DNA of 64,000 bases, from assembly GCF_016937515.1 (NCBI RefSeq), contig NZ_JAFHKM010000002.1, positions 496,001 through 560,000 on the forward strand. The letters run 5' to 3'. A program made the position numbers and the translations under genes. Every line of letters begins with the position of its first letter. Position 1 is the first letter of the stretch. This document shows positions 1 to 64,000 of this stretch, in pieces. The DNA is from Cohnella algarum. GTDB taxonomy: Bacteria > Bacillota > Bacilli > Paenibacillales > Paenibacillaceae. The notes under the pieces were generated by a model, which had not been told where the DNA came from, made no database searches, and saw only the letters and a program-made list of their open reading frames with translations.

Positions 1-2
1 CA

Positions 3-1112
3 AAGCAAAAGGCCCGGATCGACCGCTACGAAGCGTTGAAGAAGCAGGCGCCAAAGGCCGGAGCGGCCAAGCTGGACATGTCCGCCGTCTCCTCCCGCCT
101 CGGCCGCAAAATCGTCGAGCTGGACTCGGTAAGCAAACGTTTCGGCGAACGGACGGTCATTCGCGATTTCAGCTATATCGCCGTTCCGGAGGATCGCGTC
201 GGCATCGTCGGGCGCAACGGAAGCGGCAAGTCGACGCTGCTGAAGCTCATTGCCGGCAGGCTGAAGCCGGATTCCGGCACCGTCACGCTCGGCGAAACGG
301 TCAAAATCGGCTGGTTTTCGCAAGAGCACGAAGAGATGGACGGAAACGTCCGCGTGATCGAATATATTCGCGAAGGATCGGAGCAAGTCCGGACGGCGGA
401 TGGCACGACGATCTCGGCTTCGCAGATGCTGGAGCGGTTCCTCTTTCCTCCGGCCGCCCAGTGGACGCCGATCGCCCGGCTGTCCGGCGGCGAGAAGCGA
501 AGGCTGCAATTGCTGCGCGTGCTGATGGACGCGCCGAACGTGCTCCTGCTCGACGAGCCGACGAACGATTTGGATGTATCGACGCTTTCCGTGCTGGAGG
601 ATTATCTCGACGATTTCCCCGGCGTCGTCTTCGTCGTTTCGCACGACCGCTACTTTCTCGATCGGACCGTCGACCGCATTTTCGCCTTTGAAGGAGACGG
701 CGAAATCGTTCGCCATGTCGGCAATTATTCGGATTACGAAGCGCATGCGAGAGCTCGCGGCGCAGCGGCTGCCGGTGCGGACAGCGACGATTCGCGCGGC
801 CGCGGCCGTCCTTTGCCCTCCGCCGGGCGGGAGGAGAGCAGGCCCCAAGCCCAGGAGCACCGGGAGAAGCCGCTGAAAATGTCGTACAAGGATCAAAAGG
901 ACTTCGAGCAGATCGACGGCTGGATCGCGGAAACGGAAGCCGAACTGGCGCAAATCGCGACCCGGATGGAAGAGTTCGCGAGCGATTCGATGATGCTGCA
1001 GGAGCTTGCGGCGGAGCAGCAGCGGACCGAGGAGAAGCTGGAAGCGCTGCTGGACCGGTGGACCGAGCTGAACGAGCTGGCCGAGAAAATTGAAACGCAG
1101 CGCAAGAAATAA
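3..1112 (+). CDS. ABC-F family ATPase, C-terminal part (5' end outside window)
   Basis: The reading frame is open from the first bases of the window, so this is the 3' part of a longer gene; a TTG at 36 is not its true start. It holds one complete ABC domain: Walker A GRNGSGKST, signature LSGGEKRRLQLLRVL, Walker B LLLDEPTNDLD and the H-loop VVSHDRYFLD. A charged linker and a coiled-coil tail (about the last 80 residues) follow, as in the Uup/YfmR group of ABC-F proteins. Family members are soluble, have two ABC domains and act on the ribosome. There is no membrane segment. It points towards the convergent LytTR gene. Whether the first ABC domain is intact cannot be seen. Confidence 0.9.
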   Translation, partial: KQKARIDRYEALKKQAPKAGAAKLDMSAVSSRLGRKIVELDSVSKRFGERTVIRDFSYIAVPEDRVGIVGRNGSGKSTLLKLIAGRLKPDSGTVTLGETVKIGWFSQEHEEMDGNVRVIEYIREGSEQVRTADGTTISASQMLERFLFPPAAQWTPIARLSGGEKRRLQLLRVLMDAPNVLLLDEPTNDLDVSTLSVLEDYLDDFPGVVFVVSHDRYFLDRTVDRIFAFEGDGEIVRHVGNYSDYEAHARARGAAAAGADSDDSRGRGRPLPSAGREESRPQAQEHREKPLKMSYKDQKDFEQIDGWIAETEAELAQIATRMEEFASDSMMLQELAAEQQRTEEKLEALLDRWTELNELAEKIETQRKK

Positions 1113-1131
1113 TCGGCTTTAAACACACAAA

Positions 1132-1160
1132 CGGGATAATGGCGTTACGCCATTATCCCG
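1132..1160. terminator. 13-bp perfect hairpin between convergent genes
   Basis: CGGGATAATGGCG (1132-1144) and its exact complement (1148-1160) flank a TTA loop. The hairpin lies between the ends of the ABC-F gene and the LytTR gene, so it may end transcription from either side. There is no clear T-run on either side, so intrinsic termination is plausible but not certain. Confidence 0.5.
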
Positions 1161-1187
1161 AGAGTGTCTCAGTTCCAACCATTGCAT

Positions 1188-1574
1188 TCACCCATTATCA
1201 TGAAGAAGTTCGCGAAAGGCACTAGGTTTAGCTGCATTCTCCTCCGCCAGATGCTCGACCTTTTTCAAGTTCGCTTCCGATACCGTGAAAAAAAGGCTTT
1301 CCCTGTTCCACGGATAGTCGAAGTACACTTTGCGGTCCTTCGGATCGAATGCTTTCACCTGATTCAGATTGACCAGATTCGTACGGTCCAGCCGTTCGAA
1401 GCCGAAGTCGCTCAACAAAAGGTGAAGCTCGTCCATCCGGGTCGGGTAGTAATAGACGTCATCCTTCGTATAAAACTCCGGACCTTTGGCCGTAGGGCGA
1501 ACTGCAACAAGATTCTCTACGCTGACGGCACATGGTTTCCCCTTGCGATCAAGCAAAAAAATCTGTTGCGACAT
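1188..1574 (-). CDS. Stand-alone LytTR-domain DNA-binding regulator
   Basis: This 128-residue protein is essentially one LytTR DNA-binding domain, with the typical segment ERLDRTNLVNLNQVKAF in the middle. There is no receiver domain in front of it, unlike AgrA, which is about twice as long. ATG at 1574 follows AAAGGAG at a 7-base spacing. It is the last gene of an operon with a membrane protein, agrB and agrD, 21 bases after agrD. LytTR proteins without receivers are known in LytTR regulatory systems (HdrR and BrsR in Streptococcus), where a co-encoded membrane protein restrains them. The same logic is inferred here. Targets are unknown. Confidence 0.88.
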   Translation of the reverse strand: MSQQIFLLDRKGKPCAVSVENLVAVRPTAKGPEFYTKDDVYYYPTRMDELHLLLSDFGFERLDRTNLVNLNQVKAFDPKDRKVYFDYPWNRESLFFTVSEANLKKVEHLAEENAAKPSAFRELLHDNG

Positions 1575-1595
1575 TCGGCCACTCCTTTTCGGCTA

Positions 1596-1718
1596 TTACC
1601 GTTTCAACTCGTCGGGAACCTCCGGCCGATGGAACAAAAATTGGCACGCAGTCGACGCGAAAGCTACGGCGACAAGCGCCAATACGCGGGAAACGACAGT
1701 TACGGCATTACGCTTCAT
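1596..1718 (-). CDS. agrD: AgrD-like cyclic lactone autoinducer peptide precursor
   Basis: This 40-residue ORF has ATG at 1718 after AGGAGG. It overlaps the 3' end of agrB by 11 bases and stops at 1596. The layout is that of AgrD: a basic amphipathic leader (MKRNAVTVVSRVLALVAVAF), a central cysteine in STACQFLF, and an acidic, proline-containing tail HRPEVPDELKR. In known AgrD peptides AgrB cleaves the tail and links the cysteine to the last ring residue as a thiolactone. The predicted ring here is C-Q-F-L-F (five residues), with a short exocyclic arm. The ring boundary is inferred from spacing and tail similarity. The gene was too short for standard ORF listing, but its position between agrB and the LytTR gene leaves little doubt. 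Confidence 0.88.
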   Translation of the reverse strand: MKRNAVTVVSRVLALVAVAFASTACQFLFHRPEVPDELKR

Positions 1719-2253
1719 TTTTCAATCTCCTCCTATTTATTCGGATGGTTGAAGCCGCCTGAATAAAATGAGCCACTGCAACAGTGGAACTGAGCCAAAA
1801 GAAATTAAGCGATACGATGAAGACCGATGCCAGCTTGAGCAGTGGAAAATATCGGTCCGGGATGCGCGTGTGGCCTTTCAGATTGGAAGGCGCGAAAAGG
1901 AGAAGCAGGACGGCACTGACGGCAATGACCGCTTGCGTCCACGTATCCGTCAACGGAATATGCGGGACGGCGACGACGCAGACGACGGACAGAACCGAGC
2001 ACTGCAGCGCGGTGCGCAGATGCGCCCCGCCGGAAACGAATTTGAGGACCATGAACGCGGCCAATCCAAGCATGGTTTGGCCGAATTTTCCGGTTATCGC
2101 TCCCGCAAGGCCAATAACCAATATCGTAAAAAAGAGATTAAGCAAAATGACGAGAGAGTATTTCATCACTTCGACGCTGGCCGTTCCCTCCGGCTCCGCG
2201 TTCTTGAGACGCTGGGCGAGCCGCAAAGCCATCGATTCAATCATCGTCTTCAC
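1708..2253 (-). CDS. agrB: AgrB-like autoinducer-processing membrane protease
   Basis: This 181-residue polytopic membrane protein is the size expected for AgrB. The catalytic pair is visible as GGAHLRTALQC, with His and Cys seven residues apart as in Staphylococcus AgrB (H77/C84). AgrB cleaves the AgrD tail and makes the thiolactone ring at the membrane. GTG at 2253 overlaps the upstream gene by 17 bases; an ATG three codons in (2244) is an alternative start with better spacing from AAGGA. The 3' end overlaps agrD, so the two are probably translationally coupled. Confidence 0.9.
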   Translation of the reverse strand: MKTMIESMALRLAQRLKNAEPEGTASVEVMKYSLVILLNLFFTILVIGLAGAITGKFGQTMLGLAAFMVLKFVSGGAHLRTALQCSVLSVVCVVAVPHIPLTDTWTQAVIAVSAVLLLLFAPSNLKGHTRIPDRYFPLLKLASVFIVSLNFFWLSSTVAVAHFIQAASTIRINRRRLKNEA

Positions 2254-2902
2254 GATCCTTTTTTACCGAGATGACAATCAAAGCGATTAACGCCAGGAAG
2301 AACAAGATCGAAATCAGCAAATAGGGCGGATTGGACGCTGCGATATAAAGCATGTTCGCCGCCACGACCAAAATGATCGAAAGCAGCAGGAATATCAAAA
2401 AGGGAACGTTTTTGCGAACGAAAATCCGGCTTCGCGAAAACCGGCTCGCTTCCCCGATAAAGCTGAAGCCGCCGTTTTGAAGCTTGGTCGCCATTCCGCA
2501 CAATGCCATTATCGCGGCGGTGGCGGCCTGGATCGCAAAGGCTTCGAACGTGTACGATTCGATTTTCAGCTGGGCTCCGTTAACATGCGATATAACGCCG
2601 ACGATCATCCACTGAACGATGGAGTTGACGACATAGCCGGTAATGACCATAACCGCCGAATTAAACACGTGCAATCCCAAAAAGATCGTAATGAACGCGA
2701 TATGAACGACCACGTGAACGAGCGGCGAATACACCTGCAAAGATTCCGCTTGCAACGAGTTGGAGGCAAAGCTTAGCACGATCGCATACAGAACGAATTT
2801 GTATATGTTCTCCCGAACGTTAAACCGGAAGAGGACTAGAATCAAGTAGATAAATGCGATGTACTCCAGGGAAGAGAAAAAGATGAAGCCGACAAATTTC
2901 AT
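2237..2902 (-). CDS. Polytopic membrane protein, AgrC-sensor-like but kinase-less
   Basis: This 221-residue protein has about six or seven hydrophobic segments (roughly residues 1-25, 35-50, 58-80, 83-105, 119-138, 165-187, 192-212) and then stops after a short charged tail VKKDREDDD. It occupies the place of the AgrC sensor in agr operons and resembles an AgrC transmembrane input domain, but no HisKA or HATPase domain follows, and the next gene begins at once. ATG at 2902 follows CGGAGG. I infer that it senses the AgrD-derived peptide and acts on the LytTR protein directly, or needs a kinase encoded elsewhere. No motif proves either. Confidence 0.7.
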   Translation of the reverse strand: MKFVGFIFFSSLEYIAFIYLILVLFRFNVRENIYKFVLYAIVLSFASNSLQAESLQVYSPLVHVVVHIAFITIFLGLHVFNSAVMVITGYVVNSIVQWMIVGVISHVNGAQLKIESYTFEAFAIQAATAAIMALCGMATKLQNGGFSFIGEASRFSRSRIFVRKNVPFLIFLLLSIILVVAANMLYIAASNPPYLLISILFFLALIALIVISVKKDREDDD

Positions 2903-3100
2903 TCCCTTTGGTGCCTCCGGTAAGTATAGGTTAATAGCCCTACTTCTATTCTATCAAATTTCCAAAATTAATCATCCCTTTTTTATAGGCAAACCGCATA
3001 AATCGCCGATTTTATTTTTTTCTTCACGCGAAGGCGACATGCGTATTAAAATGTTGAGGGACGACGCAAAGAAAAAAGACGAAAAAAGGAGCCGCGCAGC

Positions 3101-3622
3101 ATGACCGTTCGAGCCATATTGCCGTTCGGAGAATCCGTTTTGAGGAAAAAGGCAAAACCCGTCGAGGAAGTGACGCCAAGAATCGTCAAGCTGCTCGACG
3201 ATCTGAAGGATACGTTGTACGCCGCGGAAGGGCGCGCCGGACTCGCGGCGCCGCAAATCGGCATTTTGCGCAGGGCGGTCGCGATGGACTGCGGGGACGG
3301 CTTGATCGAATTGGTGAATCCGGAAATCGTGGAGCGGCGCGGAGAACAGCTCGGAGCCGAAGCCTGTCTTTCCTTTCCCGGATATGCGGGCGAAGTAAAG
3401 CGCGCCCAATATGTGAAGGTGAGAAGCCTGAATCGCGCCGGCCAACCGTTCGAGCTGGAAGCGGAGGGGTATCTTGCGCGCTGCATTCAACACGAGGTGG
3501 ACCATCTGGACGGCATTTTGTTTATCGATCACGTCAAGGGGGCTTATTTGTACCACGAGCAAACGGGCGAACGGATTTCGCTTCCGGACGTGCGCAAGCT
3601 GGCGGATTCGGGCGAACTTTAA
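3101..3622 (+). CDS. def: Peptide deformylase
   Basis: This 173-residue metalloenzyme removes the formyl group from the N-terminal Met of new proteins. All three family motifs are present: GLAAPQIG, EACLSFPG (holding the metal-binding Cys) and QHEVDHLDG (two metal His and the catalytic Glu). The second motif reads EACLS rather than the commoner EGCLS. ATG at 3101 follows AAAGGAG. It is transcribed away from the agr-like operon and followed after 25 bases by a HAD phosphatase gene. Confidence 0.95.
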   Translation: MTVRAILPFGESVLRKKAKPVEEVTPRIVKLLDDLKDTLYAAEGRAGLAAPQIGILRRAVAMDCGDGLIELVNPEIVERRGEQLGAEACLSFPGYAGEVKRAQYVKVRSLNRAGQPFELEAEGYLARCIQHEVDHLDGILFIDHVKGAYLYHEQTGERISLPDVRKLADSGEL

Positions 3623-3647
3623 CGTTTTGAACAGGAGGAAATTCAAC

Positions 3648-4316
3648 ATGGGATCCATCAAGCACTTGATTTTCGACTTTGACGGAACGCTCGCCGACAC
3701 GCTGCCGGTCATGATTCGCGCGCTCGGCAACGCCTTCCGCAAGCATGACGGCCGGGAGCTGGATTTCGGCGATTTCAACCGGATGAGCGGGCCTTCGGAG
3801 CTCGGCATCATTCGCCTCCATCTGCAGCGTCAAGAGTTCGCGGACGCGGCCATCGAGGAATTTGTCGCCGAATACGAGCTTTACCACGAAGAAATGGTCG
3901 AAAAAAACGAGGAGATCGCGTCGCTGCTTCGGGATTTGCATGACGCGGGAGCAGGCCTTGCGCTGTTCACGGGCAAATCGCGCCGGACGCTCGACATTTC
4001 CCTCGCCAAGCTCGGACTTGCGCTGCCGTTCGATCGAATCGTCACCGGGGACGACGTCGCGAAGTCCAAGCCGTCTCCGGAAGGGATCCTCCAAATCCTC
4101 GACGCGCTTGGCTGGAACCGCGAGGATACCGTCTTTGTCGGCGACAGCAACGACGATATGCGGGCGGGCCGCGACGCCGGCGTCCGCACGTTCGCGGCCC
4201 AATGGATGCCGACCGTGCAGGCGAAGGAATATCCGATCCCTCCCGAGCGGGTGTTCGCGAGTTTAGGAGAGTTCAGAAGCTATCTGGCCGAACACGTGCC
4301 GGGCTTTCTCCGATAA
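3648..4316 (+). CDS. HAD-superfamily hydrolase (phosphoglycolate phosphatase-like)
   Basis: This 222-residue protein has the HAD motifs in order: FDFDGTLADT with the nucleophile Asp (motif I), LFTGKSRRT (motif II), the lysine in DVAKSKPSPEG (motif III) and VGDSNDDMRAGRDAGV (motif IV). A helical cap lies between motifs I and II, as in Gph/PgmB-type phosphatases. ATG at 3648 is preceded by AGGAGGA. An upstream extension of the frame lies inside def and is not real. It is probably co-transcribed with def. The substrate cannot be read from sequence. Confidence 0.9.
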   Translation: MGSIKHLIFDFDGTLADTLPVMIRALGNAFRKHDGRELDFGDFNRMSGPSELGIIRLHLQRQEFADAAIEEFVAEYELYHEEMVEKNEEIASLLRDLHDAGAGLALFTGKSRRTLDISLAKLGLALPFDRIVTGDDVAKSKPSPEGILQILDALGWNREDTVFVGDSNDDMRAGRDAGVRTFAAQWMPTVQAKEYPIPPERVFASLGEFRSYLAEHVPGFLR

Positions 4317-4350
4317 CGGACAAGCCCTTTCCATCGGTCGGCCATCGGTC

Positions 4351-4368
4351 GGCCGGCTTCGCCCGGCC
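4351..4368. terminator. GC-rich hairpin between convergent genes
   Basis: GGCCGG and CCGGCC (4351-4356, 4363-4368) flank the loop CTTCGC, between the HAD gene and the convergent NUDIX gene. A near-identical hairpin (GGCCGG-CATCGC-CCGGCC) lies downstream of the YdiF-type gene near 32592-32609. No T-run follows. Confidence 0.35.
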
Positions 4369-4371
4369 GGG

Positions 4372-4929
4372 CTATACCCGGAACAAGCCGTACCCCTCGA
4401 GCGGAACGACCGGATTCCGGTCGACGGCAAGCCCGTCCGTGGCGCCGCGCAAAGCGACGTCGACCAGCCATTTCGTGAACGGCGCAACGTTCATCGTCTC
4501 CATCTCCCGCAAGCTGTAGAATCCGGCGGCGTCCACTTCGTCTTCGTCGGGGGTCGGTTCTCCGCCCGCGTATTCCATCTCGAAGGCGATGTATACGTTA
4601 TGGATGCTTCTCGGCTGATCGCGCAGCGCGACGATCCCCTTCACCCTGGCTTCGACGCCGCACTCCTCCGCCACTTCCCTGACGATCGTCTCTTCGATCG
4701 GCTCCAACTGCTCGATGTAGCCGCCGGGGTTCGTCCAATACCCCTTGCCGGGCTCTTGCGCCCGGCGCACGAGCAGCACCTTGTCGTCCTTTACGACTAA
4801 CGCCCCTACTCCGATGCTGTAATTCCCCCAATAAACGAAGCTGCATTTCGTGCATGCCCTTCGCGGCGCGCCCCCGATCTCCCGGGTTTCCATGGCGCTG
4901 CCGCAGGACGAGCAATAATTGACTTCCAC
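4372..4929 (-). CDS. NUDIX hydrolase with N-terminal zinc ribbon
   Basis: This 185-residue protein begins with a zinc-ribbon-like CSSC...CTKC pair (residues about 6-33). A NUDIX domain follows whose box fits GX5EX7REUXEEXGU, seen as GGYIEQLEPIEETIVREVAE. The zinc-ribbon plus NUDIX arrangement recalls NudC-like and NUDIX_2-type proteins that hydrolyse nucleotide derivatives; the substrate is not evident. The start is GTG at 4929 with only a weak GAGCGG ribosome site. It is convergent with the HAD gene. Confidence 0.88.
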   Translation of the reverse strand: MEVNYCSSCGSAMETREIGGAPRRACTKCSFVYWGNYSIGVGALVVKDDKVLLVRRAQEPGKGYWTNPGGYIEQLEPIEETIVREVAEECGVEARVKGIVALRDQPRSIHNVYIAFEMEYAGGEPTPDEDEVDAAGFYSLREMETMNVAPFTKWLVDVALRGATDGLAVDRNPVVPLEGYGLFRV

Positions 4930-4933
4930 GTTG

Positions 4934-5143
4934 TCACCGCTCTTTTTTCTTTGATTTCGCGAGTTTATTCAAGCCCGCAAATCGAACTTCCCGTTTTTCT
5001 TTTTCATTATACCTCATCTTCGCCAACAGCGCAGCGGCCACCGGGTTTTCCGAATCGACGAACCCGCGCCAGTTCTGTTTGCCTAGCTCTACTTTCAAAT
5101 ATTGAAAATGCAGCACGGAATGACCCGGGAGAGCCATCTCCAA
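4934..5143 (-). pseudogene. Remnant of an Rpn/YhgA-type putative transposase-nuclease
   Basis: The segment HFQYLKVELGKQNWRGFVDS followed by ENPVAAALLAKMRYNEKEK matches the conserved core I associate with Rpn-family (YhgA-like) recombination-promoting nucleases. Family proteins are several hundred residues long. Here about 60 residues remain, the N-terminal part is absent, and the C-terminus degenerates into a basic tail. No ribosome site supports a start. Adjacent frames up to 5340 may hold more decayed pieces, but I cannot align them. Recognition is from memory of the family pattern. Confidence 0.5.
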
Positions 5144-5264
5144 TTCGTTTCACCCCCAAATAGAGAGTACAAACAAACTTTCCTCTTGACATTTTGTAAT
5201 CGACCCAATAATCGCCGAGAAGGCATTTTTCCTTGCCTAACTCTTGGAAAGTAGGGTGATTGTA

Positions 5265-5387
5265 ATGATGCTTGTTTCCCGTTCTCATCAGGACTACCTC
5301 GCCTTCGTAAGCGAAAAGTTACGAAAGGAATACAATTCACCGGAAGCCCTGCTGTTGTTGCAGCGCTACTACAGCGACCTTATCTAA
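5265..5387 (+). CDS. Possible 40-residue small protein
   Basis: ATG at 5265 opens a 40-codon frame to TAA at 5385. The peptide begins MMLVSRSHQDYLAFVSEK and ends LLLLQRYYSDLI; it would form a largely helical, mixed-charge chain. Codons look coding-like (GAA, AAG, TAC, CTG). The only ribosome-site candidate is TAGGGTG, which is weak. It overlaps antisense debris of the Rpn remnant. Function unknown; it may be a fragment. Confidence 0.3.
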   Translation: MMLVSRSHQDYLAFVSEKLRKEYNSPEALLLLQRYYSDLI

Positions 5388-5463
5388 TGCCGTGCCCGAG
5401 TGTTAACAGGTCATTCCTATTGGATAGGTGGATTAATTTTAGGGGATGATAGCGCGATAGCGT

Positions 5464-6333
5464 CTAATGAATATTGTGCTTACGGAAGTTTCCGCCCTTC
5501 ACTTCCGCTATGTCGTACACAATAATAAAGGCTTTATCGTCGACCTCGTTAATGATTTCCCTCATCTTGCTTTCTTCCAGGCGGTTGATTACGCATGTAA
5601 TTTCTGTAAACTGCTCATTGGAATAACCGCCGTGTACAAACGTGTAGGTCGAGCTGCGCCCCAACCGGTCGCGAATCGTCTGAATCATTTCTTCCGCCTT
5701 ATTGGTAATGATTTTATACGTTTTGGAGCCGCTGAATCCTTCCTCTACGATATGAATAACCTTGGAAGCGATAAAGTAGGCAATCGCCGACAAAATGGCG
5801 CCTTGAAGCCCAAAGACCGTCGAGACGATTACGAAGACGAACAGGTTCAGGAATAAAATCAGGTCGCTCGTTCCGAACGGCATCCTGCGGGATAGCAGCA
5901 CGGCCAACATGTCAATCCCGTCCAGAGCGCCGCCGTTGCGCAGCGCCAGCCCCATGCCAAAACCGATAATAATGCCGCCGACAACGGTGATCAATAACGT
6001 ATCGCCCTTAATAATCGTCGGGATATGGTGCATCACCGTCGTACCGATCGCCAGCGACGCAATGCCGAGCACCGAATAAATCGCAAAGCTTCTGCCAATC
6101 TGCTTATAACCCAAGAAAATAAAAGGGATGTTGATCAATGCAAGCAGAACGGCCAAGGGCAGGCCGGTCCAATGCGAGCCGACGATGCTCAGGCCGGTCA
6201 CGCCGCCATCCGATACGTTGTTGGGGATGAGTACCGCTTCCAAGCCATAGGCCGTAATAAAACCGCCGGCAATTACCGTAACTGCCTTCATGATCTTTTT
6301 TCTGATTACAGCTTGTCTAGATACTGCTCCCAC
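5464..6333 (-). CDS. YitT family membrane protein (DUF2179 C-terminus)
   Basis: This 289-residue protein has about five N-terminal membrane segments with the family motifs NVSDGGVTGLS and RNGGALDGIDMLAVLLSRR. A soluble DUF2179-type domain follows (from about residue 205; YKIITNKAEEMIQ...). YitT proteins are common in Bacillales and poorly characterised. The start is GTG at 6333 after GAGGAACCTAA. A sigma-A-like promoter lies at 6457-6486 and leaves a leader of over 100 bases that can fold in alternative ways. Confidence 0.92.
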   Translation of the reverse strand: MGAVSRQAVIRKKIMKAVTVIAGGFITAYGLEAVLIPNNVSDGGVTGLSIVGSHWTGLPLAVLLALINIPFIFLGYKQIGRSFAIYSVLGIASLAIGTTVMHHIPTIIKGDTLLITVVGGIIIGFGMGLALRNGGALDGIDMLAVLLSRRMPFGTSDLILFLNLFVFVIVSTVFGLQGAILSAIAYFIASKVIHIVEEGFSGSKTYKIITNKAEEMIQTIRDRLGRSSTYTFVHGGYSNEQFTEITCVINRLEESKMREIINEVDDKAFIIVYDIAEVKGGNFRKHNIH

Positions 6334-6450
6334 TTAGGTTCCTCTTTTCTTTATCTCGTCAAACCGAACGCAGCGAACGTTAGAGACACCTGTTGGAAGC
6401 GTTGTTCCCAACGGCATTCCTCATCTAGCCGCCATAGCCTGGTTCGTTGC
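6334..6450 (-). other. Structured leader of the YitT gene
   Basis: The roughly 115-base leader can form CGTTG-GGAA-CAACG, or a competing helix pairing GTTGG with CCAAC a few bases later. The two cannot coexist. I do not recognise a known riboswitch class, and there is no T-run to suggest attenuation. Regulation by structure is an inference. Confidence 0.35.
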
Positions 6451-6456
6451 CTTACA

Positions 6457-6486
6457 ATTTTACCGTTATAAAACGGATAACTGCAA
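6457..6486 (-). promoter_or_regulatory. Sigma-A-like promoter of the YitT gene
   Basis: On the minus strand TTGCAG (6481-6486) and TAAAAT (6457-6462) are 18 bases apart and face the YitT gene. Confidence 0.5.
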
Positions 6487-6527
6487 GATTTTCAAGAAAA
6501 TTGTATCGGGTGTTGGGGAGCTTATGC

Positions 6528-6553
6528 AAAAAAAGCAGCCTTCCGGAGGCCGC
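6528..6553 (-). terminator. Intrinsic terminator after the kinase remnant
   Basis: On the minus strand GCGGCCT-CCGGA-AGGCTGC is followed by seven T residues. It lies directly after the histidine-kinase remnant and before the YitT promoter. Confidence 0.8.
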
Positions 6554-6599
6554 TTGTAACAAACGCCCCCGACGCCCTTAAGGGACGCCGGAGGCGCTG

Positions 6600-6820
6600 G
6601 ATCGTGAAGCTGGACCGTGAAGGACAATCCGACTGTTGCAATGTTGCAGGTCAATTCCGGCTCGCCCAGATGACGACGCGCGTCTTCGCGTATCTCTGTC
6701 TCCTTGTGCAGCACATGCTTCGCCAGATTGCGAATGCCGTGCAGCGGCGTCTTCAATTCGTGCGACGTCCGCTGCAAAAATTCGCTTTGATCGTGAATAT
6801 AAAAGATGACCGTTAACATA
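6600..6820 (-). pseudogene. Histidine kinase remnant (HisKA box only)
   Basis: A minus-strand frame contains SEFLQRTSHELKTPLHGI, a clear HisKA phosphoacceptor box with its His near 6760-6762. A further 30 or so residues look like the start of the second HisKA helix. There is no input domain, no ATPase domain and no start signal; the surrounding frame is low-quality. The fragment ends at an intrinsic terminator, which suggests that the 3' end of a former gene survived after an internal deletion. Confidence 0.55.
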
Positions 6821-7171
6821 CGGTCGGTGCGACATGCGAATATTCGTAACTTTGATGCCGATGACAGGCGGCGCGGTTGCAGCGACCGTTTTTGCCAGCC
6901 GGGAAAAGTCCTCTTAATTTCCATGTTCAAATAACGTTGCTTCAAGTCGCCCATGGTATAAACGGACACGGTATTACCGAAAGCCCCGCTAAAAACGGAG
7001 CTTTGACAGCAATCTTTTAATGTTTGAGTTACAATAGCCGATCTCCACCCAATGCCATAAGAACGAATCATCGCACGATCCATGAAATCACCGCTGCCCT
7101 GCTGGCGCTGAAAGCACACGAGCATTTGCAAATACGTACGGGACCCGCATTTCCACTCGAATCCTTAAAGC

Positions 7172-10100
7172 TTACGGATTGATAAATTGCATCGCCTGCA
7201 GCATCCGCTTCAACAGGACGGCGCCTTGCGCGCGGGACGCATATTCCCGGGGACCGAACTTCGTTTCGGTCAAACCGTGAATGATGGAGGCTCCGGTCAG
7301 CCGCCCCACCGCGGCGTCCGCCCATGGCGCGATGTCCGCTTCGTCGGCGAACGTTCTCGCCATCGCCCCGTTCGCATCCGGCGCATGTCCGGCGTACTCC
7401 ATCGCCCTGACGATCATGACCGCCATTTGTTCGCGGGTAACGGGAGCCTCCGGCCGGAACGTCCCGTCCTCAAAACCGTCAATGAGCTGATGTTGTTGAG
7501 CGGCCCGAACGGCCCCCGCATACCACGCTCCCGGCGCCACGTCCCGGAAAGGCGTCGAACCGTCTGGTTCATCGTCCAGGCCGAGAGCGCGCACGAGCAT
7601 GGCGGCAAATTCGGCGCGGCTGATGTGATCGTCCGGCACAAATCGGTCTTGCGTTCTTCCTTCGACAAGCAGCTTGTTCGCCATCAGGACGATATCCTTT
7701 TGCGCCCAGTGCCCGTTCAAATCCGCAAACGAATGATCCGATCGGATGACCGAATAAACGCCGTTATAAGGCGAACGAATCGTCACCAGGGGTGAGCCCT
7801 CGTTCGAGAAGACAGCCGGCGTGAACCGCATCCGCCCGTTTTCGTCGATGCGTACGGCTGTCGCTTGATCCGGATTGGCCGGTTCGGGCAGAGCGGTCGT
7901 TAGAGTCGCGTACGTTCGGCCCCAATCAATGCTGCTGCCGTCGTTGGCCTGAAGCGAATACACGACCGGATGAGGGAGCAGCGGCTCTCCCCCCGCTCTC
8001 GCGATCGCTCCGTTCACGGCGTCGCTGACGGAACCCGCAGCCACAGCGATCTTGAAGGTAACGGCCGCTTCCCCCGGAACGCCTTGGAGGACGCGGAGCG
8101 GAATGCGCAGGCCGTTTCCATTAACGCGCCATTCCAACAGGGCGTCGGGACGAACTTCCAGCGCGTGAAGCAGCGGAGCGGCCGGAAGGTCCATCTGGAC
8201 TGAATCTCCGATGTCTTGCGCTTCGATCTTAATGCCACCCGGCTCGGTTGCCAATGCTTCGGACAATTGCTCCGCCGTCGGGAAAATCCGGGTTATGCGT
8301 TGCCCGTCGGACGCTTCGTACGATGCGTCCACCCACTTGACCACCCCGTTGATTTTGACGATTACCTGGTGGATGGCAGCAGGCTCGTCGCTGCCTGAGG
8401 ATTCGTTCGTTCCCGAGTTCCCCGTATTTTCGGAGCCATCGGAGCCATCGGAGCCGTCAGAGCCGTCAGAACCGTCAGAGCCGTTGGAGCCATCGGAGCC
8501 GTCAGAGCCATCGGAGCCGTCAGAGCCATCGGAGCCGTCAGAGCCGTCAGGAGCCGTGACCGTCACCGTGCGCGTCGCTTCTGCGGCGGCATTGCCGGAT
8601 GGATCTTCCACACTGTACCGCAGCGTATACTCGCCCGCTTGGCTTGTATCTACCGTTCCGGTCACGACAATGCGATCGGAGATGTCGCCGTAATAGGCAT
8701 CGGTCGCTTGCGCTCCGGGATCGGCAAACGCTGCGCCAAGCGGCACGCTCATCACGGGATCGCCGAGCAGCGTGAGAACGGGAGGCTGCGTATCTTGCAC
8801 ATAGACCGTGCGCGTCACGGTCGCAGCCGCATTGCCTGCGGCATCGGAAACGTTATAGGTCAGCGTATACGTGCCGAGTGTCGACGTATCCACCGTTCCG
8901 GTCACTATAATCGAAGCGGAAAGGTCGCCGTCCTGCGCATCCTGCGCCGTTGCGCCGGGATCGGCAAACGGACTGTTCGCTTCCACCGTCATGGGATTCG
9001 GTCCGTTCAAATAAATCGCCGGCGCGTCCCCGTCGTACACGTAAACATCGCGGATGACCGAGGCGGCATTGCCGGATGGATCTTCCACACTGTACCGCAG
9101 CGTATACTCGCCCGCTTGGCTTGTATCTACCGTTCCGGTCACGACAATGCGATCGGAGATGTCGCCGTAATAGGCATCGGTCGCTTGCGCTCCGGGATCG
9201 GCAAACGCTGCGCCAAGCGGCACGCTCATCACGGGATCGCCGAGCAGCGTGAGAACGGGAGGCTGCGTATCTTGCACATAGACCGTGCGCGTCACGGTCG
9301 CAGCCGCATTGCCTGCGGCATCGGAAACGTTATAGGTCAGCGTATACGTGCCGAGTGTCGACGTATCCACCGTTCCGGTCACTATAATCGAAGCGGAAAG
9401 GTCGCCGTCCTGCGCATCCTGCGCCGTTGCGCCGGGATCGGCAAACGGACTGTTCGCTTCCACCGTCATGGGATTCGGTCCGTTCAAATAAATCGCCGGC
9501 GCGTCCCCGTCGTACACGTTCACATCGCGGATGACCGAGGCGGCATTGCCGGATGGATCTTCCACACTGTACCGCAGCGTATACTCGCCCGCTTGGCTTG
9601 TATCTACCGTTCCGGTCACGACAATGCGATCGGAGATGTCGCCGTAATAGGCATCGGTCGCCTGCGCTCCGGGATCGGCAAACGCTGCGCCAACCGGCAC
9701 GCTCATCGCGGAATCGCCGAGCAGCGTGAGAACGGGAGGCTGCGTATCTTGCACATAGACCGCGCGCGTCACGGTCGCAGCCGCATTGCCTGCGGCATCG
9801 GAAACGTTATAGGTCAGCGTATACGTGCCGAGTGTCGACGTATCCACCGTTCCGGTCACTATAATCGAAACGGAAAGGTCGCCGTCCTGCGCATCCTGCG
9901 CCGTTGCGCCGGGATCGGTAAAGACGCTGTCTGCTTCCACTGTCATGGGATTCGATCCGTTCAAATAAATCGCCGGCGCGTCCCCGTCATACACGTTCAC
10001 ATCGCGGATGACCGAAGCGGCATTGCCGGCGCGGTCCGTGACCGCATATTGAATCGGGTAATTTCCGAGGCGCGACGTGTCCACGGCGCCCGAAATCGTG

Positions 10101-12601
10101 ATGGACGAAGCCGGAATCGCGCCGTCGATCGCATCGGTCGCAACCGCCCCCGGTTCCGTATACGTCCCGCCTTGCGGGATATTCATCGGATTGCTGCCGT
10201 TCAGCGCAAGCTCCGGCGCCGTGTTGTCCAGAACGAACGCGTTCGATACCGCGTCGGCGACATTCCCGGCCCCATCCCGCGCGCGGATATGCAAATACCA
10301 GTTGCCGTCTCCGCTTGTCTGCCGCAATGGGTCGCCGCTGGCGAAAGCCGTCCAGCCGTCGGCGGGCGTTTCCACGCTTTGCGTCCAGGCGTATTGCAGC
10401 GAGGCTGCGTCGACGCCGCTTTCCGCATCCGTCACAGTCACGGTGCTTTCCGCCGTTCGCGAAGGCGTCGCTTGGCCGTTCGCGGCGAACTGAACGTCGG
10501 GAGGCGTACCGTCTCGCAGCACGGTAATCGTGTACGTTCGAGGCGGCTTCAAATACGGTTCAACCCGAACAGGGATGACCGTCGATGCTCCCGAGACGCT
10601 TACGGTCGCCGTGCTGCCGCTGGCTTGCGGCTGGTTGTCGACATACAGCTGGGCGTTAGCCGTGTCCGCCAGCGTTGCCTTGATATGCACGCTCGATTCC
10701 GACAGGCCGACGAAGGTATAAGCGGTGACCGAAGGGGAAAACGCGGGATCCATATCGCCCTCCTGCACCGTCAGGCCGCTCAGACGGTCATTGCCCGGCA
10801 CGTCCGTTTGACCGTAATAATCACTATCTCCCGGGCCGGCTCCCCAAGCGACGACGGTGCCGTCCGCCTTCAGTGCCAGCGAAAGAGTCCCTCCCGCCGC
10901 GATCGCCACCACCCCGGAGAGTCCGGCAGGCACATCCGATTGACCATAAAAATCATCACCCCAGGCGACAACGGTGCCGTCCGATTTCAGCGCCACCGAA
11001 TGAAGCCCTCCCGCCGCGATCGCCACCACCCCGGTAAGCTCGGCCGGAACGTACGATTGACCATGAAAATCACCACCCCAGGCGACGACGGTACCGTTCG
11101 CTTTCAGCGCCAGCGAATGAAGCCCTCCCGCCGCGATCGCCACCACCCCGGAGAGTCCGGCAGGCACGGTCGTTTGGCCACCAGTATTACTTCCCCAGGC
11201 GACGACGGTGCCGTCCGATTTCAGCGCCAGCGAATGAAAACCTCCCGCCGCGATCGCCACCACCCCGGAGAGTCCAGCCGGCACGGTCGTTTGACCATAA
11301 TAGTTATCTCCCCAAGCGACGACGGTGCCGTTCGATCTCAGCGCCAGCGAATGTTGCGTTCCCCCCGAGACGGCCTTCACGCCGGAGAGCCCGGGCACGT
11401 CCGTTTGACCGTAACGGTTATCTCCCCAGGCGACAACGGTGCCGTTCGCTTTCAGTGCCAGCGAATGATACGATCCCGCTGCAATTGCCGTCACCTCGGT
11501 AAGCCCGTCCGGCACGGTCAATTGGCCAAGTTCCGGGTCGTCGTCTCCCCAGACATCTCCCGGGCTGCCTCCCCAGGCTTCGACGATGCCGTCCGACTTC
11601 AGCGCCAGCGAATGAATCGATCCCGCCGCGACAGCGCCACCCTTGACCGGCTTGGCAAGCCCGTCCGGCACGTTCGTTTGACCCTCATCATTATTTCCCC
11701 AGGCGACGACGGTGCCGTCCGACTTCAGCGCCATCGAATGAATCTCTCCCGCCGCGACCGCCACGATCCCAGTAAGTCCGGCCGGCACGGTCGATTGACC
11801 AAACGTATTACTTCCCCAGGCGACGACGGTGCCGTCGGCTTTAAGCGCCAGCGAATGATTCAATTTCGCCGCGACCGCCACGCCACCGGAAAGCCCGGCC
11901 GGCACGGTCGATTGACCACTACTATTATTTCCCCAGGCGACGACGGTGCCGTCCGATTTCAGCGCCAGCGAATGATTCTCTCCTGCCACGATCCCCGCCA
12001 CCCCGGTAAGTCCGGCCGGCAAGTTCAATTGACCATAAAGATTATTTCCCCAAGCGACGACGGTGCCGTCCGATTTCAGCGCCAGCGAATGCAACGCTCC
12101 CGCCGCGATCGCCACGACCCCGGTAAGTCCGGCCGGCACGTCCGTTTGATGTTGACTATTTTTTCCCCAGGCGACGACGGTGCCGTCCGATTTCAGCGCT
12201 AGCACATGAGCGCCTCCCGCTGCGATCGCCACAACCCCGGTAAGTCCGGCCGGCACGTCCGTTACCCCATTATGATTATCACCCCAGGCAACGACGGTGC
12301 CGTCCGATTTCAGCGCCAGCGAATAATTCGCTGCCGCTGCGATATCGATCACTTTCCCCGGCCCGGCAAGCTCGGCCGGCACGTCCGTTTGACCAGCGCT
12401 ATTGCTTCCCCAAACGACGACGGTGCCGTCCGACTTCAGCGCCAGCGAATGATAGGCTCCCGCGGCGATATTCACAATTCCGCTTCCCACTTCCGTCTGC
12501 GCCGCATTGGCCTCCCCGGAACCGTAAGGAACCGCCGCAGTCAGCAGCAATACGAAAGACAGAATAAGAGGAATGAGCTTTCGGCTTTTTGGAAAGAACA
12601 T
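7172..12601 (-). CDS. Giant SLH surface protein: 14 RCC1 repeats, Ig-like repeats, GSD linker
   Basis: This exported protein of about 1809 residues starts at ATG 12601, chosen because GGGAGTG lies 8 bases before it; a GTG at 12616 is possible but lacks a site. The signal peptide ends near GEANA. Fourteen RCC1-type repeats of about 39 residues follow (pattern HSLALKSDGTVVAWG), enough for two seven-bladed propellers. Then come a cadherin-like sandwich region and seven Ig/DUF5011-like repeats of about 79 residues. A GSD-rich linker leads to a further module and three C-terminal SLH domains (HWAQKDI..., AWYAGAV..., APWADAA...) that bind secondary cell-wall polymer. The protein should sit on the cell surface; its ligand is unknown. 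Next upstream is a second SLH protein. Confidence 0.93.
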   Translation of the reverse strand: MFFPKSRKLIPLILSFVLLLTAAVPYGSGEANAAQTEVGSGIVNIAAGAYHSLALKSDGTVVVWGSNSAGQTDVPAELAGPGKVIDIAAAANYSLALKSDGTVVAWGDNHNGVTDVPAGLTGVVAIAAGGAHVLALKSDGTVVAWGKNSQHQTDVPAGLTGVVAIAAGALHSLALKSDGTVVAWGNNLYGQLNLPAGLTGVAGIVAGENHSLALKSDGTVVAWGNNSSGQSTVPAGLSGGVAVAAKLNHSLALKADGTVVAWGSNTFGQSTVPAGLTGIVAVAAGEIHSMALKSDGTVVAWGNNDEGQTNVPDGLAKPVKGGAVAAGSIHSLALKSDGIVEAWGGSPGDVWGDDDPELGQLTVPDGLTEVTAIAAGSYHSLALKANGTVVAWGDNRYGQTDVPGLSGVKAVSGGTQHSLALRSNGTVVAWGDNYYGQTTVPAGLSGVVAIAAGGFHSLALKSDGTVVAWGSNTGGQTTVPAGLSGVVAIAAGGLHSLALKANGTVVAWGGDFHGQSYVPAELTGVVAIAAGGLHSVALKSDGTVVAWGDDFYGQSDVPAGLSGVVAIAAGGTLSLALKADGTVVAWGAGPGDSDYYGQTDVPGNDRLSGLTVQEGDMDPAFSPSVTAYTFVGLSESSVHIKATLADTANAQLYVDNQPQASGSTATVSVSGASTVIPVRVEPYLKPPRTYTITVLRDGTPPDVQFAANGQATPSRTAESTVTVTDAESGVDAASLQYAWTQSVETPADGWTAFASGDPLRQTSGDGNWYLHIRARDGAGNVADAVSNAFVLDNTAPELALNGSNPMNIPQGGTYTEPGAVATDAIDGAIPASSITISGAVDTSRLGNYPIQYAVTDRAGNAASVIRDVNVYDGDAPAIYLNGSNPMTVEADSVFTDPGATAQDAQDGDLSVSIIVTGTVDTSTLGTYTLTYNVSDAAGNAAATVTRAVYVQDTQPPVLTLLGDSAMSVPVGAAFADPGAQATDAYYGDISDRIVVTGTVDTSQAGEYTLRYSVEDPSGNAASVIRDVNVYDGDAPAIYLNGPNPMTVEANSPFADPGATAQDAQDGDLSASIIVTGTVDTSTLGTYTLTYNVSDAAGNAAATVTRTVYVQDTQPPVLTLLGDPVMSVPLGAAFADPGAQATDAYYGDISDRIVVTGTVDTSQAGEYTLRYSVEDPSGNAASVIRDVYVYDGDAPAIYLNGPNPMTVEANSPFADPGATAQDAQDGDLSASIIVTGTVDTSTLGTYTLTYNVSDAAGNAAATVTRTVYVQDTQPPVLTLLGDPVMSVPLGAAFADPGAQATDAYYGDISDRIVVTGTVDTSQAGEYTLRYSVEDPSGNAAAEATRTVTVTAPDGSDGSDGSDGSDGSDGSDGSNGSDGSDGSDGSDGSDGSENTGNSGTNESSGSDEPAAIHQVIVKINGVVKWVDASYEASDGQRITRIFPTAEQLSEALATEPGGIKIEAQDIGDSVQMDLPAAPLLHALEVRPDALLEWRVNGNGLRIPLRVLQGVPGEAAVTFKIAVAAGSVSDAVNGAIARAGGEPLLPHPVVYSLQANDGSSIDWGRTYATLTTALPEPANPDQATAVRIDENGRMRFTPAVFSNEGSPLVTIRSPYNGVYSVIRSDHSFADLNGHWAQKDIVLMANKLLVEGRTQDRFVPDDHISRAEFAAMLVRALGLDDEPDGSTPFRDVAPGAWYAGAVRAAQQHQLIDGFEDGTFRPEAPVTREQMAVMIVRAMEYAGHAPDANGAMARTFADEADIAPWADAAVGRLTGASIIHGLTETKFGPREYASRAQGAVLLKRMLQAMQFINP
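8432..8552. repeat. 9-bp tandem repeat encoding the GSD linker
   Basis: About 13 units of GAGCCRTCR encode Asp-Gly-Ser repeats on the minus strand. All units are multiples of three bases, so copy-number change would alter linker length without a frameshift. Confidence 0.8.
8584..10016. repeat. Three near-identical 477-bp tandem units
   Basis: The block GGATCTTCCA recurs at 8601, 9078 and 9555, exactly 477 bp apart, and long stretches between are almost identical. Each unit encodes two different Ig-like domains (159 residues), so the array grew by duplication of a two-domain module. Confidence 0.88.
10840..12480. repeat. Diverged RCC1-coding repeat array
   Basis: Fourteen units of roughly 117 bp encode the RCC1 repeats. 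Common blocks such as GCGACGACGGTGCCGTC recur throughout. Units differ more from each other than the 477-bp units do, so this array is older. Confidence 0.85.
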
Positions 12602-12983
12602 GATAGACACTCCCACATTCTATGAACTAGTTTACTTATATTATCCAATTTCTCGTCATTCATCGAATTGCGGCCTATAAAGGCGGTTTTAATATGGTGA
12701 GTTCCGATCTCTCCGTAAGTTCCCCGCCTTGCCGCTGTGCGGTCCATGCTGCGACCACGGGCCGCCGCGTCATCCCGTTCGACACGTACAATATGTTTAC
12801 CGCGACGGCCGTTCCGAGGTGGCCCTTTCGGCTGTTTTGGTTTCCGACGTATGGTTAGAAAATTCGAAGTCGTCTTTCCCGCTGGCATGCAAATCGCTGT
12901 AAAGCGATCCTCTCAGCCTAATCACAGAGCAAGTCCGTTCCGCCGGAGACGGGGCGTCAGCCCCGCCGTCCGATGGAACCGGC
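12602..12983. other. Intergenic region between the two SLH genes
   Basis: About 380 bases without a supported gene. It must hold the promoter of the RCC1-SLH gene; TAATAT-like boxes near 12635-12645 are possible -10 elements but no convincing -35 was found. Open frames here lack ribosome sites. Confidence 0.4.
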
Positions 12984-15808
12984 TTACGGTACCGGAATGA
13001 ACTTCTCCGTGCCGTCCTGTTGCTTCTCGTAGGAATGGTCCATGGATGCTTCCTGGATATAGCCGTACGCCCAGTGGGCTTGCGTGACGTCCGGCCATTG
13101 CTGCGGCAATCCGATCAGCGGTCCGCGGCCCAGCAGTCTGTCGATCATCGTGACCGCCTCGGCGCGGGTCAGCGTCGAATTCGGGCGGAACGTGCCGTCC
13201 TCATACCCGTATACGATACCTGCCGCATTCGCTTGCTCGATGACGGCTTTCGCCCAGCTTCCGTCGATATCGGCAAATCCCGCGCTTGCGCCCGTTGCAC
13301 CGGGCAGCAACGGGGAGATCGCGCTCGCCATCTCCGCCCGCGTGATCATCGCGTCCGGCTTGAAGCTGCCGTCGGGATAACCGATCATGAGGCTCATGCC
13401 GGAGGCGCGGTCAATGTACTCCTTCGCCCAATGCGCATCCCCGACGTCCGGGAAATCTCCAGGTGCCGCGTCCTCATCCCGGTCGAACACCCTGACCAGC
13501 ATCGCGGCGACTTCCGCGCGGGTTACGTTTCGGTCCGGAGCGAACGTCCCGTCGGCATAACCGAAAAGAAACGCTTGATGCTCCGGATTCATCCAATGGA
13601 CGACGGTAAACGTGCCCGTCTTGCCGGCGGAGCCGGGAAAGCGGATCCCCAGCCGATCTTCGCCGTCATAGGGGACGATGCTTCCTCTCGCCAGCTCCTT
13701 CGTGCCGTCGTCATACAACGCGAAGACCGCGACTCTCTTCAGCTGTTCGTCGTTGAGCGGCGCACCGGTCAGCGGCAGAATCGCCTCGTATCCGCCGCCG
13801 GTCGCGTTCGATCCGATCGTCATCGGACGGCCGACGGTTTCGACCGTGCCGCCTCTCGCGGCTTCGAGTACGAGCGGATCCGTCGTTGCCAGCGATTCGA
13901 TCGATTCGAGGTCTTTTTCCCTGGCCGGTTCGATGCGAAAACGAAGCCCGTCCGTTCCCCCTTCGAGCGTTGCGTCCGGGATGACGACACGCGCCCGCGT
14001 CGCGGAAATCTCCATCCGGATCTTGCTTTCGGACAGCAAATCGACCGAAGCCTTCGGGAACGTCACGACCAGCTCGACGTCCCCGTTATCTTCGTCCGGG
14101 ATGAGCATCTTCGCGAAATCGGAACCGAGCGCCCTGAGCTTGTCGATCGCTCGGGCCGCCTGCTCTTCCGTCAGTTCGACCGCCGCTTGCCGGCGTCCGG
14201 CGTTGGCAGACGAACGGACGATATAGGCATTCGATACGAGGGACCCGCCGTTGCCGTCAACGACTTGAATCGTAGACCGTCCGGAGTCAGAATCGGAGTC
14301 CGGCGTTGACGGCGTCGACGAATTCGGGGCGCGCGGCGTCGCGCTCGCCTCGTTCGAGTATTCGCTGACGTCCGCGGCGTTGTGCGCCTTCACGGCGAAA
14401 TAATAGGTCGTATCGTTGACAAGACCTGTTGCCGTGTAGGCAACCTCTGTCACCGTGGCGAGCGGCATTGGATCGTATGCACCTGATGCGGTGCCGATAT
14501 ACAAGCTGTAATAGACGGCTGACGTGACCGTGTCCCAGGCCAGTGACACTTGACCGTTGCCGGGGGACGCCCTGAGATGGGCAGGAGGACTCAGACTCCA
14601 CTGGGCATAGACGGTCACATCGCCGCGACGGTCGTCGCGTCGAAGACGGTTCCGCTGCCGTCCGGCAGCGTGTTCCATCCCGCGAACGCATAGCCGGGAC
14701 GGGTCGGCGGGGCGGGGAGGGCAGCCGCCGGCTCGCCGTCCGTCACGATCAAGGTCGAGGGGGTCGCCTCCGTATCCCCGCCGTTCTTATCGAACGTGAC
14801 CGTGTGGGAAACCGTTTCAAGCTTTTTGATCTTGTAGTTGCCGTTGTCCGATACATACAGATTCCCGTTAGGGTCCAGATCGATCCCGATAGGGCCTCTC
14901 AGTTCCGCCGATGTCGCCGGGCCGCCGTCGCCGGAATCCCCGAAGTCGCCGGTCCCGGCAATGGTCGTGATGATGCCGGTCGAACTGATTTTCCGAACGA
15001 TGTGATTGCTGTTCTCCGCGACGTACAGCGTTCCGTTGTCGTCTACGGTGAGTCCGATCGGTTGCCACATAACGGCCGAAGTCGCAGGCCCGCCGTCGCC
15101 GGAATAGCCGGAAACTCCCGTGCCGGCCACCGTACTGATATTCCCGGATGTATCTATTTTCCGCACCCGATTGTTATTTCGGTCCGCGATGTACAGATTC
15201 CCGCTGCCGTCAAAGTCAATGGAATACGGAGTATTTAACTGCGCCGAAGTCGCCGGGCCGCCGTCGCCGGAATAGCCCAGTTGGCCCGTGCTCGAGCCGG
15301 CCACCGTGGTGATGATGCCGGACGTATCCACCTTGCGTACGCGCTCGTAGCCGAGTTCCGTTATGTACATATTCCCTTCGCTGTCGAAGGCCACGGACGA
15401 AGGTAGTCGCAATGTGGCCGAAGTCGCCGGGCCGCCATCCCCCGAAGGGATGGAAATGTTCGCGGCGACTCCGGGCCTTCCGGCTACCGTCGTAATGATG
15501 CCGGACGTATCCACTTTCCGAATCACATGATTATACTGATCCGGAATGTACAGATTTCCGTCGGCGTCTACGGCAATATGGTAAACGATGTTGATTTGGG
15601 CCGAAGCTGCCGGCCCTCCGTCTCCGGAGAAGCCCGCTGTGCCGGTTCCGACGATCGTGTCGATCGTATAGTTCTCCGCCGCATAGGCGCGGCTCCCCCA
15701 GTCGGCCGGCAGCAGGGGGACCACGTTCAGCAACATGATCGCCAACGCGATAAGGAGCAGCTTGGCTGCTCGTCCCTTCCGTAATTGCACATGGGCTCTT
15801 CTCACCAT
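12984..15808 (-). pseudogene. NHL/InlB-repeat/FN3/SLH surface protein, single frameshift
   Basis: Two overlapping frames make one protein of about 941 residues if one base is restored. The first (from ATG 15808) has a signal peptide ending near YAAEN. Five or so NHL repeats follow (SGDGGPATSA motif), then an InlB-type repeat ending PDGSGTVFDATTVAAM-stop at 14615. The other frame resumes with the expected DVTVYAQW end of that repeat, then an FN3 domain, a central region and three SLH domains to 12984. The shift lies at about 14618-14627 and looks like loss of one G (GCGGCGATG for GCGGCGGATG). GGAGGAGA lies just before the start. It is either a true pseudogene or an assembly error. Confidence 0.85.
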
Positions 15809-16362
15809 TCTCCTCCGTTCTTGTAACGCGTCACAATAACTGTATGTTCAACAACCATTCCATTACACGGGATCCGACCGAAGGTGAACATGCTACTTTC
15901 GGACGTAGAACAACCTAAAATCGCAAAAATAGAGCGCGCCGTGCCATCTGGTCTACACGCACAGAACTTACTGCTTGCCGCGATCCGTCGGATTAGGTCC
16001 CGTTCCTTTTCCGCCACAAGGAGCGGACAACATGTGCGGGCGTGCCGATGGAGCGAATATACCAAAACGGTTTTCGTTGTTCCGCGGCAGTAGTATTGTC
16101 CATCATTCCGTCCATAGCCTCGGGTTTGTCCATATTGCTCCATTATATGGGGCTTCGCATTCGGTTGACTTCCACGAAGTCCTGGTCCGGGTGTTTGACC
16201 ATCTTGGCTCCCCCCCAATATAATTTAATGAGTATCTAGTAGATTATTATTATGCGGGACAAGCAAGGCTTCAACGAGCAATAATGGCGAATGTGTCGGT
16301 TAACGAACACGTTTGGTCAAGGTGTCGGGTAAAATTTTCCGGGAAAATCGAGGGGGATTCGG
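15809..16362. other. Intergenic region with a decayed minus-strand frame
   Basis: About 550 bases without a convincing gene. On the minus strand a frame starts at ATG 16202 behind GGGGGAG, stops after 19 codons and reopens at ATG 16133 to run 46 codons to 15993. This looks like a small gene broken by a stop, or chance. I recognise neither part. The AT-rich stretch 16217-16255 probably holds promoters. Confidence 0.35.
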
Positions 16363-16992
16363 ATGATCGGGAACACGGCCGATCTGCGGGTGGTCCGCAG
16401 CAAACAGGCGATTCGGGATGCGCTGGTGGAATTGATCGAAGAGAAGGGTTTTGAAGCGGTTACAGTCAAAGACATTACGACGCGGGCCAGAATCAACCGC
16501 GGCACGTTCTACGCCCATTACCAGGACAAATACGACCTGATGGCCAAATGCGAAGAAGAGATCATGGTCGGGATGTCCAATATAGCGAAGAAGATTTTTC
16601 CATCGTTGAAAACGGAACTGCAGCAGTCACCGTCCCGATTGGCGATTTATCCGTTCGTTGCAGCCATCTTCGCTTTCATGAACGGGCACAGCCGATTCAT
16701 GAAAGCGGCGTTGGGACCAAAGGGAGACATGTCTTTCCAGATCAGGATCAAAGCGTTCATGCAAGAGACGATGCTGGGGAAAAGCCCGGACGTGCTGATC
16801 AATGAAGAAAAAAGCCTCGTTCCGGCAAAGTATTTTGCTACGTACGTGGGATCGGCGCACCTCGGCGTGATTCAACAATGGCTGGAGAGCGGCAGGCAAG
16901 AGTCGCCCGAGGAAATGGCGCGCATCCTGACAACCATTCTGGTGCACGGTCCGTTGTATGCGGCCGGATTGAAGAAGCTGCCCGAGTCCTGA
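16363..16992 (+). CDS. TetR/AcrR family transcriptional regulator
   Basis: This 209-residue protein has the TetR helix-turn-helix at residues about 12-58 (ALVELIEEKGFEAVTVKDIT ... NRGTFYAHYQDKYDLM). A helical ligand-binding domain follows. ATG at 16363 follows GAGGGGGA. No efflux pump or enzyme gene lies beside it, so its target and ligand are unknown; autoregulation is common in the family. Confidence 0.93.
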   Translation: MIGNTADLRVVRSKQAIRDALVELIEEKGFEAVTVKDITTRARINRGTFYAHYQDKYDLMAKCEEEIMVGMSNIAKKIFPSLKTELQQSPSRLAIYPFVAAIFAFMNGHSRFMKAALGPKGDMSFQIRIKAFMQETMLGKSPDVLINEEKSLVPAKYFATYVGSAHLGVIQQWLESGRQESPEEMARILTTILVHGPLYAAGLKKLPES

Positions 16993-17116
16993 ACGCTCGC
17001 TGCCGAATCTTACAATTTGGAGCACATCGATGGCGACGGAAAGTGGGCTCTCTCGAAGATTTCTGAAATATGGCTCATTCATTTACCCCCTGTTGATTAG
17101 AAACTCGCCGAACGCG

Positions 17117-17158
17117 AAAAAGCACACCCTCGCGTCCCCAAGACGCTTCCGGGTGTGC
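17117..17158 (-). terminator. Intrinsic terminator of the Gfo-AraC-Gfo cluster
   Basis: On the minus strand GCACACCC...GACGC stems pair across a GGGG-containing loop and are followed by TTTTT. It lies 68 bases after the second Gfo/Idh gene. Confidence 0.75.
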
Positions 17159-17225
17159 CTCACGACCGGCATTATCGAAAGATACTGCCATTATTGCGGA
17201 TGGCAGACGGTTCTGTCAATCCTTT

Positions 17226-18308
17226 TCATTCGGGCAGTTCCACCGACACCTCGCGCCGATGCTCGGCCGAGCGCAGCACGCCGTCGATGACCGCCTGCTG
17301 AATCAAAATCTGCTCGCCGGGAATCGGCGCCGGGCGCCCGTCGCGCACCGCTTCCGCGAAATCGCGGACCTTTTCGTCGAACAGGTTGAGCGAATGGCCG
17401 ATCAGCGGGACGGGCGTGTGCGTTTGGCCGCCGAAATCGTCATGGTAAAGCGTCATGCTGCCGATCGAGCCGTCCCACACGCCGGACCAAGGCCCGGTTC
17501 CCGCCGGCGTGACCTTGAGGCCGGCATCCGTGCCGAGGAACATCGTCGCGCCCAGCGTATCCATGTGCATTGCCCAGGAAATTTTGAACTGCAGGACGAT
17601 GTCGTTTTCGAAGCGGACCATCGCCACGCCGAAATCTTCGACCTCGAAGCGGCTCGCCTCCGGATGATACAGCGGATTGGTGCCGAAATGATTCGACGTG
17701 AACGCCGAAACCGTCAGCGGACGCGGATAGCCGAGCGCGTTCAGCGCCAGATCGAGGGAGTAGCAGCCGATGTCCGCCATCGCGCCCGCCCCGGCCAGCT
17801 CCTTGCGGATGAAGGTGCCTCCGGGCATGCCGCGGCGGCGGCCGCCGCCCGTTTCGGCGTAATACACTTTGCCCAGCCGGCCGGACTGGACGATTTCCTG
17901 CAGCCGCTTCATGTTCGGGTCGTAGCGCGGCTGGAAGCCGATGCTCAGCATGGCGCCCGTTTCGCGTGACGTCTGCGCCATTTCGATCGCTTCCGCAAGG
18001 GTGACCGACATCGGCTTTTCGAGCAGCACCTGCTTGCCGGCGCGCAGCGAGTCGACGCTCGTCCGATGATGGGAGACGTTCGGCGTGCAGATGCTGACCG
18101 CGTCCAGATCGTAGGCGAGCAGGTCCGTGTGGCTGTCGAACGGAGCCGCGCCCGCCAAATCGTTCGCTTCCGCGAATTCGCGCGCCTTGCCGGGAATGAC
18201 GTCGGCTACGGCGACGATGTCGACGAAAGGCAGCTTCCGGTAAGCGGAAACGTGAGCGCGGGCGATGCCGCCGGTTCCGATAATGCCGACTTTAATTCTT
18301 TTATCCAT
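17226..18308 (-). CDS. Gfo/Idh/MocA family oxidoreductase
   Basis: This 360-residue NAD(P)-dependent dehydrogenase has a Rossmann N-terminus (VGIIGTGGIARAHV), the EKP motif (LLEKPMSVT), and a C-terminal domain with IGCYSLDLALNALG carrying the likely catalytic His/Asp region. Such enzymes oxidise or reduce sugars and inositols. ATG at 18308 follows GGGGAGGAAG. It is the last of three minus-strand genes with an AraC regulator and a second Gfo/Idh enzyme, which points to uptake and use of one carbohydrate. No transporter is in the window. Confidence 0.93.
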   Translation of the reverse strand: MDKRIKVGIIGTGGIARAHVSAYRKLPFVDIVAVADVIPGKAREFAEANDLAGAAPFDSHTDLLAYDLDAVSICTPNVSHHRTSVDSLRAGKQVLLEKPMSVTLAEAIEMAQTSRETGAMLSIGFQPRYDPNMKRLQEIVQSGRLGKVYYAETGGGRRRGMPGGTFIRKELAGAGAMADIGCYSLDLALNALGYPRPLTVSAFTSNHFGTNPLYHPEASRFEVEDFGVAMVRFENDIVLQFKISWAMHMDTLGATMFLGTDAGLKVTPAGTGPWSGVWDGSIGSMTLYHDDFGGQTHTPVPLIGHSLNLFDEKVRDFAEAVRDGRPAPIPGEQILIQQAVIDGVLRSAEHRREVSVELPE

Positions 18309-18352
18309 AATGCGTCTTCCTCCCCGATTGGAGCCCTTTCGGCCGGCCTTGC

Positions 18353-19327
18353 TTAAGGAACCGCGCGCTTATGCTTGCGGCGGTAGGCCGAGGGCGTCAT
18401 GCCGAATTTATGCTTAAACACGGGATACAAATAGTTCGGATTGCCGAAGCCGTAGCTCAGTGCGATTTCCTCCACCGGCCGGTCGCTCTGCAGCAGCTCC
18501 GCGCTGATGCGCGAAAGGCGGGCATGCTCGACCCAATGGCGAAACGTCGTCCGCCCTTCGCTCCTGAAAATGCGCTGCAGCTGTCTCGGGCTTACGTGAA
18601 GCCGATCTGCCACCTCTTCCAGCGTAATCGTCCGGGCGCAGTTGTCGTCGATATATTGCGTGGCGAGCCGGAACCGGTGATCGTTCATATCCCGCTCCGG
18701 GATGCCCCCGTTCGCGTCGGACGAGGCGAACACGCGCGACGAACGGAGCAGGATTTGAATGACGATCTGCTTCATCGTCGTGTAAAACCCGGTAGACTGC
18801 TCTTCGAACATCCGGTACGCCTCCAAAAAACGGGGCATCGCATCGTACCGGTCCGGCACCGGAACGCTCGGCATCGAACGCAGCAAACGCACGCATTCTT
18901 CCGCCTCCCGCGCCTCGAGCTCATCGCCCCAGCCTTCCCGCGTTTCCCCGGTCAGCTCGACGATTTCGCAATGAAGGCACAGCTCGTGCATCGGTTCCTC
19001 CTCGTCCGACCGCTGCTCGTGCATGACGTCCGGACCGGTCAGATAGAACATGCCTTCGCGCAGCGGATAGACGGCGTCCCCGATTTTGACCGTGCCTTTC
19101 CCTTTCGGAATAAAGTGAAACTCGAATTCGGAATGCTTGTGCATCGGAATCAAATTTCCCGGGGGAAAGGAAGCCAGGTGGCAGCGCAGCACCCGGACGC
19201 CGAACCGCCCCCACCGGAATTGCAAGTCCAACCGGTCCATTCCGTAGCGTTTTTCTTCCATCCGCGCGTAGGGGAACGGAACCGTCGCTTTCCGTTCGTG
19301 CGCGTTCGGGCGCTCTTCCGCCTGCAT
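18353..19327 (-). CDS. AraC family regulator with cupin sensor
   Basis: This 324-residue regulator has an N-terminal cupin/AraC-binding domain (HKHSEFEFHFIPKGKGTVKI) and two C-terminal helix-turn-helix motifs ending in the AraC signature LSYGFGNPNYLYPVFKHKFG, then TPSAYRR. I chose ATG 19327 because GGGGGAGGG precedes it. A longer frame to 19519 would run into the upstream gene. It lies between two Gfo/Idh genes 53 and 44 bases away and probably controls them in response to a sugar. Confidence 0.92.
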   Translation of the reverse strand: MQAEERPNAHERKATVPFPYARMEEKRYGMDRLDLQFRWGRFGVRVLRCHLASFPPGNLIPMHKHSEFEFHFIPKGKGTVKIGDAVYPLREGMFYLTGPDVMHEQRSDEEEPMHELCLHCEIVELTGETREGWGDELEAREAEECVRLLRSMPSVPVPDRYDAMPRFLEAYRMFEEQSTGFYTTMKQIVIQILLRSSRVFASSDANGGIPERDMNDHRFRLATQYIDDNCARTITLEEVADRLHVSPRQLQRIFRSEGRTTFRHWVEHARLSRISAELLQSDRPVEEIALSYGFGNPNYLYPVFKHKFGMTPSAYRRKHKRAVP

Positions 19328-19380
19328 GCCGCTTGCCCTCCCCCCGTTTTCGAATTCCGTTCCATTCCGACGATCGCCCG

Positions 19381-20370
19381 TCAGGCTTCCAGCTCCTCGA
19401 TCCGGACCTGCCGCCTTTCCTCCCAGGAACGATTCGAAGCCTCCATCAGCTTCGTCAAATCGAGGGCAAGGGCGACGTTTTCTTCGGCTTCCGTGCCGTT
19501 TGCGATATGGCCGACCCACTGACTGTAAGCGGAAGGCAGCGTTTCGTTCCGCTCGACCTCGTACCAGCCGTCGCCCTTCCGGCTGCTGCGGACAAGCAGC
19601 TTTTCCTCCGGGAAGCCGAACAGAAGAGAACCTTCCGTGCCGTGCAATTCGATGGAAAACGGCGAATGCGGATTGACGAAGCCAGCCTCGACGACGCCGA
19701 TCGCTCCGTTTTCATACTGGAGCACGCTGACCGCGTTGTCTTCCACCTCGCGGCCCGTTACGAACCCGAAGCTGACGGTTACCGCCTCCGGAAGCCCCAG
19801 GAACAGCCTCGTCAAATACATCGGATGGCAGCCGAGATCGATAAGCGCGCCGCCGGCGCATTGCTCCTTCGAATAAAAATGATCCGGGAGCCACCCCGCG
19901 ATCGCCCCTCCGTGCGAAAGCCGCACCCGGGCGAGCGTCAGCTTGCCCAGCGTTCCTTCGGCCAGCACGCCGCGAATCGCTTGCGTGTAGCTGTCATACA
20001 ATCGCGGCAGCGAGACGGTCAGCTTGACGCCCGCTTCCCGGACCGCGCGCAATATTTCATTCGCTTCCTTAAGCGTGGGAGCGACGACTTTTTCCGTAAA
20101 GATGTGTTTGCCGGCTTTGGCGGCCTTCACCATCACGTCCCGGTGAAGATTCGTCGGAGCGTCGACGACGACCGCGTCGAGATCTCCCCGGGCCAGCAGG
20201 TCGTCCAAAGATTCGTAAAACGGAACGCCGTACTTGGCCGCCTTCTCCCGTCCCCGTTCCGGCTGTTCGTCCCAAATCGCGGCGATTTCCGTACCGGGAT
20301 GCTCGAGCACCTGTTTCGTGTAATCCTCCGCGTGCACATGCCAGTAGCTTAACATGCCAACCCGAATCAT
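19381..20370 (-). CDS. Gfo/Idh/MocA family oxidoreductase
   Basis: This 329-residue oxidoreductase has Rossmann-type start VGMLSYWHVHAEDY, the motif FTEKVVAPT in place of EKP, and GGALIDLGCHPMYLTRLFLG in the C-terminal domain. The EKV variant in place of the usual EKP is worth noting, since the lysine is kept. ATG at 20370 follows GAGGAG. It is the first gene of the Gfo-AraC-Gfo unit. Direct repeats upstream may be the AraC operator. Confidence 0.92.
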   Translation of the reverse strand: MIRVGMLSYWHVHAEDYTKQVLEHPGTEIAAIWDEQPERGREKAAKYGVPFYESLDDLLARGDLDAVVVDAPTNLHRDVMVKAAKAGKHIFTEKVVAPTLKEANEILRAVREAGVKLTVSLPRLYDSYTQAIRGVLAEGTLGKLTLARVRLSHGGAIAGWLPDHFYSKEQCAGGALIDLGCHPMYLTRLFLGLPEAVTVSFGFVTGREVEDNAVSVLQYENGAIGVVEAGFVNPHSPFSIELHGTEGSLLFGFPEEKLLVRSSRKGDGWYEVERNETLPSAYSQWVGHIANGTEAEENVALALDLTKLMEASNRSWEERRQVRIEELEA

Positions 20371-20393
20371 CTGCTTCGCTCCTCACTTTGAAT

Positions 20394-20476
20394 ATACGAC
20401 ACAAATTGAAGATACCATACTATTTTAACATGCATGAATGCATTTACGCGCCAACCTTACTATAAAAATACGACAC
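20394..20476. promoter_or_regulatory. Direct repeats, candidate AraC operator
   Basis: ATACGACAC occurs at 20394-20402 and again at 20468-20476, 74 bases apart (about seven helical turns) in the same orientation, upstream of the Gfo-AraC-Gfo unit. Between them are two ATGCAT palindromes. AraC proteins typically bind direct repeats. Confidence 0.4.
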
Positions 20477-20637
20477 CTTCGGGAGATGCGCCAGCGGAAT
20501 CGTCCAAAAAACGAATTCCGTTCGAAATTGGAAAAATAGGCGGAACCTCCCTGTTGGAAAGAGCTCCGGCTTCCGATATATAGCGTAACTTCATGCCTGC
20601 GTTCGCTTACATCATTCGAGGAGAGTGGGTCCCCCGC

Positions 20638-22368
20638 ATGTTCAGTCTCTCGCTTCGCGCGAAATTGCTCTTGATTATCGTGTTGCCGATTCTGTTTTTT
20701 GCTTTGTCCGTTATTTTTCTGATCAACATGAACTCGTCCAACATCGAAAAATTAAAGACGACTCTATATGAAACTTCATATCAAGTGACTTCCCACGTTT
20801 TGAACGCGGACCGGGATATGTACCAGGCGCTCGACGCCTACAACCGTTTGCAAGCGGAGGCGCTTTCGGAAGAGGAACGGAGCGCGATTTATGCCGAGTT
20901 CCAGGAAAACGTTCAGCAGGCCGTCGAACGAATCCAGAGCGCCGGCGGCATTTTGAACGCGGAACATACGGACAATTTGACGCACGCGGAATCCGGGACG
21001 CCCGTTTCGCAATACATCCAGGGATACCAGAACGATTTCGACAAATGGGTGCAGCTGGCGGAGAGCCGGATTCAAGCCGGACAATCGACGTCCGAGCAAA
21101 CGAAAGCGCTGTTGGACCAGTTCAACGCGAGCCGAGATGAAATCGATTTGATCGGTCAAATCGTCAGCCAGTACGCGGAACGCGAAATCGAAGCCATTCT
21201 GGCAGAAAGAACGCAAACGAACTGGGCGCTGGGAATCGTTTTCGTTATCGAATGGATCGCGCTGATCGCGTTCGGTTCTTTCATGATCCGGAGAATCAGC
21301 TCGACCGCCTGCAAAGTGCTGGAGAAGACGACGCGGATTTCGGAGGGCGATTTGAAACATACGCCGGAATCGAAATATTCGAAGGACGAGCTGGGACAAA
21401 TCGTTCACGCCGTCGATCTGATGACGATGAAAATCCGGGGATTGGTCGAGGAGATCGCGTCGTCTTCCAAAGCGGTGGCGGGCTCGGCGCAGGAACTGTC
21501 GATCGGGGCAAAAGAATCCGCCGCGGCGACGAACCATGTAGCGGAAAATATTCAGGACGTCACGTTCCAGATCGAGCAGCAGACGGCGATCGTGGAGCAA
21601 TCGAGCACCGCGATGGACGAGATGGCAATCGGAGTCGGCAAAATCGCGGACAACACGACGGCGATATCGGAACAATCGTCCATTGCCTCCGGGCAGATCG
21701 ACCATGGAAGCGACCGGGTTCAGTCGCTCAAAGAGCAGCTCGGCAATATAGGGGAAGCGGTCGGCATGCTGTCCGAGATCGTAAAATCGCTGACGGACAA
21801 ATCGGAAAAAATCGGCGCCATTACCGAAAACATTACGGCGTTCGCCAACCAGACGAACATTTTGTCCTTCAATGCCTCGATCGAGGCCGTGCGGGCCGGG
21901 GAACACGGGAAGGGCTTCGCCGTCGTCGCCCAAGAGATCCGAAAGCTTGCCGAAAGCTCGCTCGAATCGGCCGACGTCATCAATCAGCTCGTCGCGGAAA
22001 CGCGCAGCGAGATCGGAAACGTTTCGGAAAATATGCAATCGACGCTCGCCCAATCGCAGCAAGGCATGCGGCTCATGGAGGAGGTCGACCTCGCGTTCGC
22101 CGCGATTTTGCGGTCGGTGAAACAGGTCGTTTCCCAAATTCACGAAACTTCGGCCGTCACCGAGCAAATGTCCGCCAGCTCCGAGGAAATATCGGCCAGC
22201 ATGGAGCAGGCCGCCAGCACGGCCCGCGAAGTATCGGGCAAAGCGCAAACGGTCGCGGCTTCGACGGAAGAGCAGCTTGCCCTGGCCGAGAATATCGCGA
22301 CCGCTTCGGATCGCCTGCAGGAAATCGTCGCCCGGCTCAATCGTTCGGTCGGCTCGTTCAAATGGTAA
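20638..22368 (+). CDS. Methyl-accepting chemotaxis protein with extracellular sensor
   Basis: This chemoreceptor of about 576 residues has TM1 at residues about 8-30 ([20 protein letters not shown]), a helical extracellular domain of about 170 residues, and TM2 ([20 protein letters not shown]). HAMP and the signalling domain follow, with hairpin tip [20 protein letters not shown]. It should feed CheA/CheW. ATG at 20638 follows GAGGAG at a rather long 14 bases; an ATG at 20593 has no ribosome site. TCCGATAT at 20572 resembles a sigma-D -10 box, but no clear -35 was found. Confidence 0.92.
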
Positions 22369-22381
22369 TTCCGAAACGCGA

Positions 22382-22407
22382 GAAAGGCTCCCTTGCGGGA
22401 GCCTTTC
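22382..22407. terminator. Bidirectional terminator between chemoreceptor and groEL
   Basis: GAAAGGCTCCC and GGGAGCCTTTC (11 bp, perfect) flank the loop TTGC between the convergent ends of the chemoreceptor gene and groEL. The arms end in short A/T runs on both sides. Confidence 0.75.
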
Positions 22408-22423
22408 GGTTTGAAGCCGAGTC

Positions 22424-24052
<1,629 letters not shown>

Positions 24053-24127
24053 TTAATACCCTCCTCGAGTTTTACGTATCCTTCGTTCCCTTGCTTATGT
24101 CGATATATCTCGCGTTCGCCGTCCGAA

Positions 24128-24412
24128 TCAGCCGACGATGGCGTGGATGTCGCTTTCTTTCATAATCAAATACTCTTTGCCTTCATACTTAATCTCGGTG
24201 CCCGCGTATTTGGAGAACAGCACCCGGTCGCCGACCTTGACTTCAAGCGCGATACGCTCGCCGTCTTTCGTCAGAGAGCCGCTTCCGATTGCGATGATCG
24301 TTCCCTCTTGCGGCTTCTCCTTGGCCGTGTCCGGCAGCACGATGCCGCTTGCGGTTTTTTCTTCCTTGGCACTCGCCTCGACAAGTACGCGATCGCCCAA
24401 AGGTTTGATCAT
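24128..24412 (-). CDS. groES: Co-chaperonin GroES
   Basis: This 94-residue HSP10 lid starts [20 protein letters not shown] and holds the mobile loop [19 protein letters not shown] 24412 follows AAGGAGG at 8 bases. A longer frame to 24463 would overlap the CIRCE operator and is rejected. It is the first gene of the groES-groEL heat-shock operon. Confidence 0.99.
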
Positions 24413-24456
24413 GAAAATAGCCTCCTTCTTAAAACGTAGCATAGTTTTGTTTGTTG

Positions 24457-24483
24457 TTAGCACTCAATTGTCTATAGTGCTAA
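24457..24483 (-). promoter_or_regulatory. CIRCE operator (HrcA site)
   Basis: TTAGCACTC-N9-TAGTGCTAA is the CIRCE inverted repeat with one departure from the consensus (TAG for GAG at the start of the right arm). It lies in the groES leader just after the promoter, where HrcA repression is expected. Confidence 0.95.
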
Positions 24484-24495
24484 CAGCCAATTATT

Positions 24496-24524
24496 ATGAT
24501 ACTGATTTTACCCCTGCTTTTCAA
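24496..24524 (-). promoter_or_regulatory. Sigma-A promoter of groESL
   Basis: On the minus strand TTGAAA (24519-24524) and TATCAT (24496-24501) are exactly 17 bases apart, ending 12 bases before CIRCE. Confidence 0.75.
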
Positions 24525-24570
24525 GTCCTTTTGCGTTAAAAATAGCGAATCCCTTTGTGTCGAAGGCGAC

Positions 24571-24605
24571 AAAAAAAACGAAGCCGTTCCGGTTGCCGGA
24601 ACGGC
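24571..24605 (-). terminator. Intrinsic terminator of the second chemoreceptor gene
   Basis: On the minus strand a perfect 10-bp stem GCCGTTCCGG-CAA-CCGGAACGGC is followed by TTCG and eight T residues, about 90 bases after the chemoreceptor stop. Confidence 0.85.
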
Positions 24606-24695
24606 GCGAAAGCATGCCATACAGGATTTCCGACTGCGGCCAAGATCATTCCCGCGCGCTCCATTCGGGCTCGCGCGAATAGAAAAAGCGTCCTT

Positions 24696-25982
24696 TCAAG
24701 CGCGGTAATTGGCGGTCATCCCTTTGAGCCGGGAAGCCATGGAGCTCAGCTTGTGGGCCGTCCGGGCCATCTCCTCCGTCGAGGAAAGCTGCTGCTCCGT
24801 CATCGCCGACATCTGCTGCGAGAACGAGGCCGTTTCCTCCGTAATTTGCGCGATGTCCCGAATCGATTGCAGCACGGTCTGGCCTCCCGCCGTCATCTGT
24901 TCGACCGCCGCGGCCGCTTCCGTAATGTTTCCGCTGAATTCGCCCACTTCCGCGACGATTTCGCGGAACGCTTCCTCGGCGGTGCGCATGCCCGAAACGG
25001 CGCCGTACACTTGCTCCGCGCTTTGTTCGAACATGGCGGCGACGGCGCCGATGTCGCCCGACATCGTCTCCAGCGTATTGCCGATTTGCACGGCGGATTG
25101 CTGCGTCTGGTCCGCCAGCTTGCGGATTTCCTGGGCGACGACCGCGAAGCCGCGCCCGTGCTCGCCCGCCCTCGCCGCTTCGATGGCCGCGTTCAGGGCG
25201 AGCAGATGGGTTTGATTCGACACTTCCGAAATATAACCGATGACTTCCAGCACTTGCGAGGATTTGTGATTCAAGCCTCTCACCGTTTCCTGCAAGGAGC
25301 GAAAAGCCGATTCGACCTGCACGACGTCGGTCGCCGCTTTGCGCAGCAGCTCGGAGCCGCCTTCGGCGCGCGTTCGGGTCGACAAGGCCGACTCCGATAC
25401 GCCGGTCGTCGTCCCGGCCACCTGGCTCAAGCCGTTCATCGTTTCCTGCATGACCGAGGAAATATGCTGCGATTGGTTCACCTGCGTTTCGGAACCGGCG
25501 GCGACGCGTTCGACGGCCCGGGTAACCTCCGTGCTCACCTTCGCGTTTTCGTCCGCCCCCTGCTGCAGCAGGATCGCCGCGGCCGCAAGCTCCGCCGTAC
25601 TGTCCCGCAGCTCGCGCATCATGTTTTGCAAGCCGTCCAGCATATCGTTAGCCGCCCGAGCCAAATCCCCCACTTCATCCTGCGAACGAAAATCGATTCG
25701 CCGGGTCAAATCGCCGCCGGATCCGGCGATATCCTTCAAGGTCGAGGTCACGCGCCCGATCGGCTCGATGACGGTTCGGTTCAAATAGGCGATCCCGTAG
25801 CCCAAGGCGATGAAAAAGACGATTTCGATCGCAATCACCCCGACGATCAGAAGCTTATGCTCGGCCCAATCCATGCCGATCAGCATCAGGACAAGCGCGA
25901 ACGCTTGCAACAATGCCGCTCCCCCGCCGCCGAACAGTCCGAGCTTTTTCCCCAATGTGTTCCCCGCATTCCCCATAGACAT
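24696..25982 (-). CDS. Methyl-accepting chemotaxis protein lacking an extracellular domain
   Basis: This 428-residue receptor starts at ATG 25982 behind GAGGAAGGAG; a frame reaching 26234 has no ribosome site. Two membrane helices ([15 protein letters not shown] and [20 protein letters not shown]) are separated by only a few residues. HAMP ([20 protein letters not shown]) and an MCP signalling domain with [20 protein letters not shown] follow. With no ligand-binding domain it may sense membrane or internal signals, or work with a partner. It ends at an intrinsic terminator. Confidence 0.92.
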
Positions 25983-26071
25983 GGCTCCTTCCTCATAGGC
26001 AACTTGTCGAAATAAGGATGGGTTCGGGTCTTTTCGCTTATGTAATCGCTTCCATTCCTTATAGTTCAAGT

Positions 26072-26284
26072 TTACCATATGCGCCCGGATAAAAACATCG
26101 GGGCAGCGCAAATTTTTGTCGCTTTTCGCCCTTGCTTTTTTCGATTCGGCTGTTCCGCCGCTCCGACCAGCTCGCCTTCGTTCGGTTCGCCCAGCTCGCT
26201 CGCCTTCAGCGTCTGCGGCTCCGGAGCCGCGCAATTGTCGCCGGAAAGCGCCGTAACCGTGAACGGTTGTTCGAGGAATGTCAT
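26072..26284 (-). CDS. Possible 70-residue hypothetical protein
   Basis: The frame has genome-like codon use and starts [16 protein letters not shown], with a basic C-terminal end. No ribosome site precedes ATG 26284 and I recognise no domain. It lies alone between the tatC terminator and the chemoreceptor. It could be real or simply open by chance. Confidence 0.28.
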
Positions 26285-26306
26285 TGCAGCATCGTTTAGA
26301 ACCTAC

Positions 26307-26347
26307 AAAAAAGGAGCCGCTCTCTCAGCGACGCCGAGAGCGGCTCC
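26307..26347 (-). terminator. Intrinsic terminator after tatC
   Basis: On the minus strand a perfect 12-bp stem (GGAGCCGCTCTC and its complement, 26313-26324 with 26336-26347) is followed by TTTTTT. Confidence 0.9.
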
Positions 26348-26387
26348 CAACCGAAATAAAATTTCCCCGTGCGGCCGTCCTTCGCAA

Positions 26388-27218
26388 TCACGATCCGCTT
26401 CCGGCCGCGCCGCTCGGCGCCTCGTTCTCCCACTCCCGCTCCCATTCCCGCTGCTTGGCCAGCCGCTTCCGGTAAGCCGCGGCGGACAGCATAATGCTCA
26501 GTTCGTAAAGCACGATGAGCGGCACGGCGACGAGAAGGTCGGAAATGACGTCCGGAGGCGTAATCACCGTTCCGATCAGCACCATGAGAAACCACGCGAA
26601 GCGGCGAAACTTCTTGAGAAAGCCCGGATTCAGAATGCCCAACTGGGTCAGAAACAGGATCACGAGCGGAAGCTCGAACAAAACGGCGAGAGGCAGCACA
26701 ATATTGAACAAAAAAGAGAAATACTGCGCGGCTCCGTACGTTTGCTTAAGTCCGAGCGTCTCGGTCATATTTTCCGTGAACGAATAAGCCATCGGAAACA
26801 CGACGTAATAACCGAACGCAATGCCGGCTACTAGCATAACAAGAGCTGCCGGCACGTACCGGAGCGTCGCTTTTTGCTCCTTTTCATGGAGGCCGGGACG
26901 GACGAACAGCCAAAGCTGAAGCATGGTAAAGGGGATCACGACGACAAAGGAGACGACGAAGGCGAATTTCATATACAGACCGATCGCATCCCAAGGCGAA
27001 AAGGTGTTCAGCTCGATGTTGTCCGCCGGCGCCGCGGCGACGAGATACTCGAACAGCGGCTTTGCGCAAAACAGGCCGCCGGCCAAACCGAGCACGAGAA
27101 CGATCAGAATGTAGATGATGCGTTTCCGGAGCTCTCCGATGTGCTCCAGCAGGGGCATCCAGCCTTCGGGAGGAGCCGCCTCCCCCGGTCCTCCGGCGCG
27201 GTCGTTCCGATTGGCCAT
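26388..27218 (-). CDS. tatC: Sec-independent (Tat) translocase subunit TatC
   Basis: This 276-residue protein has six membrane segments and TatC signatures: LEHIGELRKRIIY near the N-terminus, SPWDAIGLYMKFAF, and FELPLVILFLTQLGI. It recognises twin-arginine signal peptides and pairs with TatA. The tail is long and charged (KQREWEREWENE). ATG at 27218 lies immediately after the tatA stop, so the two are one operon. Location next to molybdenum-cofactor genes fits, because many Mo enzymes are Tat substrates. Confidence 0.96.
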   Translation of the reverse strand: MANRNDRAGGPGEAAPPEGWMPLLEHIGELRKRIIYILIVLVLGLAGGLFCAKPLFEYLVAAAPADNIELNTFSPWDAIGLYMKFAFVVSFVVVIPFTMLQLWLFVRPGLHEKEQKATLRYVPAALVMLVAGIAFGYYVVFPMAYSFTENMTETLGLKQTYGAAQYFSFLFNIVLPLAVLFELPLVILFLTQLGILNPGFLKKFRRFAWFLMVLIGTVITPPDVISDLLVAVPLIVLYELSIMLSAAAYRKRLAKQREWEREWENEAPSGAAGSGS

Positions 27219-27219
27219 G

Positions 27220-27471
27220 TTACTCCGGCAAACGCCTTTCGGCCTTCGGCTGTTCCGCCTTCGCCTGTTCCGCTTCGGACGGGCTTACCTCGATCCTGCG
27301 CCCCTGGCCTTGGCGGTCTTGACCGTCGTCCATCAAATCGTTGGCGCCTCTTTTGAATTCTTTCAGCGTGCGGCCGAAAGCCCGGCCCAGCTCCGGAAGC
27401 TTGTTGGGGCCGAACAGCAGAAGCGCGACCACCACGAGCAAAATAATTCCTGTAGCGCCGATGCCTGACAT
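27220..27471 (-). CDS. tatA: Tat translocase subunit TatA
   Basis: This 83-residue protein has one N-terminal membrane helix (GIILLVVVALLLFGPNKLPE), the conserved FGPNKLPELGRAFGRTLKEF amphipathic helix, and a polar tail. It forms the Tat pore with TatC, encoded next. It starts 78 bases after the restored end of the molybdopterin-binding gene. Confidence 0.96.
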   Translation of the reverse strand: MSGIGATGIILLVVVALLLFGPNKLPELGRAFGRTLKEFKRGANDLMDDGQDRQGQGRRIEVSPSEAEQAKAEQPKAERRLPE

Positions 27472-27548
27472 CGATACGCCTCCTTCGCGAAGTAAAAATT
27501 TCCGTTATCGTTTCCGCTAACACGGGAAGCCGCCAAGCGTCCATGCCG

Positions 27549-28606
27549 TTAGCCGCGATGCAGCCCGCCGTATCCCATTCCGACGATATCTTCCTTGCCG
27601 ATCGTATCTCCCGCGAGCACGCGGGCAGCAAGACGTCAAACGAAGTATAAGGGTCGTGCATGACGCACCCCGGCAAGCCGAAGATCGGCACGCCCTGCAA
27701 GTAGCCGAACAGAAGCATCGAGCCCGGAAGCATCGGCGTTCCGTAGCTGACGATATTCGCGCCCGCATCGGCGATCGCCCCCGGCGTGCGGTCGTCGGGA
27801 TCGACGGACATCCCGCCGGTCACGAGTATCATATCATAGCCTTGGCGATGGAAGTAGAGAATTTCGTTGACAATTGTTTGTCGGTCGTCCGGCGCGAACC
27901 GCTGTTCGGCGACCTCGGAGCCGAGCGCCTCCAGCTTGGAGGCGACGGCGGGACCGAATTTGTCGGCGATCCGGCCGGAAAACACTTCGCTTCCCGTCGT
28001 CAGCAGCCCGGCTTTAAGCTTGCGCAGCGGGCGCACGCGAACCGGCGATTCGCCGTCGTGAAGCTCGCGGTACCGCTCGGCAATCCGCTCGACTTCGGTG
28101 ACCTTCGCTTCGGGAACGATGAGCGGTATCGCCCGGGTAGCGGCCACCGCCTCGCCTTCGCGCACGACCGAATGGGTCGTCACCGTCGCAAGGGCGATGT
28201 CGCCCAGCGCGTTGATCCCGTCGACGACCTCTTTGGATATCGAGGCGAGACCCGTAATCGCCGATTTGAGCGTCACCTTGCCTTCGTGCGGCTCCCCGAA
28301 CCGGGTCTCGCTTCCGCTTAACGCCTGCGCCATGCGGAGCGCCGCGTCGTCCTCATGCAAATCGCCCGGTCCGACTTCCATTACGTACAGGTGCTCCTTG
28401 CCGATATCCTTCAGCTTCGGGATATCTTCCGTCGTCACTTTGTGCCCTTTGCGGAACAGGCGGCCCTTGAACCGGCCCGGGACGATTTGCGTCAAATCGT
28501 GAGCGAGCAGCATCCCGACCGCGTCCTCGACCTTCACTTCGCGAAGCAGCGACGCGTTGCCCGCTCGGCGAATCGAATCGTCAGGCTTATTCGGCGGGTT
28601 CGTCAT
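27549..28606 (-). pseudogene. Molybdopterin-binding protein (MoeA/CinA-like), C-terminal frameshift
   Basis: The frame begins MTNPPNKPDDSIRRAGNASL and contains a molybdopterin-binding domain with LLTTGSEVF, LVTGGMSVDPDDRTP and GVPIFGLPGCVMHDPYTSFD. After FDVLLPA it goes out of frame; the other frame supplies a sensible ending, IGKEDIVGMGYGGLHRG, and stops at 27549, 352 residues in all. One C appears to be missing in CTGCCCGCG near 27622-27625. Without repair the frame would run through tatA into tatC. The ATG overlaps the moaB stop (ATGA). The gene is probably functional if the base loss is an assembly error. Confidence 0.82.
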
Positions 28607-29103
28607 TCCTCCAGCTCCCTTCTCAGCCCTTTGACCTGAAGCAGGGCGAACGGGAGCTGATCGATAATGCCCATGAACAGCTTATGAAGGGCTTTCGGCT
28701 CGCCGGGCAGATTGACGATCAGCGTTTGCCCGCGGATGGCGCACACTCCGCGAAACAGCATCGCCCGGCGGGACCAGCTCATGGCCGAAGCCCGCATCGC
28801 TTCGGCCATGCCGGGAACGACGCGCTCCGTCACCATCATCGTCGCCTCGGGCGTGACATCGCGAAGGCCGAGTCCCACTCCTCCCATCGTAAAGATCAGG
28901 TCGGCCTGATAATAATCCGCCATTTCGATAAGGGCGGCGCGGATCTCGTCGTGCTCATCGGGCACGATCCGGTAATCGACGATTTCCCCGCCGAGTTCTT
29001 CTTCGACCAGCTCGCGGATCACCTGCGCGCTCGTGTCTTCTCTTTCTCCGCGCGAGCCCTTGTCGCTGGCCGTCAGCAAAGCCACTTTCCAACGCATGTC
29101 CAT
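28603..29103 (-). CDS. moaB: Molybdenum cofactor biosynthesis protein MoaB/MogA
   Basis: This 166-residue single-domain protein has the MoCF motifs TASDKGSRGEREDTS, FTMGGVGLGLRDVTPEAT and NLPGEPKAL. MogA-type proteins adenylylate molybdopterin before metal insertion. ATG at 29103 is close to GGAGGGG; the ATG two codons later has better spacing. The stop overlaps the next gene. Confidence 0.93.
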   Translation of the reverse strand: MDMRWKVALLTASDKGSRGEREDTSAQVIRELVEEELGGEIVDYRIVPDEHDEIRAALIEMADYYQADLIFTMGGVGLGLRDVTPEATMMVTERVVPGMAEAMRASAMSWSRRAMLFRGVCAIRGQTLIVNLPGEPKALHKLFMGIIDQLPFALLQVKGLRRELEE

Positions 29104-29140
29104 TCCCCTCCGCTCCCCACTCCGCCTTCTTGCCCAACTG

Positions 29141-29647
29141 TCAGGAACCTTGGTCTTCCTTGTCCGCCGCGGCGTAGTCGCCGTTTTTCCCGCCGGTTTT
29201 GGAAACGAGCCGCGTCGGGCCGATGACCATGTCTTTTTGCAGCGCTTTGCACATATCGTAAACGGTAAGCGCGACTGCGGAAACGGCGGTGAGCGCCTCC
29301 ATTTCCACGCCGGTCTTGCCCGTTGTTTTGACCTCGGCCGCTATGTAGAGCGTGTCGGTCCCGTTATCCGCGAACGTTACGTTAACGCCGGTCAGCGGCA
29401 GCGGGTGGCACATCGGAATCCAGTCGGATGTCCGCTTGGCCGCCTGAATGCCGGCCACCTGGGCGACCGCGAGCACGTCTCCTTTGGCGACGGATCCTTC
29501 GCGAATCCGCTTCAGCGTTTCCGGGGCCATCGTCACCCGGGTTTCCGCCCGCGCCGTCCGCGCGGTGACGGGCTTGTCGGACACGTCGACCATCACGGCC
29601 CTGCCCTGTTCGTTGAAATGGGTGAGCCGATCCTCCGCGTCGTTCAT
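29141..29647 (-). CDS. moaC: Cyclic pyranopterin monophosphate synthase MoaC
   Basis: This 168-residue enzyme catalyses the second step after MoaA in molybdenum-cofactor synthesis. Family motifs are present: [29 protein letters not shown] and [23 protein letters not shown] 29647 overlaps the upstream gene by four bases (ATGA). A longer frame to 29950 overlaps that gene and is rejected. moaA is not in the window. Confidence 0.95.
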
Positions 29648-30267
29648 CCGGTCTCCCTCCTTCCAAACCAGATCAGTCCGTTCTCGGTCGCCAGACCGTC
29701 CATCTCCAGATCGTGGCGTTCCTTCGGCAATGGATCGTCCGCCACCTGCAGTTCGAATGCGAAGCCGATCCAGAGCGAAGCCTGTCCGGCGGACGTTCTT
29801 GCGGCATACAAGCGATCGTAGTACCCGCCGCCATAGCCGAGCCGGCCGCCTTGCCGGTCGAACGCGAGGCCCGGAACGAGCACCGCGTCGACCGGCTCGC
29901 CGGGGTCGAGCGCCGGACACCGTTGCGGATCCGGCTCGGGCACGCCCCACCGCCCGGTCTTCCAGTCCGCCCGCGAGGCGACGGCCCGCAGCTCGAGCCC
30001 GCCTCCGTCATCCCGGACGCGCGTCGCCGCGATCCGGTGGCCGCGTTCGGCGCACCAGGCGGCGATTCCTTCCGGGTCCGCTTCGGAACGAAACGCTCCG
30101 TACGCGCAGACGGTAAGCGGTCTCGCCAGCTTCGCTGCCAGCGGCTCAAGCGCTTCCCGTAAGACCGCCTCGCACAATTGCCGCGACCTGCGCGCGCGTT
30201 CCTCCGGCGGGAGAGCGTCCCTTGCCGCCCGGAAACGCTCCCGCCATTGCCGTTTGTCGATCGTCAT
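29644..30267 (-). CDS. 5-formyltetrahydrofolate cyclo-ligase
   Basis: This protein of about 207 residues carries the family signature [21 protein letters not shown]. It converts 5-formyl-THF to 5,10-methenyl-THF using ATP, recycling a dead-end folate. ATG 30267 is preceded by AGGAGATGAGG at good spacing; an ATG at 30282 is too near that site. It is the first gene of the unit with moaC, moaB, the molybdopterin-binding gene, tatA and tatC. Confidence 0.93.
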
Positions 30268-30645
30268 CTGCGCAAGCCTCATCTCCTGCCGGCCAACCGA
30301 TTTGCTTTTTCGTTTAAAGTTAGCTCCAGTTTATCATTTTTCTTGATTTTCGCCAAACAACGCGCGCGGCATCGGACTTTACTTTCAATAAAATAGATTT
30401 CGCGGCGATCGCAAAGCGATGAAAGGAGAACCGGCGCGTTCAGCGAGCTACTGCGTGCAGACATGGCGGGCATCTTGACAAGATTTTTCGCCGCTCGGGA
30501 AAGCTTTGTTGAATTTTGTCCAATCAAGTTTCGTTACCGGTTTTCCTATGGAGCCGCCTTCCGCCCTTGGACGTTGCCGCCGATTTGCGATACACTTGAG
30601 AAAACCTGAGTTACCGCAACAACAGACGAGTCGGAGGGATTCCTC
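30268..30645. other. Divergent intergenic region
   Basis: This region holds the promoters of the folate/Mo-cofactor operon (-) and the YdiF-type gene (+). It contains one copy of the TTGNATTTTGTCCAA palindrome (30509-30523) that recurs near 40.5 kb. No gene is supported. Confidence 0.5.
30567..30596 (+). promoter_or_regulatory. Candidate promoter of the YdiF-type ABC-F gene
   Basis: TTGGAC (30567-30572) and TACACT (30591-30596) are 18 bases apart, about 50 bases before the TTG start. Confidence 0.4.
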
Positions 30646-32562
30646 TTGCTTTTGCAAGCATCGGGCATTACGAAATTTTATGGCACGACTCCCGTGCTGA
30701 ACGGAGTCGGCATTCAAATCAACGAGCGCGACCGCATCGGTCTCGTCGGCGTCAACGGCGCCGGCAAATCGACCTTCCTGCGCATTCTGGCGGGAGAGGA
30801 TTCGGCGGATTCCGGCTCCGTGTCCAAACCGCGCGAGCTGCGCATCGGCTATTTGGCGCAAAACAGCCGCTTCGACGAGCAGATGACGCTCCAGCAGGTC
30901 ATGCACGCCGCGTTCGGGCCGCTGATCGAGCAGGAACGGGAGCTGCGCGAATTGGAGCGGCGAATTTCGGATCCGGCCGAGCAGCGGGACGCCGCCCGGT
31001 ACGAAGCGCTGCTCGGCCAGTACGCGGAACGGAGCGACCGTTTCCGCGAGGCGGGCGGCTTCGAGATGAACAACCGCATCCGCAGCGTCCTTCACGGCAT
31101 GGGCTTCGGCGATTTCCCGCCGGAAACGCCGGTTTCCGCGCTGAGCGGCGGCCAGCGCACGCGGCTCGCGCTTGCGAGGCTGCTCGTCGTGCAGCCGGAT
31201 TTGCTGCTGCTGGACGAACCGACGAACCATCTCGACATCAAAACGCTGAGCTGGCTGGAGCAGTATCTTCGCACCTATGCCGGAGCGATGGTCATCGTCT
31301 CCCACGACCGCTACTTCCTGGACGCGACGGTCACGTCCATTATCGAAATCGAACGCCATTCGGCGACCCGTTATACCGGCAATTATTCCCGTTTCATGGA
31401 GCTTAAGGAAGCCGACTTCGCGCAGCGCGTCAAGCTGTACGAACAGCAGCGCAAGGAATTGTCCCGGATGGAAGAATTCATTCAGAAAAATTTGGCCCGA
31501 GCGTCGACCACCCGCCGCGCGCAAAGCCGGCGCAACGCGATGGAGCGGATCGAACGGCTCGAAAAGCCCGGCCACCTGAAGCAGGCCAGCTTTTCCTTTA
31601 CGACCGAGAGGCGGACCGGCAAGGACGTGCTGCAAGTATCCGACGTCTCGGCCGCTCCCGCCGCGGAGCTCGGTCCTTTGTTCCGCCAAGTCTCCTTTGA
31701 AGTCAAGCGCGGAGAGCGGATCGCCGTGCTGGGCCCGAACGGCGTCGGCAAATCGACGCTGCTGCGCGCGCTCGTCGGGGAGCTGGAGCTGCGAGGCGGA
31801 ACCGTCCGTTGGGGGACGGGCGTCATGCTCGGCTACTACGACCAGGAGCAGCGCCAGCTGAACCCGGCCAACACGGTGCTGGAGGAGGTGTGGAGCGCCT
31901 ACTCCCAGCTTCCGGAAGCGGAAATCCGGACCGTGCTCGGCAACTTCCTGTTCAGCGGCGACGACGTAAAGAAATCGGTAGGATCGCTCAGCGGCGGGGA
32001 AAAAGCCCGGGTCGCGCTTTCCAAGCTGATGCTGCGCAAGGCGAACGTGCTCGTATTGGACGAACCGACGAACCACTTGGACCTGTGGAGCCGCGAGGTG
32101 CTGGAAGCGGCCCTGGAAGAATACGAGGGAACGCTTCTGTTCGTCTCCCACGACCGCTACTTCATCAACCGCCTCGCCGACCGGATTGTCGACCTGCATC
32201 CCGACGGCGTCCGACATTTCCTGGGCAATTACGACGACATGCTCGGCAAGCAGCAGGAAATGGAAGAATGGGACAAACAAGCGGAAAAGGCTCCGTCCGG
32301 CGCCGCCGCCTCGACTCCCGCGAGCGACTACGAAGCGGACAAACGGGCAAAACGCGAGGAACGTTCGCGGCAGCGCAAGCGCGAGCAGGCGGAAGCCGAC
32401 ATCGAGCGGCTGGAGACGGAAATTGCCGCTTTCGAGGAAGAGATGGCCACGGAAGCCGTGTTTACCGATTACGTGAAGCTAAAAGAGATTCAGACGGCCG
32501 TCCAGAAGCTCCGCGAGGAACTCGAGGCCGCCTATGCCGTCTGGGAGCAATTGATGGAGTAA
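30646..32562 (+). CDS. ydiF: ABC-F ATPase, YdiF type
   Basis: This 638-residue protein has two ABC domains: Walker A GVNGAGKST and GPNGVGKST, signatures LSGGQRTRLALARLL and LSGGEKARVALSKLM, and LLLDEPTNHLDIKTL / LVLDEPTNHLDLWSR. The linker RASTTRRAQSRRNAMERIE and the C-terminal coiled coil match B. subtilis YdiF in order and length. ABC-F proteins bind the ribosomal E site and aid translation, and some give antibiotic resistance. The start is TTG at 30646 after GGAGGG. There is no membrane segment. Confidence 0.95.
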   Translation: MLLQASGITKFYGTTPVLNGVGIQINERDRIGLVGVNGAGKSTFLRILAGEDSADSGSVSKPRELRIGYLAQNSRFDEQMTLQQVMHAAFGPLIEQERELRELERRISDPAEQRDAARYEALLGQYAERSDRFREAGGFEMNNRIRSVLHGMGFGDFPPETPVSALSGGQRTRLALARLLVVQPDLLLLDEPTNHLDIKTLSWLEQYLRTYAGAMVIVSHDRYFLDATVTSIIEIERHSATRYTGNYSRFMELKEADFAQRVKLYEQQRKELSRMEEFIQKNLARASTTRRAQSRRNAMERIERLEKPGHLKQASFSFTTERRTGKDVLQVSDVSAAPAAELGPLFRQVSFEVKRGERIAVLGPNGVGKSTLLRALVGELELRGGTVRWGTGVMLGYYDQEQRQLNPANTVLEEVWSAYSQLPEAEIRTVLGNFLFSGDDVKKSVGSLSGGEKARVALSKLMLRKANVLVLDEPTNHLDLWSREVLEAALEEYEGTLLFVSHDRYFINRLADRIVDLHPDGVRHFLGNYDDMLGKQQEMEEWDKQAEKAPSGAAASTPASDYEADKRAKREERSRQRKREQAEADIERLETEIAAFEEEMATEAVFTDYVKLKEIQTAVQKLREELEAAYAVWEQLME

Positions 32563-32680
32563 TCGTCAGCGGACGCATGGCTTCCGTCTGGCCGGCATCG
32601 CCCGGCCGGCGATTGTTTCGGTCATGCATCTTTTGATGCGATATCGGCAAACGAATAAGCCGCACGAGCGAGGTGTCCGC

Positions 32681-33052
32681 ATGAAAAACGAAAAAACCGC
32701 GGAAGGGCCTGACGAACGCGAGGAATCGAGCATTTGCGAAGTCCTGCGCATCCTTGGAGCCAAATGGGCGTTTTTGGTGCTGGACGAACTGCTCGAAGGG
32801 CCGCAGCGCTTCAATCAGTTGAAACGGAACATATCCATTGTCAAAACCCAGTCGTTGACGGACACCCTGCGCCATTTGGAACATAACGGGCTGGTGCGCC
32901 GTCAAGTATTTCCGACCGTCCCGGTAACCGTCGAATATTCGCTGACCGAGAAAGGAAGCGATTTTCAACTGGCGCTGAAGGAGATGGAAAAATGGGGGCA
33001 AAAATGGGGAGCGAAGGGTCATGCGGCCGAGACGCGGGACGCCGCTCCTTAA
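32681..33052 (+). CDS. HxlR family transcriptional regulator
   Basis: This 123-residue winged-helix protein has the HxlR pattern: ICEVLRILGAKWAFLVLDEL, RFNQLKRNISIVKTQSLTDT and TVEYSLTEKG. ATG 32681 follows GAGGTG at 8 bases. It is convergent with the Old Yellow Enzyme gene. HxlR-group regulators such as YodB often sense electrophiles or quinones, so control of that enzyme is a reasonable guess. No cysteine near residue 6 (the YodB sensor position) is seen; the only cysteine is in SSICEV. Confidence 0.9.
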   Translation: MKNEKTAEGPDEREESSICEVLRILGAKWAFLVLDELLEGPQRFNQLKRNISIVKTQSLTDTLRHLEHNGLVRRQVFPTVPVTVEYSLTEKGSDFQLALKEMEKWGQKWGAKGHAAETRDAAP

Positions 33053-33101
33053 GAAGCTCGGGCGCCCGCGCAGCTGCGATCGTTTCGTCCTCTCCGCCCC
33101 T

Positions 33102-34226
33102 TCAAGCCTGAACCCGATCCGGATCCAGCGGGATCCAGCCCGGAACGCTCGTCAGCAATTCCAGCAGCGGATCGGGAATGCATAACTCCTCCCTGTTCTT
33201 CAGCGACAGCGCCGTTCGAATCTTTTCTTCCCGCCCTTGCCTGATCAGCTCGCTCCAATCCGGCTCCATGATCAGTTCCCGGCCGAGGGCGATCAGGGGA
33301 ATGCCGGACCGCAACGCTTCGAGGGCGTCTTCCGGCGTATGAATGCTTCCCACGCCGATAACGGCCAAACGCGAGCCGACGCGCTCCTGAATGATCGCGA
33401 GCCGGGAGCGGCGATCCTCGACGCCGCGTCTAGGGACGGACCGGAAGTCTTTCACGGAGACGTGAAGGTAATCGAGCCCCGCAGCCGAAAGCGCGTCGAT
33501 GAAAGCAAGCGTATCCGCCATCGTGACGCCCGGCGTCTCCGGCTCCTCCGGAGAAAGCCGGAAACCGACGATAAACGGCTTTTTCGCCTTCCCGCGAACC
33601 GTCCGGAGCACTTCATCCACAACGGTCAATGCGAGCTTCATCCGGTTTTCAAGGCTGCCGCCGAAAGAGTCCGTTCGCCTGTTCGTATACGGCGAAAAAA
33701 ACTGCTGCAGCAAATTTCCGTTCCCGCCGTGAATTTCAACGCCGTCAAACCCCGCTTCGACGGCCCGTCCCGCCGCTTCGGCATACGCGCGCACGATTCT
33801 GTCCATTTCCGTCTCGGCCAGCGCGCGCGGGATGGCCGCGCCTTCCTTGTCCTCCGGGATCGTCCCGCTGCTTACGAATTCGCCCGTCCTTGAATTTTGT
33901 CTGCCCCCGTGAAAAATTTGCAGCACCGCCGCCGCTCCTTTAGCACGGATCGCCGCCGCGAGTTTGCCCAACCCTGGAATCAGCTCGTCCCGGTCCGCGC
34001 CGGGACCGCCGAACAGTCCGCCTTCCGCCGATACGTAAGTCGCGGCAGTAATGACCATGCCCGCGCTCCGGGCCCTGCGGGAGTAATAGCGAATTTCCTC
34101 CTCGGAAATCGATCCGTCCGCGTTCGAGCTCATATGCGTCATGGGGGCCATCACAACCCGGCTTTTCAGCCTGACGCCGGATTTGAAGGCAAAAGAATCG
34201 AAAATCGGCCGATACGCTTGGTTCAT
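33102..34226 (-). CDS. NADH:flavin oxidoreductase / Old Yellow Enzyme family
   Basis: This 374-residue FMN-dependent TIM barrel has VVMAPMTHMSSNADGSISEE, FHGGRQNS, DGVEIHGGNGNLLQQFFSPY (HxxN-type substrate pocket) and NRRTDSFGGSLENRMKL. It probably reduces activated alkenes. ATG at 34226 has a consensus -10 box upstream flanked by two dyads. It is convergent with the HxlR gene. Confidence 0.93.
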   Translation of the reverse strand: MNQAYRPIFDSFAFKSGVRLKSRVVMAPMTHMSSNADGSISEEEIRYYSRRARSAGMVITAATYVSAEGGLFGGPGADRDELIPGLGKLAAAIRAKGAAAVLQIFHGGRQNSRTGEFVSSGTIPEDKEGAAIPRALAETEMDRIVRAYAEAAGRAVEAGFDGVEIHGGNGNLLQQFFSPYTNRRTDSFGGSLENRMKLALTVVDEVLRTVRGKAKKPFIVGFRLSPEEPETPGVTMADTLAFIDALSAAGLDYLHVSVKDFRSVPRRGVEDRRSRLAIIQERVGSRLAVIGVGSIHTPEDALEALRSGIPLIALGRELIMEPDWSELIRQGREEKIRTALSLKNREELCIPDPLLELLTSVPGWIPLDPDRVQA

Positions 34227-34248
34227 TGTTCTCAGCTCCTATGTTTGC

Positions 34249-34300
34249 CGGTTTGTAAAACCGATTATAGGGGAAGAAGAACCGTTGCGTAAGAACGCAA
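34249..34300 (-). promoter_or_regulatory. Promoter with two flanking operator-like dyads
   Basis: On the minus strand TATAAT (34264-34269) lies between the dyad TTGCGT-TCTT-ACGCAA (34285-34300), which covers the -35 position, and CGGTTT-TAC-AAACCG (34249-34263), just past the -10. Both dyads are perfect six-base arms. The -35 itself (TTACGC at 17 bases) is poor, as in activated or tightly repressed promoters. Confidence 0.5.
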
Positions 34301-34357
34301 AATGGCCGGATCTAATCTCGTCATTTTGACTTACTTACTTTTTATCACCCCAAAGGG

Positions 34358-34620
34358 TTATCCACAGCTTTTAAATAATCGCACATCCGATCGGAAACGG
34401 GCCTCATGCGCTTTTTTTGGCGATCTGGACGCCTTTTTGTAAACCCAACATCATTGGAATATTAATATCCCCGATTTTATCCACATTGTCCACAAAATCC
34501 ACAGATCGCCTGTGAAAAAGTAATCCCCGTTTCATCGAAACGCAACCCGAAGTCCCCCAACGGTTTCGCCGTTTTACCCACAATATGCACAACGGGTGTG
34601 GACAACTTTGTCCACACCCG
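34358..34620. other. Cluster of DnaA-box-like 9-mers
   Basis: Exact TTATCCACA boxes lie at 34358-34366 and 34477-34485. TTGTCCACA lies at 34486-34494 and 34608-34616, and on the other strand at 34597-34605. TTACCCACA is at 34574-34582 and ATATGCACA at 34584-34592. The last two TTGTCCACA boxes sit head-to-head inside a perfect 13-bp inverted repeat (34593-34605 with 34608-34620). No gene is supported in 34301-34734; one minus-strand frame across the repeats reads VDNVDKI because TGTGGA repeats encode it. Confidence 0.6.
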
Positions 34621-34734
34621 TGACGACCTCTCGATTTACCTTTGTTGTCCGACGGGATTCGCCGCGGCGCTCTTTGTCGCCGGGTTCCCGTCATGCTCTC
34701 GCTGCCGCATCCTTGCGGTGCGAACGAAAGCCCG

Positions 34735-36291
34735 TTATTGACCGGCGGCGGCCTGCTTGCCCGGGCCCTGCGCCGCGCGCGCAGCCATGATGGCGCTGTT
34801 GCATGCCGACACGTAGGCTCTGGCCGCCGCGAAAATGATATCGCGGTGAATCGCCGTGCCCCGGTACCGCTTGCCCTGGAACACGACCGTCACGACGGCC
34901 TCTCCGAAGGCGTCTTCGCCCGTAGACAACGAGTGCAGCTCCAAATCCTCGAATTGGGCGTCGACCGGCATCGCCTCGCGGATGCAGCCGATGACCGCTT
35001 CGAGCGGCCCTTCCCCCGCTCCCGTATACGTCCGTTCGGCTTCGTCCGCCGCGGTCCGGATCGTGACGGAGGCGATCCGAGAACGATTGGAGCCCGCCAG
35101 CACCTGCAGCTCCGTCAATGCGTAAGGCTCGACGGACTGTTCGGTCGATTCGCCGATCAATTGCAGAAGCACGTCGTCCGTGACGACCTTCGTCTCGTCC
35201 GCCTTCGCCTTGAACCGTTCGTACACTTCGTCCAGCTCGCGGTCCTGCAGCTTGATGCCGTATTCGGAAGCGCGATGCTTGAGCGCGTGCCGGCCGGAAT
35301 GCTTGCCCAGAATGATCATGCTGCGCGGAATGCCCATCGCTTCCGGATCCATGATCTCGTACGTGTTCCGGTTTTTCAGCAGGCCGTCCTGATGGATGCC
35401 GGACTCATGCTGGAAGGCGTTGCGGCCGACGATCGGCTTGTTGAACGCGATCGGAAAATGCATCGCCCGGCTGACCATCCGCGACGTCTCGAATATTTCC
35501 GAGGAGCGGATGTTCGTCGCAAGCCCGAGCGCCTCGCCGCGCGTTTCGATGACCATGACCAGCTCCTCCAGCGAACAGTTGCCGGCCCGCTCGCCGACGC
35601 CGTTGACGCTCACCTCGATTTGCGTCACGCCGTGGCGGATGGCCGCCAGGCTGTTGGCGACCGCCAGCCCCAAATCGTTATGGCAGTGCGTGCTGTAGAC
35701 GACGCTGTCGCCTCCGCGAACGTTTTGCCGAATCCGCGAGAACAACGGGCCGAATTCCTCCGGCAGCGCGTACCCCATCGTGTCCGGAATGTTGATGATC
35801 GTCGCTCCTTCTTCGATGGCGGCCTCGACCATCCGGTACAGAAACTCCTCGCTGGCGCGCGAGGCGTCCATCGGGGAAAACTCGATCTGCTCCACGGATT
35901 GCTTGCCGTATGCGATCATCTCCCGCATCAAGGCGATGACCTCGTCTTCGGATTTGCGCAGCTGATGCTCCAAATGAATTTGCGAAGCCGATATGAACAG
36001 GTGCAGCCGGCGGCGGGCCGCATCCTGCGTGGCGGCGACGGCGGCGTCGATATCGGCCTTCACGCAGCGGGCGAAACCGCAAATTTCAACCTCCTGCAGC
36101 TCGCGGGAAATTTGCTGAATCGCCTGGAACTCGCCGGGACTGGAAATGGCGAAGCCCGGTTCGATCGTATCGACGCCCGCGCGCGCCAATTGTCTGGCGA
36201 TAACGATTTTTTGCTCCGGTCTCAGCGATGCGCCCGGGGCTTGCTCTCCGTCGCGCAGCGTCGTATCGAAAATTTTAATTTGCTTTTTCAT
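34735..36291 (-). CDS. leuA: 2-isopropylmalate synthase
   Basis: This 518-residue enzyme makes the first committed step of leucine synthesis from 2-ketoisovalerate and acetyl-CoA. Motifs: FDTTLRDGEQAPGASLRPEQ, YSTHCHNDLGLAVANSLAA (metal His pair) and VNGVGERAGNCSLEEL. The C-terminal regulatory domain for leucine feedback is present (from about residue 390). ATG 36291 follows GGGAGG at 8 bases. Expression is governed by two leucine T-box leaders in series. No other leu gene is in the window, and the gene stands alone. Confidence 0.95.
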   Translation of the reverse strand: MKKQIKIFDTTLRDGEQAPGASLRPEQKIVIARQLARAGVDTIEPGFAISSPGEFQAIQQISRELQEVEICGFARCVKADIDAAVAATQDAARRRLHLFISASQIHLEHQLRKSEDEVIALMREMIAYGKQSVEQIEFSPMDASRASEEFLYRMVEAAIEEGATIINIPDTMGYALPEEFGPLFSRIRQNVRGGDSVVYSTHCHNDLGLAVANSLAAIRHGVTQIEVSVNGVGERAGNCSLEELVMVIETRGEALGLATNIRSSEIFETSRMVSRAMHFPIAFNKPIVGRNAFQHESGIHQDGLLKNRNTYEIMDPEAMGIPRSMIILGKHSGRHALKHRASEYGIKLQDRELDEVYERFKAKADETKVVTDDVLLQLIGESTEQSVEPYALTELQVLAGSNRSRIASVTIRTAADEAERTYTGAGEGPLEAVIGCIREAMPVDAQFEDLELHSLSTGEDAFGEAVVTVVFQGKRYRGTAIHRDIIFAAARAYVSACNSAIMAARAAQGPGKQAAAGQ

Positions 36292-36430
36292 ATGGATAAC
36301 CTCCCTGATCTGTTGGCGAAATAAAGGGAAACGGCGTTGTCGTTTGACTTTGGCATCGATGCTTGCTCGCATTCGCAAAACGGTGCAGCCCGGTTCCACT
36401 TCCGGTGCCGCCCGACCCGATTTTCGAGAC

Positions 36431-36765
36431 GGCAAAAAGCCCGCCGCCTCTTGTTCTGCAAGAGACGACGGGCCGTTTTCAGCCGCCGCGGTACCACTCC
36501 GCTTGGAGCCGCTTGCCGTTCGGACGGCAAGCCGCGCTCCCCCTTATGCGCCGGCGCCCGCCATCCGAATGGCGAACCCGGCGAGCGCCCTGTATCGGGG
36601 GCCGGCCGTAACGACGTACGCGCACCCGCCTTGCCGTGCGTTCCGCCGCTCCGCTCCCGGGCGAGTTTCGGATTCCCTTCGACTGCGTCGCACCGTCCCG
36701 CAGCTCTCTGTTTCCGGGGTGTCGTCCTACTGCTCCCGTTCATCGCGTTAGCTATTATTTATTCG
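36431..36765 (-). promoter_or_regulatory. T-box leader, copy proximal to leuA (Leu, CUC specifier)
   Basis: The minus strand carries a Stem I with AGAGAGCTGCGGG and GGTGCGACGCAG. The candidate specifier CUC lies in GAAACTCGCC, and the antiterminator box is GGAGTGGTACCGCGG (around 36486-36500). A terminator of GC-rich arms closed by TTTTT follows (36433-36475). CUC is a leucine codon, which fits leuA. Confidence 0.92.
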
Positions 36766-36800
36766 TGATCTGCGAATGGTTCCGGACGGGCCGCTCAAAA

Positions 36801-37132
36801 ATATAAAAGCCCGCCGTCTCCGTTAAGAGACGGCGGGCCGATCGGCCTTCCGCGGTACCACTCTTGTTGACGATCCCTCACCCTGCAACCCGGGAGGGAA
36901 GGTCCGCTTTACGCGACAGCGCGAAAAAAGTTCATCGCCTCTGCCGCACCCGGTTACGGGGGTTAACCGTAACGACGTACGCGGATGCCGCATTCGCTGC
37001 CGCATCGTTCCGCCGATCCGCTCCCAGGCGAGTTCGGGCTGCCCGTCTGCTGCGTCGCACCGTCCCGCAGCTCTCTGATTCGGGGTGTAAGCCTTACTGA
37101 TCCTGTTCCTCGCGTTTGTTCGTTGTGGAATT
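36801..37132 (-). promoter_or_regulatory. T-box leader, distal copy (Leu, CUC specifier)
   Basis: A second complete T-box precedes the first on the same strand. It has AGAGAGCTGCGGG and GGTGCGACGCAG again, specifier CUC in GAACTCGCC, antiterminator AGAGTGGTACCGCGG, and a perfect 12-bp terminator stem (36809-36820 with 36827-36838) followed by TTTTATATTTTT. No gene lies between the two, so both act on leuA. Confidence 0.92.
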
Positions 37133-37139
37133 GGCTTTT

Positions 37140-37168
37140 ATTATATTCTCCTCGGAATGTTCTGTCAA
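37140..37168 (-). promoter_or_regulatory. Consensus sigma-A promoter of the leuA leader
   Basis: TTGACA (37163-37168) and TATAAT (37140-37145) are separated by exactly 17 bases on the minus strand: a full consensus promoter. The insertion element begins 16 bases upstream of the -35 box, so the core promoter is intact. Confidence 0.9.
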
Positions 37169-37175
37169 TTCGCTT

Positions 37176-37184
37176 TTCGAAAAA
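37176..37184. repeat. Target-site duplication, left copy
   Basis: TTCGAAAAA directly abuts the left end of the insertion element and is repeated at 38776-38784. Confidence 0.88.
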
Positions 37185-38775
37185 GTCAGTGTCAAGCTAG
37201 CGTGGGCAGTCATTTAAGATGCCTGGAACGCGAACCCCGAAGGAACCTCTTCCTTGTAAGCGCTTTGCTTCGTTCTTTCATCAAACACAAGTGATTTGTC
37301 AGAATTTTTTGCCGTTATCCGCGAAGTGCTTTGAGTGCCATACCCGTTGTGCTGCTTTGCTTCGGTCCTTGCAGCATGCGAATCATTCCAGCGATACAAC
37401 CCTTGACCGGTTGCGTCACGTTCTTGAGCAATTGCCGCATGTTTATCGACTGCTGCGGCGTTGCCTGCTTACTCGCTTGTCCTTCAACCGTTCTTACCAC
37501 CGTGCCCGCTTCTTGAATCCTCATCATCGTCCTCAGCATCGCCCTGACGCCTCGCTCACTCCAACTGTACCCGCCACGCTTCGTCCGCTTGGCGAATATA
37601 CGCATCTGCGATTCCGCGCTTCCCATCGGGCGCATACCGCTTGTGTCGATCCCCTTCGCCTGGAGTGTTTTTCGGTAGTCGTCCAAATGCTTCTCATGCC
37701 GCTTTAGAAATCTTTTATACGGCTTCCAATCCTTCCGGTTCTCTTCCGCTATCTCTTGCTCCGACACGCCTTCCAGGACCGCCATAAGCGCGGCTGCATC
37801 CTGTTTGGCCAAAGACCGTCTCACGGTCTCCCACACCTGCGGCAAATGACCAACAAAGCGTTTCAAATCACGCGCCACATGAAAGCGGTCCAGCATGTAC
37901 AGACATTGGTGAAAGTAGGATGTACATTCCCCGATCCACGCCGCGCCGTCTCCGTTCACCACAAGCCACGTGTTCTCGTCGATTTCGTAACGCTCCACCA
38001 GAAAGTCCCCGAACCCTTCCCAGAAGTCGCCGCCGCTCGTATGCAGGTAATGCTGTTTGTTCTTCAGCTGTACCCGCTTGCCGTTCTTCTCCCAGCCTTC
38101 GTGTACGACTGCAATTGCGTTCTCCATCCCGCGCTTTTTGCTCCGCTGCAGCTTCGTGTACAGCCCATCCACTTCCACGAACAGCACGCGGGCAGCGCGC
38201 CGTTTCACCGCTGGCATCGGCTGTTGCGCACGCTCCATCAGTTTTTCCCTGATCGCTTGGTGGCTCAGCACATTGTAGCCCAAAAGCTGCTCCAGCCTCT
38301 TTGCGCTGTCCCGGTACGACGGTCCTTGGCTTGCGAATGCGATTGCTGTCTCTTCCAAATGCGGACTGACTTTCCCGCGCCCTTCGAATTGCAACAGCTG
38401 ATCCAGCAGATACACGTGTTTGCCGCTTCTACGGTCACAGTACAATCTCCGCTTAAAGCGCACATTCCCGAACACTGTGTTGACGCTTGTTTCACGCTCG
38501 TCCTTTACTCGATAACGCTCTCGGTCCCGTTGCTCCAGGATCTGCTGATCCAGCGCCTCCAGTACCTGCTTCATCGCACGAGCGAATTCCTCCTGCATTT
38601 TCCGGAAAATCCATTGCTCAATCTCTTTCATCGTCGGCATTGTTGTGGTAAAGTGGCTCACAGGAGCTTCCTCCTTCTTGGTGTGTTGTGCGCAAACATC
38701 ACTTTACCAAGGGAGAAGCTCTTTTTCTATATCCGCTTTTTCCAATTCCTACACCCACAGAGATTTTACACTATC
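37185..38775 (-). mobile_element. ISLre2-type insertion sequence, intact
   Basis: The 1591-bp element has imperfect terminal inverted repeats (left GTCAGTGTCAAGCTAGCGTG; right, read inward, GATAGTGTAAAATCTCTGTG), one full-length transposase gene and perfect 9-bp flanking repeats TTCGAAAAA. These features match the ISLre2 family. It sits between the leuA leader promoter and a membrane-protein gene. Perfect flanks and an unbroken transposase suggest recent insertion. Confidence 0.9.
37315..38661 (-). CDS. ISLre2 family transposase (UPF0236)
   Basis: This 448-residue protein starts MSHFTTTMPTMKEIEQWIFR and contains DERETSVNTVFGNVRFKRRL, the acidic segment VLFVEVDGLY and the region LVVNGDGAAWIGECTSYF followed by LDRFHVARDLKRFVGH, typical of the UPF0236/ISLre2 transposases. 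Length is full and no stop interrupts it. ATG at 38661 has a GGAAG-rich site upstream. Its codon use is more AT-rich than its neighbours, as expected for a mobile gene. Confidence 0.93.
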   Translation of the reverse strand: MSHFTTTMPTMKEIEQWIFRKMQEEFARAMKQVLEALDQQILEQRDRERYRVKDERETSVNTVFGNVRFKRRLYCDRRSGKHVYLLDQLLQFEGRGKVSPHLEETAIAFASQGPSYRDSAKRLEQLLGYNVLSHQAIREKLMERAQQPMPAVKRRAARVLFVEVDGLYTKLQRSKKRGMENAIAVVHEGWEKNGKRVQLKNKQHYLHTSGGDFWEGFGDFLVERYEIDENTWLVVNGDGAAWIGECTSYFHQCLYMLDRFHVARDLKRFVGHLPQVWETVRRSLAKQDAAALMAVLEGVSEQEIAEENRKDWKPYKRFLKRHEKHLDDYRKTLQAKGIDTSGMRPMGSAESQMRIFAKRTKRGGYSWSERGVRAMLRTMMRIQEAGTVVRTVEGQASKQATPQQSINMRQLLKNVTQPVKGCIAGMIRMLQGPKQSSTTGMALKALRG

Positions 38776-38784
38776 TTCGAAAAA
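38776..38784. repeat. Target-site duplication, right copy
   Basis: TTCGAAAAA immediately after the right end of the element, identical to 37176-37184. Confidence 0.88.
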
Positions 38785-38808
38785 TGTTCCGGTCGGCGGG
38801 CGCGACGC

Positions 38809-39264
38809 TCAAATCCACTTGAAAAAACGGCCTTTGCGGATGACGATATCGTGCCGCGCCGCCCAAACGACGAGCGAGTTGCGATCCCTCGCGTCCGGGA
38901 TATCGAGGCACAGCCGCACCGGCGCGATCCGGCGGCCCGCCGGCACGATGCCCACAATGCGGCCGTGAATGCGGATTTGCCCGATGGCCCCGGGGTCCAG
39001 CGCCATTCCGTTCACCTCGACCGTCCCGGGGAATAGGGCCAGTTCGGCCCTCCCTTTGACTCTTCTCAAAAACAGGTAAAAAAGCGCGAACAGACAGCAG
39101 CAGGCGAAGGCCGCGTTCGCGTACAGGCGGGTCCCCGCCGGCTCTTCGCGAAGCAAATTGCCCAGCGACATCAGGAGCAGGAACGCGAACCCGGCAAGGG
39201 TGCCGAGCTCGAGCGGAAATTTGGCGGAGATGAGGCGGCGCGTTTCGGCTTTCGAATCGGACAC
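38809..39264 (-). CDS. Small membrane protein with PH-like cytosolic part
   Basis: This 151-residue protein has two hydrophobic segments (about residues 21-36 and 48-66), then a beta-rich soluble region (from about 75) that recalls bacterial PH-type domains. I do not recognise a family with certainty. The start is GTG at 39264 after GGGGG. It follows speD on the same strand (91 bases apart). The IS inserted just beyond its stop. Confidence 0.7.
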   Translation of the reverse strand: MSDSKAETRRLISAKFPLELGTLAGFAFLLLMSLGNLLREEPAGTRLYANAAFACCCLFALFYLFLRRVKGRAELALFPGTVEVNGMALDPGAIGQIRIHGRIVGIVPAGRRIAPVRLCLDIPDARDRNSLVVWAARHDIVIRKGRFFKWI

Positions 39265-39354
39265 GACGTGTCCCCCTTTCCCGGACAGGCTGTCTTCTAT
39301 CCTATTCCGCCGGTCCGCGAAACATGCCTGCCGAACGGAAACTCGATCGATCCG

Positions 39355-40197
39355 TCAATTTTCGTTTCCGCCGTCTTTTTCCGGGGAGCCCCGCTTCATG
39401 TTTTTGCCGTAAAAAATTTCGTCCATCTCCTGCTGAAGCTGCTCCGCGATTTGTTGCTGCTCGTCCTCGTCGAGCTTCTCCTTCGTATAGCCGAACAAAT
39501 AGTTGTTCAGGTCGAATTGGCGCAGCTTGCACTTCGTATGAAAAATGTGCTCCTGGTACACGTTGACGTCGATCATGTGAAAATCGGCTTTGACGTTTTC
39601 CGGGATGTAATCCTGAATGGAGCCGATATCGTGGTCGATAAACAGCTTTCGGCCTTTGATATCCCTCGTAAAGCCCCGCACCCGGTAATCGATCGTCATG
39701 ATGTCGGTATCGAACGAGTGGATTAAGTAATTGAGCGCCTTAAGCGGCGAAATCTCCCCGCACGTGGATACGTCGATGTCGGCGCGGAACGTGCTGATTC
39801 CTTTTTCCGGGTGATATTCCGGGTACGTATGAACGGTGATATGGCTTTTGTCCAGCGACATGACGACCGCGGCCGGCAGCGGACCGGGCGAGGCGTCGAA
39901 CGATTCGTCCGGCGCCTCGTCGACGGGCCCCTCCGAGATCAGAACGGTCACGCTCGCCCCTTGCGGAACGTAATCCTGCCTGGCGATGTTGAGCACGTGG
40001 GCGCCGATAATGTCGGTTACGGATTTTAAAATGCCCGTCAGCCGCTCCGAATTGTATTGCTCGTCGATGTATTCGATGTAGGCTTCTCGCTCTTCCTTCG
40101 TTTTCGTGTAGCAGATGTCGTACATGTTAAAGCTCAGCGACTTGGTCAAATTGTTGAAGCCGTGCAGCGTCACTCTTTGTTCCGGTGTCAGCGTCAT
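39355..40197 (-). CDS. speD: S-adenosylmethionine decarboxylase proenzyme (long SpeD type)
   Basis: This 280-residue protein is of the E. coli-like long SpeD class. It makes decarboxylated SAM for spermidine. The self-cleavage site is visible in [20 protein letters not shown], where cleavage before Ser yields the pyruvoyl group. [20 protein letters not shown] is the second conserved block. ATG at 40197 has GAGAGGGG upstream. It stands without speE in the window. Confidence 0.95.
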
Positions 40198-40448
40198 GGG
40201 CAGCCCCTCTCGTCCGGTTAACGTTTGGTTTTATATTGCCCAATCGCAGGGAGGGGAACACTTGAATGCGGGGAGCGCGGCGGAAATTGGAAATTGGCGC
40301 GCCGGGAGTGCCGATGAGGGCGAAAAATTTCCGGATTCGAGAAAAAGCGGCGGTAAGCGGAAAGTACGGCGGAGACATAAGAAAAACGCTTGGCGGTTTC
40401 CTTGGAAAGGCGGACCTCCTTGTTCCGAAAACGGAAGGTTCTTTTGGC

Positions 40449-40491
40449 GGGATTGAGCGGCTGAGCGGGATTGAGCGGGATTGAGCGGGAT
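40449..40491. repeat. 10-bp tandem repeat GGGATTGAGC
   Basis: Three exact units plus a shortened one (GGCTGAGC) in direct order. Possibly slippage-generated; no coding role seen. Confidence 0.7.
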
Positions 40492-40515
40492 ACCGAACGG
40501 TTCGATGCAGCCTGG

Positions 40516-40694
40516 TTGGATTTCATCCAACGAAAATCGGCTTTTTCGCGAAAATTTTCGGCTTCGTTGGATTTTGTCCAATCTGGCAAGGCTTTTTCGG
40601 CGTTTTCGCCCAAATTCCATGTTCCTCATTGGATAAAATCCACTCTAGACTGCGGTTTCTTCGTTTTCCGCTTCCTTGATTGGACAAAATCCAA
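40516..40694. repeat. Four dispersed 15-bp palindromes TTGGAYNNNNRTCCAA
   Basis: TTGGATTTCATCCAA at 40516-40530, TTGGATTTTGTCCAA at 40567-40581, TTGGATAAAATCCAC at 40629-40643 and TTGGACAAAATCCAA at 40680-40694. Spacings are 51, 62 and 51 bases. A fifth, weaker copy is at 30509-30523. Confidence 0.75.
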
Positions 40695-40823
40695 CCTGGG
40701 CCTCCCTAAAAATTGCGGTCTTTTCGATTCGGACCGTTATTCCCCGAATAAATCGGAGAGCGGCAAAATTGCGGTCCCAAACGGCCTCGTTATATGGCCG
40801 GTCCCCGTTTCTGCAAGCCGGGC

Positions 40824-41867
40824 TTACCGGGCTTCCCCGCCTCCGCCGACCGACCAGGCCTCCAGCGACAGCTGCGGCTCGGCCTGCATGTCGAGCGAGG
40901 TGAACTCGCCCCGCCGCCATTTCAAATCGGCGGCCGCGCCGATCATCGCGGCGTTGTCGCTGCACAGCGACAGCGGCGGAACGAGCAGCGGCAGGCCCGC
41001 CTCCGCGCACAGCTCGCCGAGCCGGCTGCGCAGCCCGCGGTTGGCCGCCACGCCGCCGCACAGCAGCATTTGGCGGACGCCGAATTCGGCGGCGGCCCGC
41101 ATCGCTTTCGTCGTCACGACGTCGATGACCGACGCCTGGAATCCCCTGGCCAGCGCAGCGCCGTCCGGTTCCTCGCCCTTCATCCTGCTGCGGTTGATTT
41201 CGGCGAGCACCGCGGATTTCAGCCCGCTGAAGCTGAAATCGTACGAGTCCGCCTCCAGCCAGGCCCGCGGCAGCTCGATTTCCCGCTCGGCGCTTGCCGC
41301 CAGGCGGTCGACGTAAGGCCCGCCCGGGTACGGGAACGACAGCGCGCGGGCCACCTTGTCGTAGGCCTCGCCGACGGCGTCGTCCCGCGTGCGGCCGACA
41401 ATGCGGAAGCTTCCCTCGCGCTCCAGCAGCACGAGCTCGGTGTGGCCGCCCGACACGACGAGCGCCAGCGCCGGGTATTCGATCTCGCCGATAAGCCGAT
41501 TGGCGTAAATATGACCGGCGATATGATGCGTGCCGATCAGCGGCACGTCCAGCGCCATCGCCAGGCTTTTGGCGGCGACGACCCCGACGAGCAGCGCTCC
41601 GACGAGGCCCGGTCCTTGCGTGACGGCGACCGCATCGATGTCGGAAAGCGCGATGCCCGCCTCCTCCACCGCCTGCTCGATCATAAGCGTAATGCTCTCC
41701 ACGTGCTTGCGCGAGGCGATTTCCGGCACGACTCCGCCGAAGCGGCGATGGGTGTCGATCTGGCTGGACACGACGTTGGAGAGCGCCTCGCGGCCGCCGC
41801 GCAAAACGGCCGCGGACGTCTCGTCGCAGCTTGTCTCGATAGCGAGCAGATGATAAGGCCGGCTCAT
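40824..41867 (-). CDS. tsaD: tRNA threonylcarbamoyltransferase TsaD
   Basis: This 347-residue ASKHA-fold protein transfers threonylcarbamoyl to A37 of ANN-decoding tRNAs, with TsaB and TsaE. Motifs: AIETSCDETSAAVL, the metal-binding HHIAGHIYAN, VVSGGHTELV and GGVAANRGLRSRL. ATG 41867 follows AAGGAGAAG. Its start overlaps rimI by four bases. It is the last gene of the tsaE-tsaB-rimI-tsaD operon. Confidence 0.97.
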   Translation of the reverse strand: MSRPYHLLAIETSCDETSAAVLRGGREALSNVVSSQIDTHRRFGGVVPEIASRKHVESITLMIEQAVEEAGIALSDIDAVAVTQGPGLVGALLVGVVAAKSLAMALDVPLIGTHHIAGHIYANRLIGEIEYPALALVVSGGHTELVLLEREGSFRIVGRTRDDAVGEAYDKVARALSFPYPGGPYVDRLAASAEREIELPRAWLEADSYDFSFSGLKSAVLAEINRSRMKGEEPDGAALARGFQASVIDVVTTKAMRAAAEFGVRQMLLCGGVAANRGLRSRLGELCAEAGLPLLVPPLSLCSDNAAMIGAAADLKWRRGEFTSLDMQAEPQLSLEAWSVGGGGEAR

Positions 41868-42391
41868 TGCGCTTCTCCTTCCGACGTCCCGGCGGTCCGT
41901 TCTCCGTCCCATATTTCGGGAACGAGGTCCGCCCACATAATCAACGCGTCCTCCCGGTTGTCCGAATAATAGCCCGGACGGATGCCGGAAGGAGCGAATC
42001 CGAACTGGCGGTACAGCCGCTGCGCGCGTTCGTTCGAAACCCGCACCTCGAGCGTCATCCGCTGCGCTCCGAACCAGTGCGCGGTTTTCATCAATTCCCG
42101 AAGCAGCCGCTTGCCGTGACCTTGCCCCTGATATTGCTCGCGAATCGCGATATTGGTCACGTGCGCTTCGTCCACGATGACCCACATGCCGCCGTACCCG
42201 AGCACCGTCCCCGATTTTTCCATGACCATGTACTTGGCGAACATGTTGGAGGTCAGCTCGTTGCGGAACGCTTCCTCGGTCCACGGAGCGGCGAACGTCT
42301 CCTGCTCGATCTCCACGATCGTCCCGATATCTTCGATCGTCATGGCGCGAAACCGGAATTCTCCCGGCTCCGGCCTACCGTTATTCCGCAT
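41864..42391 (-). CDS. rimI: Ribosomal-protein-alanine N-acetyltransferase RimI
   Basis: This 175-residue GNAT protein has the acetyl-CoA-binding motif IREQYQGQGHGKRLLRELM and RVSNERAQRLYRQFGFAPSG. RimI acetylates the N-terminus of ribosomal protein S18 in E. coli. It lies between tsaB and tsaD, a common arrangement in Firmicutes, and its ATG overlaps the tsaB stop (TAATG). Confidence 0.93.
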   Translation of the reverse strand: MRNNGRPEPGEFRFRAMTIEDIGTIVEIEQETFAAPWTEEAFRNELTSNMFAKYMVMEKSGTVLGYGGMWVIVDEAHVTNIAIREQYQGQGHGKRLLRELMKTAHWFGAQRMTLEVRVSNERAQRLYRQFGFAPSGIRPGYYSDNREDALIMWADLVPEIWDGERTAGTSEGEAQ

Positions 42392-43191
42392 TACGCTTTA
42401 CGCTCCTTCTGCGCCGCCAGCAGCTTGGCTTCCGCCTCCGCCAATTGCGTATAATTGGGGACGAACGCATGGGGTTCGTCCTTTTCTCCGCCGCGAATTC
42501 GCCGTTCGGCGAGCAAGCCGACGGCGCCGGCATCCATGCCGAAAGGGACGGCTTCGATCGAAATGCCCGCGTCGGCCAGCGCGCCCGCTGCGGCAGCGAC
42601 GAGCTCCGCGAACGGTTCGGTTTGCCCGACGAAAACGATCGAGGACGGCCGCTCCCCGCCCGGGAGCTCCTCCGCAGCCTGCTTCAGCTTGTCGAGCCAC
42701 GGCCCGAACAAACGGATGCCGTCCTCCTCCGTCCGCCGCCAGCTCCCGTCCGGAAGCGCCGCGAACCGCGCGCCATAAGCTTGTCCCCTCCGGCCGTCCA
42801 TAAGCGGAACGATCCAGGCTTCGCCGCCGCCGTTGTTCGGCCCGATTTCCTTCCAGGCGCCGAACGCCAGCGCTTCCAGGCTGGAGATTCCGACGAGCGG
42901 CTTATTCCACGTCCAGGCCAGCGTCTTGGCGGCCGTCACGGCAATGCGCACTCCCGTATACGAACCGGGACCTTGCCCTGCCGCGATCGCGTCAACTTCG
43001 TTCCGGGACAGGCCGTTTCTTTCCAGCAGTTCTTTCAGTTCGGAGACGATCCGCACCGCGTGATTGCGCTCCGTAAATGAAAGGGAGGAATCGAGAACGG
43101 CCCCGCCCCTTGTGATCGCGGCCGCAAGCACCGCCGTAGACGTATCGAAAGACAGCACCGTCATGGGCGCCGCCTGGTTCTGCAAGTTCAC
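42391..43191 (-). CDS. tsaB: tRNA threonylcarbamoyladenosine complex dimerisation subunit TsaB
   Basis: This 266-residue TsaD paralogue starts MNLQNQAAPMTVLSFDTSTA and includes IAAGQGPGSYTGVRIAVTAA and DGRRGQAYGA. I chose GTG 43191 because GGAGGAGG precedes it at 10 bases; the family-like Met at 43164 lacks a ribosome site. TsaB binds TsaD and TsaE to build the t6A complex. Confidence 0.92.
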   Translation of the reverse strand: MNLQNQAAPMTVLSFDTSTAVLAAAITRGGAVLDSSLSFTERNHAVRIVSELKELLERNGLSRNEVDAIAAGQGPGSYTGVRIAVTAAKTLAWTWNKPLVGISSLEALAFGAWKEIGPNNGGGEAWIVPLMDGRRGQAYGARFAALPDGSWRRTEEDGIRLFGPWLDKLKQAAEELPGGERPSSIVFVGQTEPFAELVAAAAGALADAGISIEAVPFGMDAGAVGLLAERRIRGGEKDEPHAFVPNYTQLAEAEAKLLAAQKERKA

Positions 43192-43285
43192 TGAAGCGGT
43201 TCCTCCTCCATTTTCCGATCCCGTTCCGACCGAGCCGAAACGAAAACCCAGCCCGACCCCCGAGCCGAAACGAAAATCCCGCCGG

Positions 43286-43801
43286 TCATTCCCCGGACGG
43301 AACCATGCCGAGCTCCCGGCACCAGGCCGCATGCTTTGCGCCCCGCGGTTCGGCCGTAATCCGGCGGGAAGCCGGACCGGTCGTCTCCAGCCGGATATGC
43401 AACCGCTCATGCGGAAGCAGCGGCTCGATCAGCGAGGCCCATTCCACCAGGGACACGCCTTGTCCCTCGAAATATTCGTCCAGGCCGAGCTCGTCCGCCT
43501 CCTCCGGGGATATCCGGTAGACGTCCATATGATAAAAAGGCAGCCGGCCGCTTTCGTATTCCTTAATGATCGTAAACGTCGGGCTGCTGACGATTTCCCG
43601 CACGCCAAGGCCGTCCGCGAACGCTTGCGCGAACTTCGTCTTGCCGGCCCCCAGATCCCCGTCCAAAGCGAGCACGGTTTGCGGTTCGGACAATTCGGCA
43701 AGCCGCCTCGCGAAGCTTGCGGTCTCTTCTTCGGACCGCGCTTCCCAAACAAACGAGATTCCCTTCCGATCCCGTTCTTCCGTGTCGTCCCTATCGCTCA
43801 T
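43286..43801 (-). CDS. tsaE: tRNA threonylcarbamoyladenosine complex ATPase TsaE
   Basis: This 171-residue P-loop protein has ALDGDLGAGKTKFAQAFADG, VSSPTFTIIKEYESG, FYHMDVYRI and VEWASLIEPLLP, the TsaE signature set. It starts at ATG 43801 behind a near-consensus promoter and opens the t6A operon. Ninety-four bases separate it from tsaB. Confidence 0.96.
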   Translation of the reverse strand: MSDRDDTEERDRKGISFVWEARSEEETASFARRLAELSEPQTVLALDGDLGAGKTKFAQAFADGLGVREIVSSPTFTIIKEYESGRLPFYHMDVYRISPEEADELGLDEYFEGQGVSLVEWASLIEPLLPHERLHIRLETTGPASRRITAEPRGAKHAAWCRELGMVPSGE

Positions 43802-43833
43802 GCGTCTGCGACCCCCGGTTTATAATTGTCCTT

Positions 43834-43862
43834 ATTATATCGGTGCGGGCCGGAAGTTGCAA
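43834..43862 (-). promoter_or_regulatory. Sigma-A promoter of the tsaE operon
   Basis: TTGCAA (43857-43862) and TATAAT (43834-43839) are 17 bases apart on the minus strand, 33 bases before the tsaE start. Confidence 0.75.
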
Positions 43863-43910
43863 AGATTTCGGCCAAGCGCAAACGGCGCGGGAGAGAGAGA
43901 TTACGAACGC

Positions 43911-44447
43911 TTAAGCTCCCGTATGCCGCGAATCCGGTCCGCTCCTTCGTTCGCGGGCAAGGCCGCCCTTCGGTCCGAACCAGCGGGCCAGCATTTCGAA
44001 AACCGCCAGCCCCAGCGCCCCTCCGGCCAAATCGATCCAAATATCGGATACGAGCGACGTTCGGCCGGGAGTATACTGCTGGTTCAGCTCGTCCGCCGCC
44101 GCGACAAGCATGACGGCAAACAAGCAATATACCGCGCGCTGCGGGAACGAGCGCACGCGCCGCAGCGCGAGCCGGACGAGCACGGCCAGAAAAAAGTAGA
44201 TGCCGAGATGGGCGGCTTTGCGAACAAGAAACTCGAGCCATGAGTAAGGGTTGCCGGCAGACGTACGTTTCGACTCCCAGAATTCGATCGGAAGGTCCGG
44301 CAGGGACCGCGAGAGCGATTCCGCGGACCAATGCTTTTGAAGATAGGGGATAAAATTTTGCTCGTCTCGGCTTTGCGAGGAAAAAAAGAAAATGACGCCG
44401 ATCCATGCCGCAACGAACGCAAGACAGATGACAACCTTTACGCGCAA
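43911..44447 (-). CDS. VanZ family membrane protein
   Basis: This 178-residue protein has about four membrane segments and the VanZ-like pattern: FFFSSQSRDEQ near the N-terminus, RKAAHLGIYFFLAVLVRLAL, and ADELNQQYTPGRTSLVSDIW. VanZ relatives are linked to glycopeptide and lipoglycopeptide resistance, but most are of unknown function. It lies between the frameshifted kinase gene and the t6A operon, same strand. Confidence 0.88.
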   Translation of the reverse strand: MRVKVVICLAFVAAWIGVIFFFSSQSRDEQNFIPYLQKHWSAESLSRSLPDLPIEFWESKRTSAGNPYSWLEFLVRKAAHLGIYFFLAVLVRLALRRVRSFPQRAVYCLFAVMLVAAADELNQQYTPGRTSLVSDIWIDLAGGALGLAVFEMLARWFGPKGGLARERRSGPDSRHTGA

Positions 44448-44564
44448 CGGACGCCTTCCCTTCCAGCGAAGCGGCGGTACGCTTTTTCGCTTTTCTTTTT
44501 ACTATCCTCCAAACCGCGGGCCTGCGCATCCCCCCTGGGTACTACTTCCGGGCGCTTGGCCGGC

Positions 44565-46429
44565 TTAAGCGATATCGGATTGGAACGGAATTTGGATGTG
44601 AAAAACGCTCCCCCCATTCCGGCCTTCTTCCATCCAGATGTCGCCGCCCATCAGCTCGACGAGATTTTTGCAAATGGCCAGTCCCAGTCCCGCTCCGTCG
44701 TAATTTCTCGCCATGGAGGAATCCACTTGGGAGAAAGGAAGGAACAACAGCTCCCGTTTGGAGGGGGGATTCCGATTCCCGTATCCGCAATCGAAAATTT
44801 GACGATCGTGAGCATGCCGGAGTTGGATTTCAGGCTTTCGACCCGAACGGCCTCGGCGCGAACGAAGCCATGATCCGTGAATTTGACGGCGTTGCCGATC
44901 AGGTTGACGAGAATTTGCCGCAATCTTACCCGGTCGCCGTACAACCGGTCGGGGATCGTCCCGTCGATCGCGCTTTCCAGCCGGATCCCTTTTTGCATGG
45001 CGTTGACCGCAAACAGGTTCAAACATTCCTCGACGCAGGCGCCAAGGTGGAAATCCGAATTTTGCAGGCCGATGCCGCCGGCCTCGATCCGGGAGAAATC
45101 GAGAATGTCGCTCATGATGCGAAGCAGGGCCTGGCTGCTTTTCTCCTGGAAACGCAACAGCTCGCGCTGGCTTTCGTTGATCGGCGAGTTCTGCAGCAGC
45201 TCGTTGATGCCGACGATTCCCGTCAGCGGCGTTCGAATTTCGTGGCTCATGGCGGCCAGAAACCGGTTTTTGGCGGCGCGCGCGACTTCGGCCTCCCGCT
45301 TTGCCCGAACCAGTTCCAGCTCGGTCGCCCGCTCCTCGGTAATGTCTCTTCCCGCAGCGTACAAAAGCAGCCGATTTTCCTGGATCAACGGGAAAAAGGT
45401 ACCGGAAACCAGCATCTCGTTCCCGAACCGGTTGACCAGATGGAATTCCACTTGCTGGGGCTCGGACAGGCGGAGAGCCAGGCTCGATCTCAATTCCAGC
45501 TCCATCCGCTCCTGGGCGTCGTTCACGAGCTTGACCGGATCGATCCCCGAGAAATCTTCCTCCGAAAAGCCGAGTCTCTCGATCACGGCCGAATTGACAT
45601 GAACGACGCGTTGAACGAGAGGATCGTAACAGACGACCATGACCGGCGAATTTTCGAACAGGGAGACGAAGCGGCTTTCGTGTTCGGCGGCTTTTTTAAG
45701 CGCATGCCGCTTGTCGAGAAACATGCTCGTCCAACCGGCCGCAACGACGAATAAAACGCTGGCGCCGATCCCGATCGCCGTTTGCCGCTCATGAAGAACG
45801 GCCGGTCCCGGCCAGGAACCGTCCTCCGGCACGAAGCGGGCTCCGGCCATGGAAACGTAATGGGTCGCAATGATTGCAAGACCGAGCAGAACCGCCCCTA
45901 ATATACGGGACTGGATCGGGATGCCGCCGGGATAACGCGCGCGGAACAAAACGCGTACGGCCATATACGAAATGCCGAAGGCGAAAAGCGCGGAAATCGC
46001 GATCGAAAGCGGCTCGTATTCGATTTCCTTCGGCATTTTCATCGCGGAAAAGCTGATGTAATGGAGGACGAGGATATTGAACCCGATCTGCAGGCCGCCG
46101 ATCGCCAGATGCCGCCGGCGGATCTCTTTTTTCGTCAAGATATGCATCGCCCAATAGGAGGAGAAAACGGACAAGGCGAAGGATAAAATCGAGGAAGACA
46201 CGCAATACGCGACGGGAAAATCGATATGAAGGGCGCGCATGCCCGTATAATGCGTGAACCAAATAGCCTTGCCCATGACGAGGGAAGACGCCGACAGCAG
46301 AAGGCCTTTATTTTTTCCCCTTTTGATAAAAAGATGGAGGATGTTCAATGAAATAAAAGAAAAAACGAGCGCGATCGTTATGGAGAACAGCACCAAGAAA
46401 TCATTGTAGTGTCCGGTATCGTGTTGCAT
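44565..46429 (-). pseudogene. MHYT-PAS-histidine kinase, frameshift in a C-run
   Basis: From ATG 46429 (AGGAG upstream) the frame encodes a seven-helix MHYT sensor with HYTGMRALH, HYISFSAMKM and HYVSMAGARF, likely metal-binding. A PAS domain (about 260-380), HisKA (FLAAMSHEIRTPLTGIVGIN) and the N-box LVNLIGNAVKFTDHG follow. After DTGIGIPP it shifts frame; the other frame supplies SKRELLFLPFSQVDSSMARN, the G2 box GAGLGLAICKNLVELMGG and the proper end at 44565. Adding one C to the six-C run at about 44763-44768 joins them into 621 residues. As written the kinase would lose its ATP lid. No response regulator is adjacent. Confidence 0.88.
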
Positions 46430-46541
46430 AGGCGCAGCTCCTACAATATTCGTTTGTATGCCTAAATCTTAAAACGCTTATGGTTAAAAATCAAACCCCA
46501 AAGTTAGGCGATTCGGCCGGGTTGAATTGGAACGAAAAAAG

Positions 46542-46570
46542 AAAAAACCAGAGACTCGTGTCCCTGGTTT
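46542..46570 (-). terminator. Intrinsic terminator after the FAD protein gene
   Basis: On the minus strand AAACCAGGGAC-ACGA-GTCTCTGGTT is followed by a run of T residues, starting about 20 bases after the stop at 46593. Confidence 0.75.
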
Positions 46571-46592
46571 CGCGAAAGCGGAAAGATCGAAT

Positions 46593-47165
46593 TTACGCTT
46601 GCTTCATCACGTCGTGGTCGACATAACGCTCGCCGTTCATTTCGCTGATCACGTTGATCGCGACTTTGGCCCCGTCCCCCGCCGTAATGATCGTATGCAT
46701 GCTCGCGCCCGCAACGGTTCCCGCCGCCCAGACGTTGTCGAGGCTGGTTTTCCCCTCGGGAGTGGCATCGATAATCGTCTTGATGCGGGGCTCGGTGCCG
46801 GGCTTCGTGCGAATGCCGCTCGCCTCCGCGAGATCGGCGAACATGCCGGTCGCTACGATGACGTGCTGCCCTTCGTACGAAGCTCCGCCCTCGGTCTCGA
46901 CGGCGATGAAGCCGTCGCCGGCGGTTATTTTTACCGCTTTGTCCGTGACGAATTCGGTTCCGTGCTGCGCCGCCTGCTTTTTGCCGGTTTCGACCAGATC
47001 GGGCCCGTTAATGTTCGCGGCTCCGTAGTGGTTTTCCAGCCATGCCCGTCTCGTTACGCTTTGATCGTTGTCGATGACGAGCGTTTTTTTCCCCGCTTTG
47101 GACGTGAAAATGGCCGCGCTCGCCCCCGCGGGACCTCCGCCGATAATGACGATATCGTACGACAT
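46593..47165 (-). CDS. Short FAD-dependent oxidoreductase, thioredoxin-reductase-like
   Basis: This 190-residue protein starts with the FAD motif DIVIIGGGPAGASAAIFTSK and ends with the second FAD-binding block TSLDNVWAAGTVAG. It lacks the CxxC redox pair and the inserted NAD(P)H domain of thioredoxin reductase, so it is about half the usual length. Many Bacillales carry such short flavoproteins; the electron donor and substrate are unknown. ATG 47165 follows AAGGAG. Confidence 0.88.
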   Translation of the reverse strand: MSYDIVIIGGGPAGASAAIFTSKAGKKTLVIDNDQSVTRRAWLENHYGAANINGPDLVETGKKQAAQHGTEFVTDKAVKITAGDGFIAVETEGGASYEGQHVIVATGMFADLAEASGIRTKPGTEPRIKTIIDATPEGKTSLDNVWAAGTVAGASMHTIITAGDGAKVAINVISEMNGERYVDHDVMKQA

Positions 47166-47255
47166 AGTGAATTCTCCTTCCGCATGGTAATGAAGATTGA
47201 AAGATTGCTCTTCCTTATCATACCATTCGGAAAGACCGCTTTCAAAAGCCCGACG

Positions 47256-47441
47256 TTACGGCCGGCCCTCTTCCAGCCGTTCCACCGATACCGTCAGCGT
47301 ATTGAGCGGGTCGGATCCGACCCGCACGGTCGCCATTTCGTTCGCGACGTCGACATTTTCGATCCATACCGATTTTCCGCCCAATTGCACGGCAAACATG
47401 TCTTCGGATTCGTAAATTTGCTTCGCCCGCTTGACGTCCAT
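47256..47441 (-). CDS. sspH: Small acid-soluble spore protein, H type
   Basis: This 61-residue protein starts MDVKRAKQIYESEDMFAVQL and continues GGKSVWIENVD, matching the SspH family. SASP-H proteins are minor spore-core proteins made in the forespore under sigma-G. ATG 47441 overlaps the stop of the preceding small gene by one base (TGATG), with GGAGGAGG inside that gene. It supports a spore-forming host. Confidence 0.92.
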   Translation of the reverse strand: MDVKRAKQIYESEDMFAVQLGGKSVWIENVDVANEMATVRVGSDPLNTLTVSVERLEEGRP

Positions 47442-47608
47442 CAGGGTCTGTCCTCCTCCATCGTGTCGGTCGTCGTTTCCTCGATCAGTCCGTTGTGGAC
47501 CGTCACTTGCCCGCCGCCGAGCCCTTCGTTGATCATTCGGTCGACATCCATGTCGTATTCGTCCTTGCCTTCGTAAATGGAATCGGTTTGCTGCGGATTT
47601 TCCGCCAT
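47441..47608 (-). CDS. Conserved 55-residue acidic small protein, coupled to sspH
   Basis: ATG 47608 opens a 55-residue acidic protein starting MAENPQQTDSIYEGKDEYDM and containing DRMINEGLGGGQVTVHNGL. Codon use is typical of the region and the stop overlaps the sspH start, so the two are translated together. I recall similar short acidic proteins in Bacillales but cannot name the family. Role in spores is an inference from the operon. Confidence 0.72.
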   Translation of the reverse strand: MAENPQQTDSIYEGKDEYDMDVDRMINEGLGGGQVTVHNGLIEETTTDTMEEDRP

Positions 47609-47733
47609 GTCCTTTTCCCCTCCTTGAGCGAAACAATAAAAACTTGCTTTAAGTTCCCCCGAGGGGTTTGATTTGATGCAAACGCGGGGAGGATAACAAA
47701 ATCAAAAACGTTTCGGATGGGAGTGAAATCGCG

Positions 47734-48606
47734 ATGCATACCGTGTGGAAAGGAGCCATCAGCTTTGGCCTCGTTCACGTCCCGGTGAAAATGTTTACGG
47801 CAACCGAAGATAAGGACATTCACCTCAGATATATCCATAAGGAGTGCGGGACTCCCATCTCGTATACGCGCAGCTGCCCCCATTGCGACCGTCCGGCCGA
47901 ATGGGAAGAAATCGTTCGGGGCTACGAATATGAGAAAGGGCATTTCGTGCTGTTCGAAAACGAGGAGCTGGAGGCCGTAAAGCCGGAAAATACGCGAACG
48001 ATCAAAATTTTGGATTTTGTCGCCCTGGAAGAAATCGATCCGCTTTATTTTCAAAAAACGTACTATTTGTCGCCCGATCAGGCCGGCGCGGGAGCCTACA
48101 GCCTGCTGCTTGAAGCGATGCGGGATTCGGGACGGATCGGCATCGCCAAAGTGGCCATTCGGAGCAAAAGCAGCCTCGCCGCCATCCGGGCGGTGGATAA
48201 CTGCATTTGCATGGAAACGATGTTCTACCCGGACGAAATCCGGTCGCTCCAGGCCGTTCCGAATTTGCCGCAGCAAGCGAACGTGAACGACCGGGAGCTC
48301 GATATGGCGAAAATGCTCATCGAGCAGCTGTCCGCGCCTTTCGAGCCGACCAAATATACGGACGATTATCGGGTGGCGATGCTTGAGGCGATCGAACGCA
48401 AAGTCGCGGGCAAAGGCGTGGACGTCGTCACCGCGCCGGCCGCCGAGAGAACCAATGTCATCGATTTGATGTCGGCGCTGCAAGCGAGCCTGGAAGCGGT
48501 GAAGTCCGTTCCGGCGGACAAAGGGGCAGCGAAGGATGGGGAAGCTCCGGCGGCCCCGAAGCGGCGGACGGCCCGTGGGCGCAAAACGAAGGAGACGGCT
48601 CCGTAA
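47734..48606 (+). CDS. ku: Non-homologous end joining protein Ku
   Basis: This 290-residue protein starts MHTVWKGAISFGLVHVPVKM and contains RYIHKECGTPISYTR and KTYYLSPDQAGAGAYSLLLE, the bacterial Ku core. It ends in a lysine/arginine-rich tail (RRTARGRKTKETAP) as in many bacterial Ku proteins. The homodimer holds DNA ends and recruits LigD. A stand-alone LigD polymerase gene lies about 2 kb downstream on the same strand. Repair in the spore or during outgrowth is the known role in Bacillus. Confidence 0.96.
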   Translation: MHTVWKGAISFGLVHVPVKMFTATEDKDIHLRYIHKECGTPISYTRSCPHCDRPAEWEEIVRGYEYEKGHFVLFENEELEAVKPENTRTIKILDFVALEEIDPLYFQKTYYLSPDQAGAGAYSLLLEAMRDSGRIGIAKVAIRSKSSLAAIRAVDNCICMETMFYPDEIRSLQAVPNLPQQANVNDRELDMAKMLIEQLSAPFEPTKYTDDYRVAMLEAIERKVAGKGVDVVTAPAAERTNVIDLMSALQASLEAVKSVPADKGAAKDGEAPAAPKRRTARGRKTKETAP

Positions 48607-48679
48607 GCGGGCGTATGGCTGACGCTGCTCGCCGAGTTCTCCCGAAAGGTGGATGCCGTTTACTGCCTCGCTCTGACAT

Positions 48680-48756
48680 AATAGCGGCCTCCAGGGGCCG
48701 CTATTTGCCCGCAGTTCGGGAAATTCCTCGAATAACGGTCTCTCGCGACCGTTATT
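48680..48756. repeat. Two paralogous 26-base hairpins with compensatory changes
   Basis: AATAGCGGCC/GGCCGCTATT (48680-48705) and AATAACGGTC/GACCGTTATT (48731-48756) each have 10-bp stems and 6-base loops and are 51 bases apart. They differ at two stem positions, and both differences are compensated on the other arm. Confidence 0.75.
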
Positions 48757-48832
48757 TCGGATGACGCATCCGTACCCGGGGTCACGCTCAATCAAATGTC
48801 GCTGTGCTCGCTGCCCCGCGATCCGGCGATGC

Positions 48833-48904
48833 GCCCGAATTTTTCGCCCTCATCGCCTCGCTCGCCCCGCCATCCGGCCAATGTGCCCGAATTTTTCGCC
48901 CTCA
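48833..48904. repeat. Direct repeat GCCCGAATTTTTCGCCCTCA
   Basis: A 20-base block occurs twice, about 51 bases apart (near 48834-48853 and 48885-48904). Its reverse complement core GAGGGCGAAAAATT also occurs at 40316-40329. Intergenic; no gene supported in 48607-49002. Confidence 0.7.
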
Positions 48905-49002
48905 GCGGCTATCCGGGACGCCATTTTGTACGCGGCGTCTTATTTTTCCTGCGCTTCCATACCATTATTTATAGAATGAAATAGAGTCGGAAGATTGATA
49001 GA

Positions 49003-49140
49003 ATGTTAAGCGTTCCAAAGCCAAAGTCTGCAGAGCAGACGCGGGGGAACCAAGTTTTCGGGGTGAAGCCGCTAATCGAAGCTATTGCGGCAGGGGCGCT
49101 CTTTGACCCGAACCCGTCAGCTAACCTCGCAGGCAAAACA
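49003..49140 (+). promoter_or_regulatory. Cyclic di-AMP riboswitch (ydaO-yuaA type)
   Basis: The leader contains the conserved blocks of this class in order: GTTAAGCG, AGACGCGGGGGAACCAAG, GGGGTGAAGCCGCTAATCG, then GACCCGAACCCGTCAGCTAA and CCTCGCAGGC. These riboswitches bind c-di-AMP and often control cell-wall hydrolases and K+ uptake. It ends about 17 bases before the CAP-domain gene start and overlaps a meaningless plus-strand frame. Confidence 0.92.
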
Positions 49141-49156
49141 AAGGGAGGAATGCTTT

Positions 49157-49975
49157 TTGTTCAAGAAGGGAAGCAAACGTTGGGGTACTCTGGCTCTTTC
49201 CGGCGCTCTGGTTACGGCCTTGTCGCTGCCGGCCGGCGCTGCATCCGCAGCATCCAATGCCGACGTGAGCGTGCATACTTTCAAATATACGATCAATAGT
49301 TCCGATTTGAACGGTCTGCTTAACGGCATCGATCTGGACAGCTTGCTCGACCAAATCAAGCAAGGCCTGTCGCAAGGCACCGTGACGAAGCCGACGGCTC
49401 CGTCCGCGCCGTCCGCCGACAACGGCAATTCCGGCTCGAACGCCGGCTCCGGCAATGCGAGCGGCGGATCGAACGGCAGCGCCGGATCGGGTGCGGGCAA
49501 TGCCGGCTCCGGCAGCGCGGGCTCGGGCAACGCCGGTTCCGGCAGCAACGGCTCCGGCACGACGAATCCGGGCACCACGAACCCGGGCTCGGGCTCGACC
49601 GTCCAAACATCGCAATACGCCGCGGAAGTCGCCAAGCTGGTGAACGCGGAGCGGGCGAAAGCCGGCCTCGGCGCGCTTGCGATGGACAGCAAGCTGTCGG
49701 AAGTCGCTCTTGCCAAAGCCAAGGACATGTACAATAAAAACTACTTCAGCCATACTTCGCCGACGTACGGCTCTCCGTTCGACATGATGAAGCAGTTTGG
49801 CGTGTCGTTCAACTACGCGGGCGAGAACATCGCGAAGGGCCAAAGAACGCCCGCGGAAGTCATGAACGCCTGGATGAACAGCTCCGGCCATAAAGCGAAC
49901 ATCCTCGGCCAAAACTTCACGAAGATCGGGGTCGCTTACTACAACGGCGTATGGGTCCAAATGTTTATCGGCTAA
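49157..49975 (+). CDS. Secreted CAP-domain (YkwD/SCP-PR1) protein
   Basis: This 272-residue secreted protein starts at TTG 49157, chosen because GGGAGG is 8 bases before it. It has a signal peptide ending near AASAAS, a short folded region and a long Gly/Ser/Asn/Ala low-complexity linker (about residues 85-150). The CAP domain has AAEVAKLVNAERAKAGLGAL, FSHTSPTYGSPFDMM, GENIAKGQRTPAEVMNAWMN and the C-terminal GVWVQMFIG. Secreted CAP proteins are common in spore formers; several are cell-wall linked. The c-di-AMP riboswitch ahead of it suggests control by wall or osmotic state. Confidence 0.93.
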   Translation: MFKKGSKRWGTLALSGALVTALSLPAGAASAASNADVSVHTFKYTINSSDLNGLLNGIDLDSLLDQIKQGLSQGTVTKPTAPSAPSADNGNSGSNAGSGNASGGSNGSAGSGAGNAGSGSAGSGNAGSGSNGSGTTNPGTTNPGSGSTVQTSQYAAEVAKLVNAERAKAGLGALAMDSKLSEVALAKAKDMYNKNYFSHTSPTYGSPFDMMKQFGVSFNYAGENIAKGQRTPAEVMNAWMNSSGHKANILGQNFTKIGVAYYNGVWVQMFIG

Positions 49976-49993
49976 TCGCCGCGACGAAAGCAA

Positions 49994-50035
49994 AAGGCTG
50001 CGCAGCCGCATGAGGCGGGGCGCAGCCTTTTTTTT
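49994..50035 (+). terminator. Intrinsic terminator of the CAP gene
   Basis: AAGGCTGCGC pairs with GCGCAGCCTT, followed by eight T residues, 18 bases after the stop. Confidence 0.88.
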
Positions 50036-50100
50036 CATGTCGGCTTAACCGAATCCGTTCGTCCGCTTCGCCATCGGCATCGAAATCCGGCTTTCGATTT

Positions 50101-50322
50101 TCACCCAATCCACGACAACCCCAAAAAGCCCGCAATTCCGCAAACGAGGGCTCCGATCCGATAAGGCAGGTACGTTCTTCCTTCGGGCTCCTTCGTTCCT
50201 CTCAAGCGATGCACCCAGCTCCGGAACCATTCCGGATGCACGGCGATGAACAGAGCCGTTCCCGTCCAGAACACAAGCAGAAGCAATACGGCGGCGGTCA
50301 GCGGATTGCTCAAGGCGTTCAC
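50101..50322 (-). CDS. Small two-helix membrane protein
   Basis: This 73-residue protein has membrane helices at residues about 8-28 and 55-71 and a basic middle containing HPEWFRSWVHRLRGTKEPEG. The helix-charged-loop-helix pattern resembles short proteins annotated DUF6199 in Bacillales, though I cannot verify this. The GTG start at 50322 lacks a good ribosome site. It is antisense to the upstream leader of the LigD gene. Confidence 0.55.
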   Translation of the reverse strand: MNALSNPLTAAVLLLLVFWTGTALFIAVHPEWFRSWVHRLRGTKEPEGRTYLPYRIGALVCGIAGFLGLSWIG

Positions 50323-50533
50323 CTCATTTTCGAAAACGTTCGGAAGGAAAAACGCGAAGCTCCGTCATCCGGCAAAGCCGCGTCCTTGCTCCCGCTATGT
50401 TCGGTTTATGCAGGCAAAACGCCGCTTGTGCATGCCGGCGAAAATGTTCCGGCGGATAAAACGGCCGATTTTGGCGTATATTTTCGGAAAAGGCCGGTTG
50501 CCGACAATCCGCCGGACAGACGAGGAGAAAGCG

Positions 50534-51421
50534 ATGCCGCAAAACGTTACGTTAACGATGGGCAAGGACGAACTGAACGTTTCCCACCCCGACAAGCTGC
50601 TATGGCCGGAGTCCGGCATTACCAAGCTTGACTATGTTCAAACGCTGGCCCGCCTCTCGCCGTATTTGCTCCCGCACAGCCAGGGACGATATTTGACGAC
50701 GATCCGGTATCCGGAAGGCATCGCCGGCGAGACGTCCTTTTATCAAAAAAATTGCCCGCGCCCCGCGCCGCCGTTCGTCCGCACGGCCAAAAACGGATCG
50801 ATCGAGTACATCGTGCTCGATTCGCTGCCGACGCTCGTCTGGCTCGGCAGCTTGTACAGCCTCGAATTCCACGTGTCGTGCGAGCGGATCGGCGAGGAGC
50901 TGCCCGACCGTTGGATGCTCGATATCGATCCGTCCGTCGAGGAGGAGCCGCGCCTTATGGAAGCGACGGACGCCGTGCTGGACATGCTGTCCAGGCTCGG
51001 ACTCGAAGCGGTCGCGAAGACGTCGGGAGCGACGGGCGTGCAGGTCGTCATGCCGATCGAGCCCGGCCCGACGTTCGACGAGCTGCGGGCTTTCGGCAAA
51101 TTCGTGTCGGAATATTTAACCGCCATGAAGCCGAACATGTTCACGGTCGCCCGCATGAAAAAAGACCGCGGCACGTTGATTTATCTCGATTACTTGCAGC
51201 ACCATCCCGGGCGCACGCTGCCCGTTCCGTACACGCCCAGAGCGCGTCCGGGCGCGCCCGTATCGACGCCGCTCACCCGCGACGAAGTCCGCCGGGACGT
51301 GAAGCCCGGGGACTTCCACCTGGGCAATATCGTGCGGCGGCTGGAGACGGTCGGCGACTTGATCGGCCGCTGCAAGCCCCAGCCGCTCGGGCGCGTGCTT
51401 CAGTCGCTTTCCACGTTGTAG
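50534..51421 (+). CDS. ligD: Stand-alone LigD polymerase (PrimPol) domain
   Basis: This 295-residue protein starts MPQNVTLTMGKDELNVSHPD and contains DKLLWPESGITKLDY, RYPEGIAGETSFYQKNCP and the catalytic acidic pair in RWMLDIDPSVEEE; KDRGTLIYLDYLQHHPGRT completes the family pattern. It fills gaps with nucleotides during Ku-dependent end joining. No ligase or phosphoesterase domain is attached, so the ligase should be encoded elsewhere. ATG 50534 follows GAGGAGAAAG; the longer upstream frame is not coding. Confidence 0.94.
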   Translation: MPQNVTLTMGKDELNVSHPDKLLWPESGITKLDYVQTLARLSPYLLPHSQGRYLTTIRYPEGIAGETSFYQKNCPRPAPPFVRTAKNGSIEYIVLDSLPTLVWLGSLYSLEFHVSCERIGEELPDRWMLDIDPSVEEEPRLMEATDAVLDMLSRLGLEAVAKTSGATGVQVVMPIEPGPTFDELRAFGKFVSEYLTAMKPNMFTVARMKKDRGTLIYLDYLQHHPGRTLPVPYTPRARPGAPVSTPLTRDEVRRDVKPGDFHLGNIVRRLETVGDLIGRCKPQPLGRVLQSLSTL

Positions 51422-51858
51422 CCCGAGCCGCCAGCGATTCGCGCCGCGCGCAGCAAAGGCGACAGCATTCGCGCAAGCGCCCGGGCCGCGAACCGCGTCG
51501 AAACGTTTCCGGATCGACTTCGCGGCTGTCCCGCAAATCCCGGACGAAATCCTCCTGCGATAATCGCGGGCCGCAAAATAATAGAACGCGAGGCCGGCGA
51601 TATTCAAGCACAGAACGGCGTCGCCGACTGCAGTGCGAACAGGAGCGGCAAAACGCACAGCCAACCCCATCCGGCTCCCTATTCGGCTCGCCCCCCCTAA
51701 AGCGCTCCGCTCGCATAGCTTGGACTCGGGCCTGGCCGGCCTTCGTCGGCCTTTTCGAACAAAAACTTCAGGTATGTTCATAACCTTGCAAGAATAAATA
51801 GCAATAGAGCGCTCAAATCGGCAAATCCCCCAAATCTTCGGTCTGGAAAGGAGAGGAA
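51422..51858. other. Intergenic region, no gene seen
   Basis: About 440 bases. A minus-strand frame includes a stretch resembling a membrane helix (AVLCLNIAGLAFYYFA) but has no start or family match. A hairpin GGCCG...CGGCC followed by TTTT at 51734-51755 could terminate ligD transcription. AT-rich sequence at 51780-51830 probably holds the promoter of the M23 gene. Confidence 0.4.
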
Positions 51859-52746
51859 ATGGCCAAGCGTAAAAAAAACGTCAAATGGTCGCTGCTCGTC
51901 ATTCCGGAACCGAGCCGTTCGGCCAAACAATATCATCTTTCCCGCAGGACGATGCTTCTGCTGCCGGCCGCGGCCGTTTTGGCCGCAGCCGGCTCTCTGA
52001 TCGCCCTCGAGGCCCGCTCGGAGCTTCGCCTGCGGGCGCTCGAAGGCAAGCATGCCGAGGAAGCCGGCGCGCTGTCGTCCGCGCTCGCGGCCAAGGAAAA
52101 GGAACTCGCCCTGCTGAAGCGGGAGCTGGACCGCCTGGCCGGCGAAGCCGCCGCCGCAAAGGCTTCCATGCGGCTGCGGAGCGAAACGCCGCGGCCGGAC
52201 GCGGCCTTCGATCGGCGCGACAGCGGGGCCTCCTCGGCCGCTGCAGCCGGCGGCGCTCCCGTCGCCAAGCTGTCGCTCGAGGACGCCGCCGCCGCGGCCG
52301 GTTCCGATCGGCCGCCGGACGAAACCTCGGAACCGGACGAAACCTCGTTTTCTCCTTCCGCGTGGCCGACCGATTCGAAGCGGCTATCGTCCGGCTTCGG
52401 GTACCGCAAGGATCCGTTTACGGGAAAATCCGCGTTGCATGCCGGCGTCGATATTTCCGGGGAAATCGGAGATCCCGTCTACGCCTCGGGGAGCGGCACC
52501 GTAAAAGAAACGGGCGAAGACGGCTCCCGCGGCCATTATATTATCCTCGCCCACGGCGGCGAAATCGAATCGTGGTATTTGCATTTGGACGAAATCGAAG
52601 TGAAGCAGGGGGATGCCGTACGGCAGGGCGAGCAGATCGGCCGGCTCGGCAACACGGGAAGGAGCACCGGGCCGCACTTGCATTTTCAGGTGGTCGAGGA
52701 CGGCGAGGCGGTCAATCCGCTGCCCTATATCGCAAAGGAGGATTGA
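51859..52746 (+). CDS. M23 family metallopeptidase (LytM-type)
   Basis: This 295-residue protein has a cytoplasmic N-terminus with KYHL-like basic residues, one membrane helix (MLLLPAAAVLAAAGSLIAL), a coiled coil (about 55-100), a variable acidic region and a C-terminal LytM domain. The zinc ligands appear in SALHAGVDISG and STGPHLHFQVVEDG, with GFGYRKDPFTG before them. It should cleave or bind peptidoglycan outside the membrane. ATG follows GGAGAGG. It overlaps closely with the bactofilin gene, a typical pairing. Confidence 0.94.
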   Translation: MAKRKKNVKWSLLVIPEPSRSAKQYHLSRRTMLLLPAAAVLAAAGSLIALEARSELRLRALEGKHAEEAGALSSALAAKEKELALLKRELDRLAGEAAAAKASMRLRSETPRPDAAFDRRDSGASSAAAAGGAPVAKLSLEDAAAAAGSDRPPDETSEPDETSFSPSAWPTDSKRLSSGFGYRKDPFTGKSALHAGVDISGEIGDPVYASGSGTVKETGEDGSRGHYIILAHGGEIESWYLHLDEIEVKQGDAVRQGEQIGRLGNTGRSTGPHLHFQVVEDGEAVNPLPYIAKED

Positions 52747-52751
52747 CGGCC

Positions 52752-53201
52752 ATGCTCAATAAGTCCAAAAGCCCGAAGGGCGCCGCCGATACGTTGATCG
52801 GTGCGGGCACCGAAGCGGAAGGCGCGCTCAAGACGCCGACCGGCCTGCGCATCGAAGGCGAATTTCGGGGCGAACTCGAAAGCGAAGGAAACGTGGTCAT
52901 CGGAAAAACGGGCATCGCCCGCTGCAGCATTCTGGCCCGCGACGTCACCATTGCCGGCAAAGTGTTCGGCGACGTTTGGTCGAGCGGCAAGCTGACCATA
53001 CTTCCCGGCGGGCATTTGGACGGCAATGCGCAGACGGCCCTGCTTATCGTGCACGAGGGCGGCTGCTTCAACGGAACCGTTCGAATGGAGCCGTCCGAAG
53101 GCGCCGCCGCCCGCCTTCAGCCCGCGGTTTCGGCGCCGGCCGGGCCGCAAGCGGACCCATCGGCGGAATCGTCGGGCAAACGGGACAAAAAGGCGGTCTG
53201 A
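52752..53201 (+). CDS. Bactofilin (polymer-forming cytoskeletal protein)
   Basis: This 149-residue protein has a beta-helical bactofilin core, seen in DTLIGAGTEAEGALKTPTGL, RIEGEFRGEL, GNVVIGKTG and GKVFGDVWSSGKLTILPGG, flanked by short disordered ends. Bactofilins polymerise without nucleotide and position wall enzymes; pairing with M23 peptidases is well known. ATG 52752 is 5 bases after the M23 stop, with GGAGG inside the M23 gene. Confidence 0.94.
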   Translation: MLNKSKSPKGAADTLIGAGTEAEGALKTPTGLRIEGEFRGELESEGNVVIGKTGIARCSILARDVTIAGKVFGDVWSSGKLTILPGGHLDGNAQTALLIVHEGGCFNGTVRMEPSEGAAARLQPAVSAPAGPQADPSAESSGKRDKKAV

Positions 53202-53285
53202 CCGCCGACGAAGCCAACGCGAAAAAGCCGTCCCGTTCGGCGGCGATTGCCTGCCCGAAGGGACGGCCGGAACGAATGGCTTTCC

Positions 53286-54104
53286 TTAGCCCGCCACGTC
53301 GCGTTTGCGGAACACGGTCCAGGAAATCAGGTTGAAAATGACGAAGTAAACGGCCAGCACGGCGAGCGAGAAGCCGAACGTTGTCGGGTGATTCGGCAGC
53401 GGCCCGTTGCCCCCGTCCAAATAATTCGTCAACTGCAGATGCGGGAACAGCACGAACTTGACCCAGGGTTTGTCCGTCAACGACAGCAGGCCGCTGAGCA
53501 TGCTGCCCGACAGCAGCAGGAAAATCGACAAGCCGATCGCCAGCCCGCTGCTGCGGAAAGCCGCGGACAGCATGAATCCGAACGTCAAAATCACGAGCTG
53601 GGTAATGAACAACAGCAAATATCCCGTTGCCGCGTACGCCCACGGAGACCCGCCCGCCAGCGGCGACGATTCGGGAATGAATCCCGCCGGGGATGCTTCG
53701 TATCCGAAGATCGCCGCGTTGATGACAAACGTCGCGACAAAGCAAAGCGCGCTGAACAGCAGGGCGAACAGCACAAGCGAAATAAATTTCGAGAGCAGGA
53801 TGGCCGAGCGGCTCCACGGGCGAATCAGCAGCAGCTTGATCGTTCCCCACGTGAACTCTCCGGCGACGGAATCGGCTCCCTTGACGACTGCGAAAATGGT
53901 GATCAGCTGGAAGACGACCGACGTTTCCACCATCATCATATCCCAGTTCGTATAGCCTTCGGTGCCGTCCATGAACGCGATCAGGGCGCTCATCAGCAGC
54001 GGCGTCAGCACGATGAAGGCCATCATGATCCACGTCCGGGGTCGCCGGTAAATTTTCATGTTTTCATTTTGCACGAGTTTCCAGAAATTAGCCAATCGAA
54101 TCAC
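53286..54104 (-). CDS. ABC-2 type transporter permease
   Basis: This 272-residue membrane protein has about six helices and a first-loop pattern FMDGTEGYTNWDMMMVETSV, ADSVAGEFTWGTIKLLLIRP (the ABC-2 EFTWGT motif) and a C-terminal FNLISWTVFRKRDV. The start is GTG 54104 behind GAGGTG; it overlaps the ATPase gene by 17 bases. With the next gene it forms an exporter of unknown cargo, similar to bacitracin- or lantibiotic-type ABC-2 systems in layout. Confidence 0.9.
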   Translation of the reverse strand: MIRLANFWKLVQNENMKIYRRPRTWIMMAFIVLTPLLMSALIAFMDGTEGYTNWDMMMVETSVVFQLITIFAVVKGADSVAGEFTWGTIKLLLIRPWSRSAILLSKFISLVLFALLFSALCFVATFVINAAIFGYEASPAGFIPESSPLAGGSPWAYAATGYLLLFITQLVILTFGFMLSAAFRSSGLAIGLSIFLLLSGSMLSGLLSLTDKPWVKFVLFPHLQLTNYLDGGNGPLPNHPTTFGFSLAVLAVYFVIFNLISWTVFRKRDVAG

Positions 54105-55008
54105 TCCCCGTCACCTCGAGGAATTGGTCCTCCAGCGATTTCGTTTTCTTGCGGATGCCGTAGACGTTGATCCCCGCTTCCACCAAGCGGCGGTTGACGG
54201 CCGCGACCATGCTTTTGTCCGCCGTTACGCTAAGCAACCCGTCGACGATCGTTCCCGCGCCCTGGCCTTCGAGAACGCCGAGCGCCGCATCGGGATGATC
54301 GACCTCGAACAGCACGTCTTCCGCCGCTCCGGACGCTCCGGAAGCTCCTCCGATGGAACGGATGTCCAAAATTTTGCCCTGCTGCAAAATGGCGACCCGG
54401 TCGCACATCAGCTCCATCTCCGAAAGCAGATGGCTCGAGACGAACACGGATGTTCCTTCTTCCCGGGCCAGCACGCGCAAATAATCGCGCAGCTCCCGGA
54501 TGCCCGCCGGATCCAGACCGTTCGTCGGCTCGTCGAGGATCAGCAGCGAAGGACGGTGCAGGATCGCCTGCGCTACGCCGAGGCGCTGCCGCATGCCCAG
54601 CGAATATTTTTTCACCTTGTCGTGAATCCGGTTTTTGAGGCCGACCAATTCGATCACTTCGTCGATCCGCGCCTTGGTGACGCCCGGATTCATGCGGGCG
54701 AAGTGCACCAGATTTTGATACCCGGTCAAAAATTTGTACATCTCCGGATTTTCCACGATGGCGCCGACCTTGGAGACGGCTTGCTGCCAGGACGATTTTA
54801 CGCTGTGTCCCGCAATCGAGATATCCCCGCCGGTAATCGAAATCAATCCGACCATCATGCGGATCGTCGTCGTCTTGCCCGACCCGTTCGGACCGAGAAA
54901 GCCGAACACTTCTCCCGGATACACGTCGAGCGAAACCCGGTCGATGATCGTGCGGCCGCCGATGCGCTTGGTCACTTCCTGCAGCCGGACGACTGGTTCC
55001 TGAGACAT
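54088..55008 (-). CDS. ABC transporter ATP-binding protein
   Basis: This protein of about 306 residues has Walker A GPNGSGKTT, Q-loop IVENPEMY, signature YSLGMRQRLGVAQAIL, Walker B LLILDEPTNGLDP and the H-loop SSHLLSEME. The C-terminal extension of about 80 residues is typical of ABC-2 exporter ATPases (BcrA/NatA-like). I chose ATG 55008 because GGAGGGG precedes it. It is encoded just before its permease. Confidence 0.93.
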   Translation of the reverse strand: MSQEPVVRLQEVTKRIGGRTIIDRVSLDVYPGEVFGFLGPNGSGKTTTIRMMVGLISITGGDISIAGHSVKSSWQQAVSKVGAIVENPEMYKFLTGYQNLVHFARMNPGVTKARIDEVIELVGLKNRIHDKVKKYSLGMRQRLGVAQAILHRPSLLILDEPTNGLDPAGIRELRDYLRVLAREEGTSVFVSSHLLSEMELMCDRVAILQQGKILDIRSIGGASGASGAAEDVLFEVDHPDAALGVLEGQGAGTIVDGLLSVTADKSMVAAVNRRLVEAGINVYGIRKKTKSLEDQFLEVTGSDSIG

Positions 55009-55132
55009 CGTTTCCCCTCCATTTTCCTGCATGCGAAATCGATAGCACCTATTTAAAATAGTTCATTTATGCCCGACCGTCACTAGCCTTAGGGCTAAGT
55101 TTCGCGACTGGCCTCGGGGCTAATCGTCGGTT

Positions 55133-55312
55133 TCAGCTTTCTCCGGAAGCGAGCTCCTCACCCCTTTTGGCGCGTTCGACCGCCTCGCAGCTCAGGCAAA
55201 CGCCGAGCGGAACGTGAATTTTGTAAAATCCGGTCAAAAACAGCCGATGGGCCGACTCCTTGGGCAAAGACTGATTGCACCGCACGCAAAAAAACCGAAC
55301 CCCTTGCTTCAT
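55133..55312 (-). CDS. 59-residue protein with two CxxC pairs
   Basis: ATG 55312 follows GGAGAGAAGG. The protein begins MKQGVRFFCVRCNQSLPKES and has a second pair in GVCLSCEAVERAKRG. Two CxxC pairs about 25 residues apart suggest a zinc ribbon. I recognise no family. A longer frame to 55468 has no ribosome site. It precedes no obvious partner. Confidence 0.62.
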   Translation of the reverse strand: MKQGVRFFCVRCNQSLPKESAHRLFLTGFYKIHVPLGVCLSCEAVERAKRGEELASGES

Positions 55313-55516
55313 GGACCTTCTCTCCTTTTGTCCCCGCATGATCCGCGATACTAACTGTATCAAAGAAAGGGTAACGAGGAGAGCGAAATTTGTCAAGAAA
55401 AATCGAGCGAAATTGTCGTTTTTTCGGGAATAAACGTCGCCAAACGCGGTCGGCGATCGGAATCGCAACGAAATCGCATGCGAAAAGGAGGGGCGGGAGG
55501 GGAAAAACGCGGGGAA

Positions 55517-55984
55517 TTAAACGGCGCTTTTTCGGGATGCCAAAAGAGCCGCTTTTCTCAGCGGCCAAGAAAGGATAGGAAACCGGACCATCGACCAGCT
55601 CCAAACGAACGCGAAGAAGCCGCTCGCCTTCCTGATGCGGCGGCCGCGGCGAATCCAAACGAGCTTGCCCAAAATTTGCCCGTCTTCGATCGGTTCGTCG
55701 TATTGAAGATTCGTGTCCCCTTTCAACCGATAGCGATAGGCATGTTCCGCCCTTTCGACGCGATGCAGCCGATGCCCGATCAGCCGGCCGTCCCCGGTCG
55801 CGAACAGCAGCACGTCTCCGGGCCGGCAGGCGGACCGGTCCGCCTTCTCCAGGGCCAAAAAACGGCACGAGTCGCCCTCCCGAATGTACGGGAACATGCT
55901 GTAGCCGCGCGATCGGATGTCGATCCATCCGTGAAGTTCGAGAAACCGCTTGCAAACCTCGATCCGTTTCTCTTCGTGCAGCAT
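55517..55984 (-). CDS. S24/S26 (signal peptidase I-like) protein
   Basis: This 155-residue protein contains GYSMFPYIREGDSCRFLALE (catalytic Ser in SMxP-type context), RPGDVLLFAT, LIGHRLHRVE and YRLKGDTNLQYDEPI, where the Lys in LKGD is the general base position. It fits the S26 fold, and a hydrophobic segment lies near the C-terminus (GFFAFVWSWSMVRFPILSWP). Short S26 proteins occur near RiPP and PqqD/HPr-kinase-like genes, which fits its place here. Function in cleavage of the adjacent short peptide is a guess. Confidence 0.82.
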   Translation of the reverse strand: MLHEEKRIEVCKRFLELHGWIDIRSRGYSMFPYIREGDSCRFLALEKADRSACRPGDVLLFATGDGRLIGHRLHRVERAEHAYRYRLKGDTNLQYDEPIEDGQILGKLVWIRRGRRIRKASGFFAFVWSWSMVRFPILSWPLRKAALLASRKSAV

Positions 55985-56018
55985 TTTCGGTCACCTGACT
56001 CTGGATTCGTTCAAATGG

Positions 56019-56110
56019 AAAAACCGCGGACATCGCAGCATGAAGCGATGAGGCGGAGCGCGCCTTGAGTTCAAGGCCGCTCGCGAATTCGCTCTGCTTG
56101 CGATGTCCGC
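56019..56110 (-). terminator. Branched inverted-repeat structure ending in T5
   Basis: On the minus strand a 15-bp stem (56026-56040 with 56095-56110, one bulge) encloses two further hairpins: GCGAATTCGC, and GAGCG-GCCTTGA paired with TCAAGGC-GCGCTC. TTTTT follows. It lies between the MORN gene and the S26 gene and may be the terminator of the former or a structured leader of the latter. Confidence 0.5.
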
Positions 56111-56172
56111 CGGTCAACATCTTATTGCGTCAATCTGTATCATATTTTTATTCGTTAATTCGTTGATTCCCT

Positions 56173-57237
56173 CTATTGCGCATACTCGTTGTTTTTGAAT
56201 TGGCCGCGGTAAACTTCCTGCCCGTTCTCGTCGTAGACAACGCCGGATCCGCTGCGAGCGCCGAACGCGAACTCGCCGACGTACTTCCACTTGTCGGGCC
56301 ATACGTACTCGCCTGTTCCATGGATCATTCCGTCCAGGAAAGAACCGGTGTACGTCGAGCCGTCCGCCCAAACGATCGTCCCCTGTCCCGAAAACTTGTC
56401 GTTCGCAAACGAGCCGGTGTACGTATTGTCTCCCGTTTTCGCTTCGTCCTCGGCCAAGGGATTGCTAACGGCTTCGGCCTCCTCTTCCCGCCAAATGAAC
56501 GTTCCTTTCCCTTCCCTTTTGCCCGCTTTATATTCGCCTTCGTATTTCAACGTTCCGTCCCCGTAGTACCACTTGCCGGAGCCGTCCATCAAGTTGTTTT
56601 TCCAGCCGCCCTCGTATACGACGAAGCCTTTGTCGTCGAAGTACTTCCCTTGGCCTTCCAACTTGCCTTTTGCGAAGTCGCCTTCGTAGAAGGTCATTCC
56701 GTTCGGATAGACCAGCCTTCCCTTTCCTTCCCATAGACCGTCCTTCTGTTCGCCGACGTAGGTGAATTTGCCGCCGTTAAAGGCGTCGACGAATTGGGAA
56801 AGATCCGTCGTCACGATATTGATCAGCTTCTCGCTTTGGTTCCAGCTGACAAAGCGGCCTGTCGCTTCGCTGATGAACCGGAGCGGAACCATGACATAGT
56901 TGGCGGAGGCGAAGGGGGCGGCCTCCAGCGTGAAGGAAACGCCGTTGACATAAGCTTCCGTCTTTCCGACGAACAGCTCGATCTTGTAGCCCGCCTTCTC
57001 GGCCGTCACTTTCCGGGCCGCGGCGTCCCACTGGACCGTCATGCCGAGTTCTTCGAACGTCGGCCTGAATTGAACGTAAGTTCGGTTCTTTTTGGAGACG
57101 GGATGGACTTCGTATTCGATCGCTTCGCCGTCGATCTTTACCTGAATGACGGGCCCCTCCGCCGCGAAGGCGGAGACCGGCAGCAGCAGCAGGAGCAGCC
57201 CCGCGACAATCGTGATGACCAGTTTTTTCAAACGCAT
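56173..57237 (-). CDS. Secreted stalk-domain and MORN-repeat protein
   Basis: This 354-residue exported protein has a signal peptide ending at SAFAAEG, then a copper-amine-oxidase N-terminal-like stalk domain (about 30-145: VMVPLRFISEATGRFVSW). About eight MORN repeats follow (GKGRLVYPNGMTFYEGDFAK, GSGKWYYGDGTLKYEGEYK and so on). MORN repeats bind lipids or proteins in other systems; the stalk domain is common in Paenibacillaceae surface proteins. ATG 57237 follows GAGGAGG. It is 48 bases after the short peptide gene and may be co-transcribed. Confidence 0.88.
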   Translation of the reverse strand: MRLKKLVITIVAGLLLLLLPVSAFAAEGPVIQVKIDGEAIEYEVHPVSKKNRTYVQFRPTFEELGMTVQWDAAARKVTAEKAGYKIELFVGKTEAYVNGVSFTLEAAPFASANYVMVPLRFISEATGRFVSWNQSEKLINIVTTDLSQFVDAFNGGKFTYVGEQKDGLWEGKGRLVYPNGMTFYEGDFAKGKLEGQGKYFDDKGFVVYEGGWKNNLMDGSGKWYYGDGTLKYEGEYKAGKREGKGTFIWREEEAEAVSNPLAEDEAKTGDNTYTGSFANDKFSGQGTIVWADGSTYTGSFLDGMIHGTGEYVWPDKWKYVGEFAFGARSGSGVVYDENGQEVYRGQFKNNEYAQ

Positions 57238-57285
57238 GTACCTCCTCGTTCAATCGCTTTTCCGAATCGGCCCGGTCAGGCCGGA

Positions 57286-57459
57286 TCAGTGCGATCCCAT
57301 ATCTCCCGACTTGGGCAGGAACGGAATCGTGTAGTCGACGCCTCTAAGCCGTTCCGGCTGGAACGGCGCGATTCCGCCGATCGGACCTGAAAATGCCGTT
57401 TCGAAACGAATGGGAACCACTTGCAAAACCGCAGGGGCCTCATAAGGCTTCTTCTCCAT
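57286..57459 (-). CDS. Short RiPP-precursor-like peptide
   Basis: This 57-residue peptide has ATG 57459 after GGGAGG at 8 bases. It begins MEKKPYEAPAVLQVVPI, with a YxxP motif as in leaders bound by PqqD-type recognition elements. It then reads RFETAFSGPIGGIAPFQPE and ends SGDMGSH. It directly follows a PqqD gene and an HPr-kinase-like gene. The core does not fit a lasso ring: no acid lies 7-9 residues after a Gly/Ala/Ser following the leader Thr. The modification and product are unknown. Confidence 0.7.
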   Translation of the reverse strand: MEKKPYEAPAVLQVVPIRFETAFSGPIGGIAPFQPERLRGVDYTIPFLPKSGDMGSH

Positions 57460-57485
57460 GTAGGTAACCTCCCGATCAAACCTTT

Positions 57486-57767
57486 TTAAGAACTCATGCC
57501 TTGCTTCGAACGAAACCGATTTCCGCCAGCTGCTGCAAAAAAAAAGGCAACGTCCCGTTCGGCGGCTTCGCGGCCAATTTCGTACCTTGCCTGCACGGCC
57601 TCCGTCAACTGCCCGATGTCCAGAGCCTGTTTCTCCAGGCATTCCCAGACAAACCCGCCGACTTCGTTTACCTGCGCAACCACTCCCCTCTCCGCCTCGA
57701 CAATCATCCACTCGCCATCCATAACGACGGATTTCGCATGCTCCGTCCGTTCGAATGCAGCCGTCAC
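57486..57767 (-). CDS. PqqD family peptide-recognition protein (T9 frameshift at the end)
   Basis: The GTG start at 57767 is preceded by GGGAG and overlaps the kinase stop (GTGA). The protein runs GVVAQVNEVGGFVWECLEKQ and ALDIGQLTEAVQARYEIG, the PqqD winged-helix pattern used to bind RiPP leaders. After RDVAFF the written frame passes a nine-T run and ends in an odd GGNRFRSKQGMSS (57486). With eight T residues it would read FLQQLAEIGFVRSKA and stop at 57494, a normal PqqD ending, giving 90 residues. So the last helix is altered by one base. Confidence 0.85.
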   Translation of the reverse strand: MTAAFERTEHAKSVVMDGEWMIVEAERGVVAQVNEVGGFVWECLEKQALDIGQLTEAVQARYEIGREAAERDVAFFFAAAGGNRFRSKQGMSS

Positions 57768-58546
57768 GAAATCAACTCCCAAAATGCGTCGTTCTTTTGG
57801 AAAAACAAATCGTAGGATCGGACGCGGGAAGCCAGCGTTTCGATCAATCGGATAACCTTGACCGTTTCCTCGGGGGCATGCGGCCAGTAAAACACGGCGT
57901 TCATCAGCTTGCGAAAGGCGTCCGATCCGGCAAGCTCGGTCCGTTCGACGCGTTCGGACTGATTCAGAAAATGAACGGCGGCCAGCGGGTACGAGACCTC
58001 TCCGTTGTTCGCTTCCGAATCGCTTCGAAACGGAGAGTCATAGACGCGAACGTTCCCGTCTTCGGGGATGCAAACAAGAGACGCTTCATCCGACAAAACG
58101 GGACGCGACCGCGACATCAAGGCGACCGTCGACTTTCCGGCCCCCGAGCGGCCGGCGAACAAGTAGGCGTTTCCTCGATCCGCAACGCCGGACGAATGGA
58201 TCAGCACCCCCCATCCGCGAAACGCGATCAACGCGCTGTACAGGTGAACCATCGCATGCTTGAGCGCCAACGGATCGCGCACCTCGAGCCAGGACTCGGC
58301 ATAATCCTTCGCGACCCGAAGGCGATAATCGCTTCGCGTATAGGCGGTAACCGCGTTCGTCCGGTCGACCGCGACTTCGTAGCCCATAAAGGGCCGTCCG
58401 TACCCGTCGGCGACGTGCAGGACCGTATCCGGCTCCGCGGCGGAGTCGTCCGTCCGAAACAGCCCGCGAAACCAGTTCTCGATCCAAGCGGCCGAAGCGC
58501 GAATTCGCACCTTGTGCACGGCGATGGAAATCGTGAAATCGGACAC
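57764..58546 (-). CDS. HPr kinase-related protein (HprK-like)
   Basis: This 260-residue protein has the P-loop YLFAGRSGAGKSTVALMS, then SDEASLVCIPEDG and a C-terminal helical part. It resembles the kinase-like proteins found with PqqD in lasso and other RiPP clusters, e.g. the paeninodin precursor kinase. Such kinases phosphorylate a Ser of the precursor tail; here SGD near the peptide C-terminus is a candidate. The start is GTG 58546 after GAGGAG; the longer frame lacks a site. It has its own promoter and is coupled to PqqD. Confidence 0.85.
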   Translation of the reverse strand: MSDFTISIAVHKVRIRASAAWIENWFRGLFRTDDSAAEPDTVLHVADGYGRPFMGYEVAVDRTNAVTAYTRSDYRLRVAKDYAESWLEVRDPLALKHAMVHLYSALIAFRGWGVLIHSSGVADRGNAYLFAGRSGAGKSTVALMSRSRPVLSDEASLVCIPEDGNVRVYDSPFRSDSEANNGEVSYPLAAVHFLNQSERVERTELAGSDAFRKLMNAVFYWPHAPEETVKVIRLIETLASRVRSYDLFFQKNDAFWELIS

Positions 58547-58611
58547 AGTCGTTCTCTCCTCGATGTCCGGGATGGGCACCGCCCGGCAGGCGAGCGGAAA
58601 AATTTGTAACT

Positions 58612-58641
58612 ATCATATGATACGTAATGTATCTTTGTCAA
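58612..58641 (-). promoter_or_regulatory. Sigma-A promoter of the kinase-PqqD-peptide unit, with palindrome
   Basis: TTGACA (58636-58641) and TATGAT (58612-58617) are 18 bases apart. A perfect palindrome TATCATATGATA (58611-58622) covers the -10 box and could be an operator. Confidence 0.75.
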
Positions 58642-58692
58642 GCATGGTTTCATCATAGGCTCCGCGCATTAAATGCAGAAACCTTGCGCCCG

Positions 58693-60036
58693 TTACGGGG
58701 AAATCCCGGGCTGTTCGTTAGCCGCATTCTTTTTTTTCATCTGCTCGAGGTACATCAAACCGATCAGACCGACGACAAACAGCATATAGGCGGGTTCTTC
58801 CATCCATTGAAATACCGCCCCGTGAATCACGATGGTAATGACCAGGAACTTCGAATAATTATTAAAGCACAGCTTCCGATAGACGAAGAACCACATTGTG
58901 ATGTAGATGATTAGTCCGAGTAGACCAAGATCGCCATATACGCCCATCCAAGAAAACAATAACGACCACATGCTAGATCCCGTTTGGGAATTGGTAATCC
59001 AGTCCGCTTGCTGAACTTCCCAAATGTAGCTCGTAGCCGGATGAATCGTAGCTCCCAGTTGGGATAGAAATCCGTAGTAATCCGGCATGATTTGCGCCAA
59101 TCTTCCAACTGTGTGACCGGGACCAAGACCAAATAAGCCGTCTTTAAAGGATTGGTGGTATGAATGAATAATGTCGAATACTTGAAGCTTGGCCAGCAAT
59201 CCCTGAAACGACTTATCGTAATCGGCCCAGTCCGCAAGTTGAGGGAACACCGTTTCCATCATCACCCACACAATGCCAACCAAACCGGACAGCGTGAGAA
59301 GGTAGATCATCATTCTTTTTACGCTATAGAAGTTGAAAACGGTCAATAAAGCGAGGCTGATCATAAATACAACCAGCGTTTGCTTATTGTCGACAAATGC
59401 CGTTACGAGCAGTTGAACGAGAATGAAGCCGGCTTTGAGTTTGATGGACTTTATGTGGGTAAGCGCATAAATGATGCTCGATAATGCAATGGCTCCGGCC
59501 ACGTGGTGCCCTGCGCCCATGTTAAGAAATACGCCTTTCACATCGTCTTTTCTGAGGCCGAGCGCAAAGTATTCGACAAATGCGAATGCGGCGTTGATCA
59601 AGGCAAAGACAAAGAAGAATTGTCTTAGGCTGCTGATATGATGTTCGGACCACTCTCGATTGACCATGATATACAACAGAACAAACGGCTGAGATAACAT
59701 GACGAATTCGAGAACGAAGTTTATGGCTCCCGCTCCTGAGTTTACGGCGCTAAGCGCAATCGATCCGGACAGTAAAAAAAGCATCATGTAAATCGGATAC
59801 GCCGCTTTCGTTTGGATATTCAATAATACGAACGTAGCGATGATAGCGAAAAACGCATAATGCACGAAGTTGAATACGCCCGGAACCCCTACGGCCGTTA
59901 CGATACGAGAATAGAACGCAAGGATTAACGAAAACATAAGGATTCGAACGTAAGTATCGCTCGTGTGCAAAGTCTGGTTGTCATTCATCGTCATGTAATG
60001 CAGCCGTGTCGATGCAGGATTCATATTCATCATCAT
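58693..60036 (-). CDS. O-antigen ligase/polymerase-like membrane protein
   Basis: This 447-residue protein has about ten membrane helices and a large outer loop (FDIIHSYHQSFKDGLFGLGP) of the Wzy/WaaL type. It probably joins or polymerises surface glycans. ATG 60036 follows GGGGAG. The gene is visibly more AT-rich than its surroundings, which suggests transfer. It lies between a nucleotidyltransferase gene and the kinase-PqqD-peptide unit. Confidence 0.82.
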   Translation of the reverse strand: MMMNMNPASTRLHYMTMNDNQTLHTSDTYVRILMFSLILAFYSRIVTAVGVPGVFNFVHYAFFAIIATFVLLNIQTKAAYPIYMMLFLLSGSIALSAVNSGAGAINFVLEFVMLSQPFVLLYIMVNREWSEHHISSLRQFFFVFALINAAFAFVEYFALGLRKDDVKGVFLNMGAGHHVAGAIALSSIIYALTHIKSIKLKAGFILVQLLVTAFVDNKQTLVVFMISLALLTVFNFYSVKRMMIYLLTLSGLVGIVWVMMETVFPQLADWADYDKSFQGLLAKLQVFDIIHSYHQSFKDGLFGLGPGHTVGRLAQIMPDYYGFLSQLGATIHPATSYIWEVQQADWITNSQTGSSMWSLLFSWMGVYGDLGLLGLIIYITMWFFVYRKLCFNNYSKFLVITIVIHGAVFQWMEEPAYMLFVVGLIGLMYLEQMKKKNAANEQPGISP

Positions 60037-60066
60037 TTTTCTCCCCGCATGAATGAATGAAAAGAG

Positions 60067-61262
60067 TCACTTTGTCGGTTGCTCTCTCGCTTTTTGGAAA
60101 AACGTTCGTTTCATCCATCGCAAAACCCAAAGAAACGGACGCAAGGGAAAGTAAAGAAAATGGAGTTTTCGCGGCAAAGGCAGCGTCAGGGCATCCTGAT
60201 AGCTGGGATAGAGCAGTCTTCTGACGTACGCTGCCTTATGCCGGTTCGACAGCAATCGATACCAGTATCGATTGAATTCCTTGGACGAGCCTTCCGCCGC
60301 TGGCTCATTTATGAAAAAGAGCGCCTCCTGGGCCAATCGCCGGGAATGCCGTTTCGACATCATGCTCCTCATTTCCCTGACCGGGGAACCGAGCAACCCG
60401 GACGCCAGCAGCAAAGCCTGGCCGCCCAAATGCCGGCAATGATACTTTTTAAATAGCGCTTCGGTCCTGCTCCAGGCCAAACCGAGATGAATCATCCGGT
60501 CGATATCCACCAGCCAGCGCAGCCGAAACCAGGCATGCTTTGCTCCGTGAGCCACCAAATAAAAAAACAAGTCCTCTTTCCCGAGCGTGTAGACGGGATA
60601 GTTCGAAAATTGCTGCTTGTTTTTCCGTTCCCATAGTTCATCGAAAGAAGGTTCTTTTCCGAAATTCGCGTACAGTCTCCAATGAAGTTCGATTTGAATG
60701 CCCTTTTCAGAATGGATATAAGAGTCGTTTCTCCTTTTGATTTTCCATTCGTTCAATATCCGGGGGCCTTCCCCGAATCTTACGTAACCCGATTGAAGCA
60801 GGAGAGACTCCGCTTTTTCAAAGTCCTCCAGAGGAACCAGGATATCCAGGTCTTTGGAATTTCGAAAAGAGATGTCCCCATGGAGCAACTGCGCCAATGC
60901 AGGCCCTTTAACGACAGAGCTCTTACCCGGTTGTTTTCGAACAATTCATTCACTCGGTCCAGTTCGGCCGTTAAATAAAGCATTTGCAGCGTATTGGAAA
61001 CGCACAAGCGATGGATTTCTTCCGAAACTTGCTTCGGGACGATTGTTCGGTTTACGGATTGGAGGATGTGGCGAATGGAGGGGTAAACCCGATGAAATTC
61101 CACGAGTTTGAGAAAGAGGAACCAGTCTGTTCCGTCGTCGATTTTTTGAGCAACGCGCTCCAATCTTTCCGGTCGATTCGATAATTCCAGCATTGCTACC
61201 AACAAATGAAGCTCTTTGGAAAACGAACCGAGGTCCAGTCCTGATTCAATAGAACTACTCAC
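60067..61262 (-). pseudogene. Nucleotidyltransferase family protein, single frameshift
   Basis: GTG 61262 follows AGGAGG. The first frame reads SSSIESGLDLGSFSKELHLL... to RVRALSLKG, then goes wrong (LHWRSCSMG). The other frame continues as expected: LAQLLHGDISFRNSKDLDIL, VPLEDFEKAE, with the Dx-D catalytic pair in KDLDILV, and ends at 60067. Restoring one base (GGCCT to GGCCCT) near 60901-60906 gives 398 residues. Similar nucleotidyltransferases (e.g. PadE of paeninodin clusters) accompany lasso and glycan genes. Substrate unknown. Confidence 0.8.
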
Positions 61263-61407
61263 CGCTATCTTCCTCCTCAGCCGATAGCCCGTACGTTTGA
61301 ATGCCGTGAACATCGAGATGCCTTCTCCGGCTTCCGGAATCGTTCACTTGCGTCCCCCCCAATCCCTCCCAACAGCACCTCGCGTTGGTCGGATATCGCG
61401 TTTAACG

Positions 61408-61430
61408 AAAAAAAAGTCCGGGGACCGGAC
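61408..61430 (-). terminator. Intrinsic terminator after ugd
   Basis: On the minus strand GTCCGG-TCC-CCGGAC is followed by eight T residues, ending the ugd transcript before the nucleotidyltransferase gene. Confidence 0.85.
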
Positions 61431-61466
61431 AGACATGCCGTCATTCCCCAGACTTTGCTCTTCGGC

Positions 61467-62879
61467 TCAAACCGCAACGGTTTTATCCGCCCTGCTTTCC
61501 TGTTTGGAGGAGCCGACTCCCAATCCTTCGGCATCAAAGCCGATCTCGCGCAAATACAAATGGTCGAGGAAGTTCCGGGTATCGAGAAGATACGGGGTAC
61601 GAACCTTGTTGAACATTTCCTTCCAATCCAAGTCCGCATACTCCTGCCAGTGCGTCAGCAGCACGAGCCCGTCGACCTGTTCCGCCACTTCGAGGGGATC
61701 GTCGCAATAGGCGATATCCAGTTCCGGATTCAACGCGCGGAACATCGTCATTCCTTGCGGATCGTGAACTTTGATCCGGGCCCCGACTTCGGCGAATTCG
61801 CGGATGATGACGGATGCCTGGGTATTTCTTGCGTCATCCGTGTTCGGTTTGAACGTAAGGCCGAGAATGCCGATCGTTTTGCCGTTCAGCGACTTCAACC
61901 GGCGCTTGATTTTGTCGGCCACGAAGTTGTGCATCTGCAGATTGGATTGCACCGCGGCCTCGATGACGCCCAGTTCGCACCCGTATTTCCGGCTCGTGGC
62001 CAACAGTTCGGCCGTATCCTTCGGGAAGCAGCTTCCGCTCCAGCCGCTGGAGACCTGCAGAAATTTGTTGCCGATCCGGGAATCGAGTCCCATTCCTTTG
62101 GACACGGCCGTCACGTCGGCTCCCAAAACCTCGCACAGCCGGGCGATTTCGTTGATATAGCTGATCTTCACGGCCAAAAACGCGTTCGATGCGTATTTGA
62201 TCATTTCGGCGCTTTTGATATCCGTTTCGAAATAATCCGGCTTCTTGTTGTCGAGTTTGTAGTCGAATTGAAAATCGGCGCTTTTTTCGAAGTAATTTTC
62301 CCGTTGGACGATTCCTTGATAAAGAGCGCTCATCATCGCCCTGGCGCGTTCGTTGTCCGCCCCGATGACGATCCGGTCGGGGAAGAACACGTCCTCCAGG
62401 GCGTACCCTTCGCGCAAAAATTCGGGGTTGCTGACGACGGCAAAATGCTCGTTCGGAATCAGGCCGGAATTCTCCTCTATAATGGAGGAAACGAGATCGG
62501 CCGTGCCGACGGGAACGGTCGATTTATTGACGATGACCGTAAACCGTTCGGCATTCAAATGCTTGCCGATCCCCTGCGCCGCCAGCTTGATATATTTCAG
62601 ATCGGCCGTGCCGTCCGGCTTCGAAGGCGTGCCGACGCCAATGAAAACAACATCCGCCTCGCGCACGACCTCGTAATGATCGACCGCGAAAAGCGTATTG
62701 CCGATGTAGGAAGAGATCAATTCGTCCAACCCCGGCTCGTAGATCGGGCTTTTCCCCGAATTGATGAGCTCCACCTTTTTCCTGTCGATATCGATCACGG
62801 TCGTCTTGTGCCCAAGCGTTGCAAATGCAGCGCCCGTGACGCTCCCCACATAACCCGAACCGATGCATACGATATTCAT
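61467..62879 (-). CDS. ugd: UDP-glucose 6-dehydrogenase
   Basis: This 470-residue enzyme oxidises UDP-glucose to UDP-glucuronate with two NAD+. Motifs: NIVCIGSGYVGSVTGAAFA, the catalytic Cys in SSGWSGSCFPKDTAELLATS, and GLTFKPNTDDARNTQ. ATG 62879 follows AAGGAGG. It follows the UDP-xylose synthase gene by 28 bases, so together they make UDP-glucuronate and UDP-xylose for a surface glycan. Confidence 0.96.
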   Translation of the reverse strand: MNIVCIGSGYVGSVTGAAFATLGHKTTVIDIDRKKVELINSGKSPIYEPGLDELISSYIGNTLFAVDHYEVVREADVVFIGVGTPSKPDGTADLKYIKLAAQGIGKHLNAERFTVIVNKSTVPVGTADLVSSIIEENSGLIPNEHFAVVSNPEFLREGYALEDVFFPDRIVIGADNERARAMMSALYQGIVQRENYFEKSADFQFDYKLDNKKPDYFETDIKSAEMIKYASNAFLAVKISYINEIARLCEVLGADVTAVSKGMGLDSRIGNKFLQVSSGWSGSCFPKDTAELLATSRKYGCELGVIEAAVQSNLQMHNFVADKIKRRLKSLNGKTIGILGLTFKPNTDDARNTQASVIIREFAEVGARIKVHDPQGMTMFRALNPELDIAYCDDPLEVAEQVDGLVLLTHWQEYADLDWKEMFNKVRTPYLLDTRNFLDHLYLREIGFDAEGLGVGSSKQESRADKTVAV

Positions 62880-62907
62880 GATAAGCCTCCTTATTTTTCT
62901 TTTGAAA

Positions 62908-63873
62908 TTAAACGTCCGCGGCCAGCAATTGCTCCCTGTATACGGAAATCGTCCGCTTCAGCCCTTCTTCCAGATCGATTTCGGGTTCCCAGTTCAACAG
63001 GCGTCTTGCTTTCTCGATGACCGGACGGCGGACCTTCGGGTCGTCCTTCGGAAGATCGTGAAACGTGATCCGGCTGGACGATTCGGCCAACCGCTTCACC
63101 GTTTGCGCCACTTCCAGAATGGTGTACTCTACGGGGTTGCCGACGTTGATGATTTCTCCGGTCGCCTGATCGGCATCCATGGCAAGCCGGAAGGCGCGAA
63201 GCGTGTCGTCCACATAGCAGAAGGAACGGGTCTGGCTGCCGTCGCCGTAGACCGTAATGTCCTGGCCGGTCAAAGCCTGGGTGACAAAGTTCGAGATGAC
63301 CCTTCCGTCGTCGTTCCGGAGGCCGGCGGAGTACGTATTGAAAATGCGCACCACCTTGGTGCTCACGCCGTAGAGCCGGTTGTACTCGTAGCAATAGACC
63401 TCGCCCAGCCTTTTCGCTTCGTCGTAGCAGGCCCGGGGCCCCCACGTATTCACGTTTCCCCGATAGTCCTCCGGTTGGGGATGAACCTCGGGATCCCCGT
63501 AAGCCTCGCTGGTGCTGGCATATAAAATTTTGGCGCCGGTCCGTTTGGCCAATTCCAGCATATTTTGCGTTCCGATCGTGTTGACGCTGATCGTTTCCAA
63601 CGAGGATGCCTGGTAAAACCGCGGAGAAGCTGGAGAGGCGAGATGGTAAATTTCCTCGACGTCCTGCAGCTCGGGCAAATCGAGCGTTTCGCGCCGGGAC
63701 ACGTCGGATTCGATAAACGAGAAGGCCGGATGACCGATCAGACCGTCCAGATTTTTGGATTTGCCCGTCGACAAATTGTCCATGCCGACGACCCGATCCC
63801 CTGCTTCGACAAGCGATTTGGCCAAATGGGAGCCCAGGAATCCCGCTGCGCCCGTAATCAATATTTTTTTCAT
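62908..63873 (-). CDS. UDP-glucuronate decarboxylase (UDP-xylose synthase), SDR family
   Basis: This 321-residue extended SDR enzyme has NAD motif ITGAAGFLGSHLAKSLVE, YASTSEAYGDPEVHPQPEDY, GPRACYDEAKRLGEVYCYEY (YxxxK) and the family ending NVGNPVEYTILEVAQ. These match UXS enzymes, which make UDP-xylose from UDP-glucuronate. ATG at 63873 follows AGGGAG. It is upstream of ugd in one operon. Confidence 0.93.
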   Translation of the reverse strand: MKKILITGAAGFLGSHLAKSLVEAGDRVVGMDNLSTGKSKNLDGLIGHPAFSFIESDVSRRETLDLPELQDVEEIYHLASPASPRFYQASSLETISVNTIGTQNMLELAKRTGAKILYASTSEAYGDPEVHPQPEDYRGNVNTWGPRACYDEAKRLGEVYCYEYNRLYGVSTKVVRIFNTYSAGLRNDDGRVISNFVTQALTGQDITVYGDGSQTRSFCYVDDTLRAFRLAMDADQATGEIINVGNPVEYTILEVAQTVKRLAESSSRITFHDLPKDDPKVRRPVIEKARRLLNWEPEIDLEEGLKRTISVYREQLLAADV

Positions 63874-64000
63874 TCGCTTTCTCCCTCCATATCATCCATA
63901 GGATTCTTCCGGCTCGTCTCCGGTCGGGCCTAACGCGGATATTCGCAAAATTCCCGTCCACTGGCCGAACAACGTCAACAAATACAACGGATTTAAATAT
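63874..64000. other. Upstream region of the UDP-sugar operon, window end
   Basis: The last 127 bases contain no supported gene and probably hold the operon promoter; no convincing -35/-10 pair was found. Confidence 0.4.

Follow-up and report, generated by a model that had tools for sequence, protein, structure and literature searches.

An agr-type peptide operon lacking kinase and receiver domains in Cohnella algarum and its relatives

The four-gene unit and its products

The window analyzed here, a stretch of 64,000 nucleotides from the genome of Cohnella algarum (assembly GCF_016937515.1, contig NZ_JAFHKM010000002.1, positions 496,001 to 560,000 of the forward strand), carries on its minus strand a unit of four open reading frames. 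They encode, in this order, a seven-helix membrane protein (hereafter M), AgrB, AgrD and a LytTR protein (hereafter T), which is the gene set and order that the initial annotation of this DNA had given (Table 1). The genes are packed tightly, with overlaps of 17 bases between M and agrB and of 11 bases between agrB and agrD, and a gap of 21 bases between agrD and T; the neighbors are a divergent gene for peptide deformylase and a convergent gene for an ABC-F-type ATPase. When the window is compared with the C. laeviribosi locus (one pair, our own Nei-Gojobori script), dN/dS is 0.11 for M, 0.14 for agrB, 0.12 for agrD and 0.21 for T, the last value being limited to 85 codons because the C. laeviribosi T has an altered C-terminal frame.

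Table 1. Features of the operon in the window
Feature	Position	Strand	Basis
M: 221 aa, seven-helix membrane protein, similar to an AgrC-type sensor half without kinase, likely peptide receptor	2237..2902	-	ORF; no Pfam family; AlphaFold2 model; profile similarity
agrB: 181 aa, membrane peptidase predicted to process and cyclize AgrD	1708..2253	-	PF04647, E 3e-17; HxxxxxxC motif
agrD: 40-aa peptide precursor	1596..1718	-	TIGR04223, E 7e-11; alignment of 27 Cohnella orthologous loci
Predicted ring codons, Cys-Gln-Phe-Leu-Phe (thiolactone), AgrD residues 25-29; STA and HRPEVP flanks conserved	1632..1646	-	Cohnella AgrD alignment
T: receiver-less LytTR DNA-binding protein of 128 aa	1188..1574	-	PF04397, E 5e-7, residues 17-105, no other domain
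Extended -10 element TGATAGAAT of the probable operon promoter, which has no TTGACA in the -35 region	2948..2956	-	TGnTAnAAT in Cohnella upstream regions
Terminator-like hairpin 3' of T, 13 pairs followed by TTTGTGTGTT	1132..1160	-	Pattern scan

The two components expected to make the peptide are intact, as had been claimed. AgrB exceeds the PF04647 cut-off and has the catalytic pair, His78 and Cys85. Across the loci examined, 99 of 101 B frames contain the HxxxxxxC motif, and the other two are the two parts of a single broken agrB. AgrD exceeds the cut-off of TIGR04223 and, as judged from this match and from the 27 orthologous loci, has the Cys/Ser core and the charged C-terminal tail of agr precursors. 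In the Cohnella alignment, the first residue of the ring is Cys in 17 of 27 sequences and Ser in the other 10, and the five-residue ring is hypervariable, with 22 forms among the 27 loci, between conserved flanks; the size and the end of the ring in the window AgrD are those that we assume by analogy with AgrD of Staphylococcus aureus. As to T, Pfam yields the LytTR domain and nothing else, and, since 128 residues leave no room for a receiver, T differs from an AgrA-type regulator in the way the initial annotation described.

For M itself, no match was found in Pfam or NCBIfam, single weak matches being seen in other members of the M group. The AlphaFold2 model (16 sequences, pLDDT 85, pTM 0.82) has seven helices, and, because the last of them spans residues 194-220 of 221, M has no kinase domain and hence neither the histidine nor the ATPase of an AgrC kinase. 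The view that this AgrC-like protein stops after its membrane part therefore holds, and homologs of M share the same end point in the alignment. The possibility that M is a membrane protein of known fold or family was pursued further and dropped: a Foldseek search of the model against the PDB gave no match at E 1e-3 (best E 0.8), and the M profile gave none among the PDB sequences at E 1. Nor was a match to M found in phages or plasmids. The charge pattern, with seven Lys/Arg residues inside and one outside, fits an N-out/C-in orientation, and the most conserved parts include Ser10, Glu13, the FRF motif after helix 1 and GGFS in the loop between helices 5 and 6. Comparison of the outer and inner halves of M as a sign of a peptide-binding face gave a null result, the outer half being neither more variable (p 0.30) nor a better tracker of the peptide ring (0.45 vs 0.52; see below for this type of comparison).

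The extended -10 motif TGnTAnAAT stands at the same distance in 24 of the 27 Cohnella upstream regions, whereas a control segment taken farther upstream has it in none of the 27. LytTR-type 9-bp direct repeats upstream of the operon number 2 in 27 at one mismatch, against 2.1 expected by shuffling, a setting at which a divergent box could be missed; among the published repeats of LytTR regulatory systems (LRS), mismatches range from a single base to several (PMC6193735). A box found in a subset of Cohnella, GATGCGTTTTC-N9-TGATAnAAT, has an exact match once per genome in 5 of the 11 genomes searched, and no regulon can be read from it, since these matches lie only at the M promoter. The hairpin downstream of T is weak evidence by itself because the region contains 4 sites of this type, with 3.2 expected by shuffling.

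In the genome from which the window derives, agrB occurs four times, always next to an M gene. Two of the three further sets have a LytTR gene, agrB being split in one of them, and in the third no LytTR gene was found. The set with the split gene (L034:3117-3655, at about 5.0556 Mb of contig C2) has agrB distributed over two frames, open M and T frames, and an AgrD-like peptide with Ser at the ring position. The set in which no LytTR gene was found (L032:3922-5257) consists of M, agrB and an agrD whose product has neither Cys nor Ser at the ring position; this peptide, like those of L205/L206, has Ala there (A-K-V-x-x before a G-x-P tail). The same genome contains a lone T paralog (L069:1432-1875, C2, about 94.8 kb) that is identical to T at 70 of 124 aligned residues and adjoins a DDE_3 transposase gene.

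Occurrence among relatives and forms with degenerate kinases

At E 1e-3, M is found in 31 of 37 Cohnella genomes. Strong matches, with E below 1e-24, give 27 Cohnella loci, and all 27 have the order M-agrB-agrD-T, more than chance would give; L001 and L003 are one locus from two sources, and L001 was left out of the ring and frame counts and of the correlations. Within the family Paenibacillaceae, a profile of 25 M proteins matches 181 of 295 genomes and 16 of 19 genera. Since the order is kept in Cohnella and M is widespread in the family, local truncation and assembly error are ruled out as explanations; in particular, a full AgrC in this position, which for the initial annotation would have pointed to local truncation, was not seen in any of the 40 wider family loci described below. 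Across the class, the M profile matches 29 of 299 genomes, namely 13 from the same family, 10 from family f22, 4 from f11 and one each from f19 and f39, the f39 match being taken as spurious.

A wider sample comprised 40 M loci of 6.2-9.0 kb each from 37 genomes, 39 of them outside Cohnella, drawn mostly from the top of the match list and hence non-random. The complete M-B-D-T set is present in 24 of these loci, M-B-T with no agrD found in 2, M-D-T without agrB in 3, M-T alone in 3, M-B-D with no T in 7 and M alone in one, and a receiver-less LytTR protein adjoins M in 32 of the 40. None of the 40 has a kinase fused to M, none has a receiver by a profile made from five receivers, and a GHKL profile matches in a single locus, where the protein is divergent and 1051 residues long. 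Three loci (L123, L127 and L128) are bare two-gene units, M first and T second, with neither agrB nor agrD, and they indicate that M and T can stand as a pair. Three others (L103, L107 and L112) hold M, agrD and T, with no agrB found in 8.7-8.8 kb, so that processing of the precursor would depend on an AgrB encoded at another site; L205:4381-5788 has two tandem M genes before agrB, agrD and T.

As to the origin of M, the distant family f11 is informative, being the only one in which an AgrC-type protein was seen in the position of M. Here proteins of 406-450 residues are encoded directly before agrB (five proteins: L199-L202 and L226), and it is their N-terminal half that the M profile recognizes, with E values from 3e-11 to 4e-6 in all five and, in a profile-profile comparison with that half, an hhalign probability of 98% (E 7e-14). 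For the second halves, Pfam makes no kinase call in the four that were checked; a profile of 20 intact GHKL kinases does find all five (E 3e-14 to 3e-7), and alignments with intact AgrC-type kinases extend along the length of the proteins. Each of the five has another residue in place of the phosphorylatable histidine, lacks the Asn of the N box, and shows a missing or unrecognizable ATP-lid and G-box region. The same GHKL profile finds nothing better than E 9.6 in 28 M sequences. Thus these degenerate AgrC-type proteins are akin to M in the sensor half and in their place directly before agrB, and unlike M in having kept a kinase-like tail from which the catalytic residues have been lost; their operons further differ from that of the window in that a receiver-LytTR protein of the AgrA type ends four of the five. 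In one f11 genome, the gene immediately ahead of agrB codes for an intact AgrC-type kinase (L229/L243; agrB PF04647, E 2e-27), and two intact AgrC-type proteins are matched weakly by the M profile (E 6e-5 and 3e-3). By these profile comparisons, M is similar to the sensor portion of AgrC-type proteins.

Other combinations are found as well. The f22 locus L203 has a kinase-less M of 214 residues together with a receiver-LytTR protein; in 6 of the 11 f22/f19 loci there is a LytTR protein only, and in 4 no adjacent LytTR was found. In Cohnella, the locus L030 encodes a single protein in which two LytTR domains are joined, with no receiver. Since the forms seen include a degenerate kinase with receiver-LytTR, M with receiver-LytTR and M with LytTR only, comparison of these loci suggests a stepwise loss, in which kinase activity would have gone first, then the kinase domain, and then the receiver. 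A relation of M to those GHKL kinases of the family that match PF14501 best (L140-L169) was considered and discarded: there is no M match in those 30 loci, and the N-terminal halves of 29 of these kinases do not match M (hhalign 9%). Kinases with a strong PF14501 match are widespread in the family, 84 of 118 genomes having one at E 1e-12; within 1.5 kb flanks, a LytTR-like frame adjoins most of the 30, and no AgrB or M was found.

Co-variation with the peptide ring and the alternatives

Which protein follows the peptide can be judged from pairwise distances correlated across the 27 Cohnella loci, with Mantel p values. The ring correlates with M (r 0.51, p 2e-4, n=27; 0.79 for n=12) and with AgrB (0.39 and 0.70, respectively), and not with T (-0.04 and -0.14). 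With one locus for each of the 22 distinct rings, the values are 0.42 for M, 0.25 for AgrB and -0.07 for T; conditioned on AgrB, the ring-M correlation is 0.36 (p 4e-4), and conditioned on M, the ring-AgrB correlation is -0.08. M and AgrB co-vary strongly (r 0.84), M and T weakly (r 0.20). Because of this M-AgrB correlation, and because the ring tracks M and AgrB and not T, the genes for M, AgrB and AgrD appear to travel as a cassette with T apart, though agrD lies nearer to T than to M. As in agr, then, the sensor co-varies with the peptide; and since the divergence of the ring is tracked by M and AgrB and neither by T nor by the AgrC-like kinase described below, M is likely to be the peptide receptor, although co-inheritance of adjacent genes by linkage alone can yield such a correlation.

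The computation supports the gene content of the unit, its conservation, the co-variation of M, AgrB and the peptide core, the similarity of M to AgrC sensors, and the lack of a kinase and a receiver in the operon. On this basis we infer the following scheme. AgrB would cut and cyclize AgrD to a five-residue thiolactone (presumably a lactone in the relatives with Ser); the exported ring would bind M, an AgrC-type membrane sensor without kinase; and peptide-bound M would alter the activity of T through direct contact on the inner side of the membrane, T being either held back and then released, or activated. T would then act on DNA, possibly including its own promoter, so that control of T would involve no phosphorylation. 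Indeed, with no kinase in the sensor and no phospho-acceptor in T, the signal, if T answers the peptide, has to pass by protein contact or through a third protein, and of these we consider contact between M and T the likelier. Taken as a whole, the account of an agr-type unit that shed its phosphorelay, with peptide-bound M controlling T by direct contact, seems to us somewhat better than an even proposition. Against this account speak the M-B-D units in which no LytTR gene was found, that is, the 7 of 40 wider loci, the 4 of 11 f22/f19 loci and L032. The lack of enriched direct repeats, the null comparison of the two halves of M, the weak M-T correlation, the divergent kinase and the locus L204 (for both, see below) count on the same side. 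The initial annotation had proposed just such an agr peptide acting on a receiver-less LytTR without a kinase; the gene set that it described recurs across the family, the present comparisons did not refute the proposal, the mechanism is the part that we infer, and the units without T and the divergent kinase weigh on the other side.

This kinase is the strongest result against the view of the initial annotation. In 15 of the 27 Cohnella loci, M has an AgrC-like gene as its divergent neighbor (about 449 codons; the one copy checked has SPOB_a and HATPase_c domains), while in another of the 27, L015, the sequence ends 385 bases upstream of M and allows no judgment. A match at E 1e-20 is found in 31 of 37 genomes of the genus, including that of the window, where a homolog lies 3.36 Mb away along the contig. 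One could therefore envisage this kinase as the real receptor, M being an accessory and T a side product. Yet the ring is tracked neither by its sensor half (r -0.06) nor by its kinase half (-0.08) in the 12 loci whose sequenced stretch contains the kinase undamaged, the very loci on which M reaches 0.79, and the kinase instead follows T (r 0.73). Two of the 15 neighboring copies are damaged (broken in L009, split in L017). At E below 1e-60, no full copy is found in 6 of the 27 M-bearing genomes, one of these six being 78% complete, and a copy is found in 6 of the 10 genomes without strong M, one of these six being partly matched (at most 45 candidates were scored per genome); co-occurrence with M is not significant (Fisher p 0.41). 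The kinase is not matched by the M profile, and in the wider loci GHKL matches are confined to the single one noted above. No response regulator adjoins it directly in the 10 loci inspected; L240 has one of the AraC type at a distance of about 3.5 kb. In L041:1817-5989, three tandem AgrC-like kinase genes diverge from M-B-D-T, and no receiver was found in 13 kb. The notion of a separate kinase and receiver pair is thus realized in its kinase half in 15 of 27 loci and, in the loci inspected, lacks the directly adjacent regulator; elsewhere, one f22 locus, L204, has a GHKL kinase and a receiver-LytTR protein downstream of T. All in all, we regard the kinase as a very improbable receptor.

The role of M itself could be of another kind: M might be a partner of AgrB in maturation, export or self-protection, the peptide serving another purpose and T answering something else. 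The M-AgrB correlation and the M-B-D units without T among the wider loci agree with this; M stands beside T without AgrB in 6 of the 40 loci, however (3 with agrD, 3 with neither), M resembles sensor halves that are fused to (degenerate) histidine kinases, and the ring tracks M better than AgrB, so we consider such a role unlikely, although it is the alternative we take most seriously. A reading of M as the peptide sensor with an output other than T, in which M would heterodimerize with or signal to another membrane protein and T would be a constitutive autoregulator, draws on the low M-T correlation as compared with M-AgrB and, again, on the units without T. It strikes us as a more doubtful proposal still, given that T is kept in 27 of 27 Cohnella loci and LytTR in 32 of 40 wider ones, in three of which it is the sole partner of M, and that the agr regulator is likewise conserved outside the variable cassette. 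Finally, the split agrB of L034 in the window genome and the altered C-terminal frame of the C. laeviribosi T could be seen as signs of a decaying agr remnant; with dN/dS of 0.11-0.21, a uniform end of M in the alignment and M matches in 16 of 19 genera of the family, decay is hardly credible.

Relation to agr and to LytTR regulatory systems

Returning to the account in which M passes the peptide signal directly to T, we find it worth stating in its general form, which we hold to be about evenly poised between true and false: that there is a widespread, phosphorylation-free type of peptide quorum sensing, in which agr lost kinase activity, kinase domain and receiver one after the other, in this order, a seven-helix receptor gates a bare LytTR protein directly, as a peptide-gated counterpart of the LRS, and exchangeable receptor-peptidase-peptide cassettes plug into a conserved regulator. 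If the operon works without a kinase, mere contact could relay ligand binding at the membrane to a DNA-binding protein. The extant intermediates, with a degenerate kinase, with a receiver and no kinase, and with both gone, make the order of loss testable, and the M-B-D-T family, which offers a defined, synthesizable ligand and a specificity series of 22 rings, does the same for the question of direct gating.

The agr system is the textbook case of peptide signaling via a histidine kinase, and in S. aureus a variable B-D-sensor block is set against a conserved regulator. The window operon shares with agrBDCA the His/Cys pair of AgrB, the five-residue Cys/Ser core of AgrD, an AgrC-type sensor and a LytTR regulator, as well as the contrast between a hypervariable B-D-sensor block and a conserved regulator; it differs in that its sensor lacks the kinase, its regulator lacks the receiver, and the gene order is sensor-B-D-regulator. 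Among the best matches of a search of the open-access literature that started from titles and abstracts, with most subscription papers and bioRxiv outside its range, no paper on agr operons without kinase and receiver was found. Genome papers on Cohnella, Brevibacillus and Paenibacillus list 'cyclic lactone autoinducer' clusters and make no mention of LytTR in the portions available (PMC10308117, PMC9867215, PMC10938842).

The other point of comparison is the LRS (HdrRM and BrsRM), in which, as far as the accessible part of the account goes, a membrane protein inhibits a receiver-less LytTR protein, autoactivation proceeds via direct repeats upstream of the -35 element, and no peptide ligand is named (PMC6193735). 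The likeness extends to a membrane protein without an enzymatic domain, a receiver-less LytTR regulator (here T) and an extended -10 promoter (PMC6193735, same part). In that text, LRS were filtered for a membrane protein with DUF3021 or DUF2154, with one exception, and the membrane gene lies downstream of the regulator (PMC6193735); neither domain was found at E 0.1 in 25 M proteins, M comes first and T last in the window operon, M being first in the three M-T pairs, too, and the search at one mismatch showed no enrichment of direct repeats. Moreover, the window operon adds a peptide precursor and its processing enzyme to what is described for LRS in the part consulted (PMC6193735). The proposal that the operon merges agr with HdrRM/BrsRM thus holds for the pairing of a membrane protein with a receiver-less LytTR regulator, fails on the DUF3021/DUF2154 domains and on gene order, and is best kept as an analogy. 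By the criteria given in the part of PMC6193735 at hand, the window operon is not an LRS; relative to classic agr, its kinase-less, receiver-less unit would be a new variant of signaling.
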